DNA of 64,000 nucleotides, taken from Shouchella hunanensis. Lineage in GTDB: Bacteria > Bacillota > Bacilli > Bacillales > Bacillaceae_D. Under the pieces are notes generated by a model. It was given only the letters and a program-made list of their open reading frames with translations, had not been told where the DNA came from and ran no database searches. Shown here piece after piece: positions 1 through 64,000 of this stretch. The position numbers and the translations under genes were made by a program. Every line of letters begins with the position of its first letter. Positions within the stretch are counted from its first letter, which is position 1. Location: contig NZ_CP117834.1 of assembly GCF_028735875.1 (NCBI RefSeq), positions 2,406,001 to 2,470,000 on the forward strand, in the 5' to 3' direction.

Positions 1-564
1 TACTTTGCTACCAAGTGGAATGACGTTTGGATCAACAGCAATGACTTTTTGATTCGGATTCGCTCTTAAATCAATGCCAGTAGCCGTTACCCCAGAGCAC
101 CCCTCACAAAATGCAGTATAAGCCGTAGCTTCCACACTCATTGTTGTTGTGCCTTCTGATTGTGTCGGCTCAGAACTAGCAGATTCAGTTGAATTCGTTG
201 TTTCAGTTGTTTCATTTGACGCTTCTGAAGAACTTGTCTCACTTGAAGCACTAGTCGATTCTGAATCCGTTGACTCAGCTGTAGCTGGTTCATTTGAAGC
301 GGTTTGAGGTGCAGATTCATTTGATTGAATTTCACCTTTCACTTGACTTTGTTCACCTTCACCAGGCATTGTTAATTGTTGGCCGATAAAGATTAAGTTC
401 TTATCGTAAATGTCTGGATTTAATTCTACTATATTTTGTACGTCTGTTTGATGCTTGTTAGCAATCTGACTCAGTGTGTCTCCGCTTTTGACTTCATATG
501 CAAATGCTGGAGTGGCAACAAGTATTGATCCTAAGACAGCAAGTGACGTTACTAATTTTTTCAT
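1..564 (-). CDS. LysM/3D-domain cell-wall protein, partial (YocH-like)
   Basis: The gene enters from the left edge, so its C-terminus is missing; 188 codons are visible. It starts at 564 with AGGGGAG upstream. The order is a signal peptide ending near an AFA site, one LysM peptidoglycan-binding repeat (about residues 26-70, starting YEVKSGDTLSQIA), a low-complexity Ser/Thr/Glu linker, and the start of a 3D domain (GVTATGIDLRANP). 3D domains with conserved Asp residues occur in secreted muralytic proteins such as B. subtilis YocH, which has two LysM repeats where this one has one. The product is probably an exported wall hydrolase. Two WalR-type boxes upstream (741-757, 841-857) fit YocH-like control by WalKR. 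Confidence 0.88.
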   Translation of the reverse strand, partial: MKKLVTSLAVLGSILVATPAFAYEVKSGDTLSQIANKHQTDVQNIVELNPDIYDKNLIFIGQQLTMPGEGEQSQVKGEIQSNESAPQTASNEPATAESTDSESTSASSETSSSEASNETTETTNSTESASSEPTQSEGTTTMSVEATAYTAFCEGCSGVTATGIDLRANPNQKVIAVDPNVIPLGSKV

Positions 565-740
565 ACTGTAAAACTCCCCTTATAATGTAGTATTCATCCC
601 CAAGTAATGGAACTATGAAAATGTGTAAGATGAGTCGTTCTTGTGTGTAATTCCATTTTTATGCGGAATGTCTCTCGCAAGATCAAACTATACAGAACAT
701 AGATAACTCTTTCAACCCATTTTCCGCGAAGTAATGAACT

Positions 741-757
741 TGTAAAATGACTGTAAT
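741..757 (+). promoter_or_regulatory. WalR (YycF) box 1
   Basis: The sequence is TGTAAA-N5-TGTAAT, a full match to the published WalR consensus TGT(A/T)A(A/T/C)-N5-TGT(A/T)A(A/T/C). It lies on the plus strand about 180 bases upstream of the divergent-reading wall-protein start. Confidence 0.6.
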
Positions 758-840
758 CCGCATAGGTACAGGGATTATCCGTATTTGTACTGGGAACTAT
801 ACTAGCAGTAGGACGTTCAGCGTGTTCGACAAAACCTGAT

Positions 841-857
841 ATTACATAGATATTACA
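841..857 (-). promoter_or_regulatory. WalR (YycF) box 2
   Basis: On the minus strand this reads TGTAAT-ATCTA-TGTAAT, a perfect direct repeat matching the WalR consensus. It has the same orientation as the LysM/3D gene and lies 277 bases upstream of its start codon. Confidence 0.65.
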
Positions 858-1122
858 GGATAAAAGTCATGGGAACGTGTGATTTCGACTTAAACTGGCA
901 AAAAGAAGAGTATGCCACAAAAACGATTTAATCGAGGCGTGTTTATACGATAAAAAAGTAAAAATGAACGTAGTAATGATGAGGTTACAGAAATGCATGT
1001 GAGACTATTAATGAAGAAAAAGGAAATAAGCGAGAGTGAAGAGTAAACGAAACAGTCTTGAAAAATGACTGTGGATGAAAGTGGGGAATACCCTTTGTTA
1101 CGCGTCTTCTTACTAAAAAGGC

Positions 1123-1152
1123 AAAAAAAACACAACTCAGAAGAATTGTGTT
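1123..1152 (-). terminator. Terminator of the DUF554 gene
   Basis: Read on the minus strand, AACACAA and TTGTGTT form a 7-bp stem followed by a run of eight T. It lies just past the stop codon of the DUF554 gene. Confidence 0.75.
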
Positions 1153-1158
1153 CGATCC

Positions 1159-1863
1159 TTACATAAGAAACCGTTGAAAAGAAACAACTAGAACGACAAC
1201 GATAACAAGACTTGGGAGCAAGTTAGCAATTTTAACATTAATGACGTTTAATAGATTAAGCCCTATTGCAAGTATGAGAATACCTCCAATACAAGTAATC
1301 TCTGCGATAATCATATCCATTAGCATATCAGGTACAAAAGCATCGATTTGATTGGCCAACAACGTAATACTAGCTTGATAAAGAAATACAGGAATGGCTG
1401 CAAATAATACGCCGATCCCTAATGTTGAAGAGATAATAAGCGCAGAAAAGCCATCAATAGACGACTTTGTAAATAATAAACTATGGTCACCTCGAAGTGC
1501 TGCTTCAAGTGGTCCAATAATAGCCATTGCTCCTGTTGCAAAAATAAGTGTAGAGCTAACAAAAGCTTGAGCTACATTACCTTGGCTGTTTTTACCAATT
1601 TTAGTACCTAACCATTGACCGAGCTGATTTAAACGTTCATCAATTTGGAGCCAGCAACCGAGTAATGCCCCACTTGTCAAGCTTATAATGATAATAAGGA
1701 AATTCTCCCCTGTTACAGCCATTTGAATCCCAATGACAATTAAAGCAAGAGAGAGTGCTTGCATAACGAGCTTACTTATATCCTCGGGTACGTTTCGAAT
1801 TCGTACACCAATTAATGAAGCAACAGCAATGGCTGCTGCATTAATAATCGTTCCTAATAACAT
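1159..1863 (-). CDS. DUF554 family integral membrane protein
   Basis: The 234-residue product is hydrophobic throughout, with about seven membrane segments. The N-terminus MLLGTIINAAAIAVAS and the internal GPLEAALRGD are typical of DUF554 (YdfK/YqgA-type) proteins, whose function is not firmly known; a transport role is usually assumed. The start at 1863 is preferred over 1887 because GAGGCG lies eight bases before it and family members begin with MLLGT. The gene is monocistronic with its own terminator and divergent from the sugar importer. Confidence 0.85.
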   Translation of the reverse strand: MLLGTIINAAAIAVASLIGVRIRNVPEDISKLVMQALSLALIVIGIQMAVTGENFLIIIISLTSGALLGCWLQIDERLNQLGQWLGTKIGKNSQGNVAQAFVSSTLIFATGAMAIIGPLEAALRGDHSLLFTKSSIDGFSALIISSTLGIGVLFAAIPVFLYQASITLLANQIDAFVPDMLMDMIIAEITCIGGILILAIGLNLLNVINVKIANLLPSLVIVVVLVVSFQRFLM

Positions 1864-2062
1864 TTCACGCCTCATTCCATCTAGCAATGCTTCATTATAG
1901 CAAATTCGTTTAGCATGTTAAAGTGATTCTGAATGCTAAAGAGTATTCAGTTAATTAGTAGAATGAAGGGCAATTTTTTGGAACACTAGAAGATGCGTTT
2001 ACTGTAACTGAATAAAAAAATCTCTCCTGCAATCAACAGTTTTTATGATTGGCCATGGTCAT

Positions 2063-2076
2063 TCCGAACGTTCGGA
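2063..2076. promoter_or_regulatory. Perfect palindrome upstream of sugar ABC promoter
   Basis: TCCGAACGTTCGGA is a perfect 14-bp palindrome just upstream of the predicted -35 box at 2088. It is probably a regulator site. It lacks the four-base spacer of the Bacillus LexA box, so LexA is unlikely. Confidence 0.4.
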
Positions 2077-2087
2077 TAAAAAAGATA

Positions 2088-2116
2088 TTGCTAAATAGAA
2101 ACCTGCCCTATATAAT
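2088..2116 (+). promoter_or_regulatory. Sigma-A promoter of the sugar ABC operon
   Basis: TTGCTA, a 17-base spacer and a perfect TATAAT are seen. A palindromic operator begins four bases after the -10 box, so the start of transcription lies inside it. Confidence 0.65.
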
Positions 2117-2119
2117 TAT

Positions 2120-2139
2120 TTACGAAAGCGGTTTCGTAA
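2120..2139. promoter_or_regulatory. LacI-type operator at the sugar ABC promoter
   Basis: TTACGAAAGCGGTTTCGTAA is a 20-bp near-perfect palindrome with the central CG step typical of LacI/CcpA-family sites. It covers the expected transcription start. The LacI-family gene at 6168 is the likely ligand, though CcpA is possible. Confidence 0.6.
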
Positions 2140-2199
2140 AAGTTTTACAGCGATTATTACTTATTAAGTAGTTTCACGGCTGTAGATAGACTTTCATTG

Positions 2200-2237
2200 T
2201 AAGCGCTTAATTAAAACTCTTTTCCGAAAGCGCTTTC
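2200..2237. promoter_or_regulatory. Two further cre/LacI-like palindromes
   Basis: TAAGCGCTTA (2200-2209) and GAAAGCGCTTTC (2226-2237) are perfect palindromes centred on GCGC, 50-90 bases before the binding-protein start. Both resemble CcpA cre sites and LacI-family operators. Being downstream of the promoter, they could act as roadblocks. Confidence 0.5.
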
Positions 2238-2287
2238 TGACGGTCTTTTATACAGTAATCAATCAATGAATAGAGGGGGAAATGGCA

Positions 2288-3595
2288 ATGAAAAAATGGT
2301 TAATGTACAGCGCAGCACCTTTATTATCAGTAACTTTATTAGCAGCTTGTGGTGGTTCAGACGGTGATGATGGCAGTAGTAGTGAAAGTGTAGAAGGAGA
2401 AACAACGAGCGAAACGATCGGCTCAGGGGATATTGAATTGGTTTTTTGGGAGTTTGGAAATACTGGCTACGATAAATTAATTGAGGAATATGTAGAAGAA
2501 AATCCAGATATTACCATTAATCTTCAAAATAGCGATATGAATGATATGCATGATAATTTGTTTACATCGATTTCTGCTGATACTGGCGCACCTGATATTG
2601 CGATGATCGAGGAAGCGCAAATTGAACGCTACCGTACAGCGGAAGATTCATTCAACAACTTGTATGACCTAGGTGCTGGAGATGTCCAAGATGAATTTTT
2701 AGACTGGGTCTGGAACAATAGTGAAAATGCATCTGGTGATTTTGTGTTTGGTTTGCCAACTGACATTGGTCCGACCGTTATGTTTTATCGTACAGACGTG
2801 TTTGAAGAGGCAGGTTTTGACTCTTCTCCTGAAGCTGTTTCTGAATTAATTCCAACGTGGGATGCTTATGAAGAAGTGGCTTTGCAAATCTATGAGGAAA
2901 CTGGAAAGCTTATGACAGATGCAGGTGAGCTTATTTACAATGCGAGAAGAGACCAAGCTTCCCAGCAATACTTCAATACTGATGAAGAATTAATTATAGA
3001 TGATCATCCAGAGATACGTGAAGCTTATAACTATACAGCTGATTTCTTTGATCAAGACTTAGCAGGAGATATTCCGCTATGGACACCAGAGTGGTTTGCA
3101 GGTATGGCTGATGGTTCTTATGCAACGATGCTTGCTCCAGCTTGGATGCAAGGGGTGATTAAAGACAACAGCCCTGAAGAAGGTGTGTGGTCGATTACAA
3201 CGATGCCAGAAGGTGCAGGAAACTGGGGAGGATCGTTTTTGACGATTCCAAGTGAATCTGAGCATGCAGAAGAAGCATATGCGTTTATTTCGTGGTTAAC
3301 AGCTCCAGAGCAGCAACTAAAATCATTTTTGGATTATGGACTGTTCCCTTCAGCCCCAGCGGTGTATGAAATGGACGAATTCATTAATTATGAAGATTCA
3401 TATTTCGGAGGAATTCCAACGGCACAAGTATTCTCAGAAGCAGCTCAGCAAGTTATTCCGGTTTATAAAGGACGCAACTATTATTCGATTGATGATGTCA
3501 TAAAAGAAGCATTAGATAACGTATCTGCTGGTGATGATCGCGATGAAGAATGGTCGGCTTCTTTAGATACGATAGATCGTATTTTAGCCCGTTAA
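2288..3595 (+). CDS. ABC transporter sugar-binding lipoprotein (family 1)
   Basis: This is an extracellular solute-binding protein of 435 residues. It has a lipoprotein signal peptide with lipobox LLAAC, so the lipid-anchored Cys is residue 21, followed by a Gly/Ser/Asp/Glu-rich tether. The mature part has the family 1 fold (VFWEFGNTGYDKL near the start). The start at 2288 is chosen over the in-frame ATG at 2282 because GAGGGGG then sits eight bases away. It heads an importer operon. The ligand cannot be read from sequence; a carbohydrate is expected from the permeases, the LacI regulator and the nearby lichenase. The mature protein is strongly acidic. Confidence 0.88.
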   Translation: MKKWLMYSAAPLLSVTLLAACGGSDGDDGSSSESVEGETTSETIGSGDIELVFWEFGNTGYDKLIEEYVEENPDITINLQNSDMNDMHDNLFTSISADTGAPDIAMIEEAQIERYRTAEDSFNNLYDLGAGDVQDEFLDWVWNNSENASGDFVFGLPTDIGPTVMFYRTDVFEEAGFDSSPEAVSELIPTWDAYEEVALQIYEETGKLMTDAGELIYNARRDQASQQYFNTDEELIIDDHPEIREAYNYTADFFDQDLAGDIPLWTPEWFAGMADGSYATMLAPAWMQGVIKDNSPEEGVWSITTMPEGAGNWGGSFLTIPSESEHAEEAYAFISWLTAPEQQLKSFLDYGLFPSAPAVYEMDEFINYEDSYFGGIPTAQVFSEAAQQVIPVYKGRNYYSIDDVIKEALDNVSAGDDRDEEWSASLDTIDRILAR

Positions 3596-3609
3596 TCGTT
3601 GCGATTTTA

Positions 3610-3642
3610 GGGTGGCTCTCATGTTAATGAGTCATCCTTTTT
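3610..3642 (+). terminator. Intercistronic attenuating hairpin
   Basis: A stem of six plus five pairs, including G-U pairs and a 2-base bulge, with a GTTA loop, is followed by TTTTT between the binding-protein and permease genes. Such partial terminators usually make binding protein more abundant than permease. Confidence 0.65.
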
Positions 3643-3676
3643 ACTACTCTTAAAAAACCAGTAGGGAGGTTTAACG

Positions 3677-4618
3677 TTGAAGGCAGCTCAATCAACTCAA
3701 ATAGACCCAAGTAAAAAGCCAAAAGGTAATCGAGAGAAAAGACGTACAGCATTAGCTGCGTACTTCTTTGTTTCACCATTTTTTATTTTGTTTTTAATTT
3801 TTGGGCTTTTTCCGATGGTGTTTAGCTTCTACTTAGCTTTTTTCCGGTGGGATGGACTTGGAGAGATGACGTATGTGGGTCTAGCGAATTTTCAATTTAT
3901 TTTCAATGATCCTGTTTTTTACTCTTCCATTTTAAATACCTTTATTATTGGACTATTAGGAACGCTACCCCAAATTATCTTTGCTATATTAATTGCATTT
4001 GCCTTAAATTCTGCGTTAATAAAATTCAGAAATACGTTTCGAACGATTATTTTTCTACCGTACATTACCTCTGTCGTCGCAGTAGCGATTATTTTTGGAG
4101 TCGTTTTTAACAACCAGCCTTTTGGTTTTGTGAACTATCTTTTAAGCTTGGCTGATATTGAACCAATCAGGTGGAACGCGGAATATTGGCCAGTGAAAAT
4201 AGCGATTGCAACTATGGTGTTCTGGCGTTGGGTAGGGTACAACACGATTATCTTTTTAGCAGGTATGCAAAGTATACCGAAAGAATTATACGAAGCTGCC
4301 AAAATTGACGGAGCAACAATTAGTCAGCAAATTCGATTGATTACATTGCCAATGTTAAAACCAATTACGTTATTTGTCGTTTTCACTGCAACCATCGGAA
4401 GCTTACAATTATTTACTGAGCCACTTATCTTCCTTGGTCGTAATTTAAGAGAAGAAGGTATTACAATGGTTGCTTACTTATGGCGCGATGCGTTTGTCTA
4501 TAATTCGTTTGGCACTGCTTCTGCAGCGGCAATTGCTTTATTCTTTATCATTATTGTGTTAACGGTTGTGAACTTACTTATTACAAGTCGAATGGGACGG
4601 TCTAAAAAAGTCGGATAG
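3677..4618 (+). CDS. Sugar ABC transporter permease (MalF/UgpA type)
   Basis: A 313-residue inner-membrane permease with six predicted membrane segments. The EAA loop that docks the ATPase reads EAAKIDGATISQQ in the C-terminal half. Translation starts at a TTG codon (3677) placed six bases after GGGAGGT; no better ATG exists. It pairs with the next gene to form the channel. No ATPase gene is present in the operon, so a shared MsmX-type ATPase is presumably used. Confidence 0.9.
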   Translation: MKAAQSTQIDPSKKPKGNREKRRTALAAYFFVSPFFILFLIFGLFPMVFSFYLAFFRWDGLGEMTYVGLANFQFIFNDPVFYSSILNTFIIGLLGTLPQIIFAILIAFALNSALIKFRNTFRTIIFLPYITSVVAVAIIFGVVFNNQPFGFVNYLLSLADIEPIRWNAEYWPVKIAIATMVFWRWVGYNTIIFLAGMQSIPKELYEAAKIDGATISQQIRLITLPMLKPITLFVVFTATIGSLQLFTEPLIFLGRNLREEGITMVAYLWRDAFVYNSFGTASAAAIALFFIIIVLTVVNLLITSRMGRSKKVG

Positions 4619-4629
4619 GAGGTTAGGCA

Positions 4630-5481
4630 ATGGGAAAGGAAAAGAATCATGGAAAAAAGAAGTTTTCTGTTCAAAAGCTGTTTGTTTATCTATTTTTAAT
4701 TGCTGGTTCACTTGCGTCTTTGTTTCCATTTTATTATATGTTCGTTATGGCGACCCGTATTAATCGTGAAATTAATCAAGTGCCACCTCCTTTTACACCG
4801 GGGGCGGATTTAGTATCGAACTTTCAAAAGGTCCTGAACAATATTGATTTCTTTGGTGCCATGTGGAATAGTTTTTTTGTCGCCACAACTGTTACGCTTG
4901 GGACGTTGCTATTGTGTTCTCTCGCTGGGTACACATTTGCAAAGCTTGAATTCAAAGGGAAAGCATTTCTCTTTACAGCTATATTAGTTACGATGATGGT
5001 ACCACCGCAACTTGGATTAATTCCGCAGTATTATATTATTACGTCCTTAGGATGGTTGAATGACTTTAGAGCCATTATTATTCCAGGGCTTATTAATGCA
5101 TTTGGGATCTTTTGGATGAGGCAGTATATTAAGGAAGCCGTACCGTTTGAAATTATTGAAGCGGCTCGAATTGACGGTTGCTCGCATTTTCGTACTTACT
5201 GGAATATTGTAGTACCGACCGTGTTACCAGCATTTGCAACATTAGGTATTATTGTGTTTATGACTGTGTGGAATGATTTCCTCTGGCCGTTAGTAGTACT
5301 GAGAGATCCATCTATGCAGACGCTACAAGTAGCGCTTCGTTCATTAAATGATGCCCGTCAATTAGATTATGGTATGTTAATGTCAGGAACATTTTGGGCG
5401 ACGGTTCCGTTACTAATCGTCTTTCTACTCTTTAATCGCTTGTTTATTCAAAGCTTGTCTGAAGGTGCCGTTAAAAGTTAA
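4630..5481 (+). CDS. Sugar ABC transporter permease (MalG/UgpE type)
   Basis: The second permease subunit, 283 residues, with six membrane segments and the EAA motif EAARIDGCSHFRTY. AGGAGG precedes the ATG, and the gene follows its partner by 11 bases, so the two are co-translated. It forms a heterodimer with the preceding permease. Confidence 0.9.
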   Translation: MGKEKNHGKKKFSVQKLFVYLFLIAGSLASLFPFYYMFVMATRINREINQVPPPFTPGADLVSNFQKVLNNIDFFGAMWNSFFVATTVTLGTLLLCSLAGYTFAKLEFKGKAFLFTAILVTMMVPPQLGLIPQYYIITSLGWLNDFRAIIIPGLINAFGIFWMRQYIKEAVPFEIIEAARIDGCSHFRTYWNIVVPTVLPAFATLGIIVFMTVWNDFLWPLVVLRDPSMQTLQVALRSLNDARQLDYGMLMSGTFWATVPLLIVFLLFNRLFIQSLSEGAVKS

Positions 5482-5488
5482 GTTGTGT

Positions 5489-5511
5489 GAGGCTGGCTAC
5501 TTGTCAGCCTC
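5489..5511 (+). other. Intercistronic hairpin without T-run
   Basis: GAGGCTG and CAGCCTC form a perfect 7-bp stem with a 9-base loop between the second permease and the DUF624 gene. There is no U-run, so it is more likely an mRNA-processing or stability hairpin than a terminator. Confidence 0.45.
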
Positions 5512-5531
5512 GCTAATGGAGGTGAAAAGCG

Positions 5532-6146
5532 TTGACAAGTATAATAATAAAAGTGGCAGAACGTATCTATGCATTCGTCGCATTAAATGTGTTATGGTGC
5601 GTTTTTGTTTTACTAGGACTCGGTGTTTTCGGTTTTATGCCAGCTACTGTTGCGCTTTTTAGGATGATGAGAGAATGGAATAGTGGAAGAAAAGAACTAC
5701 CTCTACTGAAAAGCTTTTTAACATTTTATAAAGAATCGTTTATACGGGCAAATCTATATGGTGCACTGTTTTTAGTAGTGTTCTATATTATCTATGTAAA
5801 CTATCAGTTCGTTTCATACTTTTATGAGGCGTCTATTCATTTCTTTTTGTATGTAGTCATTTTTAGCATCACCGCAGTAGCGGTCATGACATTTGTCAAT
5901 TTATTTTCCGTTATGGCCCACTTTGATCATCGTCTCTTTCATTATCTTAAGCTTGCTTTTGGAATGGTGTTTGCGCATCCATTTAAATCATGTTTGCAAC
6001 TTTTTTGGCTCATTGCGTATGTGTTGGTTGCACTGTTTTATCCAAAAGCATTTTTACTTATTGGCGTAAGTGTCTTCGCTTATGTAATAATGAGCATTAA
6101 TTTTTCAACTTTTAATCTATATAAAAAAGATACCCCTGTCCCGTGA
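5532..6146 (+). CDS. DUF624 (YesL-like) membrane protein
   Basis: A 204-residue protein with about five hydrophobic segments. It fits DUF624/YesL, a family found almost always beside family 1 sugar ABC importers such as the B. subtilis yesLMNOPQ locus; the function is unknown. The TTG start at 5532 follows GGAGGTG by seven bases. Overlapping plus-frame codons at 5465-5662 are a shadow. The gene lies between the permeases and the LacI regulator in one transcription unit. Confidence 0.82.
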   Translation: MTSIIIKVAERIYAFVALNVLWCVFVLLGLGVFGFMPATVALFRMMREWNSGRKELPLLKSFLTFYKESFIRANLYGALFLVVFYIIYVNYQFVSYFYEASIHFFLYVVIFSITAVAVMTFVNLFSVMAHFDHRLFHYLKLAFGMVFAHPFKSCLQLFWLIAYVLVALFYPKAFLLIGVSVFAYVIMSINFSTFNLYKKDTPVP

Positions 6147-6167
6147 AAAAGGTAGGAAGGAGAAGCA

Positions 6168-7175
6168 ATGATAACGATATACGACATCGCAAAGAAAACG
6201 GGATTCTCTATTAGTACCGTTTCTAAAGTATTAAATAAACGAAGTGACGTAAGTGAAAAAACAAAAAAAATTATTAATGAAGCCGTAACAGAATTAGGCT
6301 ATTTACCGAGTTCAAATGCTCGTTCTCTTTCAACTAAGAAATCATGGACGATTGGGGTTGTATTTGTCGAAGATGCTGGAAATGGTCTTGAGCATCCTTT
6401 TTTTAATGCAGTTATTGAAAACTTCAAGAAAACGGTTGAAATTGAAGGCTATGATTTATTATTCGCATCAAGGAAAATTGGTAAAGAAAAGCGATCGTAT
6501 TTAGATCACTTCATGTATCGTGGTGTTGACGGCGTTGTTGTTGTTTGTTCGAGTCATACACCAGAACTTCAAAAATTAATCGATTCCGATATACCATCTG
6601 TTGTCATTGACCTAGATACACGAGGGGTCAGCGTGGTCTATAGTGATAACTTTCACGGTGCTGAATTAGCTGTGGATCATCTTATTTCACTAGGTCATGA
6701 AAAGATTGCCCACATTTCTGGTCACAAAAAGCTTTATGTAGGGGAGGAACGGCTTCAAGGTTATAAACAAACGATGAAAAAACACGATTTGTTTATTCCA
6801 GATGAGTACATTGTGGATGGCGGCTATTTTACATACGAGGGAGGTAAAGCGGCAATGGAAAGATTGCTCGCTGCAAAAGACACTCCAACAGCCGTATTTG
6901 TAGCAGGGGATTTAATGGCAATTGGAGCGATGGCAGCGATTTACGATGCGGGTTTAACCATTCCAGATGATATCTCCATTGTCGGATTCGACGATATCCA
7001 AATTGCAGAATACGTGCATCCAGCCTTGACGACGATACGACAAGATACGAAATTGATTGGTAAAACAGCCGCAACATTAATTATGGACCAAATGGCAAAT
7101 AAAAAGAAAGCGCATATGTCGGTGAAAATTCCTGTATCACTCGTTACGAGACGCTCTTGTAGAGAGCGAAAGTAA
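6168..7175 (+). CDS. LacI-family transcriptional regulator of the sugar operon
   Basis: A 335-residue regulator. The N-terminal LacI helix-turn-helix (residues 1-55, IYDIAKKTGFSISTVSKVLN) is followed by a periplasmic-binding-like effector domain (GVVFVEDAG to the C-terminus). GGAAGGAG precedes the ATG. As the last gene of the operon it most likely binds the palindromes at 2120-2237. The effector is expected to be the imported sugar or a derivative. Confidence 0.87.
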   Translation: MITIYDIAKKTGFSISTVSKVLNKRSDVSEKTKKIINEAVTELGYLPSSNARSLSTKKSWTIGVVFVEDAGNGLEHPFFNAVIENFKKTVEIEGYDLLFASRKIGKEKRSYLDHFMYRGVDGVVVVCSSHTPELQKLIDSDIPSVVIDLDTRGVSVVYSDNFHGAELAVDHLISLGHEKIAHISGHKKLYVGEERLQGYKQTMKKHDLFIPDEYIVDGGYFTYEGGKAAMERLLAAKDTPTAVFVAGDLMAIGAMAAIYDAGLTIPDDISIVGFDDIQIAEYVHPALTTIRQDTKLIGKTAATLIMDQMANKKKAHMSVKIPVSLVTRRSCRERK

Positions 7176-7237
7176 AAACGTTCTCGGACCAATATTCTTT
7201 TAGGTTGGCATTCTATGAGAATAATGTGCATGTCTTC

Positions 7238-7454
7238 TTATAGTGACGGTGTTCCAATCCACTCATAATGCTCCCATCCGCTTGTTGCTAGATCGTTTAT
7301 GGTACCACTTGTCACTCTGAAGTCGAGCCGAAGCTTCCATCTACTGCAGAAACGGTACTGGAAGGGCATTGTAAGTAGAAGAGATTGACATTGTTAGACG
7401 ATTCCAGAATCTAACACCGTATAGCCAAGGTATTGCACCGCTCGCATCAGTTCC
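7238..7454 (-). pseudogene. Frameshifted coding remnant downstream of the lichenase gene
   Basis: On the minus strand two frames join into one protein-like stretch. The first half contains GAIPWLYGVRFWNRLTMSIS and stops at a TAG near 7343. The second half, one frame over, contains RWKLRLDFRVTSGT and SGWEHYEWIGTP and ends at TAA (7238). The composition is protein-like (Trp/Tyr-rich, beta-strand pattern), but there is no start codon or ribosome site. It may be the decayed C-terminal part of a secreted carbohydrate-active protein. I do not recognise the family. Confidence 0.35.
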
Positions 7455-7465
7455 ATGACAGCTAT

Positions 7466-8215
7466 TTAATTAGCGTCTAGCGCAGATGTACTTGGCGTAT
7501 AGCGAACCCATTCGTACGTTGCTTGGGTAGCTTCACCTGTATACCTACCTGCCCATTCGTCAATTCCGTATGTGTTCCATAAATTCATCATTATTTTTCC
7601 TGGTGTAGTTGGGATGTTTTCCGTTCTGGTCGCAATTGGCACCCCATTGACATACCACGTGATGGAATGTGGTTGCCAATCAAATGCGTACGTATGAAAA
7701 TCTTGGGAGGCATCAAAGCCTAAATCGTGCAAGATTTCGTTGTTTCCAACGCCGTTCGTGTAATAGTTAAATTGCACTTTTGTTGTATCTTTTCCTAAAA
7801 ATTCAATGTCAATCTCATCCCACGGATCCCCATTATACGATGGACCTGTATAGGTGAAGAAAGAAGAAATCATGCCAGACACATTGGATGGTTTCATTGA
7901 TACTTCGTATAAACCATAGCCATAAAAGTCGTGAGTGGTGTACTCGGCGCATTCATAAGAATAGGGTGCAGGCAAAGAAGTGTTACTTCGAATGGATAGT
8001 TCCAACTGCCCGTTAGGGAAATTGACTCGATCTGCCCGCCAGTGGCAGCCGAAAAATGGATCGTTATTTCGCCAACCGTTTGACATTTGCCAATAGTGTT
8101 GATCATGTTGGTTAAAAACAGTAAACAACCCTTGTTGCTGAGCAGTTGCATTTGTAGGTGGAAGAAGAAGGAAACAACAAAAAATGAAAAATAAACTGAC
8201 GAAGTAGTGCTTCAT
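7466..8215 (-). CDS. bglS: Secreted endo-beta-1,3-1,4-glucanase (lichenase, GH16)
   Basis: This enzyme cleaves beta-1,4 bonds next to beta-1,3 bonds in mixed-linkage glucans. It has 249 residues: a signal peptide (about residues 1-25, ending NATAQ) and one GH16 jelly-roll domain. The active-site motif DEIDIEF places the nucleophile Glu134, Asp136 and the acid/base Glu138. Length and sequence fit Bacillus lichenases. The start at 8215 is chosen over 8224 because AGAGG then lies nine bases upstream. It converges on the sugar ABC operon, which might import its oligosaccharide products; that link is inference. Confidence 0.93.
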   Translation of the reverse strand: MKHYFVSLFFIFCCFLLLPPTNATAQQQGLFTVFNQHDQHYWQMSNGWRNNDPFFGCHWRADRVNFPNGQLELSIRSNTSLPAPYSYECAEYTTHDFYGYGLYEVSMKPSNVSGMISSFFTYTGPSYNGDPWDEIDIEFLGKDTTKVQFNYYTNGVGNNEILHDLGFDASQDFHTYAFDWQPHSITWYVNGVPIATRTENIPTTPGKIMMNLWNTYGIDEWAGRYTGEATQATYEWVRYTPSTSALDAN

Positions 8216-8283
8216 ACGGATCATCCTCTCAATAAAATAGTGACACTCAATCAGTGTACGGAGTGGCTAAACAGAATATGAGT

Positions 8284-8321
8284 AAAAAAAGCCTCCAAAA
8301 CCAGAATAGGCATTGGAGACT
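8284..8321 (-). terminator. Terminator of the DJ-1/PfpI gene
   Basis: On the minus strand AGTCTCCAA and TTGGAGGCT form a 9-bp stem (one G-U pair) followed by seven T, just downstream of the stop codon at 8334. Confidence 0.8.
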
Positions 8322-8333
8322 CGATTCTTACGC

Positions 8334-8846
8334 TTATAATTGATCCAACAAGTTAAGAGATTCTTTGTTAAATGCCGGAATATCATCCGGAACTCGACTC
8401 GTTACTAAATGACGTGAGACGACTACTTCTTTATCAACAACAGTAGCGCCTGCGTTTTCTAAATCTTTTCGAACCGAAACAAAACTTGTTACTTCGTGTC
8501 CTTTTAATAAATCTGTATCAACGAGAAACTGTGGTCCATGACAAATAGCAAAGACTGGCTTTTCCTCTTTCATAAAGTGTGCGGCGAATTCAGCATTCTT
8601 AGGATCTGCCCGAAGCATATCTGGAGAAAACCCACCTGGCACAAGCAATGCGTCAAAGTCTTCTGGCTTCACATCACTCACGTTTTTATCGGTTTTAAAT
8701 GTCTCACCGTTTTTACCAGTAATTTTGCTGTCTTCATTTGAGTTAAGTAACGTAACCGAATGACCAGCTTCTTCATACGCTTTGACTGGGTCTGTTAATT
8801 CAACCTCTTCTACCATATCTGTAACAAGTACTGCTACTTTTGCCAT
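8334..8846 (-). CDS. DJ-1/PfpI-family stress protein (YfkM-like)
   Basis: A 170-residue class I glutamine-amidotransferase-like protein of the PfpI subgroup. The nucleophile elbow AICHGPQFL carries the conserved Cys-His pair, and VPGGFSPD is the family glycine loop. B. subtilis YfkM (general stress protein 18) is of this type; the activity is uncertain, with protease or deglycase proposals. The start at 8846 is set by GAGGAGTG upstream; an in-frame extension to 8915 has no ribosome site. A sigma-B-like promoter lies at 8886-8910. Confidence 0.9.
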   Translation of the reverse strand: MAKVAVLVTDMVEEVELTDPVKAYEEAGHSVTLLNSNEDSKITGKNGETFKTDKNVSDVKPEDFDALLVPGGFSPDMLRADPKNAEFAAHFMKEEKPVFAICHGPQFLVDTDLLKGHEVTSFVSVRKDLENAGATVVDKEVVVSRHLVTSRVPDDIPAFNKESLNLLDQL

Positions 8847-8885
8847 AAAACAATCACTCCTCACTAAATCTTGTCTACTTATTGT

Positions 8886-8910
8886 GTACCCGAATGGGAT
8901 TGTTAAAAAC
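8886..8910 (-). promoter_or_regulatory. Candidate sigma-B promoter of the DJ-1/PfpI gene
   Basis: On the minus strand GTTTTT, 13 bases, then GGGTAC resembles the sigma-B consensus GTTTAA-N12-15-GGGTAT, with two and one mismatches. B. subtilis yfkM is a sigma-B gene, which supports the call. Confidence 0.5.
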
Positions 8911-8927
8911 ATCAATTTCTGAAAAAA

Positions 8928-10346
8928 TTAGTCAGGGTCTTTGTCTGAAGGCTTCATTTTGCCTGTATGGAAGACGCCTAAGCACCAAAAGGCAATCATA
9001 AGAATGATAGCGGCGATGAGCACAGGAACGGAACCGAACTGAATAATGAGTGGAATAGCTGCTGCCGTAACGAGACCGCCTCCCACCATTGGTTCAAAAA
9101 GAATTTGCTTGTAGCCGAATGCATCAAGGGCTGGTGTTTTATTTTCAGGGTCAACAATTCGCATGAGCATAATACCGGTTGCGGCAACACCCATACCTTG
9201 TCCAAAGTCACCGATCCCTCGTTCAAACCAATAGGTTGGGATCATTTTAGGGCCTAGCCAAAGAAAGAAAACAATATTACTAATAATGCCGGCCAGCGCC
9301 AATAAGATAAACGGGACGATATGATCGCCGATGACCGTTAACGAGAGAGAGGCAATCGCACTAATAATTAAGAGATCAAGTGCAAGTCCTTGAATACGTG
9401 ATATGGTCTTGCGATCGACTAATTTTCGTTTATCAAATTTAGCTAGAAATACCTGTAGAATGATGCCCCCAATCATGGCCATGGGAAATAAAGGAACATA
9501 ATCAAATAGGTAAATGTCAAATGCTTGTCCATACGTTACATCTTCGAGCCAAACGAATGCTTCGAGAATGGTATAGCCAATAAAAATGGCAATGGCAATA
9601 AAGCCAAGGTGAAGAGCTAACGGTTCAATAGAAACTGGAGACGTTGTTTGGATACCGGAAGCTTCCCGATTATGTTCTTCAATGACACCACTCTTTTGAT
9701 CAACAGAAATATCCTTTGGGTGATCAAGGGTTGTTGTTTTTCCTTTACGAGCTGCCCAATTTACTAATACCATTCCAAATAGTACCCCTGAAAGCATGCC
9801 AATGGTAGCTAAACCAATAGCGAGGTCATAGCCTTCTTCAAAGCCGATGTCAGCAAAGGTTCCCGATAAGCCAGCTGCTGTACCGTGACCTCCAACAAAG
9901 CTAATTTCAATTAAGGCCCCTGCTGCTGGATTAAGGCCGAAAAGTGGCGTGAGGATCGTAATAGCAAGTAAAAGTCCAATCACATAATGTGCCCAAGACA
10001 TGGTATAACCTAAAGCGATTTGAGGTCCACCAGTTTGCCAAATTTCTTTTGGTTTTGGTAATACAAAGCCAATAAACAAAGAGGCAAAGACGACATTTAT
10101 TAATAGGCCAGGAAGCTCTCCCCAAATATCAACAATAGAAGCTGTAAATAATCCACCGTCACTAAGAAAATCTCCCCCAAAACGCCCAATGACTTCCGGT
10201 CCTATTATGAGGGCTAAAAAACCACCGATTAACGAACTAGGAAGAAATAAAGATTGAAACAAAGGTACCTTCAGCCGTATCCACTTTCCGATTACGAGCA
10301 TGATCGCTATAATGACAATGGCCATTCCGATAACCTCAATAGTCAT
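8928..10346 (-). CDS. gltS: GltS-type sodium/glutamate symporter
   Basis: A 472-residue polytopic protein of the glutamate:sodium symporter (ESS) family. It has ten or more membrane segments in two inverted halves, each with a glycine-rich loop (FVGGHGTAAGLSGTF in the first half, GDFGQGMGVAATG in the second). A hydrophilic loop at about residues 210-235 separates the halves. It imports glutamate with sodium. The start at 10346 is preferred over 10352 because AGGAG then has normal spacing. It has no close operon partner. Confidence 0.9.
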   Translation of the reverse strand: MTIEVIGMAIVIIAIMLVIGKWIRLKVPLFQSLFLPSSLIGGFLALIIGPEVIGRFGGDFLSDGGLFTASIVDIWGELPGLLINVVFASLFIGFVLPKPKEIWQTGGPQIALGYTMSWAHYVIGLLLAITILTPLFGLNPAAGALIEISFVGGHGTAAGLSGTFADIGFEEGYDLAIGLATIGMLSGVLFGMVLVNWAARKGKTTTLDHPKDISVDQKSGVIEEHNREASGIQTTSPVSIEPLALHLGFIAIAIFIGYTILEAFVWLEDVTYGQAFDIYLFDYVPLFPMAMIGGIILQVFLAKFDKRKLVDRKTISRIQGLALDLLIISAIASLSLTVIGDHIVPFILLALAGIISNIVFFLWLGPKMIPTYWFERGIGDFGQGMGVAATGIMLMRIVDPENKTPALDAFGYKQILFEPMVGGGLVTAAAIPLIIQFGSVPVLIAAIILMIAFWCLGVFHTGKMKPSDKDPD

Positions 10347-10592
10347 GTACATATCTCCTATACTGAAAAAATTAGCTCCAAAAAATGCTCTTAATTCGTG
10401 AAAAAAAGGAGGCGTGATTTTAAAGCCCGCTAAGGATGTTTTTTACCCTTAATGGATGGCAGGAAAACCTATACGCCATTAAAGAGAACGAACATTCACA
10501 GAAAATTTATTTCATCTAGATGCGTCGAATACTGGAGGTAGATACGTTGTTTCATAGGGTAGATAGTGGGAAAAAGGGCGATTATGCAGTGG

Positions 10593-11558
10593 TTACTTGT
10601 AGTCAGTTTCTTGCTTTAGGAAACGTAACGCGTTGGTTTCGACAGCTTTAGTTACTTTTTCGTAGGGCTTGATTGCGGCAATTAGGGCCCCAATCACTGG
10701 TGGAACGGTAGGTGTTAAAATGGACCAAGAAGAGGTTTCCTTTGACAGCGCACACTTAATCATCGAGACAATAGCCGTTTGATTCATGACACCCCCTGCT
10801 AAAACGATCGTCCCATCCCCATGGTTGTTGATTCTGTTTATAAGAGAAACAAGTTGTATGGCAATCCCATTTGCTGAGTCCACGATAATGTCTTCTGCTA
10901 GGGGATCTCCTTCCTCAAAGGCTTGAAAGACGAACGGACAAAGCTGAGCAACTGCATCGCGACCATTCTCTTGATACACTGCAGGAATAACGTTCTCGAT
11001 CACATCTGCTGAAAAGTGTTGGAGAATTAGCTTTTGTAGTGGTGTATTCCTTTCTTTGTGAGTCAAAGCTGCACGGATGGCTGAACGACCAATGGCAAAT
11101 CCACTACCTTCATCCCCTAGCAAATAACCCCAGCCACCTAAACGGTGCTCATTCCCCGATGCATCAATTGCGTAAGTGACAGAACCAGTTCCTGAAATGT
11201 GAATGATTCCTGGTTGCCCAAGTGTGGCGGAATAAAGTGCTGCAATCGCGTCATGATGAACGGTAATAAAACTATGTTCTGGTAAAGCAGGGCGTATTGA
11301 GGCTATTATCGCTTGCTGATAAGTCGAAGAACTACCCCCAGCTACGCCACAGTAGATCGAACGGACGTTGGCATAGGCGGTGGGATGCTGTGTTTTCAAA
11401 TCAGTAAGCAAATCATGTAACCTCATTAGGCATCTATCCAGTCCAACTCGATTAGGATTTGTGGCAGCAGTTTGTTGATACGCTAAAATATGACCCTTTG
11501 AAGTACTTAAAACTGCTACTGTTTTCGTGCCACCACCATCAATTCCAATATAATACAT
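10593..11558 (-). CDS. BadF/BcrA-family amino-sugar kinase (NagK/MurK-like)
   Basis: A 321-residue ATP-dependent kinase of the BadF/BadG/BcrA/BcrD fold. The N-terminal phosphate loop GIDGGGTKT, the HISGTGSVTYAID loop and VLAGGVMNQ are the expected ASKHA motifs. Relatives include N-acetylglucosamine kinases and clostridial MurK, which phosphorylates both N-acetylmuramic acid and GlcNAc. Next to a MurR-like regulator and NamZ, amino-sugar salvage is the likely role. The start at 11558 follows AAAGG by nine bases; ATGs at 11564 and 11567 are possible alternatives. Confidence 0.82.
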   Translation of the reverse strand: MYYIGIDGGGTKTVAVLSTSKGHILAYQQTAATNPNRVGLDRCLMRLHDLLTDLKTQHPTAYANVRSIYCGVAGGSSSTYQQAIIASIRPALPEHSFITVHHDAIAALYSATLGQPGIIHISGTGSVTYAIDASGNEHRLGGWGYLLGDEGSGFAIGRSAIRAALTHKERNTPLQKLILQHFSADVIENVIPAVYQENGRDAVAQLCPFVFQAFEEGDPLAEDIIVDSANGIAIQLVSLINRINNHGDGTIVLAGGVMNQTAIVSMIKCALSKETSSWSILTPTVPPVIGALIAAIKPYEKVTKAVETNALRFLKQETDYK

Positions 11559-11693
11559 GACCATCATCCTTTCTCTTCTTTTAGTAAGTGTCTTGGGGAA
11601 GTGATGAGGGTGTAATCCATTAGCGTTCAAGCAAAGCAGAGAACATAAAAGCCCAGATCGATGTGATTACCAATCCAGGCTGCATGGTACAAC

Positions 11694-11723
11694 TAAAAAG
11701 GGAATGGGGTCTACTCATTCCTA
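11694..11723 (-). terminator. Terminator of the RpiR-family gene
   Basis: On the minus strand GGAATG and CATTCC form a 6-bp stem whose 5' arm overlaps the stop codon, followed by CTTTTT. It would separate the regulator from the kinase gene. Confidence 0.55.
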
Positions 11724-12572
11724 GCGTAAAAATTCAATGGCTGCTCGGGTTTCATGTAAGTGGGTCACTGTCTTTTCATATTGATGAGAAGCAACACACA
11801 TAAAGAGAATATCAATGACTTGCAGTTGCGCAATTCTTGAAGAGGTGGCTCCGCTTCGAAATGTTGGTTCCTTTGTGGCAGATGTATACAAAGGAATGTC
11901 TGCTTGCTCAGAAACAATCGATTGTCCGTATTTACATAAACTAATCGTCGTCATTCCTCTCGAATTAGCAATCTCAAGAAACTGTTTTACTTCTCTTGTT
12001 TGACCTGAAAAAGAAATTCCCACAGCGACGTCTTGCTCATCGCCTGTAGAAACGAGTGTTGCCGCCATATGAAGGTCGGAAAAGGCGTGTGCGGTCTTGT
12101 CGATGCGGAGCAATTTTTGCATGGCATCTTGAGCAATGATGCTCGAAGCACCGATTCCAAAAAAATGAATCTTACGTGCTTTCCTTAATGTTTGAACAGC
12201 CTTTTCAAGCTGATGTGTGTCAAGAAGTTCTGCAGTTTCTTGAATTGTCTGGATGGTGTTGGTTGTCATTTTATCAATTATGGAAGCAGCCGATTCGTTC
12301 GGTTCAATATCACGTAAACCAGACTCCTTTGTTTTCTGAAGATCACCGGCAATTCGAAGCTTTAAATCAGGTAATCCTTTTAGCCCTAATGATTTACATA
12401 AACGGATGACAGCGGCGCCACTAGTATCGCTTCGTTTCCCAATTTCATTTGCTGTAAGTGAAATGACTTCTTTTGGATGTTGAATCATGTAATTGGCAAT
12501 TTTTTTCTCGGATGGTGGAAGGGATGAACGCATTTCGGTAAGCATGACTAGACCGCCGGTCATAAAGGCCAT
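11721..12572 (-). CDS. RpiR/MurR-family transcriptional regulator
   Basis: A 283-residue regulator with an N-terminal HTH_6 domain (about residues 1-78, PPSEKKIANYMIQHP, AAVIRLCKSLGLKGLPDLK) and a C-terminal SIS sugar-phosphate domain (about 120-250, FFGIGASSIIAQDAM). The opening MTGGL and the HTH closely resemble B. subtilis MurR/YbbH, which senses N-acetylmuramic acid 6-phosphate. The ATG at 12572 is preferred over the TTG at 12581 for its AAAGAG spacing. It sits directly downstream of the NamZ-like gene, so control of peptidoglycan-sugar salvage is likely. Confidence 0.85.
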   Translation of the reverse strand: MAFMTGGLVMLTEMRSSLPPSEKKIANYMIQHPKEVISLTANEIGKRSDTSGAAVIRLCKSLGLKGLPDLKLRIAGDLQKTKESGLRDIEPNESAASIIDKMTTNTIQTIQETAELLDTHQLEKAVQTLRKARKIHFFGIGASSIIAQDAMQKLLRIDKTAHAFSDLHMAATLVSTGDEQDVAVGISFSGQTREVKQFLEIANSRGMTTISLCKYGQSIVSEQADIPLYTSATKEPTFRSGATSSRIAQLQVIDILFMCVASHQYEKTVTHLHETRAAIEFLR

Positions 12573-12651
12573 TAAAATCAACTCTTTCTATTTTAACTGA
12601 TGCCTCTAGTATACTAAATTTTGATTGAGGAAGCATACAATCGCTGAGGAC

Positions 12652-13800
12652 TTAGGAATAGAGAAGGTAGTGACTTCGTTGTTTTAAGAACGCTTTGGAT
12701 TGTTTTTTACTTGTAGCGAAAAAGGATGTAAGATCTCCGTCTCGTATGGCTTTCCGTAAGGTGTCGGTACCGGCAAGGAGATCAAACATATAATGACCAT
12801 TTGTAGGCTTAGTAAAACTGAAATGCTCAGGGTAACGCTCAGCGATGAGTTGGATGATTTTAATTCCGCTTGAAAAGGGTTCATAGAGACTCGTATCGGT
12901 TAAATGAAGTTGAACCCCATGACATTGTGCACCATTATACTTTTGATAGGTTGGAACAAAGGAGGCTTGTCTGGCAATGACTCCCGGTAGCCGAAGATGA
13001 TTTATCGCTTGAGCAAGTTCAAATCCATTTATAAATGGCGCACCGAATTGTTCAAAAGGTTTAACTGTTCCTCTGCCTTCTGATAAGTTTGTGCCCTCAA
13101 TCAAGCAGGTTCCTGGGTAAAGGAGAGCCATGTCAAGGCTTGGAGCATTTGGTGAAGGTGGTACCCAAGCGTATCCTGTATCGTTGTGAAGCATATCTCG
13201 TGACCAACCTTCCATTTTTACAATATGAAGGTCGCATTGGTAACCAAACTCATGCTTAAATAATAAGGCAAGTTCACCAACGGTCATGCCGTGACGATTA
13301 GGGATAGGCAAAAGACCTACAAAGGATTGAAAAGCTTCTTCAACTAGATTGCCTTCAACATTAAGACCACCAACTGGATTTGGTCGATCGAGTACAATAA
13401 AGGTTTTATTGTGTTCCTGACAAGCCTCCATCATATAAGCCATTGAATAAATGTACGTGTAATAGCGAGAACCAATATCTTGTAAATCAAAAAGAACGAC
13501 ATCAATGTCTTCAAGCATTTCAGGAGTGGGTTTTCGAGTTTGACCGTAGAGGCTATAGACTGGTAAACCAGTATGAGGGTCAATGCTAAACTCAATGTGC
13601 TCGCCTTCTTTTGCATCTCCCCGAATGCCGTGTTCTGGAGCGAAAAGAGAGACCAGGTTTACTTTTGAGTGTTGATAAAGAAGGTCGATCGTCGGTTGTA
13701 GCGATTGATTCACTCCTGTTAGATTGGATAGAAGACCAACCCGTTTTTTTTCAACTAATGAATAATCCTTTTCAAGAAAACAATCTAAGCCGAGTTTCAT
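12652..13800 (-). CDS. namZ: Exo-beta-N-acetylmuramidase, NamZ/YbbC-like (DUF1343, GH171)
   Basis: The NamZ family removes N-acetylmuramic acid from the non-reducing ends of peptidoglycan fragments. The 382-residue protein covers the whole DUF1343 domain, with the hallmark FAPEHGIRGD loop (residues about 55-64, containing the proposed catalytic Glu) and DLQDIGSRYYTYIY. B. subtilis NamZ is secreted, but here GGAGGG places the start at 13800 and residue 1 lies at the start of the domain with no signal peptide. A cytoplasmic muramidase is therefore implied. Genes for the regulator and kinase follow on the same strand. Confidence 0.85.
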   Translation of the reverse strand: MKLGLDCFLEKDYSLVEKKRVGLLSNLTGVNQSLQPTIDLLYQHSKVNLVSLFAPEHGIRGDAKEGEHIEFSIDPHTGLPVYSLYGQTRKPTPEMLEDIDVVLFDLQDIGSRYYTYIYSMAYMMEACQEHNKTFIVLDRPNPVGGLNVEGNLVEEAFQSFVGLLPIPNRHGMTVGELALLFKHEFGYQCDLHIVKMEGWSRDMLHNDTGYAWVPPSPNAPSLDMALLYPGTCLIEGTNLSEGRGTVKPFEQFGAPFINGFELAQAINHLRLPGVIARQASFVPTYQKYNGAQCHGVQLHLTDTSLYEPFSSGIKIIQLIAERYPEHFSFTKPTNGHYMFDLLAGTDTLRKAIRDGDLTSFFATSKKQSKAFLKQRSHYLLYS

Positions 13801-13988
13801 TTGTATCCCTCCATAGCGTTTTAACGTGTATTCCCTATCTAAAAGTAAACAATCATCCTGGTATCCATACTCTCTCTTTCTAATCTATGCAGCTAATCGC
13901 TTCATCATTTATAAAATTAAAGTGACGTAAGAGAGTAAGACAATGTATAGTAGTACTGTATTCATGCGAAATGATCGGAGAGGTTAGA

Positions 13989-15251
13989 ATGGAATCTATT
14001 ATTTCATTTAAAAATGAAAACAATCAGAGTGCATCTGGTTACTCAGCTTTATCAATGACAGTAAAAGGCATATTAGATCGGTTAGAATCTACATACAATG
14101 AAACCTATGAGGTATTCACAATAAATGAATATCATTTTGAATTATGGTCTCTGTTTGAAGAGGATCTCATGACGAATCACGATCAGTTGGAGCATGTAGC
14201 GATGATTGTTGAAAAAATGGAGCGTTACTCGTTTACTTATGATTCAGAAGGTGATGAACCAATTTATAAAGTGAAGCAGGCGTTAAGCAATAACGTGTAT
14301 GCCTATCGTAATCAAGGCATTGCTTTTGCACAAATTCCAATAATGGATGGCGCACATTTAACAAATGTGGAATGTGTTTTTGCTACAAGCTCACTCGCTA
14401 TGGAACGTTTTTTAGAAACAATAAAAGGACGATTATGGCAAAAGAGTCGTAACGAGCTGCTCATTTTTACAGATGGAATGGATGGTCTTAATCATGAGCA
14501 TCAACCAATCACAAAGCGAGTAAAGCGGGAAGATGTGTTATTGAAACACGAGATAAAGGAAGAAATTTATCAAATGCTCGATTGTTTCTTTGAAGAAGAT
14601 CGATCCTTTTTTGAAACCTATCAGATTCCTTATAAACGCGGCATTTTACTTTACGGACCTCCAGGAAATGGAAAAACAACTTTAGCAAAGTCCATTGCTC
14701 ATACTGTAGATGCCCCAGCTGCTTACTGGCAAATTACAGAGTTCACGTCTAGTGAGTCCATTGCGCAAGTATTTCAAATGGCGAATCGTTTAGCTCCTAT
14801 TATATTAATTATTGAAGATATCGATTCTATGCCAGATGGAGTTCGTTCCTATTTCCTTAATACTTTAGACGGGGCTACATCTAAAGAAGGCATATTCTTA
14901 ATTGGGACAACAAATTATCCCGAAGAAATTGATCCGGGATTGATGAATCGCGCTGGCCGATTTGACCGAGGATACGAATTTGCGCTCCCGGATGAATCAC
15001 TGAGAGAACAGTATGTTCACGAGAAGAAGTTCGACAAACTCTTGTCACCAGAGGAAATTGCTGCAGTGATCAAGCATTCTGAAGGTTTTTCTTTTGCTCA
15101 ATTAAATGAGCTTTTTGTAAGTTGTGCACTAGAAAGCCACCAAAAAGGAACCGTTGATCTCTACCGTTTGATCAAGCGGATGAAAGAAGATCATAAGAAG
15201 AGTAAGACGGGTAAGTGGCAAGAGGAAGATGGTCAATTAGGATTTTATTAA
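13989..15251 (+). CDS. AAA+ ATPase, BCS1-like core
   Basis: A 420-residue protein. About 200 N-terminal residues match nothing I recognise, followed by a single AAA+ module: Walker A GPPGNGKT (residues 223-230), Walker B ILIIEDID, sensor 1 IGTTN and arginine-finger region NRAGRFDR. The core resembles BCS1/FtsH-type AAA domains. There is no membrane segment or protease domain. The substrate is unknown; remodelling or disassembly of a protein is the general role. GGAGAGG selects the ATG at 13989 over 13971. It is monocistronic with a strong terminator. Confidence 0.8.
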   Translation: MESIISFKNENNQSASGYSALSMTVKGILDRLESTYNETYEVFTINEYHFELWSLFEEDLMTNHDQLEHVAMIVEKMERYSFTYDSEGDEPIYKVKQALSNNVYAYRNQGIAFAQIPIMDGAHLTNVECVFATSSLAMERFLETIKGRLWQKSRNELLIFTDGMDGLNHEHQPITKRVKREDVLLKHEIKEEIYQMLDCFFEEDRSFFETYQIPYKRGILLYGPPGNGKTTLAKSIAHTVDAPAAYWQITEFTSSESIAQVFQMANRLAPIILIIEDIDSMPDGVRSYFLNTLDGATSKEGIFLIGTTNYPEEIDPGLMNRAGRFDRGYEFALPDESLREQYVHEKKFDKLLSPEEIAAVIKHSEGFSFAQLNELFVSCALESHQKGTVDLYRLIKRMKEDHKKSKTGKWQEEDGQLGFY

Positions 15252-15259
15252 AAGATACA

Positions 15260-15293
15260 ATGCTTTGGCATAAATGAGCCAAAGCATTTTTTT
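15260..15293 (+). terminator. Terminator of the AAA ATPase gene
   Basis: ATGCTTTGGC and GCCAAAGCAT form a perfect 10-bp stem with an 8-base loop, followed by seven T. Confidence 0.92.
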
Positions 15294-15320
15294 GTTGACA
15301 TGTCACATTTATGCTGATAC

Positions 15321-15344
15321 GGTTATATACATAACTATATAACC
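15321..15344. promoter_or_regulatory. Inverted-repeat operator of the GntR/ABC module
   Basis: GGTTATATA-N6-TATATAACC is a perfect 9+9 inverted repeat 24 bases before the GntR start and just after a TTGACA (15295-15300). YtrA-type GntR regulators bind such repeats over their own promoter, so autoregulation is expected. Confidence 0.65.
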
Positions 15345-15367
15345 ATATATCGATTATGGAGGTGCAA

Positions 15368-15742
15368 ATGAATCATCTAACAAATAGCGATAAACCACTT
15401 TATTTGCAAATTAAAGCGTTAATAGAGGACCAAATCGTAAACGACCAACTAAAAGAAGGGATGCAAGCCCCGTCAACCAATCAACTTGTGAAATTTTACG
15501 GCTTGAATCACGTTACGGTTGCAAAGGGAGTGAACATGTTAGTCGATGAGAACATTCTTTTCAAAAAGCGAGGCATTGGTATGTTTGTTTCAGAAGGAGC
15601 GAAAGAAAAATTGCTTTATAGCCGTAAGTTAGATTTTGTTGATAAATATATTCTTAAAATGGTGCAAGAGGCCAATCATTTAGGCATTAGTGAAGAAGAA
15701 ATTATTCAATATGTAAAAGAAATAAAGAAAGAGGAGTTGTGA
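15368..15742 (+). CDS. GntR-family regulator, YtrA subfamily
   Basis: A short 124-residue GntR protein: a winged-helix domain at residues 1-75 (KPLYLQIKALIEDQI, NHVTVAKGVNMLVDE) and a brief C-terminal helix pair instead of an effector domain. This is the YtrA layout, typically the repressor of an ABC transporter encoded next to it. GGAGG selects the ATG at 15368 over 15356. It is four bases from the ABC ATPase gene and probably binds the inverted repeat at 15321-15344. Confidence 0.87.
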   Translation: MNHLTNSDKPLYLQIKALIEDQIVNDQLKEGMQAPSTNQLVKFYGLNHVTVAKGVNMLVDENILFKKRGIGMFVSEGAKEKLLYSRKLDFVDKYILKMVQEANHLGISEEEIIQYVKEIKKEEL

Positions 15743-15746
15743 AAAA

Positions 15747-16619
15747 ATGATTACGATTGAAAACCTTTGCTTCTCTTATGGAAAAACGCAGATCTTAACG
15801 AACGTATCTAGCCAGTTCGAAGAGGGGAAAATTTACGGTCTATTGGGAAGAAATGGTGTAGGGAAAACAACGCTCCTTTCTTTGCTGGCAGGTGCTCAAG
15901 AAGCAAAAGAAGGTATGATTTTATTTAACGGTAAGCCCCTATTTGAAAACCAAGACGCTATTTCGGGAATTGGATTATTCTATCAGCGAAATGATTTAGA
16001 TCGCGAAATGGATCACTCAAAAGTAGAGGATTTATTTAAAAAGGCTAAGCAATTTCGTAAACATTTTGACTTGGATTATGCCAATGAACTAGCACAAAAA
16101 TTCAACTTGAAAACATCAAAACGAATGAACAAATTATCAAAAGGAAATGAAGCCGTTATCCAAGCGATTTTAGGGCTTGCCAGTCGTGTACCTGTTACGA
16201 TTTTTGATGAAGTCTACCTTGGGATGGATGCGCCTTCACGAACACTTTTTTACAGTGAACTGTTAGACGAACAAGAGCGATTTCCTAGAATGTTTATTGT
16301 ATCCACTCATCTTGTTTCGGAAATGGAGCATTTGTTTGATGAAGTGAAAATCTTGGAAAATGGTCAATTCTCTCTCGATGAATCCTATCAAACGGCAGTG
16401 GAGAAAGGGAATACACTGACAGGAGATGCGGAAGCCGTATCCAATGTGACAAAGGGATTGAAGGTCATAAGGGAACAAGTACTAGGTCCAACAAAAGCCG
16501 TTTCTGTCTTTGGGGAATTAGGAGAGCAAGTCCGTGAACAATGTGTTAAGCAAAATATAGCGATTAGTCAAATGCCTTTACAAGATTTATTTATCGCTTT
16601 AACTGCAGAAAGAGGGTGA
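15747..16619 (+). CDS. ABC transporter ATP-binding protein (YtrB-like)
   Basis: A 290-residue cytoplasmic ATPase subunit. Walker A is GRNGVGKTTLL (about residues 33-43) and Walker B is VTIFDEVYLGMD. The signature loop reads LSKGN, a deviation from LSGGQ. About 80 residues beyond the ATPase core form a C-terminal extension, as in YtrB/EcsA-type exporters. It is preceded by GAGGAG and works with the permease encoded next. The substrate is unknown; YtrA-type modules usually answer cell-envelope antibiotics. Confidence 0.87.
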   Translation: MITIENLCFSYGKTQILTNVSSQFEEGKIYGLLGRNGVGKTTLLSLLAGAQEAKEGMILFNGKPLFENQDAISGIGLFYQRNDLDREMDHSKVEDLFKKAKQFRKHFDLDYANELAQKFNLKTSKRMNKLSKGNEAVIQAILGLASRVPVTIFDEVYLGMDAPSRTLFYSELLDEQERFPRMFIVSTHLVSEMEHLFDEVKILENGQFSLDESYQTAVEKGNTLTGDAEAVSNVTKGLKVIREQVLGPTKAVSVFGELGEQVREQCVKQNIAISQMPLQDLFIALTAERG

Positions 16620-16624
16620 CTAGA

Positions 16625-17347
16625 ATGAATCAATTGACAAAAGTCCTTTATCAAGAACAATTTAAGTGGTTTTCATGGTTTTTGCTATTTGTACTATTGT
16701 TTCAAGGCGCATTGCTATTTTTAGCTTCTTATTTTGGAGGAACAATCCAGCAGTTCACACTGCTTTCATTTGGACCCTCAAGAATTTTTATGCTCGTTCT
16801 TGGGATTATTTCGGCATATGCGTTTTTAGGCTACTATTATCAGCTTGGTCAAACACGAAAAAGGTACTATAGAAGTACGCTTGTCGCTGCCATTTTGTTA
16901 GCTGGCACAATGGTAATTTCAGTAAAACTGTTCTCTTTAATAGAGGCATTGGTAGTTGGAAATCAAGCATTTATTTCAGATCGAACCGATGGAACAACTA
17001 TAGTCAATGACAGTCAATCCATTACGATAACAATTGATATTTTTTCAGAGGGGCTCCAATTCCTTGACTCAACTGTTTTGTTTATGCTCTTTTTTGTCTT
17101 ACAGCTCTTGTTGTATTATGGAGTAGGCTGGTTTATCAGTGTAGGCTTTTATCGGTACGGATGGGTCATTGGCTTACTATTTATTGTGCTTGCTATCGGA
17201 TTCTTAGGGCTGAATCAATTTATGTGGTCTAGTTCTTTAATGGATCACTTGCCTGCTCTTCTACTAGTTGGAACGGTTGTTTTAACGACCATTGTGTTCT
17301 ACTTTGTTTATCTCATTGTAAAACGCACACCTATTAAATTGAAATAA
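16625..17347 (+). CDS. ABC transporter permease of the GntR/ABC module
   Basis: A 240-residue membrane protein with about six hydrophobic segments and an extracytoplasmic Ser/Thr/Asp-rich loop around residues 110-140. The sequence is poorly conserved, as is usual for ABC-2-like exporter permeases. The ATG at 16625 has AGAGGG at good spacing; a GTG at 16616 overlapping the ATPase stop is the alternative. Its pairing with the ATPase is inferred from the operon. Confidence 0.78.
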   Translation: MNQLTKVLYQEQFKWFSWFLLFVLLFQGALLFLASYFGGTIQQFTLLSFGPSRIFMLVLGIISAYAFLGYYYQLGQTRKRYYRSTLVAAILLAGTMVISVKLFSLIEALVVGNQAFISDRTDGTTIVNDSQSITITIDIFSEGLQFLDSTVLFMLFFVLQLLLYYGVGWFISVGFYRYGWVIGLLFIVLAIGFLGLNQFMWSSSLMDHLPALLLVGTVVLTTIVFYFVYLIVKRTPIKLK

Positions 17348-17356
17348 AGGTAAAGA

Positions 17357-17389
17357 ACCCCCCTTTGTAACGTTTGTTTACAAGGGGGA
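17357..17389 (+). terminator. Possible terminator of the GntR/ABC module
   Basis: CCCCCTTTGTAA pairs with TTTACAAGGGGG (one mismatch) around a short loop, but only ATTGTT follows instead of a clean T-run. It could be a weak terminator. Confidence 0.5.
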
Positions 17390-17519
17390 TTGTTATGTGG
17401 GTTAAAAAGTGTATGAGAGACAGCTTACTGACAGTGAAAAATGCACCCGTAATGGTCATGAACTGCTAATAAGTGTCTAATGATAACGTCATGTAGTACA
17501 GAGGAAGAGATTCTATCTA

Positions 17520-17549
17520 TTGACATGTATACTAGTACCCATATATAAT
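17520..17549 (+). promoter_or_regulatory. Promoter with embedded GntR operator (site a)
   Basis: TTGACA, 18 bases, then TATAAT is a near-ideal sigma-A promoter. The spacer holds ATGTATACTAGTAC, which matches the palindromes at 18306 and 22283. A regulator bound here would block RNA polymerase, implying autorepression of the GntR gene. Confidence 0.75.
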
Positions 17550-17584
17550 TTAGATTATTCAGGACAAATAGTGAGTTGAATATA

Positions 17585-18286
17585 ATGAAAAGATTATCTG
17601 TTGAACGAAAGACGTTAGCTAGTGAAGCCTATCATTACCTTTATAAAGACATTATTACGCTGAAATACAAGCCTGGGCAAATGATTTATGAAAATGACAT
17701 TGCCAAGGAATTAGGCATTAGTAGGACACCTGTAAGAGAAGCGATTCATTTGCTCGCATCTGAAGAATTTCTTGCTATTAAGCCACAGAAAGGCATTCAA
17801 GTTCAATATATTTCAAAGAAAAAAGTACAGGACTCTTATCGCGTTCGAGAGAGTTTAGAAGTGACAGCCTTTAAAGAAGTGGCAACCCTTTGGGATAGTA
17901 GCAGTCACATCTATAAAGCTGCCAAAAAAGACTTGATAGCGATCATAGCTGAGCAACGTTATGCTGCTGAAAACGATCAAGTGGATGATTTTTATCAGTA
18001 CGACGAAGTCTTCCATGACAAGGTGCTGGACATATGTGGGAATCAAACGTTAACAACCATTGTTCGTCAAGTGCGGGGACATGTGAATCGAATGCGTTAT
18101 CTTGAATTTTTTGAGACGCGAGAAATGGATCGAATTATTGATGACCATGACCAGCTTGTCACATTAATTGAGCAAAACAACGTTTTAGAAGTGGAGAAGC
18201 TATTAGTAAACCATTTGCGAAACGTTTCCAATTATTACGATGATATTATGAGGAAATATCCAGACTATTTTAATGCCCAATCATAG
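17585..18286 (+). CDS. GntR-family regulator, FadR/FCD subfamily
   Basis: A 233-residue regulator with an N-terminal winged helix (about residues 10-75, SEAYHYLYKDIITLKYKPG, LGISRTPVREAIHLL) and a C-terminal all-helical FCD effector domain (about 95-220, DEVFHDKVLDICGN). FCD proteins bind carboxylic-acid ligands, often with a metal. The ATG at 17585 is chosen; a TTG nine bases earlier is possible. It lies before, and in line with, the catabolic locus it probably controls through three similar operators. Confidence 0.88.
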   Translation: MKRLSVERKTLASEAYHYLYKDIITLKYKPGQMIYENDIAKELGISRTPVREAIHLLASEEFLAIKPQKGIQVQYISKKKVQDSYRVRESLEVTAFKEVATLWDSSSHIYKAAKKDLIAIIAEQRYAAENDQVDDFYQYDEVFHDKVLDICGNQTLTTIVRQVRGHVNRMRYLEFFETREMDRIIDDHDQLVTLIEQNNVLEVEKLLVNHLRNVSNYYDDIMRKYPDYFNAQS

Positions 18287-18300
18287 TTGGGTTTCCTTTT
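18276..18300 (+). terminator. Terminator overlapping the GntR stop codon
   Basis: CCCAA and TTGGG form a 5-bp stem around the TAG stop, followed by TTTCCTTTTT. It is short but well placed. Confidence 0.6.
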
Positions 18301-18305
18301 TACAT

Positions 18306-18323
18306 ATACTTGTATACTAGTAT
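18306..18323. promoter_or_regulatory. GntR operator (site b)
   Basis: ATACTTGTATACTAGTAT differs by one base from the perfect palindrome at 22283-22302. It lies 20 bases before the oxidoreductase start and contains a TATACT that could be the -10 box. Confidence 0.7.
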
Positions 18324-18343
18324 TGGATGGTGGTGTAAGAAAA

Positions 18344-19393
18344 TTGAAATTAGCTGTATTTGGATTGAATCATGGTTTTCAATTTGCTGAGGCAATCGTA
18401 AAAATGAAAGGGGTTTCTTTAGTTGCGGTAGCTGGCAATGATGCTCTGGCGAAGCAACGTGCAACTTGTTTAAATGTTCCGTTATACGAAGATTATAAAT
18501 GGTTAATCAAAGAAGAATTGATAGACGGGGCTATCATTACATTACCGAATCAACTACATCATGAAGCTGTAAAGCATTGTGCAGATGCAGGTGTACATTG
18601 CCTAGTGGAAAAACCGATAGCTGACTCAACTGATCAAGGTGTTGAAATGGTTCAGTATTGCAAGAAAAAGAAGGTGAAACTGCTAGTAGGCCATCATCGT
18701 CGTTATTCGAGCAAAATAAATCTTTTGAAACAAACCCTTCAAAAAAAGAAAATCGGAGACCTTATTGGTGTAAACCTTATGTGGGCATTAGCAAAAGATC
18801 GGCCTTACTATGATGAGAAATGGCGATTGAATGAAGGCGGCGGTCCGTTACTAATTAACGGTATACATGATATTGATAATTTACGATATGTTACTGGCGG
18901 AGAAGTTGAAAGCGTTTACGCGATGGCTAAAAGTCTAATACGTGGCAACCATGTAGAAGACTCGGTATCGGCCATATTGCATTTACATACAGGTGCGACC
19001 GTCAATTACTTTTTAACAGATGGTGTTCCGGCTCCTTGGTCGTATGAGTTTACAATGAGAGAAAATAGCAAATATCCATTTTACAAGGAAGATTGCTATT
19101 ACTTTTTTGGAACGAAAGGAAGCATCGCCTTTCCTAGCATGCGTACGTATCGATATGATGAGTCAGCGTATGGGTGGGAGCATGCATTAGTTGAAGAAAC
19201 ATTGACAATAGACCAGTGCGTTGATCCTATTGTCGAAGAGCTTAAGCACTTTATCCTTGTTATAAAAGGGATTGAACAAGCGCGGGTTCCTGGTGAAGAC
19301 GGAGTAAAAACGTTGGAAGTAATTGAAGCAATGCATTTATCGATTAAAGAAGAAAGAAAAGTGAATATCCTTACGAATACGGTAATAAAGTAG
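18344..19393 (+). CDS. Gfo/Idh/MocA-family NAD(P)-dependent oxidoreductase
   Basis: A 349-residue two-domain dehydrogenase: an N-terminal Rossmann fold (LAVFGLNHGFQFAEAI) with the family motif VEKPI near residue 93, then an alpha/beta substrate domain (GGGPLLINGIHDIDNLRY). It oxidises or reduces a polyol, sugar or hydroxy-acid that cannot be named from sequence. The open frame extends to 18287, but the operator at 18306-18323 suggests translation begins later; the TTG at 18344 before KLAVFG fits the family. It is the first gene of the GntR-controlled locus. Confidence 0.82.
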   Translation: MKLAVFGLNHGFQFAEAIVKMKGVSLVAVAGNDALAKQRATCLNVPLYEDYKWLIKEELIDGAIITLPNQLHHEAVKHCADAGVHCLVEKPIADSTDQGVEMVQYCKKKKVKLLVGHHRRYSSKINLLKQTLQKKKIGDLIGVNLMWALAKDRPYYDEKWRLNEGGGPLLINGIHDIDNLRYVTGGEVESVYAMAKSLIRGNHVEDSVSAILHLHTGATVNYFLTDGVPAPWSYEFTMRENSKYPFYKEDCYYFFGTKGSIAFPSMRTYRYDESAYGWEHALVEETLTIDQCVDPIVEELKHFILVIKGIEQARVPGEDGVKTLEVIEAMHLSIKEERKVNILTNTVIK

Positions 19394-19415
19394 TCCGTTA
19401 GAAGGGGGAACAGGT

Positions 19416-20423
19416 ATGAAACGTCAATTGTTGTTAGTCAGCTGCTTCATTCCTCTGGCTGCGTGCAGTGTAGCTGGTCATGCTGAAGAGCCAAAGATGA
19501 TGCGAATTGCCAACACAACACCTGAAGATCGTTCTTTAAGTCAAGCACTCTATCAATTTGCTGACCGCTTAGAGGAAGAAACAGACGGGTCCATTCATGT
19601 AGAGGTTTATACAAATAGCCAAATAGGTGGTGATCGAGAGTTATTTGAAGGGATGCAATTTAACACCATTCAAGCAGCAACTATGTCAACGGGTCCAATT
19701 GCACAATTTGCACCAATGTTTAATGTGTTAGAGCTACCCTTTTTGTTTGAAAACGAAAGTGAAGCGTATGAATTACTAGATGGTCCAATCGGCGAAGAGC
19801 TTTTACTCGAGTTAAAAGCGCAAAAGGTAGTAGGTATTAACTATTTTGAAAACGGATTCAGAGTATTGACGAACAATGTAAAGGAGATTAAGGAGTTAGA
19901 AGACGTAAAAGGACTAGACCTTCGTACACTTGAAAATCAGTGGCATATGCAAATTTGGAGTGAGTTAGGTGCTAATCCAACACCGATGAATTATAGCGAA
20001 TTGTACATTGGCTTAGAGCAAGGGACGATTGCAGGGCAGGAAAATCCAATTGGAAACGTTGTAAACAGTCATTTTTATGAGGTTCAGCAATACTTAACGA
20101 TGACCAATCATATCTACAATGCCAGCCCTTTTATGGTCAGTGAAGCGTTTTGGGAGATGCTTACGCCTCAAGAAAGACAAGCCATTGAAGAAGTTGCAGA
20201 CGAAGTACAAACCGCTCAACGTTTAGCAAATCAAGAAGAAGCACGCGTAAGTCGTACTTATCTGGAAGAGAAAGGTATTACGATCTCTGAATTAACAGAT
20301 AAAGAACGAGAACGTTGGATTGAAGCGAGCCATCCAGTTAGAGAACGGTTTGGAAATCAAGAAGATCATCATGGTTGGGTTCAGCGTATTGAGCAAGCAT
20401 TACAAGCTGACCGCCAGGAATAG
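19416..20423 (+). CDS. TRAP transporter substrate-binding protein (DctP family)
   Basis: A 335-residue solute-binding lipoprotein with lipobox PLAAC (Cys17). The DctP signature is clear: MRIANTTPEDRSLSQAL, then FEGMQFNTIQAATMSTGPI and NYFENGFRVLTN. Family members bind organic acids, with a conserved Arg contacting the carboxylate; Arg154 in GLDLRTLEN is the likely equivalent. GAAGGGGG precedes the ATG. It works with the next two genes as one sodium-driven importer. Confidence 0.92.
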   Translation: MKRQLLLVSCFIPLAACSVAGHAEEPKMMRIANTTPEDRSLSQALYQFADRLEEETDGSIHVEVYTNSQIGGDRELFEGMQFNTIQAATMSTGPIAQFAPMFNVLELPFLFENESEAYELLDGPIGEELLLELKAQKVVGINYFENGFRVLTNNVKEIKELEDVKGLDLRTLENQWHMQIWSELGANPTPMNYSELYIGLEQGTIAGQENPIGNVVNSHFYEVQQYLTMTNHIYNASPFMVSEAFWEMLTPQERQAIEEVADEVQTAQRLANQEEARVSRTYLEEKGITISELTDKERERWIEASHPVRERFGNQEDHHGWVQRIEQALQADRQE

Positions 20424-20431
20424 GAGGGGCT

Positions 20432-20965
20432 ATGAAGGTCTTCCGGTTAATTGAGCGTCATGTAGAAGAAGTTCTGTTGGTGATTATTTTATCTACAATG
20501 GTGATAGCCATTTTTCTCCAGATTGTTATGCGGTTTGTTTTAGGAACCTCTTTAGGATGGTCAGAGGAATTAGCTCGCTATAGCTTTATTTACCTTGTCT
20601 TTATTGGAGTTAGCTATGGTGTCAAACAGGAAAAGCATATAAGGATTGACACGATTTTGTCGTTTTTAAATGAGAAGAAGCAAGTCATCTTAAGCTTCAT
20701 TGTCTATAGTCTTTTTCTGCTATTCTCTATATTCATCATCGTTTATGGTGGTGCGATGAGTATTGAAATCTTTCGGCTTGGACAAGTGACCCCGGGTCTT
20801 GGAATAAAAATGGGGTATGTCTACATGGCAGCGCCCCTAGGCATGGTGTTAACAAGCTTAAGAATTAGTCAAAAGATGAAGGCAGAATTTCAGCATTACT
20901 TACATGCTAGACCATACACACTGAATGAGAAAAGGAACCATCAGGAGGTTCACAATGAACAATAG
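20432..20965 (+). CDS. TRAP transporter small permease (DctQ family)
   Basis: A 177-residue protein with four membrane segments and the DctQ signature LGWSEELARYSFIYLVFIG. It bridges the binding protein and the large permease. AGGAGGGG precedes the ATG, nine bases after the dctP-like gene. The C-terminal tail is hydrophilic. Confidence 0.92.
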   Translation: MKVFRLIERHVEEVLLVIILSTMVIAIFLQIVMRFVLGTSLGWSEELARYSFIYLVFIGVSYGVKQEKHIRIDTILSFLNEKKQVILSFIVYSLFLLFSIFIIVYGGAMSIEIFRLGQVTPGLGIKMGYVYMAAPLGMVLTSLRISQKMKAEFQHYLHARPYTLNEKRNHQEVHNEQ

Positions 20966-20977
20966 GGGGCAATAATC

Positions 20978-22252
20978 GTGACGGCAGTGGTTTTATTTGG
21001 TAGTTTTGCAAGTTTGCTCGCTTTAAGCGCTCCAATTGGCATTGCACTCATCCTAGCATCTTTACTCGCTTTACTAGTAGCCGGAAATATGCCGTTTGAG
21101 TTTGCTATTCAGAGTTTTATTACAGCGATAGACTCATTTCCGATTATGGCTGTACCATTCTTTATTTTGGCTGGAGAACTTATGGCTAAAGGAGGATTGT
21201 CACGACGACTATTTGTGCTTGCAAAAACCCTTGTCGGTAACTTTACAGGCGGATTTGCGATGGCTGCAGTCATAACGTGTCTGTTCTTTTCCGCTATTTC
21301 TGGTTCTGGACCGGCAACCGTAGCCGCCGTAGGTGGGATTATGATTCCAGCAATGATTGAAATGGGGTATGATAGGCGATTCGCGACAGCCTTGATTGCT
21401 GCTGCCGGTGCACTTGGTGTCATATTGCCGCCGAGCATTCCGTTAATTGTCTATGGCGTAACAAGTGGTGTTTCTGTCGGAGATTTGTTTATTGCGGCGG
21501 TAATCCCAGGACTTATCGTCACAATTAGTTTATTAATCTACTCGTTTCTCTATGCAAAAGCAAAAGGGTATAAGGGATCAACGGAAGGCTTCTCTATAAA
21601 AGAAGTAGGAAAAGCGTTTTGGGATGCGAAATGGGCGTTGCTCGTCCCATTTATTATACTGGGTGGGATTTATAGTGGCTTTTTTACGCCAACAGAGGCA
21701 GCTGCTGTTGCTGTTGTCTATGGCTTATTGGCTGGATTCTTTCTTTACAAAGAATTAAAATGGCACCAACTTTATGATATCTTAAGAAATTCAGCGCTAA
21801 CAACGGCAACCATACTCTTTATTATAGCTGCAGCGACAGTGTTTGGCCGAGTGATGACAATTGAACAAATGCCAGGCCAAATTGCTTCTAGTATTCTTAG
21901 TATTTCAGATAACCAACTAATAATTATTCTGTTAATTACAGCGATGTTGTTAGTAGTTGGAACCGTAATGGATACAACAGCTGCGATCATCATATTTACA
22001 CCTCTTCTTGTGCCAGTAGGTATGGAGCTAGGTTATGATCCGATTCATTTCGCCATGCTCGTTGTTTTAAATCTGGCAATTGGCTTTATTACTCCGCCAA
22101 TCGGTGTCAATCTTTTTGTAGCGTCGAGTATCTCAAACCTTTCAATTGTCACGCTATCAAAAGCGGCGCTACCTTTTGTCTGTATTTTAATTTTCAATTT
22201 ATTGCTTGTTATTTTCATACCGCAGCTCTCGTTGTTTTTACTCGGTCGATAG
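20978..22252 (+). CDS. TRAP transporter large permease (DctM family)
   Basis: A 424-residue channel subunit with about twelve hydrophobic segments. The family motifs SGSGPATVAAVGGIMIPAM and ITPPIGVNLFV are present. It starts at GTG 20978 after GGGGG. It couples substrate entry to sodium. Together with the two preceding genes it makes a complete TRAP importer for a carboxylate of unknown identity. Confidence 0.93.
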   Translation: MTAVVLFGSFASLLALSAPIGIALILASLLALLVAGNMPFEFAIQSFITAIDSFPIMAVPFFILAGELMAKGGLSRRLFVLAKTLVGNFTGGFAMAAVITCLFFSAISGSGPATVAAVGGIMIPAMIEMGYDRRFATALIAAAGALGVILPPSIPLIVYGVTSGVSVGDLFIAAVIPGLIVTISLLIYSFLYAKAKGYKGSTEGFSIKEVGKAFWDAKWALLVPFIILGGIYSGFFTPTEAAAVAVVYGLLAGFFLYKELKWHQLYDILRNSALTTATILFIIAAATVFGRVMTIEQMPGQIASSILSISDNQLIIILLITAMLLVVGTVMDTTAAIIIFTPLLVPVGMELGYDPIHFAMLVVLNLAIGFITPPIGVNLFVASSISNLSIVTLSKAALPFVCILIFNLLLVIFIPQLSLFLLGR

Positions 22253-22282
22253 TGGATCAAAAAGAAGAAGGTATGATACACT

Positions 22283-22302
22283 TATACTTGTATACAAGTA
22301 TA
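22283..22302. promoter_or_regulatory. GntR operator (site c) in an internal promoter
   Basis: TATACTTGTATACAAGTATA is a perfect 20-bp palindrome between dctM and the citryl-CoA-lyase-like gene. A TATAAT (22299-22304) overlaps its right end, with a weak GATACA 18 bases before. The enzyme genes therefore probably have their own GntR-controlled promoter. Confidence 0.8.
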
Positions 22303-22334
22303 ATCTAAAAATTTAGTTAAAAGGTTGTGTGGAT

Positions 22335-23159
22335 ATGGCAGGACGGAGCGCATTAGAAACGTATAAAAAAGGCGGCGCTTGGTGGGAAACGGAGATTAGC
22401 GATAGTAAGAAAAACGAAATTATCATTAGAGGAAAGAGAGTAGAAGACTTAATTGGAAACGTGACATACAGCCAAATGCTCTATTTTCTTTTAGTCGGTG
22501 AAGAGTTAAACGAACGTAAAGCAGCATTATTTGAAAGCGTTCTTGTCGCAGGCTCTGATCATGGTCCGCGTGCGCCATCCATTGCAGCAGCGAGAATGGC
22601 AGCTACATGTGGCGTTACGTTTAATTCAGCAGTTGCAACTGGGATAAATATGCTAGGAGATGTACATGGTGGTGCGGTGGAAGATTCTATGGCCATCTTA
22701 TATGCCACGAAGGAGGCGATTGACGAAGGACGGGGGAGCGTTACCGAACAGCTAGATCGTCTTTTACAAGCAGGAAAAAAACTACCAGGCTTTGGCCATC
22801 AATTGCATGATGATGATCCGAGGGTGAAGCGACTTTATGAATTATCTCAATTACTGATTGAGGAAGGTGACATTTCAGGGGTGTATTTACGCTTGTTAGA
22901 AGACTTCCGTCTACACATTTCTGATCGAAAGAAACGTAGCTTCACTATTAACGTTGATGGTATTTCAGCAGCCATTCAGTGTGAGCTAGGCATACCAGCT
23001 GAAGCAGCGAAAGGAATTTTTGCTTTATCAAGAGGTATGGGTATTGTTGCTCATGCGTACGAGGAGTTACAAAACGGGACGTTAATAAAAGGACCGTGTC
23101 CAAATGAAGAAACGCTTGTACGCTATACAGGAAAGAGCGTAAGGGAGGAAGGAGAATGA
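22335..23159 (+). CDS. Citryl-CoA-lyase-like protein (short citrate synthase family)
   Basis: A 274-residue member of the citrate synthase superfamily, much shorter than true citrate synthases (about 370-430). The three catalytic residues are kept: His111 in DVHGGA, His155 in LPGFGHQLHDDDPR and Asp208 in INVDG. Proteins of this size are annotated as citryl-CoA lyases and cleave or form beta-hydroxy-acyl-CoA compounds. With a CoA-transferase in the operon, cleavage of an activated hydroxy-acid to an acyl-CoA and a 2-oxo acid is plausible. The start could be GTG 22329 or ATG 22335. It overlaps the next gene by four bases. Confidence 0.8.
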   Translation: MAGRSALETYKKGGAWWETEISDSKKNEIIIRGKRVEDLIGNVTYSQMLYFLLVGEELNERKAALFESVLVAGSDHGPRAPSIAAARMAATCGVTFNSAVATGINMLGDVHGGAVEDSMAILYATKEAIDEGRGSVTEQLDRLLQAGKKLPGFGHQLHDDDPRVKRLYELSQLLIEEGDISGVYLRLLEDFRLHISDRKKRSFTINVDGISAAIQCELGIPAEAAKGIFALSRGMGIVAHAYEELQNGTLIKGPCPNEETLVRYTGKSVREEGE

Positions 23160-24601
23160 TAGCAGTGAAATCCGCACAGTCGTTTATAGATGGACAATGG
23201 GGTGCAATCGAAGAAGGGCAAGGTTTAGAAGTAAGAAGCCCTTATTCAAATGAAGTAATTGGCTATCAATATGAAACAAATGAACAAGGTGTAGAAGAAG
23301 CGTTGGCATCGGCATTTCGATATAAAAAAGAGTTGGAAAAACTAGAAGCGATTGATCGCTCTGCCATTCTTTATAAAGCGGCAATGTTAATGGAAGAGCG
23401 TCAAGAAGCGTTTGCCCAATTAATTTCTTTAGAAGTAGGAAAAGCGTTAAAAAATACCCGAGATGAAGTGGGGCGTTCAATAGAAACCCTCATTCAGTCA
23501 GCAGAAGAAGCAAAGCGCCAGTTTGGTGAAACAATTCCAGGTGGCGCATCTTCAAGAGGGAAAGGTTCGACTGCACTTACATTTCGTGTGCCAGTTGGTG
23601 TGATAGCAGCGATTACGCCATTTAACGCACCGTTAAATTTAATTTGCCATAAAATTGGTCCAAGCTTTGCTGCAGGGAACGTAACCGTATTAAAACCTGC
23701 ACCACAAGCACCTTTTATTGCGAAAGCACTTGTAGAGCTATTAATTGAAGCTGGTATGCCGGCAAAAGCTATTCAACTGGTGCTCGGTGGGAGAGAAGTA
23801 GGCGAAAAAATTGTTGCCGACTCACGAACAAATCTTGTTTCTTTCACAGGTGGTGTGCCTGCAGGCCAACAAATTAGTAAGCTAGCTGGGATGAAAAAAG
23901 TGTTATTAGAGCTTGGTGGAAACGCTGGCACGATTGTCCATGAAGATGCGGATATAGAGCGGGCAGCAACGCTTGCAACAAAAACCGCTTTCAGTAACTC
24001 AGGTCAAAGTTGTATTTCTGTGCAGCGTGTCTATGTACATGAATCGGTCTTTCAGGAATTTAGCGCAAAGGTAAAAGAAAAAACAGAAGCTCTTCATGTA
24101 GGAGATCCTCGTGATGAGGCAACGGATATCGGCTGTGTAGTATCAAAGGAAGCAGCTGAACGTATCACGAGCTGGATAGAAGAGGCTGCTGCTGACGGTG
24201 CGAATATTCTCTGCGGTGGGTCTGCAAATGGAGCTCAGGTACAACCAACGATTCTTGTCAATCCAAAGAAAGAGAACAAAGTGGTTTGCCAAGAAGTCTT
24301 TGGTCCGGTGGTTAGTTTAATTCCTTATCGTGACGTAGAGTGGGCCATTCATGAGGTTAATGAGTCAGCGTTCGGTTTGCAAGCAGGTGTGTTTACGCAG
24401 TCATTAACGGTTGTAAGAAAAGTTGTTCAAACCCTCGATATGGGAGGGATCGTTGTAAATGGAACCTCAAATTTCCGTTTGGATCATTGGCCGTATGGAG
24501 GGGTCAAGCAGAGTGGAATCGGTCGGGAAGGTCCCCGCTTTGCTATTGAAGAAATGAGCGAAACGAAGATGGTTGTTCTACAAGATTTTTTGACACTATA
24601 A
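23156..24601 (+). CDS. NAD(P)-dependent aldehyde dehydrogenase
   Basis: A 481-residue enzyme of the ALDH superfamily. Catalytic Cys286 (NSGQSCISVQ) and general base Glu252 (LELGGN) are present, with the cofactor region ITPFNAPLNL. The closest type is the lactaldehyde/glycolaldehyde/phosphonoacetaldehyde group, so the substrate is probably a small polar aldehyde. It is translationally coupled to the preceding gene (ATGA overlap) and has GGAGGAAGGAG before the start. Confidence 0.9.
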   Translation: MIAVKSAQSFIDGQWGAIEEGQGLEVRSPYSNEVIGYQYETNEQGVEEALASAFRYKKELEKLEAIDRSAILYKAAMLMEERQEAFAQLISLEVGKALKNTRDEVGRSIETLIQSAEEAKRQFGETIPGGASSRGKGSTALTFRVPVGVIAAITPFNAPLNLICHKIGPSFAAGNVTVLKPAPQAPFIAKALVELLIEAGMPAKAIQLVLGGREVGEKIVADSRTNLVSFTGGVPAGQQISKLAGMKKVLLELGGNAGTIVHEDADIERAATLATKTAFSNSGQSCISVQRVYVHESVFQEFSAKVKEKTEALHVGDPRDEATDIGCVVSKEAAERITSWIEEAAADGANILCGGSANGAQVQPTILVNPKKENKVVCQEVFGPVVSLIPYRDVEWAIHEVNESAFGLQAGVFTQSLTVVRKVVQTLDMGGIVVNGTSNFRLDHWPYGGVKQSGIGREGPRFAIEEMSETKMVVLQDFLTL

Positions 24602-24614
24602 GGAGAGATGTACG

Positions 24615-25610
24615 GTGAAAGAGATCTACTTAGATCAACCACAAGTGATGCACGTTCGCGAGGCTTCACCGCTTCCGTTATTGCAAGATGAGGAAGTCAG
24701 AATAAAACTGCTTTATGGCGGCATTTGTGGATCAGATCTGTCTGTTTTTAAAGGCAGATTACCACACGCCCAGTATCCGTTACGTCCTGGCCATGAGGTA
24801 GTTGGTGAAGTAATAGATAGTCGGGCAAGCCACATAAAAGAAGGTAGTCGTGTCGTGATTACACCAAACACGTTTTGCGGAAAGTGTGAGTTTTGTTTAA
24901 AAGGAAAGCCGAATATTTGTCTAGAGAAACAGTCAATCGGCATTACATGTGATGGAGGATTTGCCGAGGAGATCCATATTCATTCTCGTTATTGCCTACC
25001 AATACCTGATGAATTATCAAATGAAGCCGCTGTTCTAATCGAACCATTATCAGTCATTGTCCATGGTATGAAACAAATTACGATTAAGCCAGGTATGAGC
25101 GTATTAGTTGTTGGGTGTGGTACGGAAGGGTTACTTGCGGCTGCATTAGCCAGATATGTTGGTGCTGAAGTGACAGCAATTGATATTAATGCAAGCAAAT
25201 TAGCTATGTTAAAAAGCTTTCATGATATGACGTTAGGCCATCCAATGGATATAGCAGGCAAACAATTTGATGTTGTCATTGAAGCCGCTGGAACGAAACA
25301 TTCAGTAGAATCGTGTTTTTCTCAATTGAAGCCAGGAGGAGAGCTATTGCTTATTGGCATTACGCCAGAAGCAACAATTCCAGTAGCACAAGTTGTGAGA
25401 AAAGAGCAAAAAATAGTCGGAAGCATTATTTATGAGTTTCCGGCTGATTTCCAAACTAGCGTTACGTATCTTCTGGACGAACAGTTTGATCCAACGGTCT
25501 TTATATCAAAAATAAAACCGTTTTATGAATATGAAGAAGCGTATCAAATGGCGTTAAGCGGGAATTACGCCAAAATCGTATTACAATTTAAAGGAGCTGC
25601 TGTCTCATGA
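24615..25610 (+). CDS. Zinc-dependent alcohol dehydrogenase (MDR family)
   Basis: A 331-residue medium-chain dehydrogenase. Catalytic zinc ligands Cys38 (GICGSD) and His60-Glu61 (PGHEVVG) are present. The structural zinc site is complete: Cys88, Cys91, Cys94 and Cys102. The Rossmann motif reads VLVVGCGTEGLL. It starts at GTG 24615 after AAGGAG. It oxidises a hydroxyl group of a sugar-acid-like or small diol substrate, probably as a step of the locus pathway. It overlaps the next gene by four bases. Confidence 0.9.
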   Translation: MKEIYLDQPQVMHVREASPLPLLQDEEVRIKLLYGGICGSDLSVFKGRLPHAQYPLRPGHEVVGEVIDSRASHIKEGSRVVITPNTFCGKCEFCLKGKPNICLEKQSIGITCDGGFAEEIHIHSRYCLPIPDELSNEAAVLIEPLSVIVHGMKQITIKPGMSVLVVGCGTEGLLAAALARYVGAEVTAIDINASKLAMLKSFHDMTLGHPMDIAGKQFDVVIEAAGTKHSVESCFSQLKPGGELLLIGITPEATIPVAQVVRKEQKIVGSIIYEFPADFQTSVTYLLDEQFDPTVFISKIKPFYEYEEAYQMALSGNYAKIVLQFKGAAVS

Positions 25611-27370
25611 AGAAACTAGTATCTGAACAACTTGTAAAGTATCTAGAGAGTCGTGGAGTAGAGTACGTATTTGGCTTATGTGGACATACGAATATTGCCG
25701 TTTTAGCTGAACTTGATAAAAGTCCGATTACATTTATTAATGTACGTCACGAACAAATTGCGTCTCACGCAGCTGATGGTTACGCACGAGCAAAGCGGAA
25801 AACATCTGTGGTTCTTAGTCACTTAGGTCCGGGTTTAACTAATGCGGCTACAGGTGTAGCCAATGCAGCCCTCGATTCTATTCCAATGGTCGTTATTGCA
25901 GGAGATGTGCCTAGTCATTATTATGGCAAGCATCCACATCAAGAGGTGAATATGCATGCCGATGGCGCGCAGTGGGAGATTTATCGACCGTTCGTCAAGC
26001 GTGCATGGCGTGTGGATCGGGAAGACTTATTCCCAGAAATTATCCAAAAAGCATTCCAACTAGCAGAGAGTGGCCGACCTGGGCCTGTTCTTGTATCGGT
26101 ACCGATGGACATCTTCTCAAAAGAAGTAGATGAAGAGAAATTTGCTCTTTTACATCATCACACGCAAGTAGTTGAGAAACCTTCATTAGATGAAGAAACG
26201 GCTGAACGCATTGTTGAAACCTTAGCAAATGCAGAACGTCCTGTTATTTATGCAGGCGGAGGCGTTATCCTATCCCGTGCAGAAGAAGAGTTAAGGAAAT
26301 TTGTTGATCATATGAATATTCCGGTTGCCCACTCGTTAATGGGAAAAGGTGTTTTACCGGATGACCATCCGTTAACAGTCGGGATGACAGGTTTCTGGGG
26401 AACGAAATTTATTAATGATCAAACAAAGAATGCGGATTATTTATTCGGTGTGGGGACACGTTTTTCAGAAGCAGATTCAAGCTCTTGGTATCAGAACGTC
26501 ACGTTTAATTTTCCAAAAACAAAACTAATTCATATCGATATTGATCCAAGTGAGATTGGTCGAAACTATCCAGTAGAAATTGGTGCAGTAGCAGATTTGA
26601 AGCGCGCGCTTGTTGCTTTGAATCGAGTTGCGAAACGATTGTATCCAAATGGAATTGACCGCAATGAGAAGTTAAAAGAAGACATTCAAGAATATCGAAA
26701 GTCATTACGCGCTTCGATTCAGGAAAATGTAACGAGCGAAGCTTTCCCAATGAAACCTGAACGAATTTTAGCGGATGTACGTGAAGTGTTACCACGAGAT
26801 GCCTATATTACAACTGACGTTGGCTGGAATAAAAATGGTGTTGGACAGCAGTTTCCAATTTATACACCAGGTTCCATTCTAACACCAGGTGGCTATGCAA
26901 CAATGGGATTTGGATCTGCCGCCGCACTAGGAGCTAAACTTGCACAACCAAATAAAGTAGTTGTTTCCCTTATTGGCGATGGTGGGTTTGGTCAAAATCC
27001 GTCTGTGCTTGCGACTGCTGTAGAAGAAAAGATTCCAGTTGTATGGGTTGTCATGAATAATAGCGCATACGGAACGATTGCTGGTTTAGAGATGGCGCAT
27101 TACGACACAACCTATGGCACATTGTTTAAGAAAGACGGTGAGAGCTACTCACCTAATTTTGCCGAAATAGCAAAAGGCTTTGGTGTAAAAGGCGTTAAAA
27201 TTACGTCTGCTGCTGAATTTAAGCATGAACTGAAGGCAGCAATTGAAGCAAACGAACCAGTCGTTCTTGATGTAGCAATGCGAAACGAGCCCGTACCAAC
27301 CGATGGGCAATGGAACATTAATGATATTTACTCACCTGATAGTGAAAAGTCCCACGTAAGTATTCCATAA
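25607..27370 (+). CDS. Thiamine-diphosphate-dependent enzyme (acetolactate-synthase-like family)
   Basis: A 587-residue enzyme of the AHAS/benzoylformate-decarboxylase/2-hydroxyacyl-CoA-lyase superfamily. It has the N-terminal pyrimidine-binding domain with activating Glu49 (VRHEQ), a central domain and the C-terminal diphosphate/metal motif starting GDGGFGQNP and ending MNN. AHAS is unlikely as no regulatory subunit is encoded nearby. Candidate reactions are decarboxylation of a 2-oxo acid or cleavage of a 2-hydroxyacyl-CoA. It is fourth among the co-translated enzyme genes of the TRAP locus. Confidence 0.87.
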   Translation: MKKLVSEQLVKYLESRGVEYVFGLCGHTNIAVLAELDKSPITFINVRHEQIASHAADGYARAKRKTSVVLSHLGPGLTNAATGVANAALDSIPMVVIAGDVPSHYYGKHPHQEVNMHADGAQWEIYRPFVKRAWRVDREDLFPEIIQKAFQLAESGRPGPVLVSVPMDIFSKEVDEEKFALLHHHTQVVEKPSLDEETAERIVETLANAERPVIYAGGGVILSRAEEELRKFVDHMNIPVAHSLMGKGVLPDDHPLTVGMTGFWGTKFINDQTKNADYLFGVGTRFSEADSSSWYQNVTFNFPKTKLIHIDIDPSEIGRNYPVEIGAVADLKRALVALNRVAKRLYPNGIDRNEKLKEDIQEYRKSLRASIQENVTSEAFPMKPERILADVREVLPRDAYITTDVGWNKNGVGQQFPIYTPGSILTPGGYATMGFGSAAALGAKLAQPNKVVVSLIGDGGFGQNPSVLATAVEEKIPVVWVVMNNSAYGTIAGLEMAHYDTTYGTLFKKDGESYSPNFAEIAKGFGVKGVKITSAAEFKHELKAAIEANEPVVLDVAMRNEPVPTDGQWNINDIYSPDSEKSHVSIP

Positions 27371-27395
27371 AAAAGAGATAGGGGAGTGTATGAGA

Positions 27396-28589
27396 ATGAA
27401 AACACCATTAGGGGGCGTTAAAGTGCTTGACGTCTCCACAATGATTGCTGCTCCTTATGGAACCGCGCTACTTGGAGACTTCGGAGCTGATGTGTTGAAA
27501 GTGGAGATTCCAGGCAGAGGAGATACGTCTAGAAGTGTCGGACCCTTTAAGGAAGATGAACCGCTTCGCTGGCCTGGTCTGTCACGCAATAAGAAATCGT
27601 TAACCCTTGATCTTCATCAAGAAGAAGGGGTGACGATATTAAAGAAGTTGGCTACTACTCATGATATTCTCGTTGAAAATTTTCGGCCGGGGACATTAGA
27701 GAAATGGGGAGTTGGCTATGATGTATTGAAGGAATTAAACCCAAACTTAATTATGATTCGGGTTTCTGGGTATGGGCAAACAGGTCCTTATAAAAGTAAA
27801 GCTGGATTTGGAACACCGGCAACGGCGTTTAGCGGGTATACGTATTTGCAAGGATTCACGGATCGCCATCCAGTTAGTCCTCCTTTCTCATTAACCGATT
27901 ACATTTGCGGAATATACGTAGCGTTTGCTGCGGTAACAGCTCTTTATCACCGTGATGCCCAAGAAGATGGGGAAGGACAAATGGTTGATATTGCGCTTTA
28001 TGAGACCGTTTTTCGGATGATGGAATTTCTTGTAGCAGAATATGACCAGCTAGAGAAAGTACGAGAACGTGCACCTGGATTGGCAGGTCATTCTTCCCCC
28101 TCTGGAACGTTCCAAACGAAGGACGGTCATTGGGTTGTTCTCGTAACAAGTACAGATACAACGTTTAATCGTTTAGCAAAAGCGATGGATCGTGAAGATA
28201 TGCTAACAGACCCGCGTTATCATACGAATGCCCGTAGACTAGAACATAACGATGAAACGAACGGGATTGTGGAGAAATGGATTCAAGCGCAGGAGCGAGA
28301 ATACCTGCTTGAAAAACTGGACCATTTCGGTGTTCCAATAAGTCCTGTTATGAGCATTGCTGATATTTTTGTAAATGAACAGTATAAAGCGAGAGAGAAC
28401 ATTGTCGAAGTAAAGCATCCTCGTTTAGGTTCAATTAAAGTGCCAGGAATTGTACCGAAGTTTGAAAAAACACCAGGAAGTATTCGTTCCATTGCACCAG
28501 ACCTTGGTGAAAATAATGAAAGTGTTTTAATGGAGCTTGGCTTCTCTAAAGAAGACATTAAAACGTTTGAACAAAACAACGTTATTTAA
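27396..28589 (+). CDS. Family III (CaiB/BaiF) CoA-transferase
   Basis: A 397-residue CoA-transferase of the formyl-CoA/CaiB class. The opening LGGVKVLDVSTMIAAPYGT, GDFGADVLKVE, SGYGQTGPY and the VDIALYE region around the catalytic Asp are all typical. It moves CoA to a carboxylic acid. The ATG at 27396 has GGGGAG nine bases upstream, unlike the ATG at 27390. It ends the locus and supplies the activation step expected for the citryl-CoA-lyase-like protein. Confidence 0.92.
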   Translation: MKTPLGGVKVLDVSTMIAAPYGTALLGDFGADVLKVEIPGRGDTSRSVGPFKEDEPLRWPGLSRNKKSLTLDLHQEEGVTILKKLATTHDILVENFRPGTLEKWGVGYDVLKELNPNLIMIRVSGYGQTGPYKSKAGFGTPATAFSGYTYLQGFTDRHPVSPPFSLTDYICGIYVAFAAVTALYHRDAQEDGEGQMVDIALYETVFRMMEFLVAEYDQLEKVRERAPGLAGHSSPSGTFQTKDGHWVVLVTSTDTTFNRLAKAMDREDMLTDPRYHTNARRLEHNDETNGIVEKWIQAQEREYLLEKLDHFGVPISPVMSIADIFVNEQYKARENIVEVKHPRLGSIKVPGIVPKFEKTPGSIRSIAPDLGENNESVLMELGFSKEDIKTFEQNNVI

Positions 28590-28662
28590 CGAACGGCAGA
28601 AAGGACTATAGCGAGAGCCTTTTTTGAGTAAAGTGTACTCGCTAGTCATTCAAGCGCTTACG

Positions 28663-28693
28663 AAAAAAAAGAGAAGCCTCCTTGGGGCTTCTC
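28663..28693 (-). terminator. Terminator between the CoA-transferase and M20 genes
   Basis: GAGAAGCC and GGCTTCTC form a perfect 8-bp stem. On the minus strand it is followed by eight T and serves the M20 gene; on the plus strand a looser T-rich stretch follows, so it may work both ways. Confidence 0.85.
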
Positions 28694-28701
28694 CTGTTTT
28701 G

Positions 28702-29985
28702 TTATTTTTTTTCAACGCCGCACCAGTTGGCTAAAAAAGTGGCATACACTTTTGTAACATCCTTTATGCTGTTTAAATCAACCCATTCATTGACTTCGTG
28801 GAATTGACCGCCAACCGGGCCGTAACAAATTGTATCGATGTCATAATAGAGTTGAAAGTGGCGTGCATCTGTTGTAGACGGAAGTGTACGTCGTGTCGGT
28901 TTCGTTTTTGTCACACGTTCGTGAGCGGCATCTAGTTCTTGAAACAATGGAGAGGTGTCATCACTTAACGTACCTTCGGCATGAAAGCCGTAGAACTCAA
29001 TAGTTGGTGGATTCTCTTTGAACCACATGTCATTTTTCGTCTCTTGCTTAATCCAGTCAAGTAATTCTTGTTTTCGTTCACTAATCTGTTCCCCAGGTAA
29101 TAAAGCGACGCGTCCTTCTATCGTTGCATGCACCGGTTCATTCGAAGCGAAATCACCTGCTGTTACTTTGCCGATATTTAAATCAATTGGGTTGTCTTGA
29201 TCAGAAAAGGCAAGATGAGAACGAGTTTGGTTCAGGTAGCGTTCAAATGCCATTAGTGAAGAGGTAATGGTATGAAGTTTTTCAATGACGTTTGTTTGTG
29301 TTTGCTTGTAGTCATCTTTTTTTATGGTACGTAAAGAAATTTCAAACCAAAGCGCACCAACTTGACCAACCGATGCCTGTAAGCCAAATGGTTCTGGGAT
29401 AAGCGCTGCATCTGCAGTATAGCCAGCTTCAAGCGCTGCTAAAGCGCCATTTCCTGTACGTTCTTCATCAGGAACCACTTGGATCATAAAGTCATTTTTA
29501 GGTACGTAGCCACATTCAATAATAGCCCGATAGGCAAAAATCATAGCGGCAATACCACCTTTCATGTCCGCACTTCCCCGACCGTAAAGCCGACCGTCTT
29601 TTTCAAGTGGTTCCCAAGGTGAAGAATCCCACTCTGTGGCAGGTTCAGCACTAACAACATCGGCATGCCCTTGGAAAATGAGCGTTTTCCCTTCTGAGGG
29701 ATTAATACCTTTATGCGTTCCGATCACAATGTCACTGTACTCATATGTCCACTTTGGTGGGGAGAAGCCGGGATGTTTTTCAATCTGCTGAATCGCTGGC
29801 GTGAACCGATCGACCTGTAATTTTAATTTCGTTGTTAAATAATCCGCTAAAAACAGCTGTAAGCGGTGTTCTTTTCCACTTAAAGAAGGGAAGCGAATCA
29901 TTGTTTTTAAAAATTCAAGCTCTTCTTGCCATAACTCCTCTACTTTGCGGCTAAGTTGTTCGTGTAATAAACGCGAATCGACCAT
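28702..29985 (-). CDS. M20-family metallopeptidase/deacylase (ArgE/DapE type)
   Basis: A 427-residue di-zinc hydrolase. Metal-binding motifs are in order: FQGHADVV, GRGSADMKGG (bridging Asp) and PDEERTGNG (general-base and metal Glu), followed by a dimerisation domain and a final His in GQFHEVNEW. It removes acyl groups from amino acids or cleaves small peptides; the exact substrate is not readable. The ribosome site GGGG is about 12 bases from the ATG, so initiation may be weak. It is monocistronic between two convergent or divergent operons. Confidence 0.87.
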   Translation of the reverse strand: MVDSRLLHEQLSRKVEELWQEELEFLKTMIRFPSLSGKEHRLQLFLADYLTTKLKLQVDRFTPAIQQIEKHPGFSPPKWTYEYSDIVIGTHKGINPSEGKTLIFQGHADVVSAEPATEWDSSPWEPLEKDGRLYGRGSADMKGGIAAMIFAYRAIIECGYVPKNDFMIQVVPDEERTGNGALAALEAGYTADAALIPEPFGLQASVGQVGALWFEISLRTIKKDDYKQTQTNVIEKLHTITSSLMAFERYLNQTRSHLAFSDQDNPIDLNIGKVTAGDFASNEPVHATIEGRVALLPGEQISERKQELLDWIKQETKNDMWFKENPPTIEFYGFHAEGTLSDDTSPLFQELDAAHERVTKTKPTRRTLPSTTDARHFQLYYDIDTICYGPVGGQFHEVNEWVDLNSIKDVTKVYATFLANWCGVEKK

Positions 29986-30088
29986 TTTAATTAATATCCC
30001 CTTTATATATAAACGTTATCATTTTCTTAATACGCGTAATAAAAAAACTTGCCAGCTCATTCATTCGCTTGGCAAGTTAATAAAGCAA

Positions 30089-31837
30089 TTATGATGTGCG
30101 TTTTAATTGTAACACGCGGAAGCTTTCTTGTTCTAATGAGAAGGTAGGGGAAATGGTCGTTTCACTAAAAAGATCAATCCATTGCTCTTGGTTTTCTTTA
30201 GGAAGGGTAATCGATTTGGTTTCTAAACTACGATTGAACACGAAATATAAGGTTTCATCGGCTGTTGACGTTTGATAGTGAAGAACTGCTGGATCTTCCG
30301 AATGAAGAAAGCTAAGCTCGTCATACGTACCAAACGCAGAATGGCGTTTTCTTAATGCGATAAGTTGTGTTAGAAAAGCAAGCATGTCTTTGTCTTGCTT
30401 TGTTTCATCCCAAATCATGCAAGCCCGACAGCCTGGATCGTTTTCTCCAGCCATGCCAATCTCATCTCCGTAGTAAATACAAGGGGAGCCAGGAAATGAA
30501 AATAGCAGAGTATATTGTAGCTTCACTAACGCTTTATTTTCATTGCTTGTCGTTAAGACTCTAGCTGTATCATGACTGTCCAGCATATTGAATTGAACGG
30601 CGTTGACGGAAGCCGGATAGCTCATTACATGTTTGGTTAATGCAATTTGTGCGTCTTGACTCGACTGTTGATGTAAAGCATATCCCTGTATGGCGTCGGT
30701 TAAAGGATAGTTCATGACCGCATCAAATTGATCCCCTTGCAACCATGGACTTGATTGATGCCAAATTTCCCCGAGAATGTAAACGTCCTGTTTCAAGTTC
30801 TTAACTTCGTTTCGAAACGAACGCCAAAAGTCATGATCAACTTCATTGGCAACATCAAGTCTCCATCCATCAATATCAAACTCTTCAACCCAATACTTTG
30901 CTACTTTCAAGAGATATTGTCGCACTTCTGGGTGTTTCGTGTTTAATTTAGGCATAGAGGACACGAACGCAAATGTCTCATAGTTAGGACGGTCTCCTTC
31001 TGGTTGAAGTGGGAGCTCAAAAGGATGGAACCAGTCTTTGTAGCGAGAGTTTTCCCCGTGCTGTAGCACATCTTGAAATGGTGCAAAATAATACCCACTG
31101 TGATTAAAAACGGCATCAAGCATCACGCGAATGCCTCGCTTATGACTTTCTTGAATAAGCGTGCGGAGCGTGTCTTCATCTCCAAAATGGGGGTCAACAG
31201 ATAAGTAATCGATTGTATCATATTTATGATTTGAAAACGCTTCAAAAATAGGTGTGAAATAAATGCCAGTAATGCCTAGTTGTTGTAAGTAATCTAAATG
31301 CTGAATAACACCTTCTAAGTCACCGCCAAAGAAGGAGTCTGGTGTTGGTGATTCACTCCCCCATGGTAACGTCGTATCTGGGTTTCTAGACGCATCTCCA
31401 TTAGCGAAACGTTCAGGGAATATTTGATACCAGACTGTGTTTTTTACCCATGTAGGTGGTGAAAAGACTTCTGTTTCATGTGCGTAAGGAAGGCAAAAGT
31501 AAGCAGAAATCTCGGCAGGTCGCTCAGTATAAAAGCCACGTTCTGTATAGAAGAAAGCCTCTGTCGTTGTTTCAATTTTAAATCCGTAGCGCATGCGGGA
31601 ATACGGCATGGAAACGCTAGTAGACCAGTAATCATAAAGGTCATCGGTTTGAAGAAGCTTCATTTCTGTATGCGTTGCTTGCCAGCTACCGTCTTTCCAA
31701 TTGTAAGGATCTCCGTGAATGACGGTTACGTTTACGCCTTCCCCTTTTGGTACTTGTATTCGAATAATCGCTTCATGAGAGGACGTTAAATAAAGGTGAT
31801 GATGTTGTTGTGTATGAATAATGCCAGCTCGATTCAT
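30089..31837 (-). CDS. Neopullulanase/maltogenic amylase-like GH13 enzyme
   Basis: A 582-residue intracellular alpha-glucan hydrolase with no signal peptide. An N-terminal beta-sandwich domain (residues 1-125) precedes the GH13 barrel, as in neopullulanases and cyclomaltodextrinases. The catalytic triad is Asp328 (WRLDVANE), Glu357 (ILGEIWH) and Asp423 (LDSHDTA). AGGAGG fixes the start at 31837. It is divergent from mdxE and probably cleaves imported maltodextrins or cyclodextrins, like B. subtilis NplA (YvdF). The shared upstream region holds three LacI/cre-like operators. Confidence 0.9.
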   Translation of the reverse strand: MNRAGIIHTQQHHHLYLTSSHEAIIRIQVPKGEGVNVTVIHGDPYNWKDGSWQATHTEMKLLQTDDLYDYWSTSVSMPYSRMRYGFKIETTTEAFFYTERGFYTERPAEISAYFCLPYAHETEVFSPPTWVKNTVWYQIFPERFANGDASRNPDTTLPWGSESPTPDSFFGGDLEGVIQHLDYLQQLGITGIYFTPIFEAFSNHKYDTIDYLSVDPHFGDEDTLRTLIQESHKRGIRVMLDAVFNHSGYYFAPFQDVLQHGENSRYKDWFHPFELPLQPEGDRPNYETFAFVSSMPKLNTKHPEVRQYLLKVAKYWVEEFDIDGWRLDVANEVDHDFWRSFRNEVKNLKQDVYILGEIWHQSSPWLQGDQFDAVMNYPLTDAIQGYALHQQSSQDAQIALTKHVMSYPASVNAVQFNMLDSHDTARVLTTSNENKALVKLQYTLLFSFPGSPCIYYGDEIGMAGENDPGCRACMIWDETKQDKDMLAFLTQLIALRKRHSAFGTYDELSFLHSEDPAVLHYQTSTADETLYFVFNRSLETKSITLPKENQEQWIDLFSETTISPTFSLEQESFRVLQLKRTS

Positions 31838-31901
31838 CGTATACCTCCTATTTGGTTTTAGTAAATCATATAGTTGGTTTAGGATATGTGTCAATCCTTT
31901 T

Positions 31902-31915
31902 TGCAAACGATTTCC
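31902..31915. promoter_or_regulatory. Maltose-regulator/cre-like operator 1
   Basis: TGCAAACGATTTCC lies in the divergent region between the neopullulanase gene and mdxE, upstream of the mdxE -35 box. It shares the TGNAAACG half with the two downstream sites. Confidence 0.5.
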
Positions 31916-31933
31916 TATTAGAAAATTTAATTA

Positions 31934-31962
31934 TTGCCTATTGCTGAAAATACCCGTATACT
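31934..31962 (+). promoter_or_regulatory. Sigma-A promoter of the maltodextrin operon
   Basis: TTGCCT, 17 bases, then TATACT. Operators flank it at 31902 and 31980, so repression by a LacI-family protein is expected. Confidence 0.65.
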
Positions 31963-31979
31963 ATGGATGTAAATTGATA

Positions 31980-32014
31980 TGTAAACGGTTTAACTTTTTG
32001 TGCAAACGTTTGCC
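31980..32014. promoter_or_regulatory. Maltose-regulator/cre-like operators 2 and 3
   Basis: TGTAAACGGTTTAA (31980-31993) and TGCAAACGTTTGCC (32001-32014) start 21 bases apart, two helical turns, just downstream of the promoter. The second contains the perfect palindrome GCAAACGTTTGC. They suit cooperative binding by the LacI-family protein at 37195 or by CcpA. Confidence 0.65.
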
Positions 32015-32045
32015 TTTGTTAACGATAGAGTAGGGGGGATTTAAG

Positions 32046-33302
32046 ATGAAAAAATGGCAGTACCCAATTAGTACAATGGCAGTTCTTGCTGTATTAAGTG
32101 CATGTGGTCCCGATCGAGAAGGGGTCATGGAAGAGCTCGAAACAGAGCCGGCTACAGAAGAAAATAAACCAGAATCGCTTCATATATGGGTCAATGATGA
32201 TGAACGTGAACTTGTTGCCTATCGTGAAATTGGCGAGAACTTTGAAAGAGAGACTGGAATTGAAGTTCGGATTACGCCGTTTAGTATGGGTGATCAACTA
32301 GAAGCAATGTCGTTAGATGCACCTGCTGGTGGAGGACCTGATTTATTTTATCAGCCAAACGACATGGTTGGGAGTATAACACTTCAAGGGTTGGCAGCTG
32401 ATATTGAGTTGACGCCTGAGCAAGAAGCTGGTTATTTAGATGGAACGTTGGATGCGCTTACGTATGAAGGGGAGCTTGCTGGCGTACCTGCAGCCGTGGA
32501 AACCTACGCTCTTTTTTATAATACGGAGATTCTTTCGGAACCACCTACAACGATAGAAGAACTTGAAGCCATTGGTGAGGAATATACGAATGCAGGGGCA
32601 AATGAATTTGGTTTTCTACTAGAGTCGAAAGAAATGTACTTTGCCTATCCATTCTACGAGGCGTACGGAGGATACATTTTTGCTGAAGACGGTGGCGATT
32701 ACGATACCCTTGATATAGGCTTAGCGAACGACGGCGCCGTTGAAGGCGGGGAAGTGTTGCAACGGTTTCACCAAGAAGGTTACTTGCCTCAAAACCTGAA
32801 TGCAGATATTTTAAATGGCTTATTTTTAGACGGTAGTGTTGGTGCAGTCTTTTCAGGACCATGGAATATCGCTGAGTACGGAGAAAATCTTGGAGATTCA
32901 TTAAAAACGGCACCACTTCCAACGGTTAATGGAAACCCGATGCGCTCTCTTGGTGGTGTAAAAGCGTGGATGGTCAATGGATATAGTGAGCACATTAGTT
33001 GGGCAACAGAGTTAGCTGTATTTATGACGAATGATGAAAGCGCTCAAATCTTCTTTGAGAATAAACGGGAGATCCCAGCACGAGCAGAAGTGAACTTAGA
33101 TGATGAACTTTATGAAGGGTTCCAAGAACAGTTAGAACATGCCTATTTCATGCCGAATGTTCCAGAAGTTTCGGCAGTTTGGGGACCAATGGGGGATGCG
33201 AATGTCTTTATATCTCAAGGTCATGATGTAAGAGAGGTATTAGAAGAAACAGTGGAACTGATTGAAGATGAAATACAAATTATGGGGGCTGGTCGAGAAT
33301 GA
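32046..33302 (+). CDS. mdxE: Maltodextrin-binding lipoprotein MdxE (MalE family)
   Basis: A 418-residue solute-binding lipoprotein with lipobox VLSAC (Cys20) and a Glu-rich tether. The MalE-type fold is indicated by HIWVNDDERELVAYREI near the N-terminus and PAAVETYALFYNTEIL in the middle. It captures maltodextrins outside the membrane. TAGGGGGG precedes the ATG. It heads mdxEFG-malL, and its stop overlaps the next start by four bases. Confidence 0.9.
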   Translation: MKKWQYPISTMAVLAVLSACGPDREGVMEELETEPATEENKPESLHIWVNDDERELVAYREIGENFERETGIEVRITPFSMGDQLEAMSLDAPAGGGPDLFYQPNDMVGSITLQGLAADIELTPEQEAGYLDGTLDALTYEGELAGVPAAVETYALFYNTEILSEPPTTIEELEAIGEEYTNAGANEFGFLLESKEMYFAYPFYEAYGGYIFAEDGGDYDTLDIGLANDGAVEGGEVLQRFHQEGYLPQNLNADILNGLFLDGSVGAVFSGPWNIAEYGENLGDSLKTAPLPTVNGNPMRSLGGVKAWMVNGYSEHISWATELAVFMTNDESAQIFFENKREIPARAEVNLDDELYEGFQEQLEHAYFMPNVPEVSAVWGPMGDANVFISQGHDVREVLEETVELIEDEIQIMGAGRE

Positions 33303-34579
33303 AAGAAGTAGCACCGATGAAAAATCATAACCCCAAGCTAGCTAGTATGTTGTCCATTGTGCCTGGCATTGGACAACTTTACAATCGTCAATGGTTGAAG
33401 GGGAGTTTACTTCTCCTTGTTACGGCTGCCTTTATCTTTGTGTTTTACGATATTTTCAATATGGGCTATTGGGGATTGTTTACCCTCGGCACGTTAGATG
33501 GTGTTGATGATTCAAGGGTTTTAATTGGACAAGGAATTGTGGCTGTCTTTCTAACGGTTTTTGCAGCCATCATGGTGTTTTTAACCATGAAAGATGCTCG
33601 TCGTGTCGCGAAGATGCGAGTGGAAGGAGAAGCCATTCCGTCTTTGCGTGAGAGAACGAAGCATTCTTGGGACAAGGGATTTCCATATTTACTTGTATTG
33701 CCGGGTTTAGCATTGCTGCTGCTTGCGGTAGTATTTCCACTTCTTTATATGATTGTACTTGCGTTTACTGATTACAATCTCTTTAATTCACCACCAAGAA
33801 ATGTATTGAGCTGGGTAGGGTTTCAAAACTTTATTGATTTAGCGACAATTCCGATTTGGCGTCAAACGTTTATCTCTGTACTATCTTGGACGATCGTTTG
33901 GACAGTTGTGGCGACAACTCTTCAAATTGCACTCGCGCTTTTTCTTGCAGTTATTGTGAATGATAAGCGAATTAAGTATAAAAAGCTTATCCGTACCGTA
34001 CTGATTTTACCTTGGGCTGTTCCAAGTTTCGTAACAATTCTTATCTTTGCTGCTATGTTTAATGATGGGTTCGGTGCTATTAACAGCGACCTTTTTGTTC
34101 CGTTATTTGATTTCGCGGTACCGTGGTTGTCTGATCCTTTTTACACGAGAATTGCGTTAATAATGATTCAAGTATGGCTTGGCTTCCCATTTGTTTTTGC
34201 ACTCTTTACTGGTATTTTACAAAGTGTATCAGATGACTGGTATGAAGCTGCCGATATGGATGGAGCAAGTCGTGTACAGAAGTTTCGCTTTATCACGTTA
34301 CCCCACGTCTTATTTGCGACAGCGCCATTATTAATTATGCAGTATGCTGGTAACTTTAATAACTTTAATCTTATTTACTTATTTAACGAGGGTGGCCCAC
34401 CAGTACGTGGCCAAAGTGCAGGGAGCACCGATATTTTAATTTCGTGGGTGTACAGCCTTGCATTCGAAAACTCTCAATATAGTATGGCTGCAGCAATCTC
34501 GATCATTATTGGAATTCTCGTCGCGCTCTTTGCCGTCTTCCAATTCCGTCGTAGCGCGTCATTTAAGGAGGACAGATAA
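33299..34579 (+). CDS. mdxF: Maltodextrin ABC permease MdxF (MalF family)
   Basis: A 426-residue permease with an N-terminal extension (two or three extra hydrophobic segments) typical of Bacillus MdxF, then the transport domain with EAA motif EAADMDGASRVQKF. It pairs with MdxG. The ATG at 33299 overlaps the mdxE stop and has a weak ribosome site, so translational coupling is likely; an in-frame ATG at 33317 is an alternative. Confidence 0.9.
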   Translation: MKEVAPMKNHNPKLASMLSIVPGIGQLYNRQWLKGSLLLLVTAAFIFVFYDIFNMGYWGLFTLGTLDGVDDSRVLIGQGIVAVFLTVFAAIMVFLTMKDARRVAKMRVEGEAIPSLRERTKHSWDKGFPYLLVLPGLALLLLAVVFPLLYMIVLAFTDYNLFNSPPRNVLSWVGFQNFIDLATIPIWRQTFISVLSWTIVWTVVATTLQIALALFLAVIVNDKRIKYKKLIRTVLILPWAVPSFVTILIFAAMFNDGFGAINSDLFVPLFDFAVPWLSDPFYTRIALIMIQVWLGFPFVFALFTGILQSVSDDWYEAADMDGASRVQKFRFITLPHVLFATAPLLIMQYAGNFNNFNLIYLFNEGGPPVRGQSAGSTDILISWVYSLAFENSQYSMAAAISIIIGILVALFAVFQFRRSASFKEDR

Positions 34580-34582
34580 ATC

Positions 34583-35425
34583 ATGAACCTTAAAACAAAG
34601 TCGAAAATTGAAGTCTTTCTTATGTATGCGTTCATCTTCTTTATGTTTGTGATTATTGCATACCCATTACTTTGGACGATTGGTTTATCCCTTAGCCCAG
34701 GAACGAATATATATGGGGCAAGTTTGTTACCGGAAAATTGGTCATTAGAAAACTACCGTTGGCTATTTTTTGATGAACAGAGTCAATACACTACGTGGTA
34801 CATGAACTCGTTGTTTGTTGCAACGATTACATCTATTTTATCAACGATTGTAGTTTGCTTTACAGCCTATGCGTTTTCACGTTATCAATTTGTCGGCAAG
34901 AAAAACGGGTTGTACTTGTTCCTTGTCTTGCAAATCTTCCCGGTTATTATGGCGATGGTGGCCATTTATGTATTGTTAAATACGATTGGTTTGCTTGACA
35001 GTTTATGGGGGTTAATCCTTATCTATGTTGGTGGATCCATACCGATGAATGCGTTCTTAGTGAAAGGTTACTTTGATACGCTACCAAAAGAACTGGATGA
35101 ATCAGCCAAGCTAGATGGCGCAGGGCATTTCCGGATTTTCTTCCAAATTGTTTTGCCACTGGCCAAGCCAATTTTAGCGGTGGTTGCCTTATTTAACTTT
35201 ATGAATCCATTAATGGACTTTATTTTACCGAGAATCGTTTTAAGAAGTCCGGAAAATTATACATTAGCACTTGGTCTCTTTAATTTCGTAAGCGATCAAT
35301 TTGCGACAAACTTTACCCGATTTGCGGCTGGTGCGGTATTAATCGCTGTGCCGATTTCCATCGTATTCCTATTCTTGCAACGCTACCTCATTTCAGGGCT
35401 AGCGTCAGGTGCAACAAAAGGATAA
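34583..35425 (+). CDS. mdxG: Maltodextrin ABC permease MdxG (MalG family)
   Basis: A 280-residue permease with six membrane segments and EAA-type loop ESAKLDGAGHFRIF. GGAGGA precedes the ATG, three bases after mdxF. As with the first importer, no ATPase gene accompanies it, so energy must come from an MsmX-like ATPase encoded elsewhere. Confidence 0.92.
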   Translation: MNLKTKSKIEVFLMYAFIFFMFVIIAYPLLWTIGLSLSPGTNIYGASLLPENWSLENYRWLFFDEQSQYTTWYMNSLFVATITSILSTIVVCFTAYAFSRYQFVGKKNGLYLFLVLQIFPVIMAMVAIYVLLNTIGLLDSLWGLILIYVGGSIPMNAFLVKGYFDTLPKELDESAKLDGAGHFRIFFQIVLPLAKPILAVVALFNFMNPLMDFILPRIVLRSPENYTLALGLFNFVSDQFATNFTRFAAGAVLIAVPISIVFLFLQRYLISGLASGATKG

Positions 35426-35435
35426 CAAAAATTCA

Positions 35436-35465
35436 AGAAGGTGCAGAATCATTTTGCACCTTTTT
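35436..35465 (+). terminator. Terminator/attenuator between mdxG and malL
   Basis: AAGGTGCA and TTGCACCTT form an 8-bp stem with a 7-8-base loop followed by TTTTT. It may reduce read-through into malL. Confidence 0.8.
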
Positions 35466-35502
35466 CTACACAAAGAGAGAGAGTAGATAGGAGTCGATTA
35501 AC

Positions 35503-37155
35503 ATGTCCAAGCAATGGTGGAAAGAAGCTGTATGCTATCAAGTGTATCCTCGGAGTTTCTATGATGCGAACGGAGACGGAATAGGGGATTTAAGAGGGGT
35601 CATTGAAAAACTAGATTATTTGCAGTGGATGGGAATTGATGTTATTTGGATGAGTCCAATGTACGATTCGCCCAATGATGATAACGGCTATGACATTCGA
35701 AACTACAAAGAAATCATGGCGGAGTTTGGTACAATGGCTGACTTTGACGAGTTGTTGGAGCAAGTGCATGCGAGAGGGATGAAACTCATCATCGATCTTG
35801 TCATCAACCATACGTCTGATGAGCACGAATGGTTTGTTGAGTCTCGTTCTTCAAAAGAGAGTGAAAAGAGAGACTGGTATATTTGGCGTGACGCTAAGGA
35901 AGATGGAAGCGAACCGAATAATTGGGCGTCGATTTTTAATGGGTCTGCATGGGAGTGGGACGAAAAAACAAAGCAATATTACATGCACATTTTCTCGACG
36001 AAACAGCCCGATGTAAACTGGGAAAATAAAGATGCGCGCGCAGCTCTTTATGAGACGATGAACTGGTGGATGGATAAAGGAATTGATGGTTTCCGTGTTG
36101 ATGCGATTAGCCATATTAAAAAAGTGGACGGTTTCCCCGACCTGCCAAATCCGAATCGTGAGCGCTATGTAGAATCCTTCGATGGTCATATGAATCGTCC
36201 AGGTATTCATGATTATTTGCAAGAAATGAAAGAAAACACTCTTGACCGTTACGACGTCTTTACAGTTGGTGAAGCAAATGGTGTCCGGATGGAAAATCCT
36301 GAAGATGTGGCAGCTTGGGTTGGTGAGCAAAACGGTGTTTTTAATATGGTGTTTCAATTTGAACATCTTGGATTATGGAACAAAGAGAATGAACAGAAGT
36401 TAAATGTACCTGCTGTGAAAGAGGCGTTATCTAAGTGGCAATATGGTCTTGAAGGTGTTGGCTGGAACGCTTTGTTTATTGAAAATCACGATCAGACTCG
36501 GGTTGTATCTTCTTGGGGAAATGATAAGGAATATTGGAAACGCTGTGCAAAAGCACTTGGTACCATGTATTTCTTCATGAAAGGCACACCGTTTATTTAT
36601 CAAGGTCAAGAGATTGGGATGACGAATGTCCGATTTGATTCAATTGATGAATACGATGATGTGTCCATGCGTAACTATTATAAACAAGAAATTGAAAAGG
36701 GGGTTCCGCACGAAGACATTATGCACGTGATTTGGGAATCAGGCCGTGACAATTCCCGAACGCCATTGCAGTGGGAGGCTTCCAAAAACGGAGGCTTTAG
36801 TTCAGCCGATCAAACGTGGATGAAAGTCAACCCGAATTATGAAACCATTAATATTAAAAGTCAGCAGAGCGACCCACATTCTATCTTGCACTACTATGTA
36901 AAAATGATTGAAGTTCGTAAACAATTTGATACACTAGTATATGGAAACTACCAATTGCTTGAAACGGCAGATAATCTAGTTGCCTATAGTCGTACGAGCC
37001 AAGATGAAACATTTTATGTAGTTGTTAATTTATCGGAGAAGGAGCAACCCTTTTCTACCATTAAGAATGCTGAACTTGTTTTATCAAACGTAGATTCAGA
37101 TGTGAGTGATACACTTAAGCCGTATGAAGCCCGTGTGTTTCGTACAAATCACTAA
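35503..37155 (+). CDS. malL: Oligo-1,6-glucosidase/alpha-glucosidase MalL (GH13)
   Basis: A 550-residue intracellular enzyme that releases glucose from the non-reducing ends of isomalto- and malto-oligosaccharides. The GH13 triad is Asp200 (FRVDAISHI), Glu257 (TVGEANG) and Asp330 (ENHDQTR), matching the positions in Bacillus oligo-1,6-glucosidases. The length is standard. It probably completes breakdown of sugars taken up by MdxEFG. Confidence 0.94.
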   Translation: MSKQWWKEAVCYQVYPRSFYDANGDGIGDLRGVIEKLDYLQWMGIDVIWMSPMYDSPNDDNGYDIRNYKEIMAEFGTMADFDELLEQVHARGMKLIIDLVINHTSDEHEWFVESRSSKESEKRDWYIWRDAKEDGSEPNNWASIFNGSAWEWDEKTKQYYMHIFSTKQPDVNWENKDARAALYETMNWWMDKGIDGFRVDAISHIKKVDGFPDLPNPNRERYVESFDGHMNRPGIHDYLQEMKENTLDRYDVFTVGEANGVRMENPEDVAAWVGEQNGVFNMVFQFEHLGLWNKENEQKLNVPAVKEALSKWQYGLEGVGWNALFIENHDQTRVVSSWGNDKEYWKRCAKALGTMYFFMKGTPFIYQGQEIGMTNVRFDSIDEYDDVSMRNYYKQEIEKGVPHEDIMHVIWESGRDNSRTPLQWEASKNGGFSSADQTWMKVNPNYETINIKSQQSDPHSILHYYVKMIEVRKQFDTLVYGNYQLLETADNLVAYSRTSQDETFYVVVNLSEKEQPFSTIKNAELVLSNVDSDVSDTLKPYEARVFRTNH

Positions 37156-37194
37156 GTGTCACAGCTGGACAAATGATAAAAGGGATGAAGTCTA

Positions 37195-38235
37195 GTGAGT
37201 ACAATTAAAGATGTTGCAAAATTAGCAGGCGTGGCACCGTCAACGGTTTCTAGGGTGATTGCCGATAGTCCAAAAATAAGCAAACGAACAAAAGAGAGAG
37301 TAAAAGAGATAATGGACGAACTAGGATATTATCCAAATGTTCATGCCCGCAATCTCGTAAATAAAGAAACGAATGTAATTGGCGTCATTATGCCAAGTGC
37401 ATCCTATGCGCCTTTTCAAAATCCTTTTTTTCCAGAAGTGCTGCGAGGCATTACAGCACAAGCAAATAAAGATAAATATGGCTTATATTTATCAACAGGA
37501 CAAACGGAAGAAGGGATTATGGAGGAAGTAAAGGAAATGGTGTACAGCCGTCGTGTTGACGGAATAATCTTATTGTACTCTACTACGTCTGATCCGGTTA
37601 TTCCTTTCTTACTTAGAGAGAAATTTCCATTTGTTGTGATCGGTCGACCACCTGAAGACTATAAAGACGTTGTTTCTTATGTAAATAATGACAATGTGAA
37701 AGCTGCTAAAATGCTGACTGAGTATGTGTTGCTATTAAAACATGAACGCATTGGCTTTATTGGTGGAAGAAAAGATGCTTATGTCACACTTGATCATAAG
37801 CATGGATACGAGCAAGCACTTGAGACAGCTGGTATTGAAGTAAATCCAATGTATTTTGTTTATCATGATGAAGTGTTTGAAGGTGGAGAACAAGCCGTTA
37901 TCGAGTTAATGGCACAAGCAACGCCACCCACAGCCCTTGTTGTAGCAGATGATCTCATGGCTCTTGGTGTACTGCGGATGTTAACGAGCATGGGCTATCG
38001 CGTGCCAGAAGATATATCTGTTGTAAGCTTCAACAATGTGTTAATGTCAGAGCTTTCGGCACCACCATTAACAACAATGGACATCTTCATTTATGAACTA
38101 GGCTTTCAAGCAGCAACGCTTGTTCGCGAACAAATTGCCGCACCTCCACTAGCTGCTCAAGCAAGAATTGTTGGACACAAGCTCGTTCGTCGTTCATCAA
38201 CAAGTAGAAGAATCATAAAAGAAAGCACGCCTTAA
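37195..38235 (+). CDS. LacI-family regulator of maltodextrin genes (MalR-like)
   Basis: A 346-residue regulator: LacI helix-turn-helix at residues 1-55 (IKDVAKLAGVAPSTVSRVIA) and a sugar-binding-protein-like effector domain. It starts at GTG 37195 with GGGATGAAG upstream. It closes the maltodextrin operon and is the natural candidate for the operators at 31902-32014. The C-terminal coding end forms the left arm of the terminator. Confidence 0.88.
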   Translation: MSTIKDVAKLAGVAPSTVSRVIADSPKISKRTKERVKEIMDELGYYPNVHARNLVNKETNVIGVIMPSASYAPFQNPFFPEVLRGITAQANKDKYGLYLSTGQTEEGIMEEVKEMVYSRRVDGIILLYSTTSDPVIPFLLREKFPFVVIGRPPEDYKDVVSYVNNDNVKAAKMLTEYVLLLKHERIGFIGGRKDAYVTLDHKHGYEQALETAGIEVNPMYFVYHDEVFEGGEQAVIELMAQATPPTALVVADDLMALGVLRMLTSMGYRVPEDISVVSFNNVLMSELSAPPLTTMDIFIYELGFQAATLVREQIAAPPLAAQARIVGHKLVRRSSTSRRIIKESTP

Positions 38236-38254
38236 ACCGCGTGCTTTCTTTTTA
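38221..38254. terminator. Bidirectional terminator, malR-like gene and spoIIP
   Basis: GAAAGCACGC and GCGTGCTTTC form a perfect 10-bp stem followed by TTTTT on the plus strand, and a TTTT run on the minus strand. It overlaps the end of the regulator gene and reaches the spoIIP stop. Confidence 0.9.
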
Positions 38255-39349
38255 TTCATCCATTGTCTCTTTGTAATAATCAGCTAACAGATCTGCTACA
38301 GCGTCTGCGCTTCGCAAGCTTTCTTCCATTGTATTATCAACCCCACCAAATTCAATCAGCATAGCAGTGTTTGCTAAGTCTTGATTGTAAATACCATTCC
38401 CCTGTGATTTGTCCTTTGTAAATACACCACGACTTAAGCCGGGATAGGCTTCTTCAATCCGGTTATGAAGTTCTGTTGCGGCAGCTAATTGAGCATCTGA
38501 ATTCGCGTGTGCGGTACCGACAACAAAAAGAATGCGTGCGAACGTTTCATTGTTAATAGTCACCGCTGTAAGATCACGACGTGCAGAATCACGGTGAAAA
38601 TCGAGCAGTAAATCATATTGCTGTGTCTCTAGTTTGCCTTCGATTATCTGACGAGAAGCCGAATAATAATTGGTCATACTGCGCTCTTGCATATAGGCAT
38701 TCATATTGGTTTTGTCTACATCAGCAACAATTCCATGGGTGGAGAGCCTGTCCGCAAAGTGCTTCCCAACGTTAATGATGTTTATTTCAGGGTTACTTGA
38801 AATGGCTTGGTCTGCATTTTCAGCACCTTCTAATCCTAATTCAGGCAGAAAGGACTCATAGCTGTGCGTATGATAGATTAACACAGACGGATCGGTATTC
38901 TCAGATTCTTGCCCAGGCGATTCTTCGTTTTCTTCATTTGTATGTTCTTTGGCAAGTTCTGCTAATGCTTCTTCAGGGGGCAGTGTTTCTCTTGGCATAT
39001 TGGTCACATCTGTCCCTTGTCCAGCAACGGCGATGGTTGTATCAAATGCCGCCATAGCTGGAATTCCTTGCGAGAGCAATGAAAGAGGGTGACTGAAGTC
39101 TAGGTTTGTTGCGGTAGATACCATAACATGGCTGAACGATTTTGCTTTAAATTCAGAAGGCAGTGCTTCTTTGAAGATGGGATTTTCAAGTGAAATCAAA
39201 TGGAGTAAATCAACGCCCTCTAAAGGCGATACAATCGTATTCAGTCCACGGTTATACCAGGTTTGATTTGTTGCTAGTATGCTAATAATAAGAAGTGTGG
39301 ATAGAAGCATAATAGAAATACTTCCTAACCATTTAACGACTACGTTCAC
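38252..39349 (-). CDS. spoIIP: Stage II sporulation protein P (SpoIIP)
   Basis: A cell-wall amidase/endopeptidase that works with SpoIID and SpoIIM to thin septal peptidoglycan during engulfment. The 365-residue protein has an N-terminal membrane anchor (about residues 6-26), a linker, and the SpoIIP domain. Catalytic residues are visible: His160/His162 in YHTHSYE, His252 in DFHRDS and Glu333 in IEFGGVDNT. It starts at GTG 39349 after AAGGTGA. A CATAGAGT at 39374-39381 (minus) loosely resembles a sigma-E -10 box. The usual neighbour gpr is absent, so it may be a second copy. Confidence 0.92.
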   Translation of the reverse strand: MNVVVKWLGSISIMLLSTLLIISILATNQTWYNRGLNTIVSPLEGVDLLHLISLENPIFKEALPSEFKAKSFSHVMVSTATNLDFSHPLSLLSQGIPAMAAFDTTIAVAGQGTDVTNMPRETLPPEEALAELAKEHTNEENEESPGQESENTDPSVLIYHTHSYESFLPELGLEGAENADQAISSNPEINIINVGKHFADRLSTHGIVADVDKTNMNAYMQERSMTNYYSASRQIIEGKLETQQYDLLLDFHRDSARRDLTAVTINNETFARILFVVGTAHANSDAQLAAATELHNRIEEAYPGLSRGVFTKDKSQGNGIYNQDLANTAMLIEFGGVDNTMEESLRSADAVADLLADYYKETMDE

Positions 39350-39510
39350 AACACAATCACCTTCCTCTACTCTACTCTATGAAACTAACAATTAAATTAG
39401 CACTAGGAATTAAAAAGGTAAGAGCAAAGGAAAATTTTTATTGCAATCCTGTTACGTAGCGCCTAGTATAAGACGTATCTTTCAACGTGAACGAGAATGA
39501 GGAGTCCATT

Positions 39511-40857
39511 ATGAACCGAAAAAAGAGTAATCCCTTTCGTGTAATTCTCTTCGCTTATTTACTTTCAATGTTCGTGTTTAGTGTTCTGTTTTATTTGCCT
39601 GTTTTTCATGAGCCTGGCGTTGAACTGACGTATCGAGATGCATTATTTACATCGGTTAGTGCGGTCAGTGTAACGGGGCTAGTGACAATTAATGTAGTCG
39701 AAACGTTTAACTGGGGTGGAATACTCGTTCTCTCGCTCGCAATACAACTAGGTGGAATTGGTATTATGACACTTGCCACCTTTGCTTGGATGATGCTAGG
39801 AAGACGAATTAACCTTTCGCAACGTTTGCTTATCATCGTCGACCAAAACCGAGTACAAAATCAGTTTTCAGGCCTTGTCCGTTTGATGAGCAGTCTCATA
39901 GTCATTGCACTATGTATTGAAGGGGCAGGCGCCCTTATACTAGGGACCTATTATTTACGTTTCTTTGACGGGGCATTTGAAGCTTACTTACAAGGTGCCT
40001 TTGCCTCGTTAAGTGCTTTTACAAACGCTGGTTTTGATGTAACAGGTCAATCGCTAGCTCCATTTGTGGATGATTACTTTGTTCAATGTATAACCATTTT
40101 ACTTGTTTTTGCGGGTTCAATTGGCTTTCCAGTTATTTTAGAATGTATTGAATACATAAAGAGCCGAAAACGCACATTTAAATTCAGTTTATTTACGAAA
40201 CTCACGACAACTACTTATTTTCTTGTGTTTTTTATAGGGGCCTTTGGGATTTGGTTTTTAGAAAGAGACTTAGCCTTTGCTACCTTAAGTTGGCACGAAC
40301 AGCTATCACAAGCGGTCTTTTTTTCGGCAACAACAAGAAGCGCAGGCCTATCAACAGTTGATTTAGCTGCATTTCACATTCCTGTTCTCTTATTTATGTC
40401 GCTATTAATGATGATTGGAGCGAGCCCATCGAGTGTTGGTGGAGGTATACGAACAACGACGCTAGCAGTTATGATGCTTACGCTACGTAGCTTTGCGACT
40501 GGGAAAAAACATGTGCATGTATTTGGTCGGAGAATTCATGAAGAAGACCAACAAAAGTCATTTGTGGTGCTATCCATTTTTACAGGTCTTTTGTTTCTGG
40601 CCATTTTGCTTATCATGACCTTTGAACAAAATACATCGGTTACGCTGCTGCAAGTCTTAGTTGAAACGGCTTCAGCGTTTGGAACATGTGGCTTATCTTT
40701 AGGGATCACATCTGAGTTGTCCTTGCCGAGCCAAGTCGTTCTGATGGTCTTAATGGTAATCGGTCGAGTCGGAATTATCGCCGTGCTCTTTTCATTTAGA
40801 GGGGATAGAAGAGGGGAACACTATCAGTATTCTACGGAACGGATCTTAATTGGATAA
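39511..40857 (+). CDS. Potassium uptake channel subunit (KtrB/TrkH family)
   Basis: A 448-residue protein with the four-repeat TrkH/KtrB pore architecture. Selectivity loops include SVSVTGLVTINV, NAGFDVTGQSL, TRSAGLSTVD and GTCGLSLGI, each with the key Gly. It takes up potassium, in Ktr systems with sodium coupling. GAGGAG six bases before the ATG at 39511 sets the start, not the GTG at 39487. The regulatory subunit follows, so the pair forms a complete Ktr system (KtrAB or KtrCD type). Confidence 0.9.
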   Translation: MNRKKSNPFRVILFAYLLSMFVFSVLFYLPVFHEPGVELTYRDALFTSVSAVSVTGLVTINVVETFNWGGILVLSLAIQLGGIGIMTLATFAWMMLGRRINLSQRLLIIVDQNRVQNQFSGLVRLMSSLIVIALCIEGAGALILGTYYLRFFDGAFEAYLQGAFASLSAFTNAGFDVTGQSLAPFVDDYFVQCITILLVFAGSIGFPVILECIEYIKSRKRTFKFSLFTKLTTTTYFLVFFIGAFGIWFLERDLAFATLSWHEQLSQAVFFSATTRSAGLSTVDLAAFHIPVLLFMSLLMMIGASPSSVGGGIRTTTLAVMMLTLRSFATGKKHVHVFGRRIHEEDQQKSFVVLSIFTGLLFLAILLIMTFEQNTSVTLLQVLVETASAFGTCGLSLGITSELSLPSQVVLMVLMVIGRVGIIAVLFSFRGDRRGEHYQYSTERILIG

Positions 40858-40878
40858 TAAGGAAAGGAGAACATGGAA

Positions 40879-41538
40879 ATGCGAAGAAAACAATTTCTAG
40901 TCATTGGTCTTGGTCGTTTTGGAACGAGCGTTTCGAGAGAGCTCTATAAACATGGGCATGATGTTGTTGCCGTTGATTCAGATGAAGAACGAGTAGAAGA
41001 TGCAGACGGATTTACAAGCCGAGCCATTATAGCTGATACCACTCATGAAAAAACGCTGCGCTCCCTTGAACCGGAAAGTTACGATGCGGTCATTGTTGCG
41101 ATAGGAGATCATATTCAAGAGAGTATATTGACGACTCTTTTGTTGAAAGAATTAGGGGTTCAGAAATTATGGGTCAAAGCACGTAACCAACAGCATCATC
41201 GTGTGCTTGAGAAAATCGGCGCTGATCGCATTATTCATCCTGAGCTCGATATGGGCATTCGCATTGCTCATAGCTTAGATTCTGACAAAGTGATTGATTA
41301 TGTGGAGATTTCAGTGGATCACAGCATTGTCGAGCTTGTCGCCACAAAAAAAATCGCTGGAAAAACGCTGGCGAAATTAAATATTCGCAAGCGCTACAAG
41401 TGTAATGTGCTGGGAATAAAATCAGGCGAAAACCTTACCATTACTCCGATGCCAGACGATATGCTGACTGAAGGAGATGTGATGATCGTTTTAGGTGGGA
41501 ACCGTGATTTGAAAAAGCTTGAAGCGGAATTGCTCTAA
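40879..41538 (+). CDS. Potassium uptake regulatory subunit (KtrA/KtrC, TrkA family)
   Basis: A 219-residue cytoplasmic RCK protein: an N-terminal Rossmann nucleotide-binding domain (FLVIGLGRFGTSVS) and a C-terminal TrkA-C domain (from about residue 135). It forms a ring that gates the channel encoded just upstream in response to ATP/ADP and, in relatives, cyclic di-AMP. AAAGGAGA selects the ATG at 40879 over 40873. Confidence 0.92.
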   Translation: MRRKQFLVIGLGRFGTSVSRELYKHGHDVVAVDSDEERVEDADGFTSRAIIADTTHEKTLRSLEPESYDAVIVAIGDHIQESILTTLLLKELGVQKLWVKARNQQHHRVLEKIGADRIIHPELDMGIRIAHSLDSDKVIDYVEISVDHSIVELVATKKIAGKTLAKLNIRKRYKCNVLGIKSGENLTITPMPDDMLTEGDVMIVLGGNRDLKKLEAELL

Positions 41539-41572
41539 GTCTTTAGTGACTGGTAGTGAAGGCGATACAAGG

Positions 41573-41604
41573 AAAAAAAGGCATTCTATATGGATGTCTT
41601 TTTT
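41573..41604 (+). terminator. Terminator of the potassium uptake operon
   Basis: AAAAAGGCATTC pairs with GATGTCTTTTT (one bulge, one G-U pair), ending in a T-run. Confidence 0.7.
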
Positions 41605-41656
41605 AGCTGTATACAAACTGTAATTGGTAAATGACATTGATTTCATTTTCACCGTG

Positions 41657-41692
41657 TAGTAAAGTGAACGTTACGTAAAGCTTACTTTACTA
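41657..41692. promoter_or_regulatory. Inverted repeat before the XRE regulator
   Basis: TAGTAAAGT and ACTTTACTA form a perfect 9+9 inverted repeat with an 18-base spacer, ending two bases before the ribosome site of the XRE gene. It may be an autoregulatory operator or an mRNA hairpin over the translation start. Confidence 0.5.
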
Positions 41693-41708
41693 AGGAGCAG
41701 GTATAAAA

Positions 41709-41906
41709 ATGAAAAACAATATAAAACGATTACGGGTAAACTATGGTTTAACCCAAGATGAATTAGCTGAGCAATTAGCTGTTTCAAGGCAAACGATAAT
41801 TTCATTGGAAAAAGAACGCTACAATCCTTCTATTAAGTTGGCATTCAAACTGTCACGTATCTTTAGCTGTACGATTGAAGATATATTTATTTATGAGGAG
41901 GACTAG
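41709..41906 (+). CDS. Small XRE-family HTH regulator
   Basis: A 65-residue protein consisting almost wholly of one XRE/Cro helix-turn-helix (LRVNYGLTQDELAEQLAVSR, then YNPSIKLAFKLSRIF). It resembles the small YozG/YgzD-type regulators that sit beside membrane-protein genes. AGGAGCAGG precedes the ATG. It is three bases from the next gene, which it probably co-regulates via the inverted repeat upstream. Confidence 0.88.
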   Translation: MKNNIKRLRVNYGLTQDELAEQLAVSRQTIISLEKERYNPSIKLAFKLSRIFSCTIEDIFIYEED

Positions 41907-41909
41907 TTC

Positions 41910-42299
41910 ATGAAGAAAAACAGAAAAACAATGGAAAACCAACTACTATTTTTACTTACAGGTCTATTTGTAACTGGAGTGGCCATTTACATAACGATTA
42001 ATCAGCTACTGAATCGTCAGTTTCCGATGGGATTGGCGTTAATGGCGTTAGGGGTTAATCAGTTATTGATGGTTTATTTATCTCCTCACTTATTCCCAAA
42101 AGATGAACGGGCAAAAACAATAATAGGAAAATCAATGGTGGTAAATTATTTCGTTATTTTCGGTAGCATCTTTTTGTTATTTTTTGTAGCCGGATTTAGT
42201 GGAATTCATTGGGGCGCCCAACAAGTCTTAATCTTTTTAGCGGCTATTTTGTTGGTAACGATTCCATCGACGATGGTTTTTTATGCAAGACGAATCTAA
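41910..42299 (+). CDS. Small membrane protein of unknown function next to XRE gene
   Basis: A 129-residue protein with four hydrophobic segments and a basic N-terminus. I do not recognise a named family. GAGGAGGA overlaps the end of the XRE gene upstream, so the two are co-translated. Bacillus genomes often pair a small XRE repressor with such a membrane protein, but the role is unknown. Confidence 0.75.
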   Translation: MKKNRKTMENQLLFLLTGLFVTGVAIYITINQLLNRQFPMGLALMALGVNQLLMVYLSPHLFPKDERAKTIIGKSMVVNYFVIFGSIFLLFFVAGFSGIHWGAQQVLIFLAAILLVTIPSTMVFYARRI

Positions 42300-42462
42300 G
42301 TTGGGCTAATGAAAGTCTTCCTGAAAGCGCGCTAGTTGTGATAGCTGTCATGTGTATGAAGTGACATCAATGAATAGGGAATGAAGGGAAACATCTGTAA
42401 ACTAAGATCAGCGACATCGTGTAGAGTGAAGTACAAAAAGACGGTGTGCAAGGAGCTTAGGG

Positions 42463-43617
42463 ATGGAGCAAAGTGAAAAGCGAATTCGTTTGATAGACGT
42501 CTTAAGAGGTTTTGCCATTATTGGCACATTAGGGACAAATGTTTGGTTGTTTGCGCAACCGGGAAATCTTCTTGCTGTCTTTGTAAATGCAAATTGGTGG
42601 GAGGATATACAGTCTTTCATACAGGCGTCTCTTTCTGTGTTTATAAATGGGAAGTTTCTAAGTCTGCTGACAATTTTATTTGGAATAGGCCTAGAGTTAA
42701 AATACCGTAAAGCCAAAAGAGAAGAATTACCATGGATACCGTTGTATCTATGGACGATGGCTCTCCTCTTTATTGATGGTTTTTTACACTTTGTTTTTGT
42801 TTTTGAATACGATGTGCTCATGAGTTATGCCCTCACAGGAGGAATCGTAGCGTTCATGATAAGTAAGCGTGAAAAGCTTCTAAAGAAGATAATGATGATA
42901 ACAGGATTTATGCATCTTTTTGGTGTGGTACTAGTGTCGATTCTCTGGTTTTTTATTTTAAGAGATGATTCATTTCTTTTTGAAATGGAGCGTATGGGTG
43001 AAGAGATAAGCTCAGTCTATCAGAATCAACCCTATTGGCAACAAGTCTACTATCGCGTGGTTCATTTTATAGGATTGCGAGCAGAAGCCATTCTGATTAT
43101 TTTTATGAATATCACACTATATTTAGTTGGCATTTTCTTGCATCGTGCAGGGGCTTTTTTAAACAATGAACGTGGAAGAGTCATTCGTAAGAAACTAATG
43201 ATCTATGGTTTAGGTATAGGAATACCCTTAAATCTATTGGCGCTTGTGCCCGGTGGTTATTTTGACCTTGCGACGAGGTATATCTTTGCCCCTGTTTTAG
43301 CATTAGGTTATATTGGACTGTTTGCTTGGGTTCTTCATAAAAAGATGGTTCCGTGGATCATGAAACGGTTTGAAGCTATAGGAAAAACAGCATTGAGCTG
43401 TTATATCTTACAAAACATTGTCGCATCTCTTATTTTTTATGGTTGGGGCTTCAATCTTGCTCCCGTTTCTTCTGTCTATGTTGTGCTTCTATGTTGGTTG
43501 TTCATAACAATAATTATGATGGTGGCAGCAGAGCTGTTTGTTACATACTTAGGTACGGGCCCTTTGGAATATGTATGGAAAAAACTATCGTCTGCCCCGT
43601 TCAAAAATAGAGACTAG
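42463..43617 (+). CDS. DUF418 family membrane protein (YeiB-like)
   Basis: A 384-residue integral membrane protein with eight to ten hydrophobic segments. The opening RLIDVLRGFAIIGTLGTNVW and the FLSLLTILFGIG stretch are characteristic of the YeiB/YxaH/YrkO group with its C-terminal DUF418 domain. It is related to membrane acyltransferases; the function is uncharacterised. AAGGAG precedes the ATG by seven bases. Confidence 0.87.
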   Translation: MEQSEKRIRLIDVLRGFAIIGTLGTNVWLFAQPGNLLAVFVNANWWEDIQSFIQASLSVFINGKFLSLLTILFGIGLELKYRKAKREELPWIPLYLWTMALLFIDGFLHFVFVFEYDVLMSYALTGGIVAFMISKREKLLKKIMMITGFMHLFGVVLVSILWFFILRDDSFLFEMERMGEEISSVYQNQPYWQQVYYRVVHFIGLRAEAILIIFMNITLYLVGIFLHRAGAFLNNERGRVIRKKLMIYGLGIGIPLNLLALVPGGYFDLATRYIFAPVLALGYIGLFAWVLHKKMVPWIMKRFEAIGKTALSCYILQNIVASLIFYGWGFNLAPVSSVYVVLLCWLFITIIMMVAAELFVTYLGTGPLEYVWKKLSSAPFKNRD

Positions 43618-43689
43618 CGCTCAGAAAAAGAAAAGTAATTACGTTTCCATAATCGCGTGCAGTAAGGTTGCATAGGGGGAGAGCAAGGA

Positions 43690-44193
43690 ATGATGATCTT
43701 GAGATTTCATGAAAACGATACAGAGGAAGTGGTTTCGCTCTTTTATGAAACCGTTCATTCTGTTAATGCAAGAGACTATTCGCGAGAGCAAGTAGAGGCT
43801 TGGGCGGCTTTAGAGGATAAAAGTGAAAGAATCAACCGGTGGAAAAGATCATTAAATGAAAACCTAACGTTTGTTGTAAAAGTGAACGATCGAATCGTCG
43901 GCTTTGCTGATCTAACGTTTAATGGTTACTTAGACCGATTGTTTGTTCATAAAGAGTATCAAAGACAAGGGGTAGCATCTCTGCTAGTTGATAAACTTGA
44001 GAGCGAAGCAAAGCGATTAAAACTGCAAGCGATTGAAACAGAGTCAAGTATAACAGCAAAGGCATTTTTTACACATAGAGGCTACGTGACTGTTCGCCAA
44101 CAAACCGTTGAACGAAAAGGTGTTTATCTGACAAATTTAAAAATGAGAAAAGAACTAAGTGCGACTTCGTTCACGAGAACGATTCATGAATAA
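43690..44193 (+). CDS. GNAT-family N-acetyltransferase
   Basis: A 167-residue acetyl-CoA-dependent acetyltransferase. The acetyl-CoA loop (motif A) reads LFVHKEYQRQGVASLLVDKL, and GFADL is the preceding strand. The substrate is unknown. GGGGGAGA lies eight bases before the first of two adjacent ATGs. Confidence 0.87.
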   Translation: MMILRFHENDTEEVVSLFYETVHSVNARDYSREQVEAWAALEDKSERINRWKRSLNENLTFVVKVNDRIVGFADLTFNGYLDRLFVHKEYQRQGVASLLVDKLESEAKRLKLQAIETESSITAKAFFTHRGYVTVRQQTVERKGVYLTNLKMRKELSATSFTRTIHE

Positions 44194-44249
44194 TTATTAA
44201 GCAATGAAAGTTTCTTTTTTTAACTAGTGGATGTAAGGGAGAGGTGTAC

Positions 44250-44711
44250 ATGGGAATTAGAAACTCAGCAAAAGGAATTATCATTAGCGAAGATAAGATC
44301 TTAGTAACAAAAAATCGAGACTCAGAAGGGGTTTATTATCTTTTTCCTGGAGGTGGACAGGAGTGGGGGGAAACGTTGCATCATACTTTAATAAGAGAGT
44401 GTTTGGAAGAGGTGGGAAAAGAAGTAGATGTGAAAGAACTCCTTCACATCCGTGAGTATATAGGGAAAAATCACGAGCATGCTGCATTTGATTCCGCTGT
44501 TCACCAAGTTGAATTTTATTTTGTTTGTCATGCATTAAATGAATGTGGTGATCAAGCACCTACTCAACCAGACCAAAATCAAGTGGGGATGGAATGGCTT
44601 CCTATAGAGGCGTTGCTTGAGTATAGAATATACCCGAAAAGTTTAAGAAAATCTATTATTGAGTACCACAATGATAAGAAATCGTTCGTTTATCTAGGAG
44701 ACATTAATTAG
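44250..44711 (+). CDS. Nudix hydrolase
   Basis: A 153-residue pyrophosphohydrolase with a complete Nudix box from GGGQEWGETLHHTL to RECLEEVGKEV, containing the metal-binding REXXEE glutamates. The substrate (a nucleotide derivative) cannot be told from sequence. GGGAGAGG selects the ATG at 44250; the GTG at 44244 overlaps that ribosome site. Confidence 0.87.
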   Translation: MGIRNSAKGIIISEDKILVTKNRDSEGVYYLFPGGGQEWGETLHHTLIRECLEEVGKEVDVKELLHIREYIGKNHEHAAFDSAVHQVEFYFVCHALNECGDQAPTQPDQNQVGMEWLPIEALLEYRIYPKSLRKSIIEYHNDKKSFVYLGDIN

Positions 44712-44727
44712 TCAGCAAATTCCTAAG

Positions 44728-44824
44728 AACAGAAGCGGTTAGAATTGGTTTGACGGAGATCCTCTCGGAAAAGCAACATATTGAAAATCCGAGAGCGAAT
44801 GTTGGTTAGAAGCCGCCTTCTGTT
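44728..44824. repeat. Structured 97-nt intergenic element
   Basis: Outer arms AACAGAAGCGG (44728-44738) and CCGCCTTCTGTT (44813-44824) pair over 11 bp with one bulge. Inside, CTCTCGGA (44762-44769) and TCCGAGAG (44788-44795) pair perfectly over 8 bp. GGTTAGAA occurs twice as a direct repeat (44737, 44804). It lies between the convergent Nudix and flavin-reductase genes. It has no T-run. It could be a small RNA, a miniature transposable element or a 3'-end stabiliser. Confidence 0.5.
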
Positions 44825-44882
44825 ACAGATTATATAGGTGCAAGTTGTTTAAGTCGTTCTTTCTGAAGGTGTTCTGTCTTGG

Positions 44883-45449
44883 CTACAAATGATTCGTCTG
44901 TTGATGGAGCATTCGGGGTGCATCTTTTGTAAGCGACCGATATTCAGATCGACCAATATACATTGGGATCGCTACATGTTCAAAGTTGATCGTATTACTA
45001 GAAGTAAACGCTTTCTCATTTCGATAGCTTTGCATGACTTCGCCGACAATCCACTCGTGAGTACCGTAGGTGTGCTCGCCCACTATGTTACATTCATAAG
45101 CAAAATAAGCATCTTCAATTATAGGAACGTTACACAGTTCACTTAAGTGATAAGGAATATTAAAGAGATCAAATTTATTCTGTTCTCTCCCACTATATGT
45201 GCCGCTAAGTTGAATCCACTTGGAATGTTGGCTAGGGAGAAACTGGACCGCGAAGGTTTTGCTTTGTGAGATGAGCTCATATGTATACGTTTCTTTTCGT
45301 AAGGCGAACCCGTAATGCCCTGGGTTTGTTCCCATAAAGGTGTGCCATCCAGACGCCATTACATTGACTTGTTCATTTGATTTACTCGTTATGACAGCTA
45401 CCATGCTTGGGTAGGTATGCCATGAAGCTTTTGAAATAGGTTTTAACAT
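44883..45449 (-). CDS. Flavin-reductase-like FMN-binding split-barrel protein
   Basis: A 188-residue protein of the flavin reductase (FlaRed) domain family. Supporting stretches are MVAVITSKSNEQVNVMASG at the N-terminus and FALRKETYTYELI, where FMN phosphate contacts are expected. It may reduce flavin for a partner oxygenase or be a stand-alone FMN protein. AAGGAG is eight bases before the ATG. It is monocistronic. Confidence 0.83.
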   Translation of the reverse strand: MLKPISKASWHTYPSMVAVITSKSNEQVNVMASGWHTFMGTNPGHYGFALRKETYTYELISQSKTFAVQFLPSQHSKWIQLSGTYSGREQNKFDLFNIPYHLSELCNVPIIEDAYFAYECNIVGEHTYGTHEWIVGEVMQSYRNEKAFTSSNTINFEHVAIPMYIGRSEYRSLTKDAPRMLHQQTNHL

Positions 45450-45607
45450 ATGTAGTACTCCTTCTTCTTTTTGGTTGGTATAAAGAAACGACTGGTTTCA
45501 TCATAAAAGGACTTTGTGTTTCGGGCAACAAAAAACGCTACGATCAGCTTTTATTTTATAATAAAAGAAAATGAATCGGATGATTTTCTTAACAAGAGGA
45601 GCATTGG

Positions 45608-45676
45608 ATGAGCCTTCTTTGGCGTATGGATCAACAACAATGCCTCGAACTAGTCCCTGCTCTATATGAATGCTAA
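45608..45676 (+). CDS. Possible 22-residue small protein upstream of pepF
   Basis: The frame encodes MSLLWRMDQQQCLELVPALY plus Glu-Cys and then TAA. AGAGGAG sits six bases before the ATG, as good a ribosome site as the real genes have. It ends 26 bases before pepF. It may be a leader peptide or short protein, or the remains of a lost gene's 5' end; no family is recognisable. Confidence 0.35.
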   Translation: MSLLWRMDQQQCLELVPALYEC

Positions 45677-45702
45677 AATGGGTGAAAAGGAGTTGGTAGA
45701 CG

Positions 45703-47388
45703 ATGGCAACCTTTTATAAGGAACCTTTTTCACTTGAAGAGACGGATAAGCTTGAAGCACGGTACAATGAGTTGTTGAACATTCCGCTTGATTCAGTGGA
45801 GCAGGTGGAAGTATTTCTACAAAAAGAATCGGACCTATCCGATGAACTGGAAGAAATGATGACAGGTCATTATGTTGAATTTAATAGCTATAACGACTCT
45901 AAGGAAGCGAAGCGTGTATTTGAGCATGATCAGCAAGTTGTGTTGCCGATTGTAAAGAAATACTCCGCTTTATTGGATGATGCGTTTCTCTCATCCAACG
46001 TTTTAGCTCAATTACCAGAGGAACAGTATGGCTATTTAGTAAAAAGACGAAAAAGCGCACAGGCATTATTTCAAGAAGCAACGATTCAACTAGAGGTAGA
46101 AGAAGATCAACTGGCGACTACTTATTTCGAACATACTGGATCAATGACGGTTGATTGGAATGGGGAAGAATTAACGCTACCTCAATTAGTTGCTTATTAT
46201 GAAAGTGTTGACCGTGATCAACGAAAACGAGCCATGACGAAATTGCGTGAGGCTTACATAGAAAAAGAAGAGCCTTTGCAGGAGATTTTGTCAGAGCTTA
46301 TCCGACTGAGGCAGAAAAAGGCTGAAAACGCAGGATTTACGAATTTTGCGGATTATATGTTTCAGAAGTATGATCGGTTTGACTACACACCAGCGGATTG
46401 CAAACGCTTAGCAGAGAATGTCGCGACGTATGTGAAGCCGGTTGTTGAAAAAATTCATAAGCGGCATCAGCAAGGATTAGGGTTAGATTCGTATTTGCCA
46501 TGGGATCGTAGCGCCATCAAGCCTGGGGAAGAGCCGTTAAAACCATTTGACACAACAGAAGAGCTTATTTCAAAGACAGAAAAAGTGTTAAATCAGCTTG
46601 ACCCTTCTTTTGGTCAGCTTCTTTCTCAGCTTAATGAAGGGAACACGCTCGATCTTGAAAGCAGGAAAGGGAAATCGCCAGGTGGGTTCTGTTCGTCACT
46701 GCCACTTTCGCAGCTTTCTGTTATTTTTATGAACCATGCGAAACAGCATAAGGATATGATTACTCTTATTCATGAAATGGGGCATTGCATTCATAACGAT
46801 AGGAAGAAAGATCTTTCTCTAGCTGCTTATCGTGATACGCCAATGGAATCAAGTGAACTAGCAAGCATGTCAATGGAGTTATTTACGCTGCCGTTTTGGA
46901 ATGTCTACTATGAGAATCACGAAGAGTATGAGCGTGCCAAACAGAAACAATTAGAATCGATTGTAACGTTCTTACCAATTGGGATGGTGATTGATTCGTT
47001 TCAACATTGGCTGTATGAGCACCCGAACCATTCAAAGGAAGAGCGCAATAAGAAGTATCAAGAATTGCTGACAAAACTTCAGTCGAATGTCGTTGATTGG
47101 TCTGGTTATGAAAAGTGGCAAGAAACCCAGTGGCTTAGCGTGCTTCATATTTTTGAAGTGCCATTTTATTATATCGAATATGTCATTGCCCAGCTTGGAG
47201 CCATGCAGCTATACAAGCAATATAAAGAACATCCAGAAGAGACATTAAAACGGTATAAAGCCGCACTTGCCCTAGGCAGTTCAACGTCATTAACGGATGT
47301 CTATAAAGCAGCGGGGATAGCGTTTGATTTCTCAGAAGACATGATTCGTTCGCTTATGGCGTTTATGGAAAAAGAATTAAAGTTATAA
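45703..47388 (+). CDS. pepF: Oligoendopeptidase F-type M3 peptidase
   Basis: A 561-residue cytoplasmic zinc peptidase of the M3 family. The HEXXH motif is His357-Glu358-x-x-His361 in LIHEMGHCIHND, with a downstream MESSELASMSMEL region providing the third ligand Glu. It cleaves oligopeptides of roughly 6-20 residues. AAAGGAG precedes the ATG. The convergent sda gene lies immediately downstream. Confidence 0.92.
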   Translation: MATFYKEPFSLEETDKLEARYNELLNIPLDSVEQVEVFLQKESDLSDELEEMMTGHYVEFNSYNDSKEAKRVFEHDQQVVLPIVKKYSALLDDAFLSSNVLAQLPEEQYGYLVKRRKSAQALFQEATIQLEVEEDQLATTYFEHTGSMTVDWNGEELTLPQLVAYYESVDRDQRKRAMTKLREAYIEKEEPLQEILSELIRLRQKKAENAGFTNFADYMFQKYDRFDYTPADCKRLAENVATYVKPVVEKIHKRHQQGLGLDSYLPWDRSAIKPGEEPLKPFDTTEELISKTEKVLNQLDPSFGQLLSQLNEGNTLDLESRKGKSPGGFCSSLPLSQLSVIFMNHAKQHKDMITLIHEMGHCIHNDRKKDLSLAAYRDTPMESSELASMSMELFTLPFWNVYYENHEEYERAKQKQLESIVTFLPIGMVIDSFQHWLYEHPNHSKEERNKKYQELLTKLQSNVVDWSGYEKWQETQWLSVLHIFEVPFYYIEYVIAQLGAMQLYKQYKEHPEETLKRYKAALALGSSTSLTDVYKAAGIAFDFSEDMIRSLMAFMEKELKL

Positions 47389-47414
47389 AAAGCCTACCCC
47401 ATAAAAAGGTAGGC
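47386..47414 (-). terminator. Terminator of sda
   Basis: GCCTACC and GGTAGGC form a perfect 7-bp stem; on the minus strand it is followed by TTTTT, whose plus-strand copy reaches the pepF stop codon. Confidence 0.75.
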
Positions 47415-47418
47415 AAAG

Positions 47419-47451
47419 AAGATCGTTCTACTACTAAGAACGATCTTTTTT
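47419..47451 (+). terminator. Terminator of pepF, inside the end of sda
   Basis: AGATCGTTCT and AGAACGATCT form a perfect 10-bp stem followed by six T. Its right half encodes the last codons and stop of sda on the other strand. Confidence 0.85.
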
Positions 47452-47586
47452 CATATGTATATGTTTCAGGAGACCTCGACGCCGAAGTTCTTGTTTAATA
47501 ATGGAAATAAAGTCAGCATTTAAACAATGTTGGATCGCACGATCATATGCTTCTAGAAGAAGATCATCGGATAGTTGCTGTAACAT
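47434..47586 (-). CDS. sda: Sda, checkpoint inhibitor of sporulation kinase
   Basis: Sda binds the histidine kinase KinA and blocks the phosphorelay when replication is disturbed. The 50-residue protein has the family helical hairpin: LSDDLLLEAYDRAI, then LNADFISIIKQELRRRGL, close to B. subtilis Sda (46 residues). GGGGAG precedes the ATG at 47586; longer in-frame extensions lack ribosome sites. It is convergent with pepF and shares terminator DNA with it. A long inverted repeat lies upstream. Confidence 0.9.
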   Translation of the reverse strand: MLQQLSDDLLLEAYDRAIQHCLNADFISIIKQELRRRGLLKHIHMKKDRS

Positions 47587-47640
47587 GACGAGGCTCCCCT
47601 TTGTTTTAGGATTCTGCTTGTATACATGTAATTTATCACA

Positions 47641-47678
47641 ATATATAGTGTTAATCAATATAATCTCACACTATATAT
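47641..47678. promoter_or_regulatory. Inverted repeat upstream of sda
   Basis: ATATATAGTGT and ACACTATATAT form a perfect 11+11 inverted repeat with a 16-base AT-rich spacer, 55 bases upstream of the sda start. It lies where the promoter is expected. I find no consensus DnaA boxes (TTATCCACA), which control sda in B. subtilis. Confidence 0.5.
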
Positions 47679-47748
47679 ACTTATTTTTTGTGCTTAATCG
47701 AAGTTCGACACAAAGCGACTGTCTTCCATCATAACAGTCAGATAGGGG

Positions 47749-48102
47749 TTAATGTTTTCGACAAACATCTTTGATCATACGAAGGTTTAACCATTCGTAG
47801 TCGTCTGATAAAAGGAGTTTAATACGCTTGTTCAAATCATCATACTTCGTGACCTTTCCATCTAGTGAGTGGTAACGACCATCATGCCAGAATGTTACGG
47901 TAGTGTCGTACTGTTGCTTAATCGCATCCATAATGGTTTCACCTAGCTCCTGCCAGCTGTCTTCGGATAACGGCTCATGTAGCGGAATATAGCTTTCCTG
48001 TTGTTGTAGTTTAAGCCATCCTTCTTTGTGCTCTGGCAGCATCATCCGACTGCCTTCCCACAGTAAATTCCCTCGTTTGACAAACAATTCTTCTTTACGC
48101 AT
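47749..48102 (-). CDS. YolD-like family protein
   Basis: A 117-residue protein matching the YolD-like family: VKRGNLLWEGSRMMLPEH near the N-terminus and a beta-rich C-terminal half (YHSLDGKVTKYDDLNKRIKL). YolD proteins are often encoded with or near Y-family polymerases or other SOS genes, though none is adjacent here. AAAGG is nine bases from the ATG at 48102. The promoter carries a LexA-type box. Confidence 0.85.
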   Translation of the reverse strand: MRKEELFVKRGNLLWEGSRMMLPEHKEGWLKLQQQESYIPLHEPLSEDSWQELGETIMDAIKQQYDTTVTFWHDGRYHSLDGKVTKYDDLNKRIKLLLSDDYEWLNLRMIKDVCRKH

Positions 48103-48131
48103 GGCGAACATCCTTTCGTCTTTTTCTTCTT

Positions 48132-48161
48132 ATTATAGACGAATGTGCGTTCGTTATTCAA
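48132..48161 (-). promoter_or_regulatory. YolD promoter with embedded LexA (SOS) box
   Basis: On the minus strand TTGAAT, 18 bases and TATAAT form a promoter. Its spacer holds CGAACGCACATTCG (48140-48153), one mismatch from the Bacillus LexA box CGAAC-N4-GTTCG. LexA bound there would block transcription until DNA damage. Confidence 0.7.
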
Positions 48162-48253
48162 TGGGGATTGTTGGATAATCATGAAATAGAATGTTTTTCA
48201 AGATCCGATAAAGGGTATGAAGTGGTGATACTTACTTAGAAAAGAGGGAATAT

Positions 48254-51200
48254 ATGCGCTGGATTATTGATCGACCAAAGCTAATGGTCTTATTCTTTAC
48301 AATGCTAACGGTTGTCGGAGCGATTAGCTTTACGCAGCTTTCACAACGAGAAATACCAGAATTTGAACCGCCAATTGGTCAAATTATTACCGCTTACCCA
48401 GGCGCTTCATCAGAAGAAGTGGAGCGACAAATTACAAGTCAAATCGAAGATATTTTAAGTGGGTATGAAGAAATTGCTTCCTATGAATCGGTTTCTGCAC
48501 CTAGCTTATCTCTTATTACGGTCGAACTCGACGAAAGTGTCGGAAAAGAATCGACTATTTGGAATGACGTATCTCAACAAGTAAATGGGCTCTCTTCCAC
48601 GTTACCGGACGATGCTCTAAATCCTGAGGTAGAAACAGATCTAGGGGATCAAGGGCTCGCTACGTATCAAATCACCTATAATGAAAATGTAGACGTTGAT
48701 GAGCTCATACAGCTCATTGATCTGTATGAAGAAAAGCTGTCTTCACTTGTTGATATAACAGGTGTTGACGTACAGGGAGTCGTAGAGCAAGAAATAGCGG
48801 TTAGGCTCGATGCGGAAGCAATGGAAGAGAACAACCTTTCATACGCACAAGTACTCGGAGTCTTGCAAGGTGAAGAAACTACATCACCGATAGGCGAATG
48901 GGAAACAGAAGGAGCCGTCGTTCCTGTTAATATGGAAACGTATCAGGATGTGTCTTCCTTTAATAATCTGCCTGTTGGTGTAGATGAAGAAGGCAACATT
49001 GTTCGACTGCAAGATGTTGGAGTGATGGAAAAAAGCTATAAAGCACGTGAAGAAGCTGTACAATTTAATGGTGAGCGAGCGTTGTCGTTAACCTTTACGT
49101 TACAGTCAGGTAGTAGTGTACCTGCCGCACAAAATGAACTCGACGGGTACGTTGATGAACTCGAAAGCGAGTTACCCGCAGGAGCAGAAATGGAGCTGTT
49201 ATATTCCCAAAGTGACCTCGTATCAGAGCTTTTTGCAGATTTAGCGTGGTCATTTGGATTTGCTTTTCTAGCTGTTCTCATTGTGTGTTCATTAGGCTTG
49301 CGAATAGGGTCTGCCATCAGTGTGGCGATTGCCGTTCCTGTATCGCTTAGCATTGGCTCACTGGCACTACCATTTGCTAATGTTGATTTAAATCAAATTT
49401 CTCTTATTGCCTATATCCTTGTGCTAGCCATCTTAGTCGATGATGCCATTGTCGTCAATGATAATATTGAGCGTCAATTAAAGCTAGGCAAACCAGCAAA
49501 AGAGGCAGCGAGAAAAGGTACGACAGAAGTACTCGGTTCTGTTATTACGTCAACCATTATTGTGGTGTTTACATTCTTTCCGATTTTATTCTTACCAGGT
49601 GGAGCAGGGGAATTTATTCGTCCGCTACCTGTTGTTGTTATTAGTGCCATTGTTGCATCGACAGCCGTTGGCTTAATCGGTGTCCCTGTTTATCGTGTAT
49701 GGAGAGAGAAACGAAAGCCAACAAAGCAAGATGGGCGATCAGCAGGTCTTGCAGGACCACTTTTAGAAAAAAGCGGAAACTGGTATGGGCGGAAATTAAT
49801 GAAAGGCGTTGTAAACCATCCCTTTATTGTTGCTTTCACGGGTTTAATTGTTGGGACGGCTGCATATGCTCTTATTCCATGGATTCCGATTGAGTTCTTC
49901 CCAGATTCTGATCGAGAAGAGGTGTTTGTTGAGACGACGTTAGCGGATGGTACACCACTTGCACAAACAGAGGAAGAAGCTGAAGCGATTGCCTCTTGGC
50001 TAGGAAGGCACGACTTTGTTCGATCTGTATCTACCTATTCAGGAACATCCATTCCGCGTTTGTTTAACGCCAATGGTGGCGGCGAAGAAAGTCAAAACCA
50101 AGCAAATTTCCTAGTGTTTATTGATAAAGAGGAGATTGAAGCAAGAACAGCAATGGATCTATGGAGTGAAACGTTACCTGAAGCTTTTTCAGTTATTGAA
50201 ACGTACGAGGTATCCATTATTGAATCCGGTCCTCCAGTAGGTGCACCCATTGCGATTGACATCAGTGGGCCATCTATTGACGAATTAATGGTGAAAAGTG
50301 CCGAGGCTAAGGAGCTTTTACTTAACGTAGACGGTGTGTTAAATGTTGATGATACCATTGGGAATCCCGTTCAATCGTATGTAGTTGAATTATACCGAGA
50401 GGCAATGGAGGAGAATGGATTAACAAGTGATGAGCTTTCTCAGTCGTTGGCAGTACTTGGCGAAGGTATCCCGCTTGGAACATTTGATGAAGACGGAGAG
50501 TTACTTGATTGGCGTCTTGTCTTTGAAGGGGATGAACGTGAACTACTTGATACGGTAACGATAGCTGGTGAAACAGGAAATCGAGTTCCGTTAACTGACG
50601 TTGTTTCTCTCTCAGAGGAAGAAATCCAACCACGAATTCCTCGTCAACAAGGAGAGCGCTCTGTCACCGTTCGTGCTTTTCCAGCAGAGAACCAATCAGC
50701 TGATGACATTATTGCAGAAGTTGAAGACGAGCTTCTTGCGTTAGAAGAAAGTGACTACAGTGTTCAAATCGGTGGAGAAACGTCTGAGCGTACAGAAGTT
50801 TTTGTACAGATTGGCCAAATTTTTCTTATTGTCGTCTTTCTTATTCTAATTGCGATGGTCATTCAATTTTATTCATTAACGATTCCGTTCATTGTTCTTA
50901 GTGCAGTGTATTTGGCTTTTTCAGGAGCGATGATCGGACTGTTTCTAACACAAACAGGTTTAGGTTTTATGTCATTAATGGGTGGTGTTAGTCTAGCTGG
51001 GATTGTCGTTCGAAATGGGATTGTGCTCATTGAATTTATTGAACAGCGAAGAAGAGAGGGACTTCTACCTAAAGAAGCGGTGATGCTTGCAGCGGAACAA
51101 CGTTTTCGACCGATTGTATTAACCTCGCTTGTAACGATTGCTGGTTTAATCCCAATTGCGTTTGGGAACAGCACGTTGTTTCAACCATTAGGCATTACCA

Positions 51201-51298
51201 TTGTGTCTGGAGCACTATTTTCAGCGGTATTAACGTTATTTGTTGTACCGGCGCTTTATTTAGTGAGAGTACGTTTGAAAGAGGGTAAATTAGAGTAA
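48254..51298 (+). CDS. RND-family efflux transporter (SwrC/AcrB-like)
   Basis: A 1014-residue proton-driven exporter with twelve membrane segments and two large extracytoplasmic loops (about residues 35-310 and 540-820). The TM4 motif AILVDDAIVVNDNIERQL contains the paired Asp residues of the proton path. It resembles Gram-positive RND proteins such as B. subtilis SwrC, involved in surfactin self-resistance. No membrane-fusion partner is encoded beside it. AGAGGG precedes the ATG, and a strong terminator follows. Confidence 0.92.
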   Translation: MRWIIDRPKLMVLFFTMLTVVGAISFTQLSQREIPEFEPPIGQIITAYPGASSEEVERQITSQIEDILSGYEEIASYESVSAPSLSLITVELDESVGKESTIWNDVSQQVNGLSSTLPDDALNPEVETDLGDQGLATYQITYNENVDVDELIQLIDLYEEKLSSLVDITGVDVQGVVEQEIAVRLDAEAMEENNLSYAQVLGVLQGEETTSPIGEWETEGAVVPVNMETYQDVSSFNNLPVGVDEEGNIVRLQDVGVMEKSYKAREEAVQFNGERALSLTFTLQSGSSVPAAQNELDGYVDELESELPAGAEMELLYSQSDLVSELFADLAWSFGFAFLAVLIVCSLGLRIGSAISVAIAVPVSLSIGSLALPFANVDLNQISLIAYILVLAILVDDAIVVNDNIERQLKLGKPAKEAARKGTTEVLGSVITSTIIVVFTFFPILFLPGGAGEFIRPLPVVVISAIVASTAVGLIGVPVYRVWREKRKPTKQDGRSAGLAGPLLEKSGNWYGRKLMKGVVNHPFIVAFTGLIVGTAAYALIPWIPIEFFPDSDREEVFVETTLADGTPLAQTEEEAEAIASWLGRHDFVRSVSTYSGTSIPRLFNANGGGEESQNQANFLVFIDKEEIEARTAMDLWSETLPEAFSVIETYEVSIIESGPPVGAPIAIDISGPSIDELMVKSAEAKELLLNVDGVLNVDDTIGNPVQSYVVELYREAMEENGLTSDELSQSLAVLGEGIPLGTFDEDGELLDWRLVFEGDERELLDTVTIAGETGNRVPLTDVVSLSEEEIQPRIPRQQGERSVTVRAFPAENQSADDIIAEVEDELLALEESDYSVQIGGETSERTEVFVQIGQIFLIVVFLILIAMVIQFYSLTIPFIVLSAVYLAFSGAMIGLFLTQTGLGFMSLMGGVSLAGIVVRNGIVLIEFIEQRRREGLLPKEAVMLAAEQRFRPIVLTSLVTIAGLIPIAFGNSTLFQPLGITIVSGALFSAVLTLFVVPALYLVRVRLKEGKLE

Positions 51299-51308
51299 AA
51301 GAAATTAA

Positions 51309-51356
51309 TAAAAAAGCTGTTTTAGAGGGTTTACCCCACTAAAGCAGCTTTTTTTG
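51309..51356. terminator. Bidirectional terminator, RND and Gls24 genes
   Basis: AAAAAAGCTGTTTTAG pairs with CTAAAGCAGCTTTTTT (one G-U pair) around a 13-base loop, giving T-runs on both strands between the convergent genes. Confidence 0.9.
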
Positions 51357-51365
51357 TTTTGCGCC

Positions 51366-51833
51366 TTATTCAACTCGGTTTGAATCCGGTCGTGATTTTG
51401 AACTTGAGCGGTTATCTTCAAATTCTTCACGTGTAAAAACGTCGTCTACATTCATATTAAATTCAACAAGCTCTAATCCAGTCATTTGGTGAATATTTCT
51501 TGCTACACTCTCTTTAATATCCTTATAAATAGCTGGAATGCTCTTTCCGTATTCAACATATACTTCAAGGTCAATGGCTACTTGCTTTTCGCCGACGTCT
51601 GCGCGAATGCCTTTTGTAATACTTTCTTCTCTGCCGAATGTCTCTTTCATTCCTTGGAAGAAGCTTCCGCTCATACCGAGAATACCGTCTGTTTCAATTG
51701 TTGCTAATGCGGCAATTTTTTTTATGACTTCATCATCGTAGGTTAAGTGATTACGATTTTCTTGTTGCGTATTCTGTTGTTCCTGTTCTATTTGTTCAGT
51801 TGTTTTTTCTGTTGAACGAATTGTTGTGGCCAT
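51366..51833 (-). CDS. Asp23/Gls24-family envelope stress protein
   Basis: A 155-residue protein with a Gln/Glu-rich N-terminus (1-30), the Asp23/Gls24 domain (about 30-135; LATIETDGILGMSG, DLEVYVEYG) and a charged tail. Relatives are abundant membrane-associated or cell-wall-stress proteins in staphylococci and bacilli. AAAAGGAGTG precedes the ATG. A sigma-B-like promoter at 51894-51919 fits S. aureus asp23, a classical sigma-B gene. Confidence 0.9.
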   Translation of the reverse strand: MATTIRSTEKTTEQIEQEQQNTQQENRNHLTYDDEVIKKIAALATIETDGILGMSGSFFQGMKETFGREESITKGIRADVGEKQVAIDLEVYVEYGKSIPAIYKDIKESVARNIHQMTGLELVEFNMNVDDVFTREEFEDNRSSSKSRPDSNRVE

Positions 51834-51893
51834 TTTGTATCACTCCTTTTTATCGTTAATCCTACCGAGTAGGAACGATGACTTATCCTGTGT

Positions 51894-51919
51894 GTAACCG
51901 TTCTTTAACAAGATTAAAC
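51894..51919 (-). promoter_or_regulatory. Candidate sigma-B promoter of the Gls24 gene
   Basis: On the minus strand a perfect GTTTAA is followed after 14 bases by GGTTAC (two mismatches to GGGTAT), 61 bases before the start codon. Confidence 0.45.
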
Positions 51920-52016
51920 ATTTGCGTTACGAAACTTCCTACAATTCCGCTGCTAACAAAAGTGTGAGTGAAGAAAAATAGTCAGCTTACAGAAAGAATT
52001 ATTAGAAAATAAGTAG

Positions 52017-52045
52017 TTGACAGTCTATTTAATCAAGAGTAGAAT
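52017..52045 (+). promoter_or_regulatory. Sigma-A promoter of the sulfate assimilation operon
   Basis: TTGACA, 17 bases, then TAGAAT. The leader to the cysH start is only about 60 bases, too short for an S-box riboswitch, so control must be by a protein. Confidence 0.75.
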
Positions 52046-52114
52046 TTTCTTAAATCATATTAAAATACAAGGGATTATCGGAATAATACGAATGATAGAG
52101 AAGGAGGAGCGCGA

Positions 52115-52840
52115 TTGAGCTATCTCTATAAAGAAATGCAAAATGAGGATTATGCGATTCTTAATTCAAAGTTGAAGAGTCGGGATAGTATTGATATTTT
52201 ACGTTTTGCTCACGAAACTTATGGAAAGAACCTTGTCTATGCGTGTAGCTTTGGGGCAGAAGCAATGGTCATGCTTGATTTACTGTCCAAAGTCCAAAAA
52301 GACGCACAAATCCTTTTTTTAGATACAGACTTCCATTTTAAAGAAACGTATGACCTTATTGAAAAAGTCAAGCAACGGTATCCTCATATGAAGATCAAGT
52401 TAGCGAAATCATCCCTTACACCAGAAGAGCAGGAGAACCAATTTGGAGCGAAGCTTTGGTTAACAAATCCCGATCAATGTTGTCAAATCCGGAAATTAGA
52501 TGTGCTGGAGCGGGAAATGGCACCGTTTGATGCGTGGTTGTCTGGCTTACGCAGGGAGCAGTCACCTACAAGAGCGAATACTGAATTTATTAATCAAGAT
52601 AATCGATTTAAAAAAGTGAAGATTTGCCCACTTATCCATTGGACCGAAGAAGAAATTTGGATGTACATCGAGCTCCACAGACTTCCTTATAATCCGCTTC
52701 ACGACCAGCATTATCCAAGTATTGGCTGCACCTATTGTACGAAACCGGTTATGCCAGGTCAGGACAATCGTAGTGGGCGCTGGCAAGGCAACCAAAAGAC
52801 AGAATGTGGACTACACGCACCGACGAAAGGGGAAAAATAA
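52115..52840 (+). CDS. cysH: CysH, APS/PAPS reductase of the iron-sulfur type
   Basis: It reduces adenylylsulfate or phosphoadenylylsulfate to sulfite with thioredoxin. The 241-residue protein has the PAPS-reductase fold with CysCys at 122-123 and Cys205/Cys208 (GCTYC), the four ligands of the [4Fe-4S] cluster found in APS-using enzymes, plus catalytic Cys231 in ECGLH. The TTG start at 52115 follows GGAGGAG by about six bases. It is the first gene of an eight-gene operon; its stop overlaps the sat start by one base. Confidence 0.92.
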
Positions 52841-53973
52841 TGGTAGTAAAAGAGAAGGAACTTGTACAGCTTTACGATCCAACTTACGCAATAAAAGGGA
52901 TAGAGGCAGAGATTGAACTGGATGGTTTTGCTCTGTCGGATTTAGAGTTAATTGGAATTGGGGGGTTTTCACCGTTAACAGGTTTTTTAAATGAAGAAGA
53001 CTATCAATCAGTTGTTGACAGCATGCGTTTAGTTAATGGCGCACCATGGAGTATTCCCATCACATTACCAGTTGATCAGCAAAAGGCAGAATTATTGAAA
53101 AATCATACAAAAGCCAAGCTTGTGTATAAAGGCGACGTTTATGGTGTGATTACGATTGAAACCATCTATCAACCTGATAAAAAGCGAGAAGCGAAGCACG
53201 TGTACCAAACCGAGGACACGGAGCATCCAGGAGTTGCAAAGCTCTTTTCTAGACCGAGTGTGTACGTCGGTGGCGATATTGTACTAATAAAACGATTAGA
53301 ACGGGAGCAGTTCGGTTCTTATTATCTTGATCCAGCGGAAACCCGGGAACAGTTTGCTGAAAAGGGTTGGAAAACCGTTGTTGGTTTTCAAACACGCAAT
53401 CCGGTTCACCGTGCTCATGAATACATACAAAAAGCAGCGCTAGAAACGGTGGACGGGTTATTCTTAAATCCACTTGTTGGAGAAACGAAGGCAGGAGATA
53501 TCCCAGCAGACGTTAGAATGGAAAGTTATGAGGTTTTGCTAGCAAACTACTATCCTCAAGAGCGTGTTCATTTGTCTGTTTTTCCAGCTGCTATGCGCTA
53601 TGCAGGCCCAAGAGAAGCAATCTTCCATGCGCTTGTTCGAAAAAATTACGGCTGCACGCATTTTATCGTTGGGCGTGATCATGCTGGTGTAGGAAATTAT
53701 TATGGAACCTATGACGCACAGGAGATTTTTAAGGAATTTAAGCCGGATGAATTAGGCATCAAACCCCTTTTCTTTGAGCACAGTTTCTTCTGCAAAGCAT
53801 GTGGTAACATGGCATCGTCTAAAACGTGTCCACATGAGCGTACTCAGCATGTCATTCTATCTGGTACAAAGGTTCGTGAGATGTTAGCAAAAGGGGAACT
53901 GCCACCAGCGGAATTTAGTCGGAAAGAAGTCGTTGAAATTTTAATTCGTGGTCAGCAGGAGGCAGGTGCATGA
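52840..53973 (+). CDS. sat: Sulfate adenylyltransferase
   Basis: It activates sulfate with ATP to adenylylsulfate. The 377-residue protein has the ATP-sulfurylase motifs [12 protein letters not shown] and [12 protein letters not shown], and Cys residues near the C-terminus (CKACG...C) forming the small zinc site of this class. The start at 52840 overlaps the cysH stop (TAATG) with AAAGGGG upstream. It overlaps cysC by four bases. Confidence 0.94.
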
Positions 53974-54575
53974 GTAAATCGGTTGACAATCTTGTTTGGC
54001 ATGAAGCAACGATTACAAAAGAAGACCGCCAAACGAAAAACAATCATAAAAGCTGTTTACTTTGGTTTACTGGCTTGTCTGGATCAGGTAAATCAACGTT
54101 AGCCAATGCTCTTGATCAAGTGCTATATAACAATCACTTAAACAGCTACGTGTTAGACGGGGATAACATTCGCCAAGGACTGAATCAAGATTTAGGGTTC
54201 GCTGATGCTGATAGAGTAGAGAATATTCGTCGTATTGGCGAAGTGAGTAAATTGTTTGTTGATGCGGGCACCATTGTATCAACAGCTTTTATTTCGCCAT
54301 TTGAAAATGATCGTCAACGTGTACGGGAGCGTTTTGCTGAAAATGAATTTATTGAAGTGTATGTCAAATGCGATTTAGAAGAGTGTGAAAAGCGAGATGT
54401 AAAAGGCTTGTATAAAAAAGCAAGGGCAGGAGAAATTCCACACTTCACAGGTATTAGTTCGCCTTATGAAGCACCGAGTCATCCAGAGATTGTTGTAGAC
54501 ACGGCAAAGGAAACCATTGAACAATCGGTAGAAAAACTGGTGAACTATTTAAAGGAAAAACAGATTGTAAGGTAA
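53970..54575 (+). CDS. cysC: Adenylylsulfate kinase
   Basis: It phosphorylates adenylylsulfate to PAPS. The 201-residue protein has the P-loop [14 protein letters not shown], the [15 protein letters not shown] substrate motif and the lid region ending [13 protein letters not shown]. It is translationally coupled to sat (ATGA). Its presence beside an iron-sulfur-type CysH means either substrate may be used. Confidence 0.94.
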
Positions 54576-54586
54576 GGGGGCAACAC

Positions 54587-55972
54587 ATGAGTAGAGGAAC
54601 CGTTTACCTTATTGGAGCAGGTCCCGGGGATATTGGGCTTATTAGTTATAAAGGAATGAAGCGATTGCGACAAGCTGATGTGGTGCTGTACGACAGGCTT
54701 GTCAACCCTTTGCTTCTAGAGGAAGTAAAAGATGGAGCCGAGTTGATTTATGTCGGTAAGCTCCCAAATCGCCACATTTTAAGGCAAGAGGCCATTCACG
54801 ATGAACTGGTACGTCAAGCCGATATTCATCAAACCGTCGTTCGGTTAAAGGGAGGCGATCCTAGTGTATTTGGCCGGGTAGGAGAAGAGGCAGCGTTTTT
54901 AGAGCGTTATCAAGTCCCGTTTGAAATTATACCAGGTATCACATCTGGCATTGCGGTACCAGCTTATGCAAATGTTCCAGTTACCCATCGAACGAAGGGT
55001 ACGAGTTTTGCGGTCGCAACCGGGCACAGTCAAAAAGAGAATTCACTTGAACTGGACTGGTCAGGGCTTGCTAAAATTGACACGGTTGCTTTTTATATGG
55101 GGGTAAAAAATCTTCCGCGAATTGTTGAGAACTTTATTCAACATGGTCGTCTTGAAAGTGAAAGCGTCTTATGCATTCAATGGGGAACGACGAGCAAGCA
55201 AAAAGTGGTGAAAGCAACGTTAGCGACCATTGTTGAAGAAGTAAAGAGTCACGGTATTGGGAACCCAGCCATTACGCTTGTCGGTAAAGTAGCTGAGCTT
55301 TATGAGGGGAAAAGTTGGTTTGAGGATCGGCCTTTATTTGGGCATTATCCACTTGTGTTAACAGAAGATGCCTCAACCTTAGTAAGCGATTTAAGACAAG
55401 CAGGTGCTGAGGCATTCGCTCCTAAAGTGGCGCTTCGAAGGGATGGAAATGGCGTTTTCTTTTATTCTAGCGATGACGTAGAAGTGTTTATTCAACAGTT
55501 AAGAGAAGATATGGTGGATATTCGGACGGTTTCTCTCAACCTTGTGGCTATGACGGCAAGTGCCCAGGATGCGCTTAAGCACTATGGTCTTTTATCCTCT
55601 CCGTTAGAGGAGGATGTAGAGGAGTGGTCTTCGTTTTTACATTTGGAACGAACGTGGACAACTGCAACAAAAGTTATTCTAGAACGTTTACAAGAGGAGC
55701 AATCGATTACAGCTATTATTCTATCGTCTTCTCAACAACTACCAAGCTTACTTAAGGTCGTTGAACAGTACCCTGAATTAAGGGAACTTCCAATCTATAG
55801 CAACAAAGAGGAAGTGGTAAAAGCGTTGCTGACACTAGAGTTTCATGGAGTTCAAGTGAGCGCTCCCACCTCCAGCGTGTTAGGGCAGTGGTTATATGCA
55901 AGGCAAGGGAAGGTGATAAACCGTGCAAGCCGTTCTTTACGTCGGTCATGGCAGCCGAGTTCAAACGGGTAA
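54587..55972 (+). CDS. sumT: Uroporphyrinogen-III C-methyltransferase with HemD-like C-terminal domain
   Basis: It makes precorrin-2 for siroheme. Residues 1-245 form a full SUMT domain: VYLIGAGPGDIGLISYKG, VRLKGGDPSVFGR and GITSGIAVPAYANVPVTHR. About 210 further residues resemble a diverged uroporphyrinogen-III synthase (HemD) fold with weak conservation. B. subtilis YlnD lacks this extension. The last 17 residues are encoded in a 50-base overlap with sirB and are rich in Arg/Ser, suggesting loss of an earlier stop codon. GGGGG precedes the ATG. Confidence 0.88.
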   Translation: MSRGTVYLIGAGPGDIGLISYKGMKRLRQADVVLYDRLVNPLLLEEVKDGAELIYVGKLPNRHILRQEAIHDELVRQADIHQTVVRLKGGDPSVFGRVGEEAAFLERYQVPFEIIPGITSGIAVPAYANVPVTHRTKGTSFAVATGHSQKENSLELDWSGLAKIDTVAFYMGVKNLPRIVENFIQHGRLESESVLCIQWGTTSKQKVVKATLATIVEEVKSHGIGNPAITLVGKVAELYEGKSWFEDRPLFGHYPLVLTEDASTLVSDLRQAGAEAFAPKVALRRDGNGVFFYSSDDVEVFIQQLREDMVDIRTVSLNLVAMTASAQDALKHYGLLSSPLEEDVEEWSSFLHLERTWTTATKVILERLQEEQSITAIILSSSQQLPSLLKVVEQYPELRELPIYSNKEEVVKALLTLEFHGVQVSAPTSSVLGQWLYARQGKVINRASRSLRRSWQPSSNG

Positions 55973-56687
55973 TGAGCAGTTTAAAACGTTCATTGATCGT
56001 ATAAAGCCATCCTTTTCTCATTTTCAAACGTTCGCCTTTATCGAGTTAACCGCGCCGACGATTCAAGAAGGCATTGACCATTGTATACAGGCAGGGGCGA
56101 CAAAAATTGCTGTTGTTCCGGTTCTGTTATTAACGGCGTACCATGCCAACAAAGATATTCCAGATGAATTGAGAAAAGCGAAGAGACGGTACCCATCGAT
56201 AGCATTTACATATGGGCGCCCTTTTGGCATTCATCAGGATGTCATTCAAGTAGCTATTGATCGTCTTCAACGGGCAGGGTTACAAGCAATGAACGGTATA
56301 CGTGAAGAGGGGACGACTATTTTAGTCATTGGACGAGGATCAAGTGATGGAAACCAACCGAGTGATGTAGCAAAAATTGGACGACTTTTATATGAACGTC
56401 TAGCGTGTGATAACGTGGAAATAGCCTTTCTTGCTGCGACAACACCAACTGTAGAGCAAGGGTTATTGAAGTGTGAGCAATTACGTGCAAAGAACGTTTA
56501 CGTGTTGCCGTATTTATTATTTACAGGTGTACTAATGAATGAACTAGAAGAACGAATTGGAGTACGAAATGAAGGAACAGATACAAACTACATTCTCTGT
56601 GATTTTCTAGGATTCGATTTTGGTTTAGAAGGTGTACTAGAAGCACGGGCAAAAGAAGCGATCGAAATGGAGCCGGTTATCCTATGA
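55923..56687 (+). CDS. sirB: Sirohydrochlorin ferrochelatase (SirB/CbiX family)
   Basis: It inserts iron into sirohydrochlorin. The 254-residue protein has two CbiX repeats: the first starts AVLYVGHGSR with the metal-binding His; the second starts TILVIGRGSSDG. GTG 55923 with GGGAAGG upstream is the natural family start although it lies 50 bases inside the sumT frame. It overlaps sirC by four bases. Confidence 0.9.
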   Translation: MQAVLYVGHGSRVQTGNEQFKTFIDRIKPSFSHFQTFAFIELTAPTIQEGIDHCIQAGATKIAVVPVLLLTAYHANKDIPDELRKAKRRYPSIAFTYGRPFGIHQDVIQVAIDRLQRAGLQAMNGIREEGTTILVIGRGSSDGNQPSDVAKIGRLLYERLACDNVEIAFLAATTPTVEQGLLKCEQLRAKNVYVLPYLLFTGVLMNELEERIGVRNEGTDTNYILCDFLGFDFGLEGVLEARAKEAIEMEPVIL

Positions 56688-57313
56688 GCCATGCCCTTCC
56701 TTACATGATTCAAGTTTCGCAATTATCAATAACGGTCGTTGGAGGAGGAATGGTTGCGAAGAAACGCACGCAATCGCTCGTTGATGCTGGAGCGCACATT
56801 CATCTCGTTACCCCGCGTTTGGAGGGTGATTGGGATGAACTTCTTCGTTCACACAAAGTTACGTGGGAAGCACGTGAAGGAACATATGAAGAATGTTTTT
56901 TAGCGGATTGGGTTTTTCTTTGTACCAATAATTCCGCTTTACATGATGGGTTTAAGCGAAACAAAGCACCTCGCCAAATGATCTATCGTTGCGATGTAGC
57001 CCAAGATGGCAGTTTCTATGTACCAGCATCCATCCAAAAAGGGTTATTAAGTGTGAGCGTATCGACAGCCGGCGCAAGCCCATCGTACACAAAACAACTA
57101 AAAGAAACACTTGAAGCCGTCTTGCCTACACATGCAGCTGAGGATTTACAATTTTTACAGCAAGCGAGAAAAAGAATACTCGCTCAAAAAGGAGAAAGGC
57201 AAGCTAAGCTAAAGCTGTTAAAAGAATTAGCGTCAAAGGACCGTTTGAGAAACCCTAACCGGGAAGAGTGGTTAAACGAGGCGTGCGCGTTAGTAGAAAA
57301 AGAGAGAAGATAA
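56684..57313 (+). CDS. sirC: Precorrin-2 dehydrogenase (SirC/YlnF family)
   Basis: It oxidises precorrin-2 to sirohydrochlorin with NAD. The 209-residue protein has a Rossmann domain (ITVVGGGMVAKKRTQSLVDAGA) and the C-terminal helical domain with STAGASPSYTKQLKE. It is coupled to sirB by an ATGA overlap. It supplies the middle step between SumT and SirB. Confidence 0.91.
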   Translation: MSHALPYMIQVSQLSITVVGGGMVAKKRTQSLVDAGAHIHLVTPRLEGDWDELLRSHKVTWEAREGTYEECFLADWVFLCTNNSALHDGFKRNKAPRQMIYRCDVAQDGSFYVPASIQKGLLSVSVSTAGASPSYTKQLKETLEAVLPTHAAEDLQFLQQARKRILAQKGERQAKLKLLKELASKDRLRNPNREEWLNEACALVEKERR

Positions 57314-57326
57314 GAGGTGGAAGAAT

Positions 57327-59153
57327 TTGCAGTTGCAACCAACGAATAGTCCATTTACTCAACAACAAGTTGAATGGCTAAATCAATTACTACCAACCTT
57401 AACGCCAGAGCAAAAAGTTTGGCTGAGTGGTTTTATGGCAGCGTCAGGAAGCTCAGCGAGTACAGAAGTAGCGGCTAGTGCGGAGGTGAAGAGCGAGCCA
57501 ACAAAAGAAGACGCGATCGCAGCGAAGGGTGAGGTAACGATTTTATATGGTTCCCAAACAGGGAATAGTCAACAGCTAGCAGAGCTTGCAGCAACTCAGT
57601 TAAAAGAACAAGGCGTAGACGTGATTTTGTCGTCTATGCATACATACAAGCCGAAACAATTAAAAGATGTTAAGCAGTTGCTCATTGTTGTTAGTACACA
57701 TGGAGAAGGTGAACCACCAGATCATGCAATTACCTTCCACGAATTTTTATATAGTAGAAAAGCGCCTAAATTAGAAGGGTTGGCCTATTCAGTCCTTGCG
57801 TTAGGAGACTCATCTTATGAATTTTTCTGTCAGACAGGAAAAGACTTTGATGAGCGTTTAACAGAATTAGGTGGAACCCGGTTATATCCTCGTGTTGATT
57901 GCGATCTTGATTTTGATGAAGAAGCAAATGAATGGATAACAGGGGTGGTGAAAAGCTTAGCTGAACAAAGCGGAGAACCGGAGGGTGTGGTTCAAACAGA
58001 AACACAAGCAGTATCCGCAACAAGCACGACTTATTCTCGTTCAAACCCGTTCCAAGCAGAGGTGCTTACCAATCTGAATTTAAATGGACGAGGCTCAGCC
58101 AAAGAAACCCGACATCTAGAATTGTCACTTGAGGGATCGGGACTATCTTATGCACCTGGAGATAGCGTTGGTATTTTTCCAGAGAATGATCAAGCGCTTG
58201 TGGAAGCATTATTAGAGACAACAGGCTGGGATGAAGAAGAGGCAGTTACCATTAACAAAAAAGGCGATGTAGCACCATTAAAGAATGCACTTTGTTGTCA
58301 CTTTGAAATTACGGTGCTCACAAAGCCTCTATTGGAAAAAGCCTCATTGCTGACAGATAATCAAGCATTAAAGACATTGCTTCAACCAGATCATGCAGAA
58401 GAATTAAAAGCTTATCAAGAAGGACGTGATCTTCTGGATTTGTACGAAGACTTCGGCCCTTGGAACGCAGGAGCAGCAAATTTTGCTGCGATTCTAAGAA
58501 AGATCCCACCTCGCTTGTATTCCATCGCAAGTAGTTACGAAGCAGAACCAGAAGAAGTCCATTTAACCATTGGGGCTGTACGCTATGATGCAAATGGACG
58601 AAGTCGATCTGGGGTATGTTCTGTGGAATGTGCAGAGCGGAAAGAACCAGGTGATACAGTATCTATTTTCATACAAAAAAATGAAAGCTTCCGTTTGCCA
58701 AGTGAAGAAGCACCCATTATTATGATCGGTCCAGGAACAGGTGTAGCACCGTTTCGTGCCTTTTTAGAAGAACGAGACGAGCGTGGTAGTGAAAGCCCAG
58801 CTTGGTTGTTTTTCGGCGATCAGCACTTCACAACGGATTTTCTGTATCAAACTGATTTTCAACGCTGGTTAAAAGACGGTGTTCTCTCGAAAATGGATGT
58901 GGCATTCTCACGGGATACAGCGGAGAAAGTGTATGTACAGCACCGGATGAAAGAGCATGGGTCTGAACTATTCACATGGTTAGAGGATGGTGCTTATGTG
59001 TATGTATGTGGAGACGAAAAACACATGGCAAAAGACGTACAAGATACACTGATTGAAATCATACAAGACGAAGGTCAGAAAACAGAGGAAGAAGCAGTCG
59101 CGTATTTAACGACAATGCAGCAGCAAAACCGCTACTTGCGAGACGTATATTAA
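57327..59153 (+). CDS. cysJ: Sulfite reductase flavoprotein subunit CysJ
   Basis: It passes electrons from NADPH to CysI. The 608-residue protein has an N-terminal extension (1-65), a flavodoxin domain (about 68-210; [30 protein letters not shown]), a connecting and FAD-binding domain ([20 protein letters not shown]) and an NADPH domain ([30 protein letters not shown]). It starts at TTG 57327 after GAGGTGG. Confidence 0.94.
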
Positions 59154-59166
59154 TGGAGGGATACAA

Positions 59167-60888
59167 TTGACGAATAAAGACGCAATTCAGGCACAGGATG
59201 GACCTCCGAGTGACGTAGAGCGGATAAAACGCGAAAGCAATTATTTACGTGGAACGCTAACAGAGGCGCTGGCAGAACCGATTTCGTCAGGTATTAATGA
59301 TGATGATAACCGCTTAATGAAATTCCACGGCAGTTATTTGCAAGATGATCGTGACTTAAGAGAGGAACGAAGACAGCAAAAGCTTGAGCCTGCTTACCAA
59401 TTCATGGTTCGAGTTCGATTACCGGGAGGGGTGGCAACACCTGAACAGTGGCTAAAAATGGATGAACTTTCGCACGAGTATGGAAATGGCACATTACGGT
59501 TAACGACGCGACAAACGTTTCAAATGCACGGCATTTTAAAATGGAATATGAAAAAGAGCATTCAAGGCATAAACGAGGCTTTAATGGACACGATTGCAGC
59601 GTGTGGAGATGTGAACCGAAATGTCATGATTACGCCGAACCCTTATCAATCGGAGTATCACCAAGAGGTATATGAGTATGCGCGGAAATTAAGCGATGAC
59701 TTGTTACCGAAAACACGAGCTTATCATGAAATATGGCTCGATGAAGAGAAAGTGGCAGAGACACCGAAGCAAGAAGAATTGGAACCGATGTATGGAGCGC
59801 TCTATCTCCCTCGAAAATTTAAAATTGGCGTAGCCATTCCACCAGCGAATGATGTGGATGTCTTTTCTCAAGACATTGGCTATATTGCCGTTATTGAAGA
59901 TGGGAAGTTACAAGGCTTTAACGTTGCTGTCGGTGGAGGCATGGGGATGACCCATGGCGATAAACAAACCTATCCTCAGCTTGGGCGTGTCATTGGCTTT
60001 TGCAAACCAGATCAAATGGTAGAAATTGCAGAAAAACTCATTACGATCCAGCGGGACTACGGTAATCGTTCCGAGCGGAAATATGCGCGCTTCAAATATA
60101 CAATTGATAAGCGTGGCCTTGATTGGTTGGTGTCTGAACTTCGTGATCGCTTAGGTTGGCAGCTTGGCGAAGCAAAATCGTTTCAATTTGATCATAATGG
60201 GGATCGTTATGGGTGGACAAAGGGCATTCGTGGACGGTGGCATTTTACATTATTTGTACAAAACGGCCGAATTAAAGACGACGCTGACTATCAACTGATG
60301 ACTGGTTTGCGAGAAATTGCCAAGGTTCATACAGGGGATTTTCGTTTAACAGGAAACCAAAACGTCATCATTAGCAATGTGACAACGGCGAAGAAAAAAC
60401 AACTAACAGCGTTAATTGAACAGTATGGGTTATCAGATGGTACGTATACATCGGGATTACGAAGAAATTCAATGGCGTGCGTAGCCTTCCCTACATGTGG
60501 CTTAGCGATGGCAGAATCAGAACGGTATCTCCCCTCTCTTGTGACAAAGCTTGAATATGTACTAGATGATGCAGGCTTAAAAGATGAAGATATTACTATT
60601 CGAATGGCTGGCTGTCCTAATGGCTGTTCCCGTGCGGCAATAGCTGAAATTGGTTTTATTGGAAAAGCGCCAGGGAAGTACAATCTTTATTTAGGTGCAG
60701 GTTTTGCCGGAGAGCGTCTCAGTAAAATGTATAAGGAAAACATCGGCGAAGCGGAAATTCTCGATACGTTGTCTCCAATCATTCATGATTATTCAAAAAG
60801 ACGTACAGAAAACGAGCGCTTTGGCGATTTCGTCATTCGTTCTGGTTACATTAAGAAGACAGAATCAGGAACGGATTTTCATAACTAG
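59167..60888 (+). CDS. cysI: Sulfite reductase hemoprotein subunit CysI
   Basis: It reduces sulfite to sulfide in a six-electron step. The 573-residue protein has two ferredoxin-like half domains and the siroheme/[4Fe-4S] ligands Cys438, Cys444 (CVAFPTC), Cys483 and Cys487 (GCPNGC). It starts at TTG 59167 after GGAGGG. It is the last gene of the operon, which also makes its siroheme cofactor. Confidence 0.95.
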
Positions 60889-60991
60889 TGAGCCGACGCT
60901 TTCTTTTCCTAGGATAAACTGTTGTCTTGGCATGTTTTGGCTTAGCTGTTGGACAAAGCTAGTATGAAAGAGAGCCATTAAGAAACGAAAA

Positions 60992-61022
60992 CAAAACCCC
61001 GACACAATAAACGGTGTCGGGG
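60992..61022 (-). terminator. Terminator of the small membrane stress gene
   Basis: CCCCGACAC and GTGTCGGGG form a perfect 9-bp stem with an 8-base loop; on the minus strand TTTTGTTTT follows. On the plus strand it may also stop transcripts from cysI. Confidence 0.85.
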
Positions 61023-61027
61023 TATCG

Positions 61028-61168
61028 TTATTTTCGACCTTTCACAAGCTGAATGATTAATACAATTAATGCAACAATCAGAAGTAAATTAATAAAGCCG
61101 CCAGCAACATCAAGCACAAGTCCGACGAGCCAGACAGCAAGGATAATACCAAGAATGGTCCAAAGCAT
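61028..61168 (-). CDS. Lmo0937-family small membrane protein
   Basis: A 46-residue protein: MLWTILGIILAVWLVGLVLD, one more hydrophobic segment, and the basic end VKGRK. It has two short membrane helices separated by AGG. It matches the small Lmo0937-type family, which in Listeria belongs to the sigma-B regulon. GGAGG is eight bases before the ATG. A sigma-B-like promoter lies 42 bases upstream and a terminator follows. Confidence 0.85.
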   Translation of the reverse strand: MLWTILGIILAVWLVGLVLDVAGGFINLLLIVALIVLIIQLVKGRK

Positions 61169-61209
61169 AATGAATTCCTCCCTATTTAACATAATGTAAT
61201 ACTAGTATC

Positions 61210-61235
61210 ATCCCCTATTGTTTAAGCAGATAAAC
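61210..61235 (-). promoter_or_regulatory. Candidate sigma-B promoter of the Lmo0937-like gene
   Basis: On the minus strand GTTTAT, 14 bases and GGGGAT match the sigma-B consensus GTTTAA/GGGTAT with one mismatch in each box. Confidence 0.6.
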
Positions 61236-61294
61236 ATTTGCTGCAATTCATTCGAATCTCCATGTGAACAAGTACCCCCTTTAAAAGAAAAAAG

Positions 61295-61323
61295 ACATAT
61301 TATGAACATTCCTTTCATAGAAT
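61295..61323 (+). promoter_or_regulatory. Candidate sigma-E (sporulation) promoter
   Basis: ACATATT, 14 bases, then CATAGAAT resembles the B. subtilis sigma-E consensus (KMATATW, N13-15, CATACAHT), with one mismatch in each box. It lies 35 bases before the SpoIIP-like gene start. Confidence 0.5.
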
Positions 61324-61358
61324 ACTGACACAGCACTTTTTTGCAAGGGGGACGAGTT

Positions 61359-61787
61359 GTGCACAAATGGTTGATAACGAGTCTGTTAATTATGCCTTTG
61401 TTTTTAGGCGGAGAACGTGAACCTGGAGACAGCATAGAAGTAGATTGGACAAGCTCTATATTAGAAGTAGATTATCGAGTAGGAGAAGAACAGTTATCAA
61501 AAGCGTACTCTACTTTGGCTACGAAAGAAGGTAGCCAAGCGAGAATCCTTATTGAGATTGATACGGCTTCTGCGTATGGTGAAGAATTGCTTTTGTTGGC
61601 AGAAGAACTCCACTTGGAACTGGAAGAAATGGAACCCGGTTTAAGTCGAGGGATTATCGCTAAAGCCGATTCATCTCTACAGCAACGTCATGTGAAATTG
61701 AATATTGGGGGCGTTGATAACACAAGTGAAGAATTAGAGAACTCGTTGTCATTAGTGAAAGAACTAATCGATCAGCTCGAACAGTAG
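61359..61787 (+). CDS. Truncated SpoIIP-like protein lacking catalytic residues
   Basis: A 142-residue protein with an N-terminal signal or anchor segment (WLITSLLIMPLFLGG). Its C-terminal half aligns with SpoIIP at 38252: ARIL and ELH blocks, then EPGLSRGI versus YPGLSRGV, and NIGGVDNTSEE versus EFGGVDNTMEE. The HTH motif and the DFHRD histidine are absent, and the catalytic Glu is replaced by Asn. It cannot be an active hydrolase by the SpoIIP mechanism. The GTG at 61359 has AAGGGGG at seven to eight bases. A sigma-E-like promoter precedes it. Confidence 0.78.
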   Translation: MHKWLITSLLIMPLFLGGEREPGDSIEVDWTSSILEVDYRVGEEQLSKAYSTLATKEGSQARILIEIDTASAYGEELLLLAEELHLELEEMEPGLSRGIIAKADSSLQQRHVKLNIGGVDNTSEELENSLSLVKELIDQLEQ

Positions 61788-61819
61788 GCGTTTGTCCGTT
61801 TAGCGACAAGCGTTTTTTT
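61788..61819 (+). terminator. Terminator of the SpoIIP-like gene
   Basis: CGTTTGTC and GACAAGCG form an 8-bp stem (one G-U pair) followed by seven T, directly after the stop codon. Confidence 0.85.
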
Positions 61820-61918
61820 GTGCTTGCTCTGTTGACGATTGACATTTCTCTATTCTAGGTACAAACTCAAATGGTAGAAAAAGGAACAAGGAATCTTTAA
61901 ATGAGGTGAATACTAAAA

Positions 61919-62536
61919 ATGGAACCGAAATGGTTGTTATGGGCGAAACAAATCCAAGGGATTGCACAATCAGGAAGAGCTTTTTCAAAGGATCCGTTCG
62001 ATCAAGAACGATACAATGAATTACTTGATTTAAGTGCAGACATTCTAGCTACTTATGGAGATGTAGATACAGAGGTGGTTAAGGCGTTATTTGCTAAAGA
62101 ATCGGGTTATCAGACCCCAAAAGTGGATGTTCGTGGCGTTATCTTTCAACATGGAAAAATCTTGTTAGTGCGTGAAAAAGCAGAACAAAAGTGGTCATTA
62201 CCTGGAGGTTTTTGTGATGTGGGACTGTCGGCAAAGGAAAATGTCGAGAAAGAGATTTTTGAAGAAGCAGGGTTTCGTACGAAGGCAAGCAAGCTTTTAG
62301 CGCTTTATGATATGCAAAAGCATGGACATCCTCCCCAGCCCTTTCACTATTATAAAGTGTTCTTACAATGCGACATTATGAACGGAACTGCTTCAAGAGG
62401 TCTTGAAACCGATCAAGTGATGTTTTTTTCTAAGAGCGAGTTGCCTGAACTATCAACGAATCGGAATACAGAAGAACAGATTTTGTCTATGTTTGCTTTT
62501 ATGAATGAGCCAAATCAACCTCCGTATTTTGATTAA
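61919..62536 (+). CDS. Nudix hydrolase with Nudix_N domain
   Basis: A 205-residue protein. Residues 1-60 form the helical Nudix_N domain (WLLWAKQIQGIAQSG), found in ADP-ribose pyrophosphatase-like hydrolases; the Nudix fold begins at VDVRGVIF. The Nudix box GGFCDVGLSAKENVEKEIFE departs from the consensus: Leu replaces the first Glu and Lys the Arg, while the metal-binding EIFEEAG part is intact. It likely hydrolyses a nucleoside diphosphate derivative. GAGGTG precedes the ATG. Confidence 0.87.
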   Translation: MEPKWLLWAKQIQGIAQSGRAFSKDPFDQERYNELLDLSADILATYGDVDTEVVKALFAKESGYQTPKVDVRGVIFQHGKILLVREKAEQKWSLPGGFCDVGLSAKENVEKEIFEEAGFRTKASKLLALYDMQKHGHPPQPFHYYKVFLQCDIMNGTASRGLETDQVMFFSKSELPELSTNRNTEEQILSMFAFMNEPNQPPYFD

Positions 62537-62661
62537 ATAATTCGTGACGAAACTGGGAACAGCGTTTACAAAAACGGTGGCGCCTGTCTAAAATAAAATG
62601 AAACCTTTTTCATAGAAACAAAGTAAAGAAAGTAGATTAATTTGACATGGAGTGTGAAAAA

Positions 62662-63525
62662 ATGAAAAAAACGGTCAATGTGACACCCTCGCATTTCATA
62701 GAGAACTTACAACTGAAAGACTATCGTTCTATTTATCAGCAATTAAGTGCGGATTACCAAGCAGAACTAAGCTATGAAGCGCTTGAAGCTATTTGCGAAG
62801 AGGTTATGGAGAATAATCCCACGTTCGAATTGGTTTCTAAGATGACTTTACAGGAGTTTGTGGAACACCAATGGTTGGCGAGAGAAGAACGACTTGGCAT
62901 TCGCGCTTGGTTTACAGAAGATGGACGTATTCATCTCCTTCATTTTATGCCCGTAAACATGAATGCTAACAGCGACAATGTTGTTACAGCGAACACCTAT
63001 CAATTTCCTTTTAAAGGAGAATGGCTGACATTTTGGGGTGGACAAAATGAAATCGTCAATTACCATTACCCAATTGAATCACAGCGTTATGCGTATGATT
63101 TTGTCGTTAACCGTAATGGCTTTACATTCGATGGTTCACCTGATCAAAATGAAAACTATTATGCGTTTGGCAAAGAAGTATTTGCACCTTATAAAGGAAC
63201 GGTTGCAACCGTTGTATCGAATCAAAAGGATGTGACGCCGGGGACGATGACAAACGAAACAGAACCGTTTGGAAACTATGTGATTCTAGCCCATGAGCAG
63301 GATGAATACAGCCTCATTTGTCATTTAAAAGAAAATAGCATAACCGTAAGAGAAGGAGATGTAGTAGAGCAAGGGGCTTTACTTGGACAATGTGGCAATT
63401 CTGGTCATACTTCTGAACCTCATATCCATTTTCATGTGATGAATGGTCTTGACCCGTATCGTGCGGCATCTATTCGAATAAAAAGCGAAAAGGAACCTGT
63501 AAGAGGTACGTTCGTTTGCGTGTAG
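62662..63525 (+). CDS. M23-type peptidase-domain protein without signal peptide
   Basis: A 287-residue protein. Residues 1-100 look like a small DUF3887/NTF2-like domain (HFIENLQLKDYRSIYQQL). From about 115 an M23 (LytM) beta fold follows with candidate zinc ligands His135 (NYHYPI), Asp146 (RYAYDF) and His254/His256 (PHIHFHV). M23 enzymes cut peptidoglycan cross-links outside the cell, yet no signal peptide is seen at the start fixed by GGAG (62662) or at the upstream ATG 62647. It may act after lysis, use another export route, or have a different substrate. Confidence 0.8.
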   Translation: MKKTVNVTPSHFIENLQLKDYRSIYQQLSADYQAELSYEALEAICEEVMENNPTFELVSKMTLQEFVEHQWLAREERLGIRAWFTEDGRIHLLHFMPVNMNANSDNVVTANTYQFPFKGEWLTFWGGQNEIVNYHYPIESQRYAYDFVVNRNGFTFDGSPDQNENYYAFGKEVFAPYKGTVATVVSNQKDVTPGTMTNETEPFGNYVILAHEQDEYSLICHLKENSITVREGDVVEQGALLGQCGNSGHTSEPHIHFHVMNGLDPYRAASIRIKSEKEPVRGTFVCV

Positions 63526-63600
63526 GATGAGGAGTCCTTTCTTTTAAAAAACTGAAAGTTAAAATGATTCTATCCAATGGAAATAGAAGGAGCGATGGAC

Positions 63601-64000
63601 ATGATACCATTTAAAAAGCCAGACGTACGTGCATTTCTAAAAACGTATTCCATTAAAACATTTGCGGTTAGTCCTGATACGAAAACCATTGTCTTTCAAG
63701 CTGATTTCACAGGAGCGCCAGAACTATGGGCGCTGGAAATAGAGAAAGGGTTTCCATACCAATTGACAACGATTGGTCAAAGTGTGTACGATCTACGCTT
63801 TAGTAAGGACGGTAGCTACATCCTTGCCAGTTTTGATTATGACGGTGATGAAAAACCACAAATCTATGCACTGCCTTTAAAAGGTGGGGAACTTACGCCA
63901 GTCCGAACCCTTCCAGGCACACATTTTTTTGTTCATGCCCAGTCCGAAGATGGAAAACGATTGTATTACACATCTGATGAGTCGAACAAAACGTATTTTG
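63601..64000 (+). CDS. S9-family peptidase, N-terminal part (runs off the window)
   Basis: The frame stays open from ATG 63601 to the right edge (133 codons). AGAAGGAG is eight bases upstream. The visible part shows beta-propeller repeats of the TolB/DPP-IV type: FAVSPDTKTIVFQAD, LRFSKDGSYILASFD and AQSEDGKRLYYTSD. This matches the N-terminal propeller of S9C/prolyl-oligopeptidase-like acylaminoacyl peptidases. The catalytic alpha/beta-hydrolase domain would lie beyond the window, so it is a family prediction only. Confidence 0.8.
   Translation, partial: MIPFKKPDVRAFLKTYSIKTFAVSPDTKTIVFQADFTGAPELWALEIEKGFPYQLTTIGQSVYDLRFSKDGSYILASFDYDGDEKPQIYALPLKGGELTPVRTLPGTHFFVHAQSEDGKRLYYTSDESNKTYF

Follow-up and report, generated by a model that had tools for sequence, protein, structure and literature searches.

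A short gene near the end of the window, the 64,000-nucleotide stretch of the Shouchella hunanensis contig NZ_CP117834.1 that was analysed here, codes for a protein of 142 residues. The first-pass annotation had described it as a truncated, catalytically dead paralogue of SpoIIP with its own expression signals. Its GTG start was backed by the orthologues, whose N-termini align with it as M[HNYD]K, and the good ribosome-binding site and the terminator that had been ascribed to it were both found (Table 1). Terminator-like sites in the region around the gene numbered 4, as compared to 1.5 expected from shuffled sequence.

Table 1. Positions in the window of the short gene, its signals, its neighbours and the full-length spoIIP gene
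Feature	Position	Strand	Basis
-35-like element ATATT of the SigE-like promoter	61297..61301	+	ATA 16 bases ahead of CATAGAAT, 7 of 11 orthologues
-10-like element CATAGAATA	61316..61324	+	9-mer unchanged among 7 of 11 orthologues
Ribosome-binding site AAGGGGGA	61345..61352	+	6 bases ahead of GTG
Short SpoIIP paralogue gene, TAG stop at 61785-61787	61359-61787	+	
Apolar N-terminus KWLITSLLIMPLFLGG, putative signal peptide or short anchor	61365..61412	+	hydropathy
C-terminal half-domain of SpoIIP, lacking catalytic histidines and NGxYNQD loop	61473..61784	+	alignment; Pfam stretch is residues 58-137
Intrinsic-terminator-like hairpin with T-run	61786..61815	+	stem search
NUDIX hydrolase gene, next downstream	61919..62536	+	Pfam Nudix_N, NUDIX (window gene only)
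Gene of an M23 peptidase-domain protein, 292 residues	62647-63525	+	
Full-length SpoIIP, 365 residues, catalytic paralogue	38252..39349	-	PF07454 match
spoIIP -10-like element CATAGAGTA, of the type found at the short gene	39373..39381	-	upstream comparison

The protein begins with a short apolar stretch, the best 15-residue mean hydropathy of which was 1.86 in the window protein and 2.69 in the anchor of SpoIIP itself. Measured in six short forms, the apolar run covered 9-15 residues, as compared to 21 in SpoIIP. This N-terminus suggests that the short protein may be exported.

A NUDIX gene was found near and downstream of the short gene in seven of the eleven orthologous loci (G000, G060, G003, G005, G009, G006 and G001), separated from it by one acetyltransferase-like gene in two of the seven. 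The gene order was judged by eye from the protein sequences, and the Pfam check of the NUDIX assignment covered the window gene. In G010, G011, G004 and G008 the short gene lies in a different neighbourhood. The M23 peptidase-domain protein encoded further downstream in the window had, by eye, no evident signal sequence, and its DUF3887-like N-terminus scored below the cut-off; S. miscanthi, S. oshimensis and G005 encode similar proteins in the vicinity of their short gene.

Relation to SpoIIP and loss of catalytic residues

Residues 58-137 of the short protein matched positions 185-268 of the 269 positions of the SpoIIP family PF07454 with 32.2 bits (E = 1.1e-7), above the gathering cut-off of 24.4 bits. 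This score rules out a chance similarity of motifs and confirms the assignment as a SpoIIP paralogue. PF07454 had two matches in the genome, the short form and the full-length SpoIIP of the same window. With the NCBIfam SpoIIP model TIGR02867 (cut-off 123.15) the short protein obtained 27.3 bits, far below the cut-off, and the full SpoIIP 191.1 bits, above it. A sequence search of the PDB gave no match for the short protein and only chance-level matches (dynein, a hydroxymethyltransferase) for the full one.

What the short form shares with SpoIIP is the C-terminal half, with PGLSRG, GGxxN and the Glu that follows, as well as the predicted order of strands and helices therein, both models being of low confidence. 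It is smaller (142 versus 365 residues), has a short and apolar N-terminus and is devoid of the HTH tract, the histidine of DFHRD, the loop NGxYNQD and the glutamate of LIE.

These losses were followed by comparing the 11 short forms with the C-terminal region in 34 full SpoIIPs. Rows of at least 330 residues were taken as full SpoIIP; L050, L075 and the lipoprotein-like and sigma-linked forms described below were left out. All 11 short forms had lost H252 and R253 of DFHRD, G278, the loop residues G319, N322, Q323 and D324, and E333. H252, R253, the four loop residues and E333 are invariant in all 34 full SpoIIPs. Kept in all 11 were A271, R272, A291, L294, H295 and P303-G308 (PGLSRG), and also G335, G336, N339 and E343. 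The HTH tract, which holds a catalytic histidine (H142 in C. difficile), was absent from every short form, and the histidine of DxHRD (H222 in C. difficile) was present in 34/34 full SpoIIPs versus 0/11 short forms; in the window protein, RVGEE is aligned to DFHRD. According to PMC6221140, H142 and H222 are required for activity and sporulation in C. difficile. Since the equivalents of both are missing, hydrolysis by the known SpoIIP mechanism appears very unlikely for the short form. The loss of the two histidines, first read from the window protein, was borne out, and the orthologues share it: all 11 are without the HTH tract, the histidine of DFHRD, the NQD loop and the glutamate of LIE.

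The glutamate is a more complicated case. It had been proposed that the window protein has Asn in place of the catalytic Glu. This is right for the LIE column, where Asn115 stands at the position at which 34/34 full SpoIIPs carry E333; Asn was also found in S. miscanthi, and Thr, Tyr, His or Val elsewhere. By analogy with Amidase_3, the LIE glutamate would presumably be the catalytic one. The review PMC6934232, however, writes the motif of the essential Glu (E309 in C. difficile) as GgxxNxxxE, the Glu of which (E343) is E125 in the window protein and is retained in 11/11 short forms. The catalytic role is therefore disputed between E333, which was lost, and E343/E125, which was kept, and the retention of this second candidate counts against a reading of the short form as a pseudo-amidase.

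Predicted structure and possible ligands

The model of the short form, built from an alignment of four sequences, had a pLDDT of 53.8 and predicted the order strand-helix-strand-strand-helix for residues 63-141. In VIA-align the five best chains for this model came from two peptidoglycan amidases, Rv3717 and Ami1 (Z 5.0-5.8). LytH, AmiC2, AmiP and AmiB followed at Z 4.0-4.6, with unrelated tautomerases at 4.9 and 4.8 in between. Foldseek returned nothing for the model at E <= 0.001. The amidase matches agree with the sequence, at weak values. Rv3717, Ami1, LytH and AmiC2 (Z 4.6-5.8), which we take to be Amidase_3 amidases except where the entry title states it, were the best structural matches of this low-confidence model; as compared to them, the short form is half a fold with the histidines gone.

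The model of the full SpoIIP domain (pLDDT 44.9) was too poor to map the kept residues. According to it, the HTH strand as well as the next strand and helices would lie in the region missing from the short form. In a sheet of this kind the missing strands would form one edge, so that the rest of the domain could fold alone.

A pseudo-enzyme built in this way might bind peptidoglycan: it would hold stem peptides or denuded glycan and mark or shield the septal wall, leaving SpoIID, SpoIIM and SpoIIP untouched. It is in line with this idea that the domain meets peptidoglycan in SpoIIP, that the scaffold is Amidase_3-like, if weakly supported, and that part of the conserved core is kept. The parts expected to hold the substrate, namely the DFHRD strand, the NGxYNQD loop and the LIE glutamate, were however lost in 11/11 short forms, and we consider such a role unlikely; the binding of denuded glycan that had been suggested earlier gained no independent support. 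As these parts were lost and the scaffold was kept, a protein partner is somewhat favoured over glycan.

Distribution, selection and descent

The closest named records were S. miscanthi AK13 (99%) and S. oshimensis DSM 18940 (87%). The short form was present in 11 of the 13 Shouchella genomes examined and full SpoIIP in all 13. It is dispensable, since G002 and G007 have SpoIIP without it. Genome G001 has two full SpoIIP genes (L040 15705-16823 and L056 1785-2891) besides the short form; in the L056 protein, Gln replaces the last Glu of GGxxNxxxE.

An order-wide search of 249 genomes with the short-form profile, restricted to E <= 1e-14 with weaker matches excluded, gave no short frame outside the genus among the matches listed, and no further member of the short-form clade was seen in a survey of 41 genomes of the family. 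This survey also listed short frames from G021, G026, G027, G030, G033, G034 and G064. Those inspected, a part of them, were fragments with catalytic-type sequence or a lipoprotein-like form; the frame of G034 has an internal stop. A separate short SpoIIP relative of 180 residues occurs in another genus of the family (L046 4982-5524, + strand; L045 5280-5822, - strand). It carries a lipobox-like LSGC or LTGC, has lost HTH, HRD and the LIE glutamate and has kept PG[IV][PS]RG and GG[PA]ENT. A literature search by title and abstract opening, with most subscription journals outside its coverage, found no paper on a protein like the short form; the 'truncated SpoIIP' of PMC6934232 is a processed isoform in C. 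difficile.

The ratio dN/dS of the short gene was below 1 in every computable pair. NG86 and YN00 gave 0.14 and 0.21 for window-G003, 0.21 and 0.15 for G009-G006, 0.24 and 0.30 for G010-G011, 0.32 and 0.56 for G010-G008 and 0.33 and 0.50 for G011-G008, i.e. a range of 0.14-0.33 by NG86 and 0.15-0.56 by YN00. The NG86 value of 0.28 for the window and S. miscanthi rests on one residue change. The genes of G011 and G004 differ by two residue changes and zero synonymous ones, and pairs with G005 were saturated. For spoIIP, the pairs compared ranged over 0.03-0.14 (NG86) and 0.04-0.16 (YN00). By comparison of the two genes, the short form is under purifying selection, which is weaker than that on spoIIP.

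These data bear on the possibility that the gene is a functionless, slowly decaying remnant of a SpoIIP-type gene. It is truncated, it is missing from 2 of 13 genomes and selection on it is relaxed with respect to spoIIP; the YN00 values of 0.50-0.56 in two close pairs also count against our preferred reading. On the other hand, the frame was intact in 11/11 genomes over identities to the window protein from 99% down to about 31%, 21 columns were invariant among the 10 short forms aligned, NG86 ratios did not exceed 0.33 and the promoter was kept in seven genomes. We regard a remnant as quite improbable. The earlier view of a working gene and not debris agrees with the occurrence of the short form in 11/13 genomes of the genus, with its forming one clade and with the dN/dS values; from the sequences, debris is unlikely.

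All 11 short forms fell on one side of a branch with support of 98/95 in a tree of 59 rows and 100/100 in a tree of 55 rows. Identical segments, rows whose profile match was too short and two anchorless rows that represent one gene of G026 (L031 and L076) were excluded from the 59-row tree; the 55-row tree left out L045, L046, L051 and L083 for their long branches. In the latter tree (106 columns) the nearest relatives of the short forms were SpoIIP-domain proteins (97/90), seven of which, or their kin, are encoded beside ECF-type sigma genes. An alternative tree with the short forms joined to Shouchella's own SpoIIP was not rejected (p-AU 0.367), and there are long branches that meet. The short form may thus have originated with the ECF-linked proteins, as favoured by the tree, or from the genus's own spoIIP, which was not rejected.

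The sigma-linked proteins come from related Bacillota. An ECF-type sigma gene overlaps or abuts the gene of the SpoIIP-domain protein at L068 (1281-2703), L069 (671-2099), L070 (3345-4760), L072 (1893-3303), L073 (1228-2633), L074 (2061-3476) and L051 (4030-5279). Among 10 such loci inspected, Pfam recognized both the sigma and the SpoIIP domain in 7, the others being L067, L078 and L083. Unlike the short form, these proteins have about 50 residues ahead of a membrane span, which is followed by the SpoIIP domain, and the eight compared keep the HRD histidine. Their SpoIIP domain may serve as the external portion of an anti-sigma factor. Both histidines were lost in L051 and its relative L083. 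The NGxYNQDL loop is deleted in three histidine-less groups, which form separate clades in the tree: the short forms (window, L005-L013 and L034), L045/L046 and L051/L083.

Promoter and expression

Upstream of 7 of the 11 short genes we found ATA followed after 16 bases by CATAGAATA, with the -10-like octamer ending 28-35 bases before the start. These are the same seven genes that lie near a NUDIX gene. The 120 bases upstream were only 41-52% identical between the window and G009, G001 and G005, and the 9-mer was nevertheless identical; Markov resampling of the 120-base upstreams, applied to 8 of the 11, produced it in at most 0.2% of cases. The exact promoter pattern taken alone is weak, because it occurs at 4 sites in the organism's own genome, against 2 for a backwards control. 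The SigE-like promoter proposed for the window gene holds up as a site conserved in 7/11 genomes amid diverged surroundings; it does not extend to G010, G011, G004 and G008, where such a site was absent upstream of the short gene. In these four (L041-L044), two other conserved blocks, AGTATGT and TGTCCAAACTAGGAATACACG, lie 14 bases apart and occupy the place that the SigE-like site has in the other lineages.

The window's own spoIIP has a -10-like element and no ATA at the -35 position. CATAGA[GT]TA was found in 7 of the 12 spoIIP upstreams examined, in four of these seven with ATA at the same spacing; for G010 the first start codon of the frame was taken as the spoIIP start, so that its upstream may be misplaced. 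In 6 of 9 spoIID upstreams, CATAG stood 43-51 bases ahead of the profile match. According to PMC517825, SigE is the activator of spoIIP, spoIID and spoIIM in B. subtilis. SigE control is likely for the seven short genes that carry the promoter-like site.

When the consensus letters of SigE and SigK promoters are considered, CATAGAATA also fits the -10 of SigK, CATAnnnTA, which would allow for late mother-cell expression. The short protein might then be a mother-cell sporulation protein with a task outside engulfment, for example in the spore envelope, and its relation to SpoIIP mere history; the neighbour in 7/11 loci is indeed a NUDIX gene and no engulfment gene. This has little probability in our view, as the -35-like ATA at its fixed spacing fits SigE better than it fits the AC of SigK, and the spoIIP of the window has the same type of -10 element.

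Proposed role in engulfment

The reading that we prefer, with a probability of roughly 0.45, is that of a conserved pseudo-amidase which tunes engulfment by binding. A SpoIIP-type ancestor would have been reduced to its C-terminal scaffold of strands and helices; gone with the N-terminal half would be the HTH site, the histidine of DFHRD, the loop NGxYNQD and the glutamate of LIE. The gene would probably be transcribed in the mother cell by SigE, alongside spoIIP and spoIID, in 7 of the 11 genomes, and the apolar N-terminus would take the protein to the outside of the mother-cell membrane, the site of engulfment. Its action there would most likely consist in binding and not in cutting: the kept face, made up of PGLSRG, GGxxN and the last helix, may sit against SpoIID, SpoIIM or SpoIIP itself, and amidase action at the septum might thereby be limited or steadied.

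All 13 genomes of the genus had SpoIIM and SpoIIQ above the cut-off, with an interrupted SpoIIM frame in the 86% complete draft G006, and SpoIID was present in the 9 genomes searched for it. The short form is for this reason an addition to a complete machine. A bolder version of our reading, which we hold to be possible but doubtful, is that a SigE-made pseudo-SpoIIP takes the place of SpoIIP in the engulfment complex and is devoted to braking or pacing the cutting of the wall. To our knowledge, no such subunit of the engulfment machine is known from B. subtilis or C. difficile. Degenerate hydrolase domains do act as regulators elsewhere: EnvC and NlpD are LytM activators of Amidase_3 amidases. 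The LytM domain of SpoIIQ is degenerate in most Bacilli, according to PMC6934232. By analogy with these proteins, a dead wall-hydrolase domain may steer a machine, although LytM domains belong to a fold family different from that of the short form.

How the SpoIIP amidase is restricted to the septum and the leading edge is, as far as we know, not settled. A genus that retains a probably dead C-terminal half of SpoIIP, expressed in most of its members apparently by the sigma factor of SpoIIP itself, would offer a natural separation of binding from cutting.
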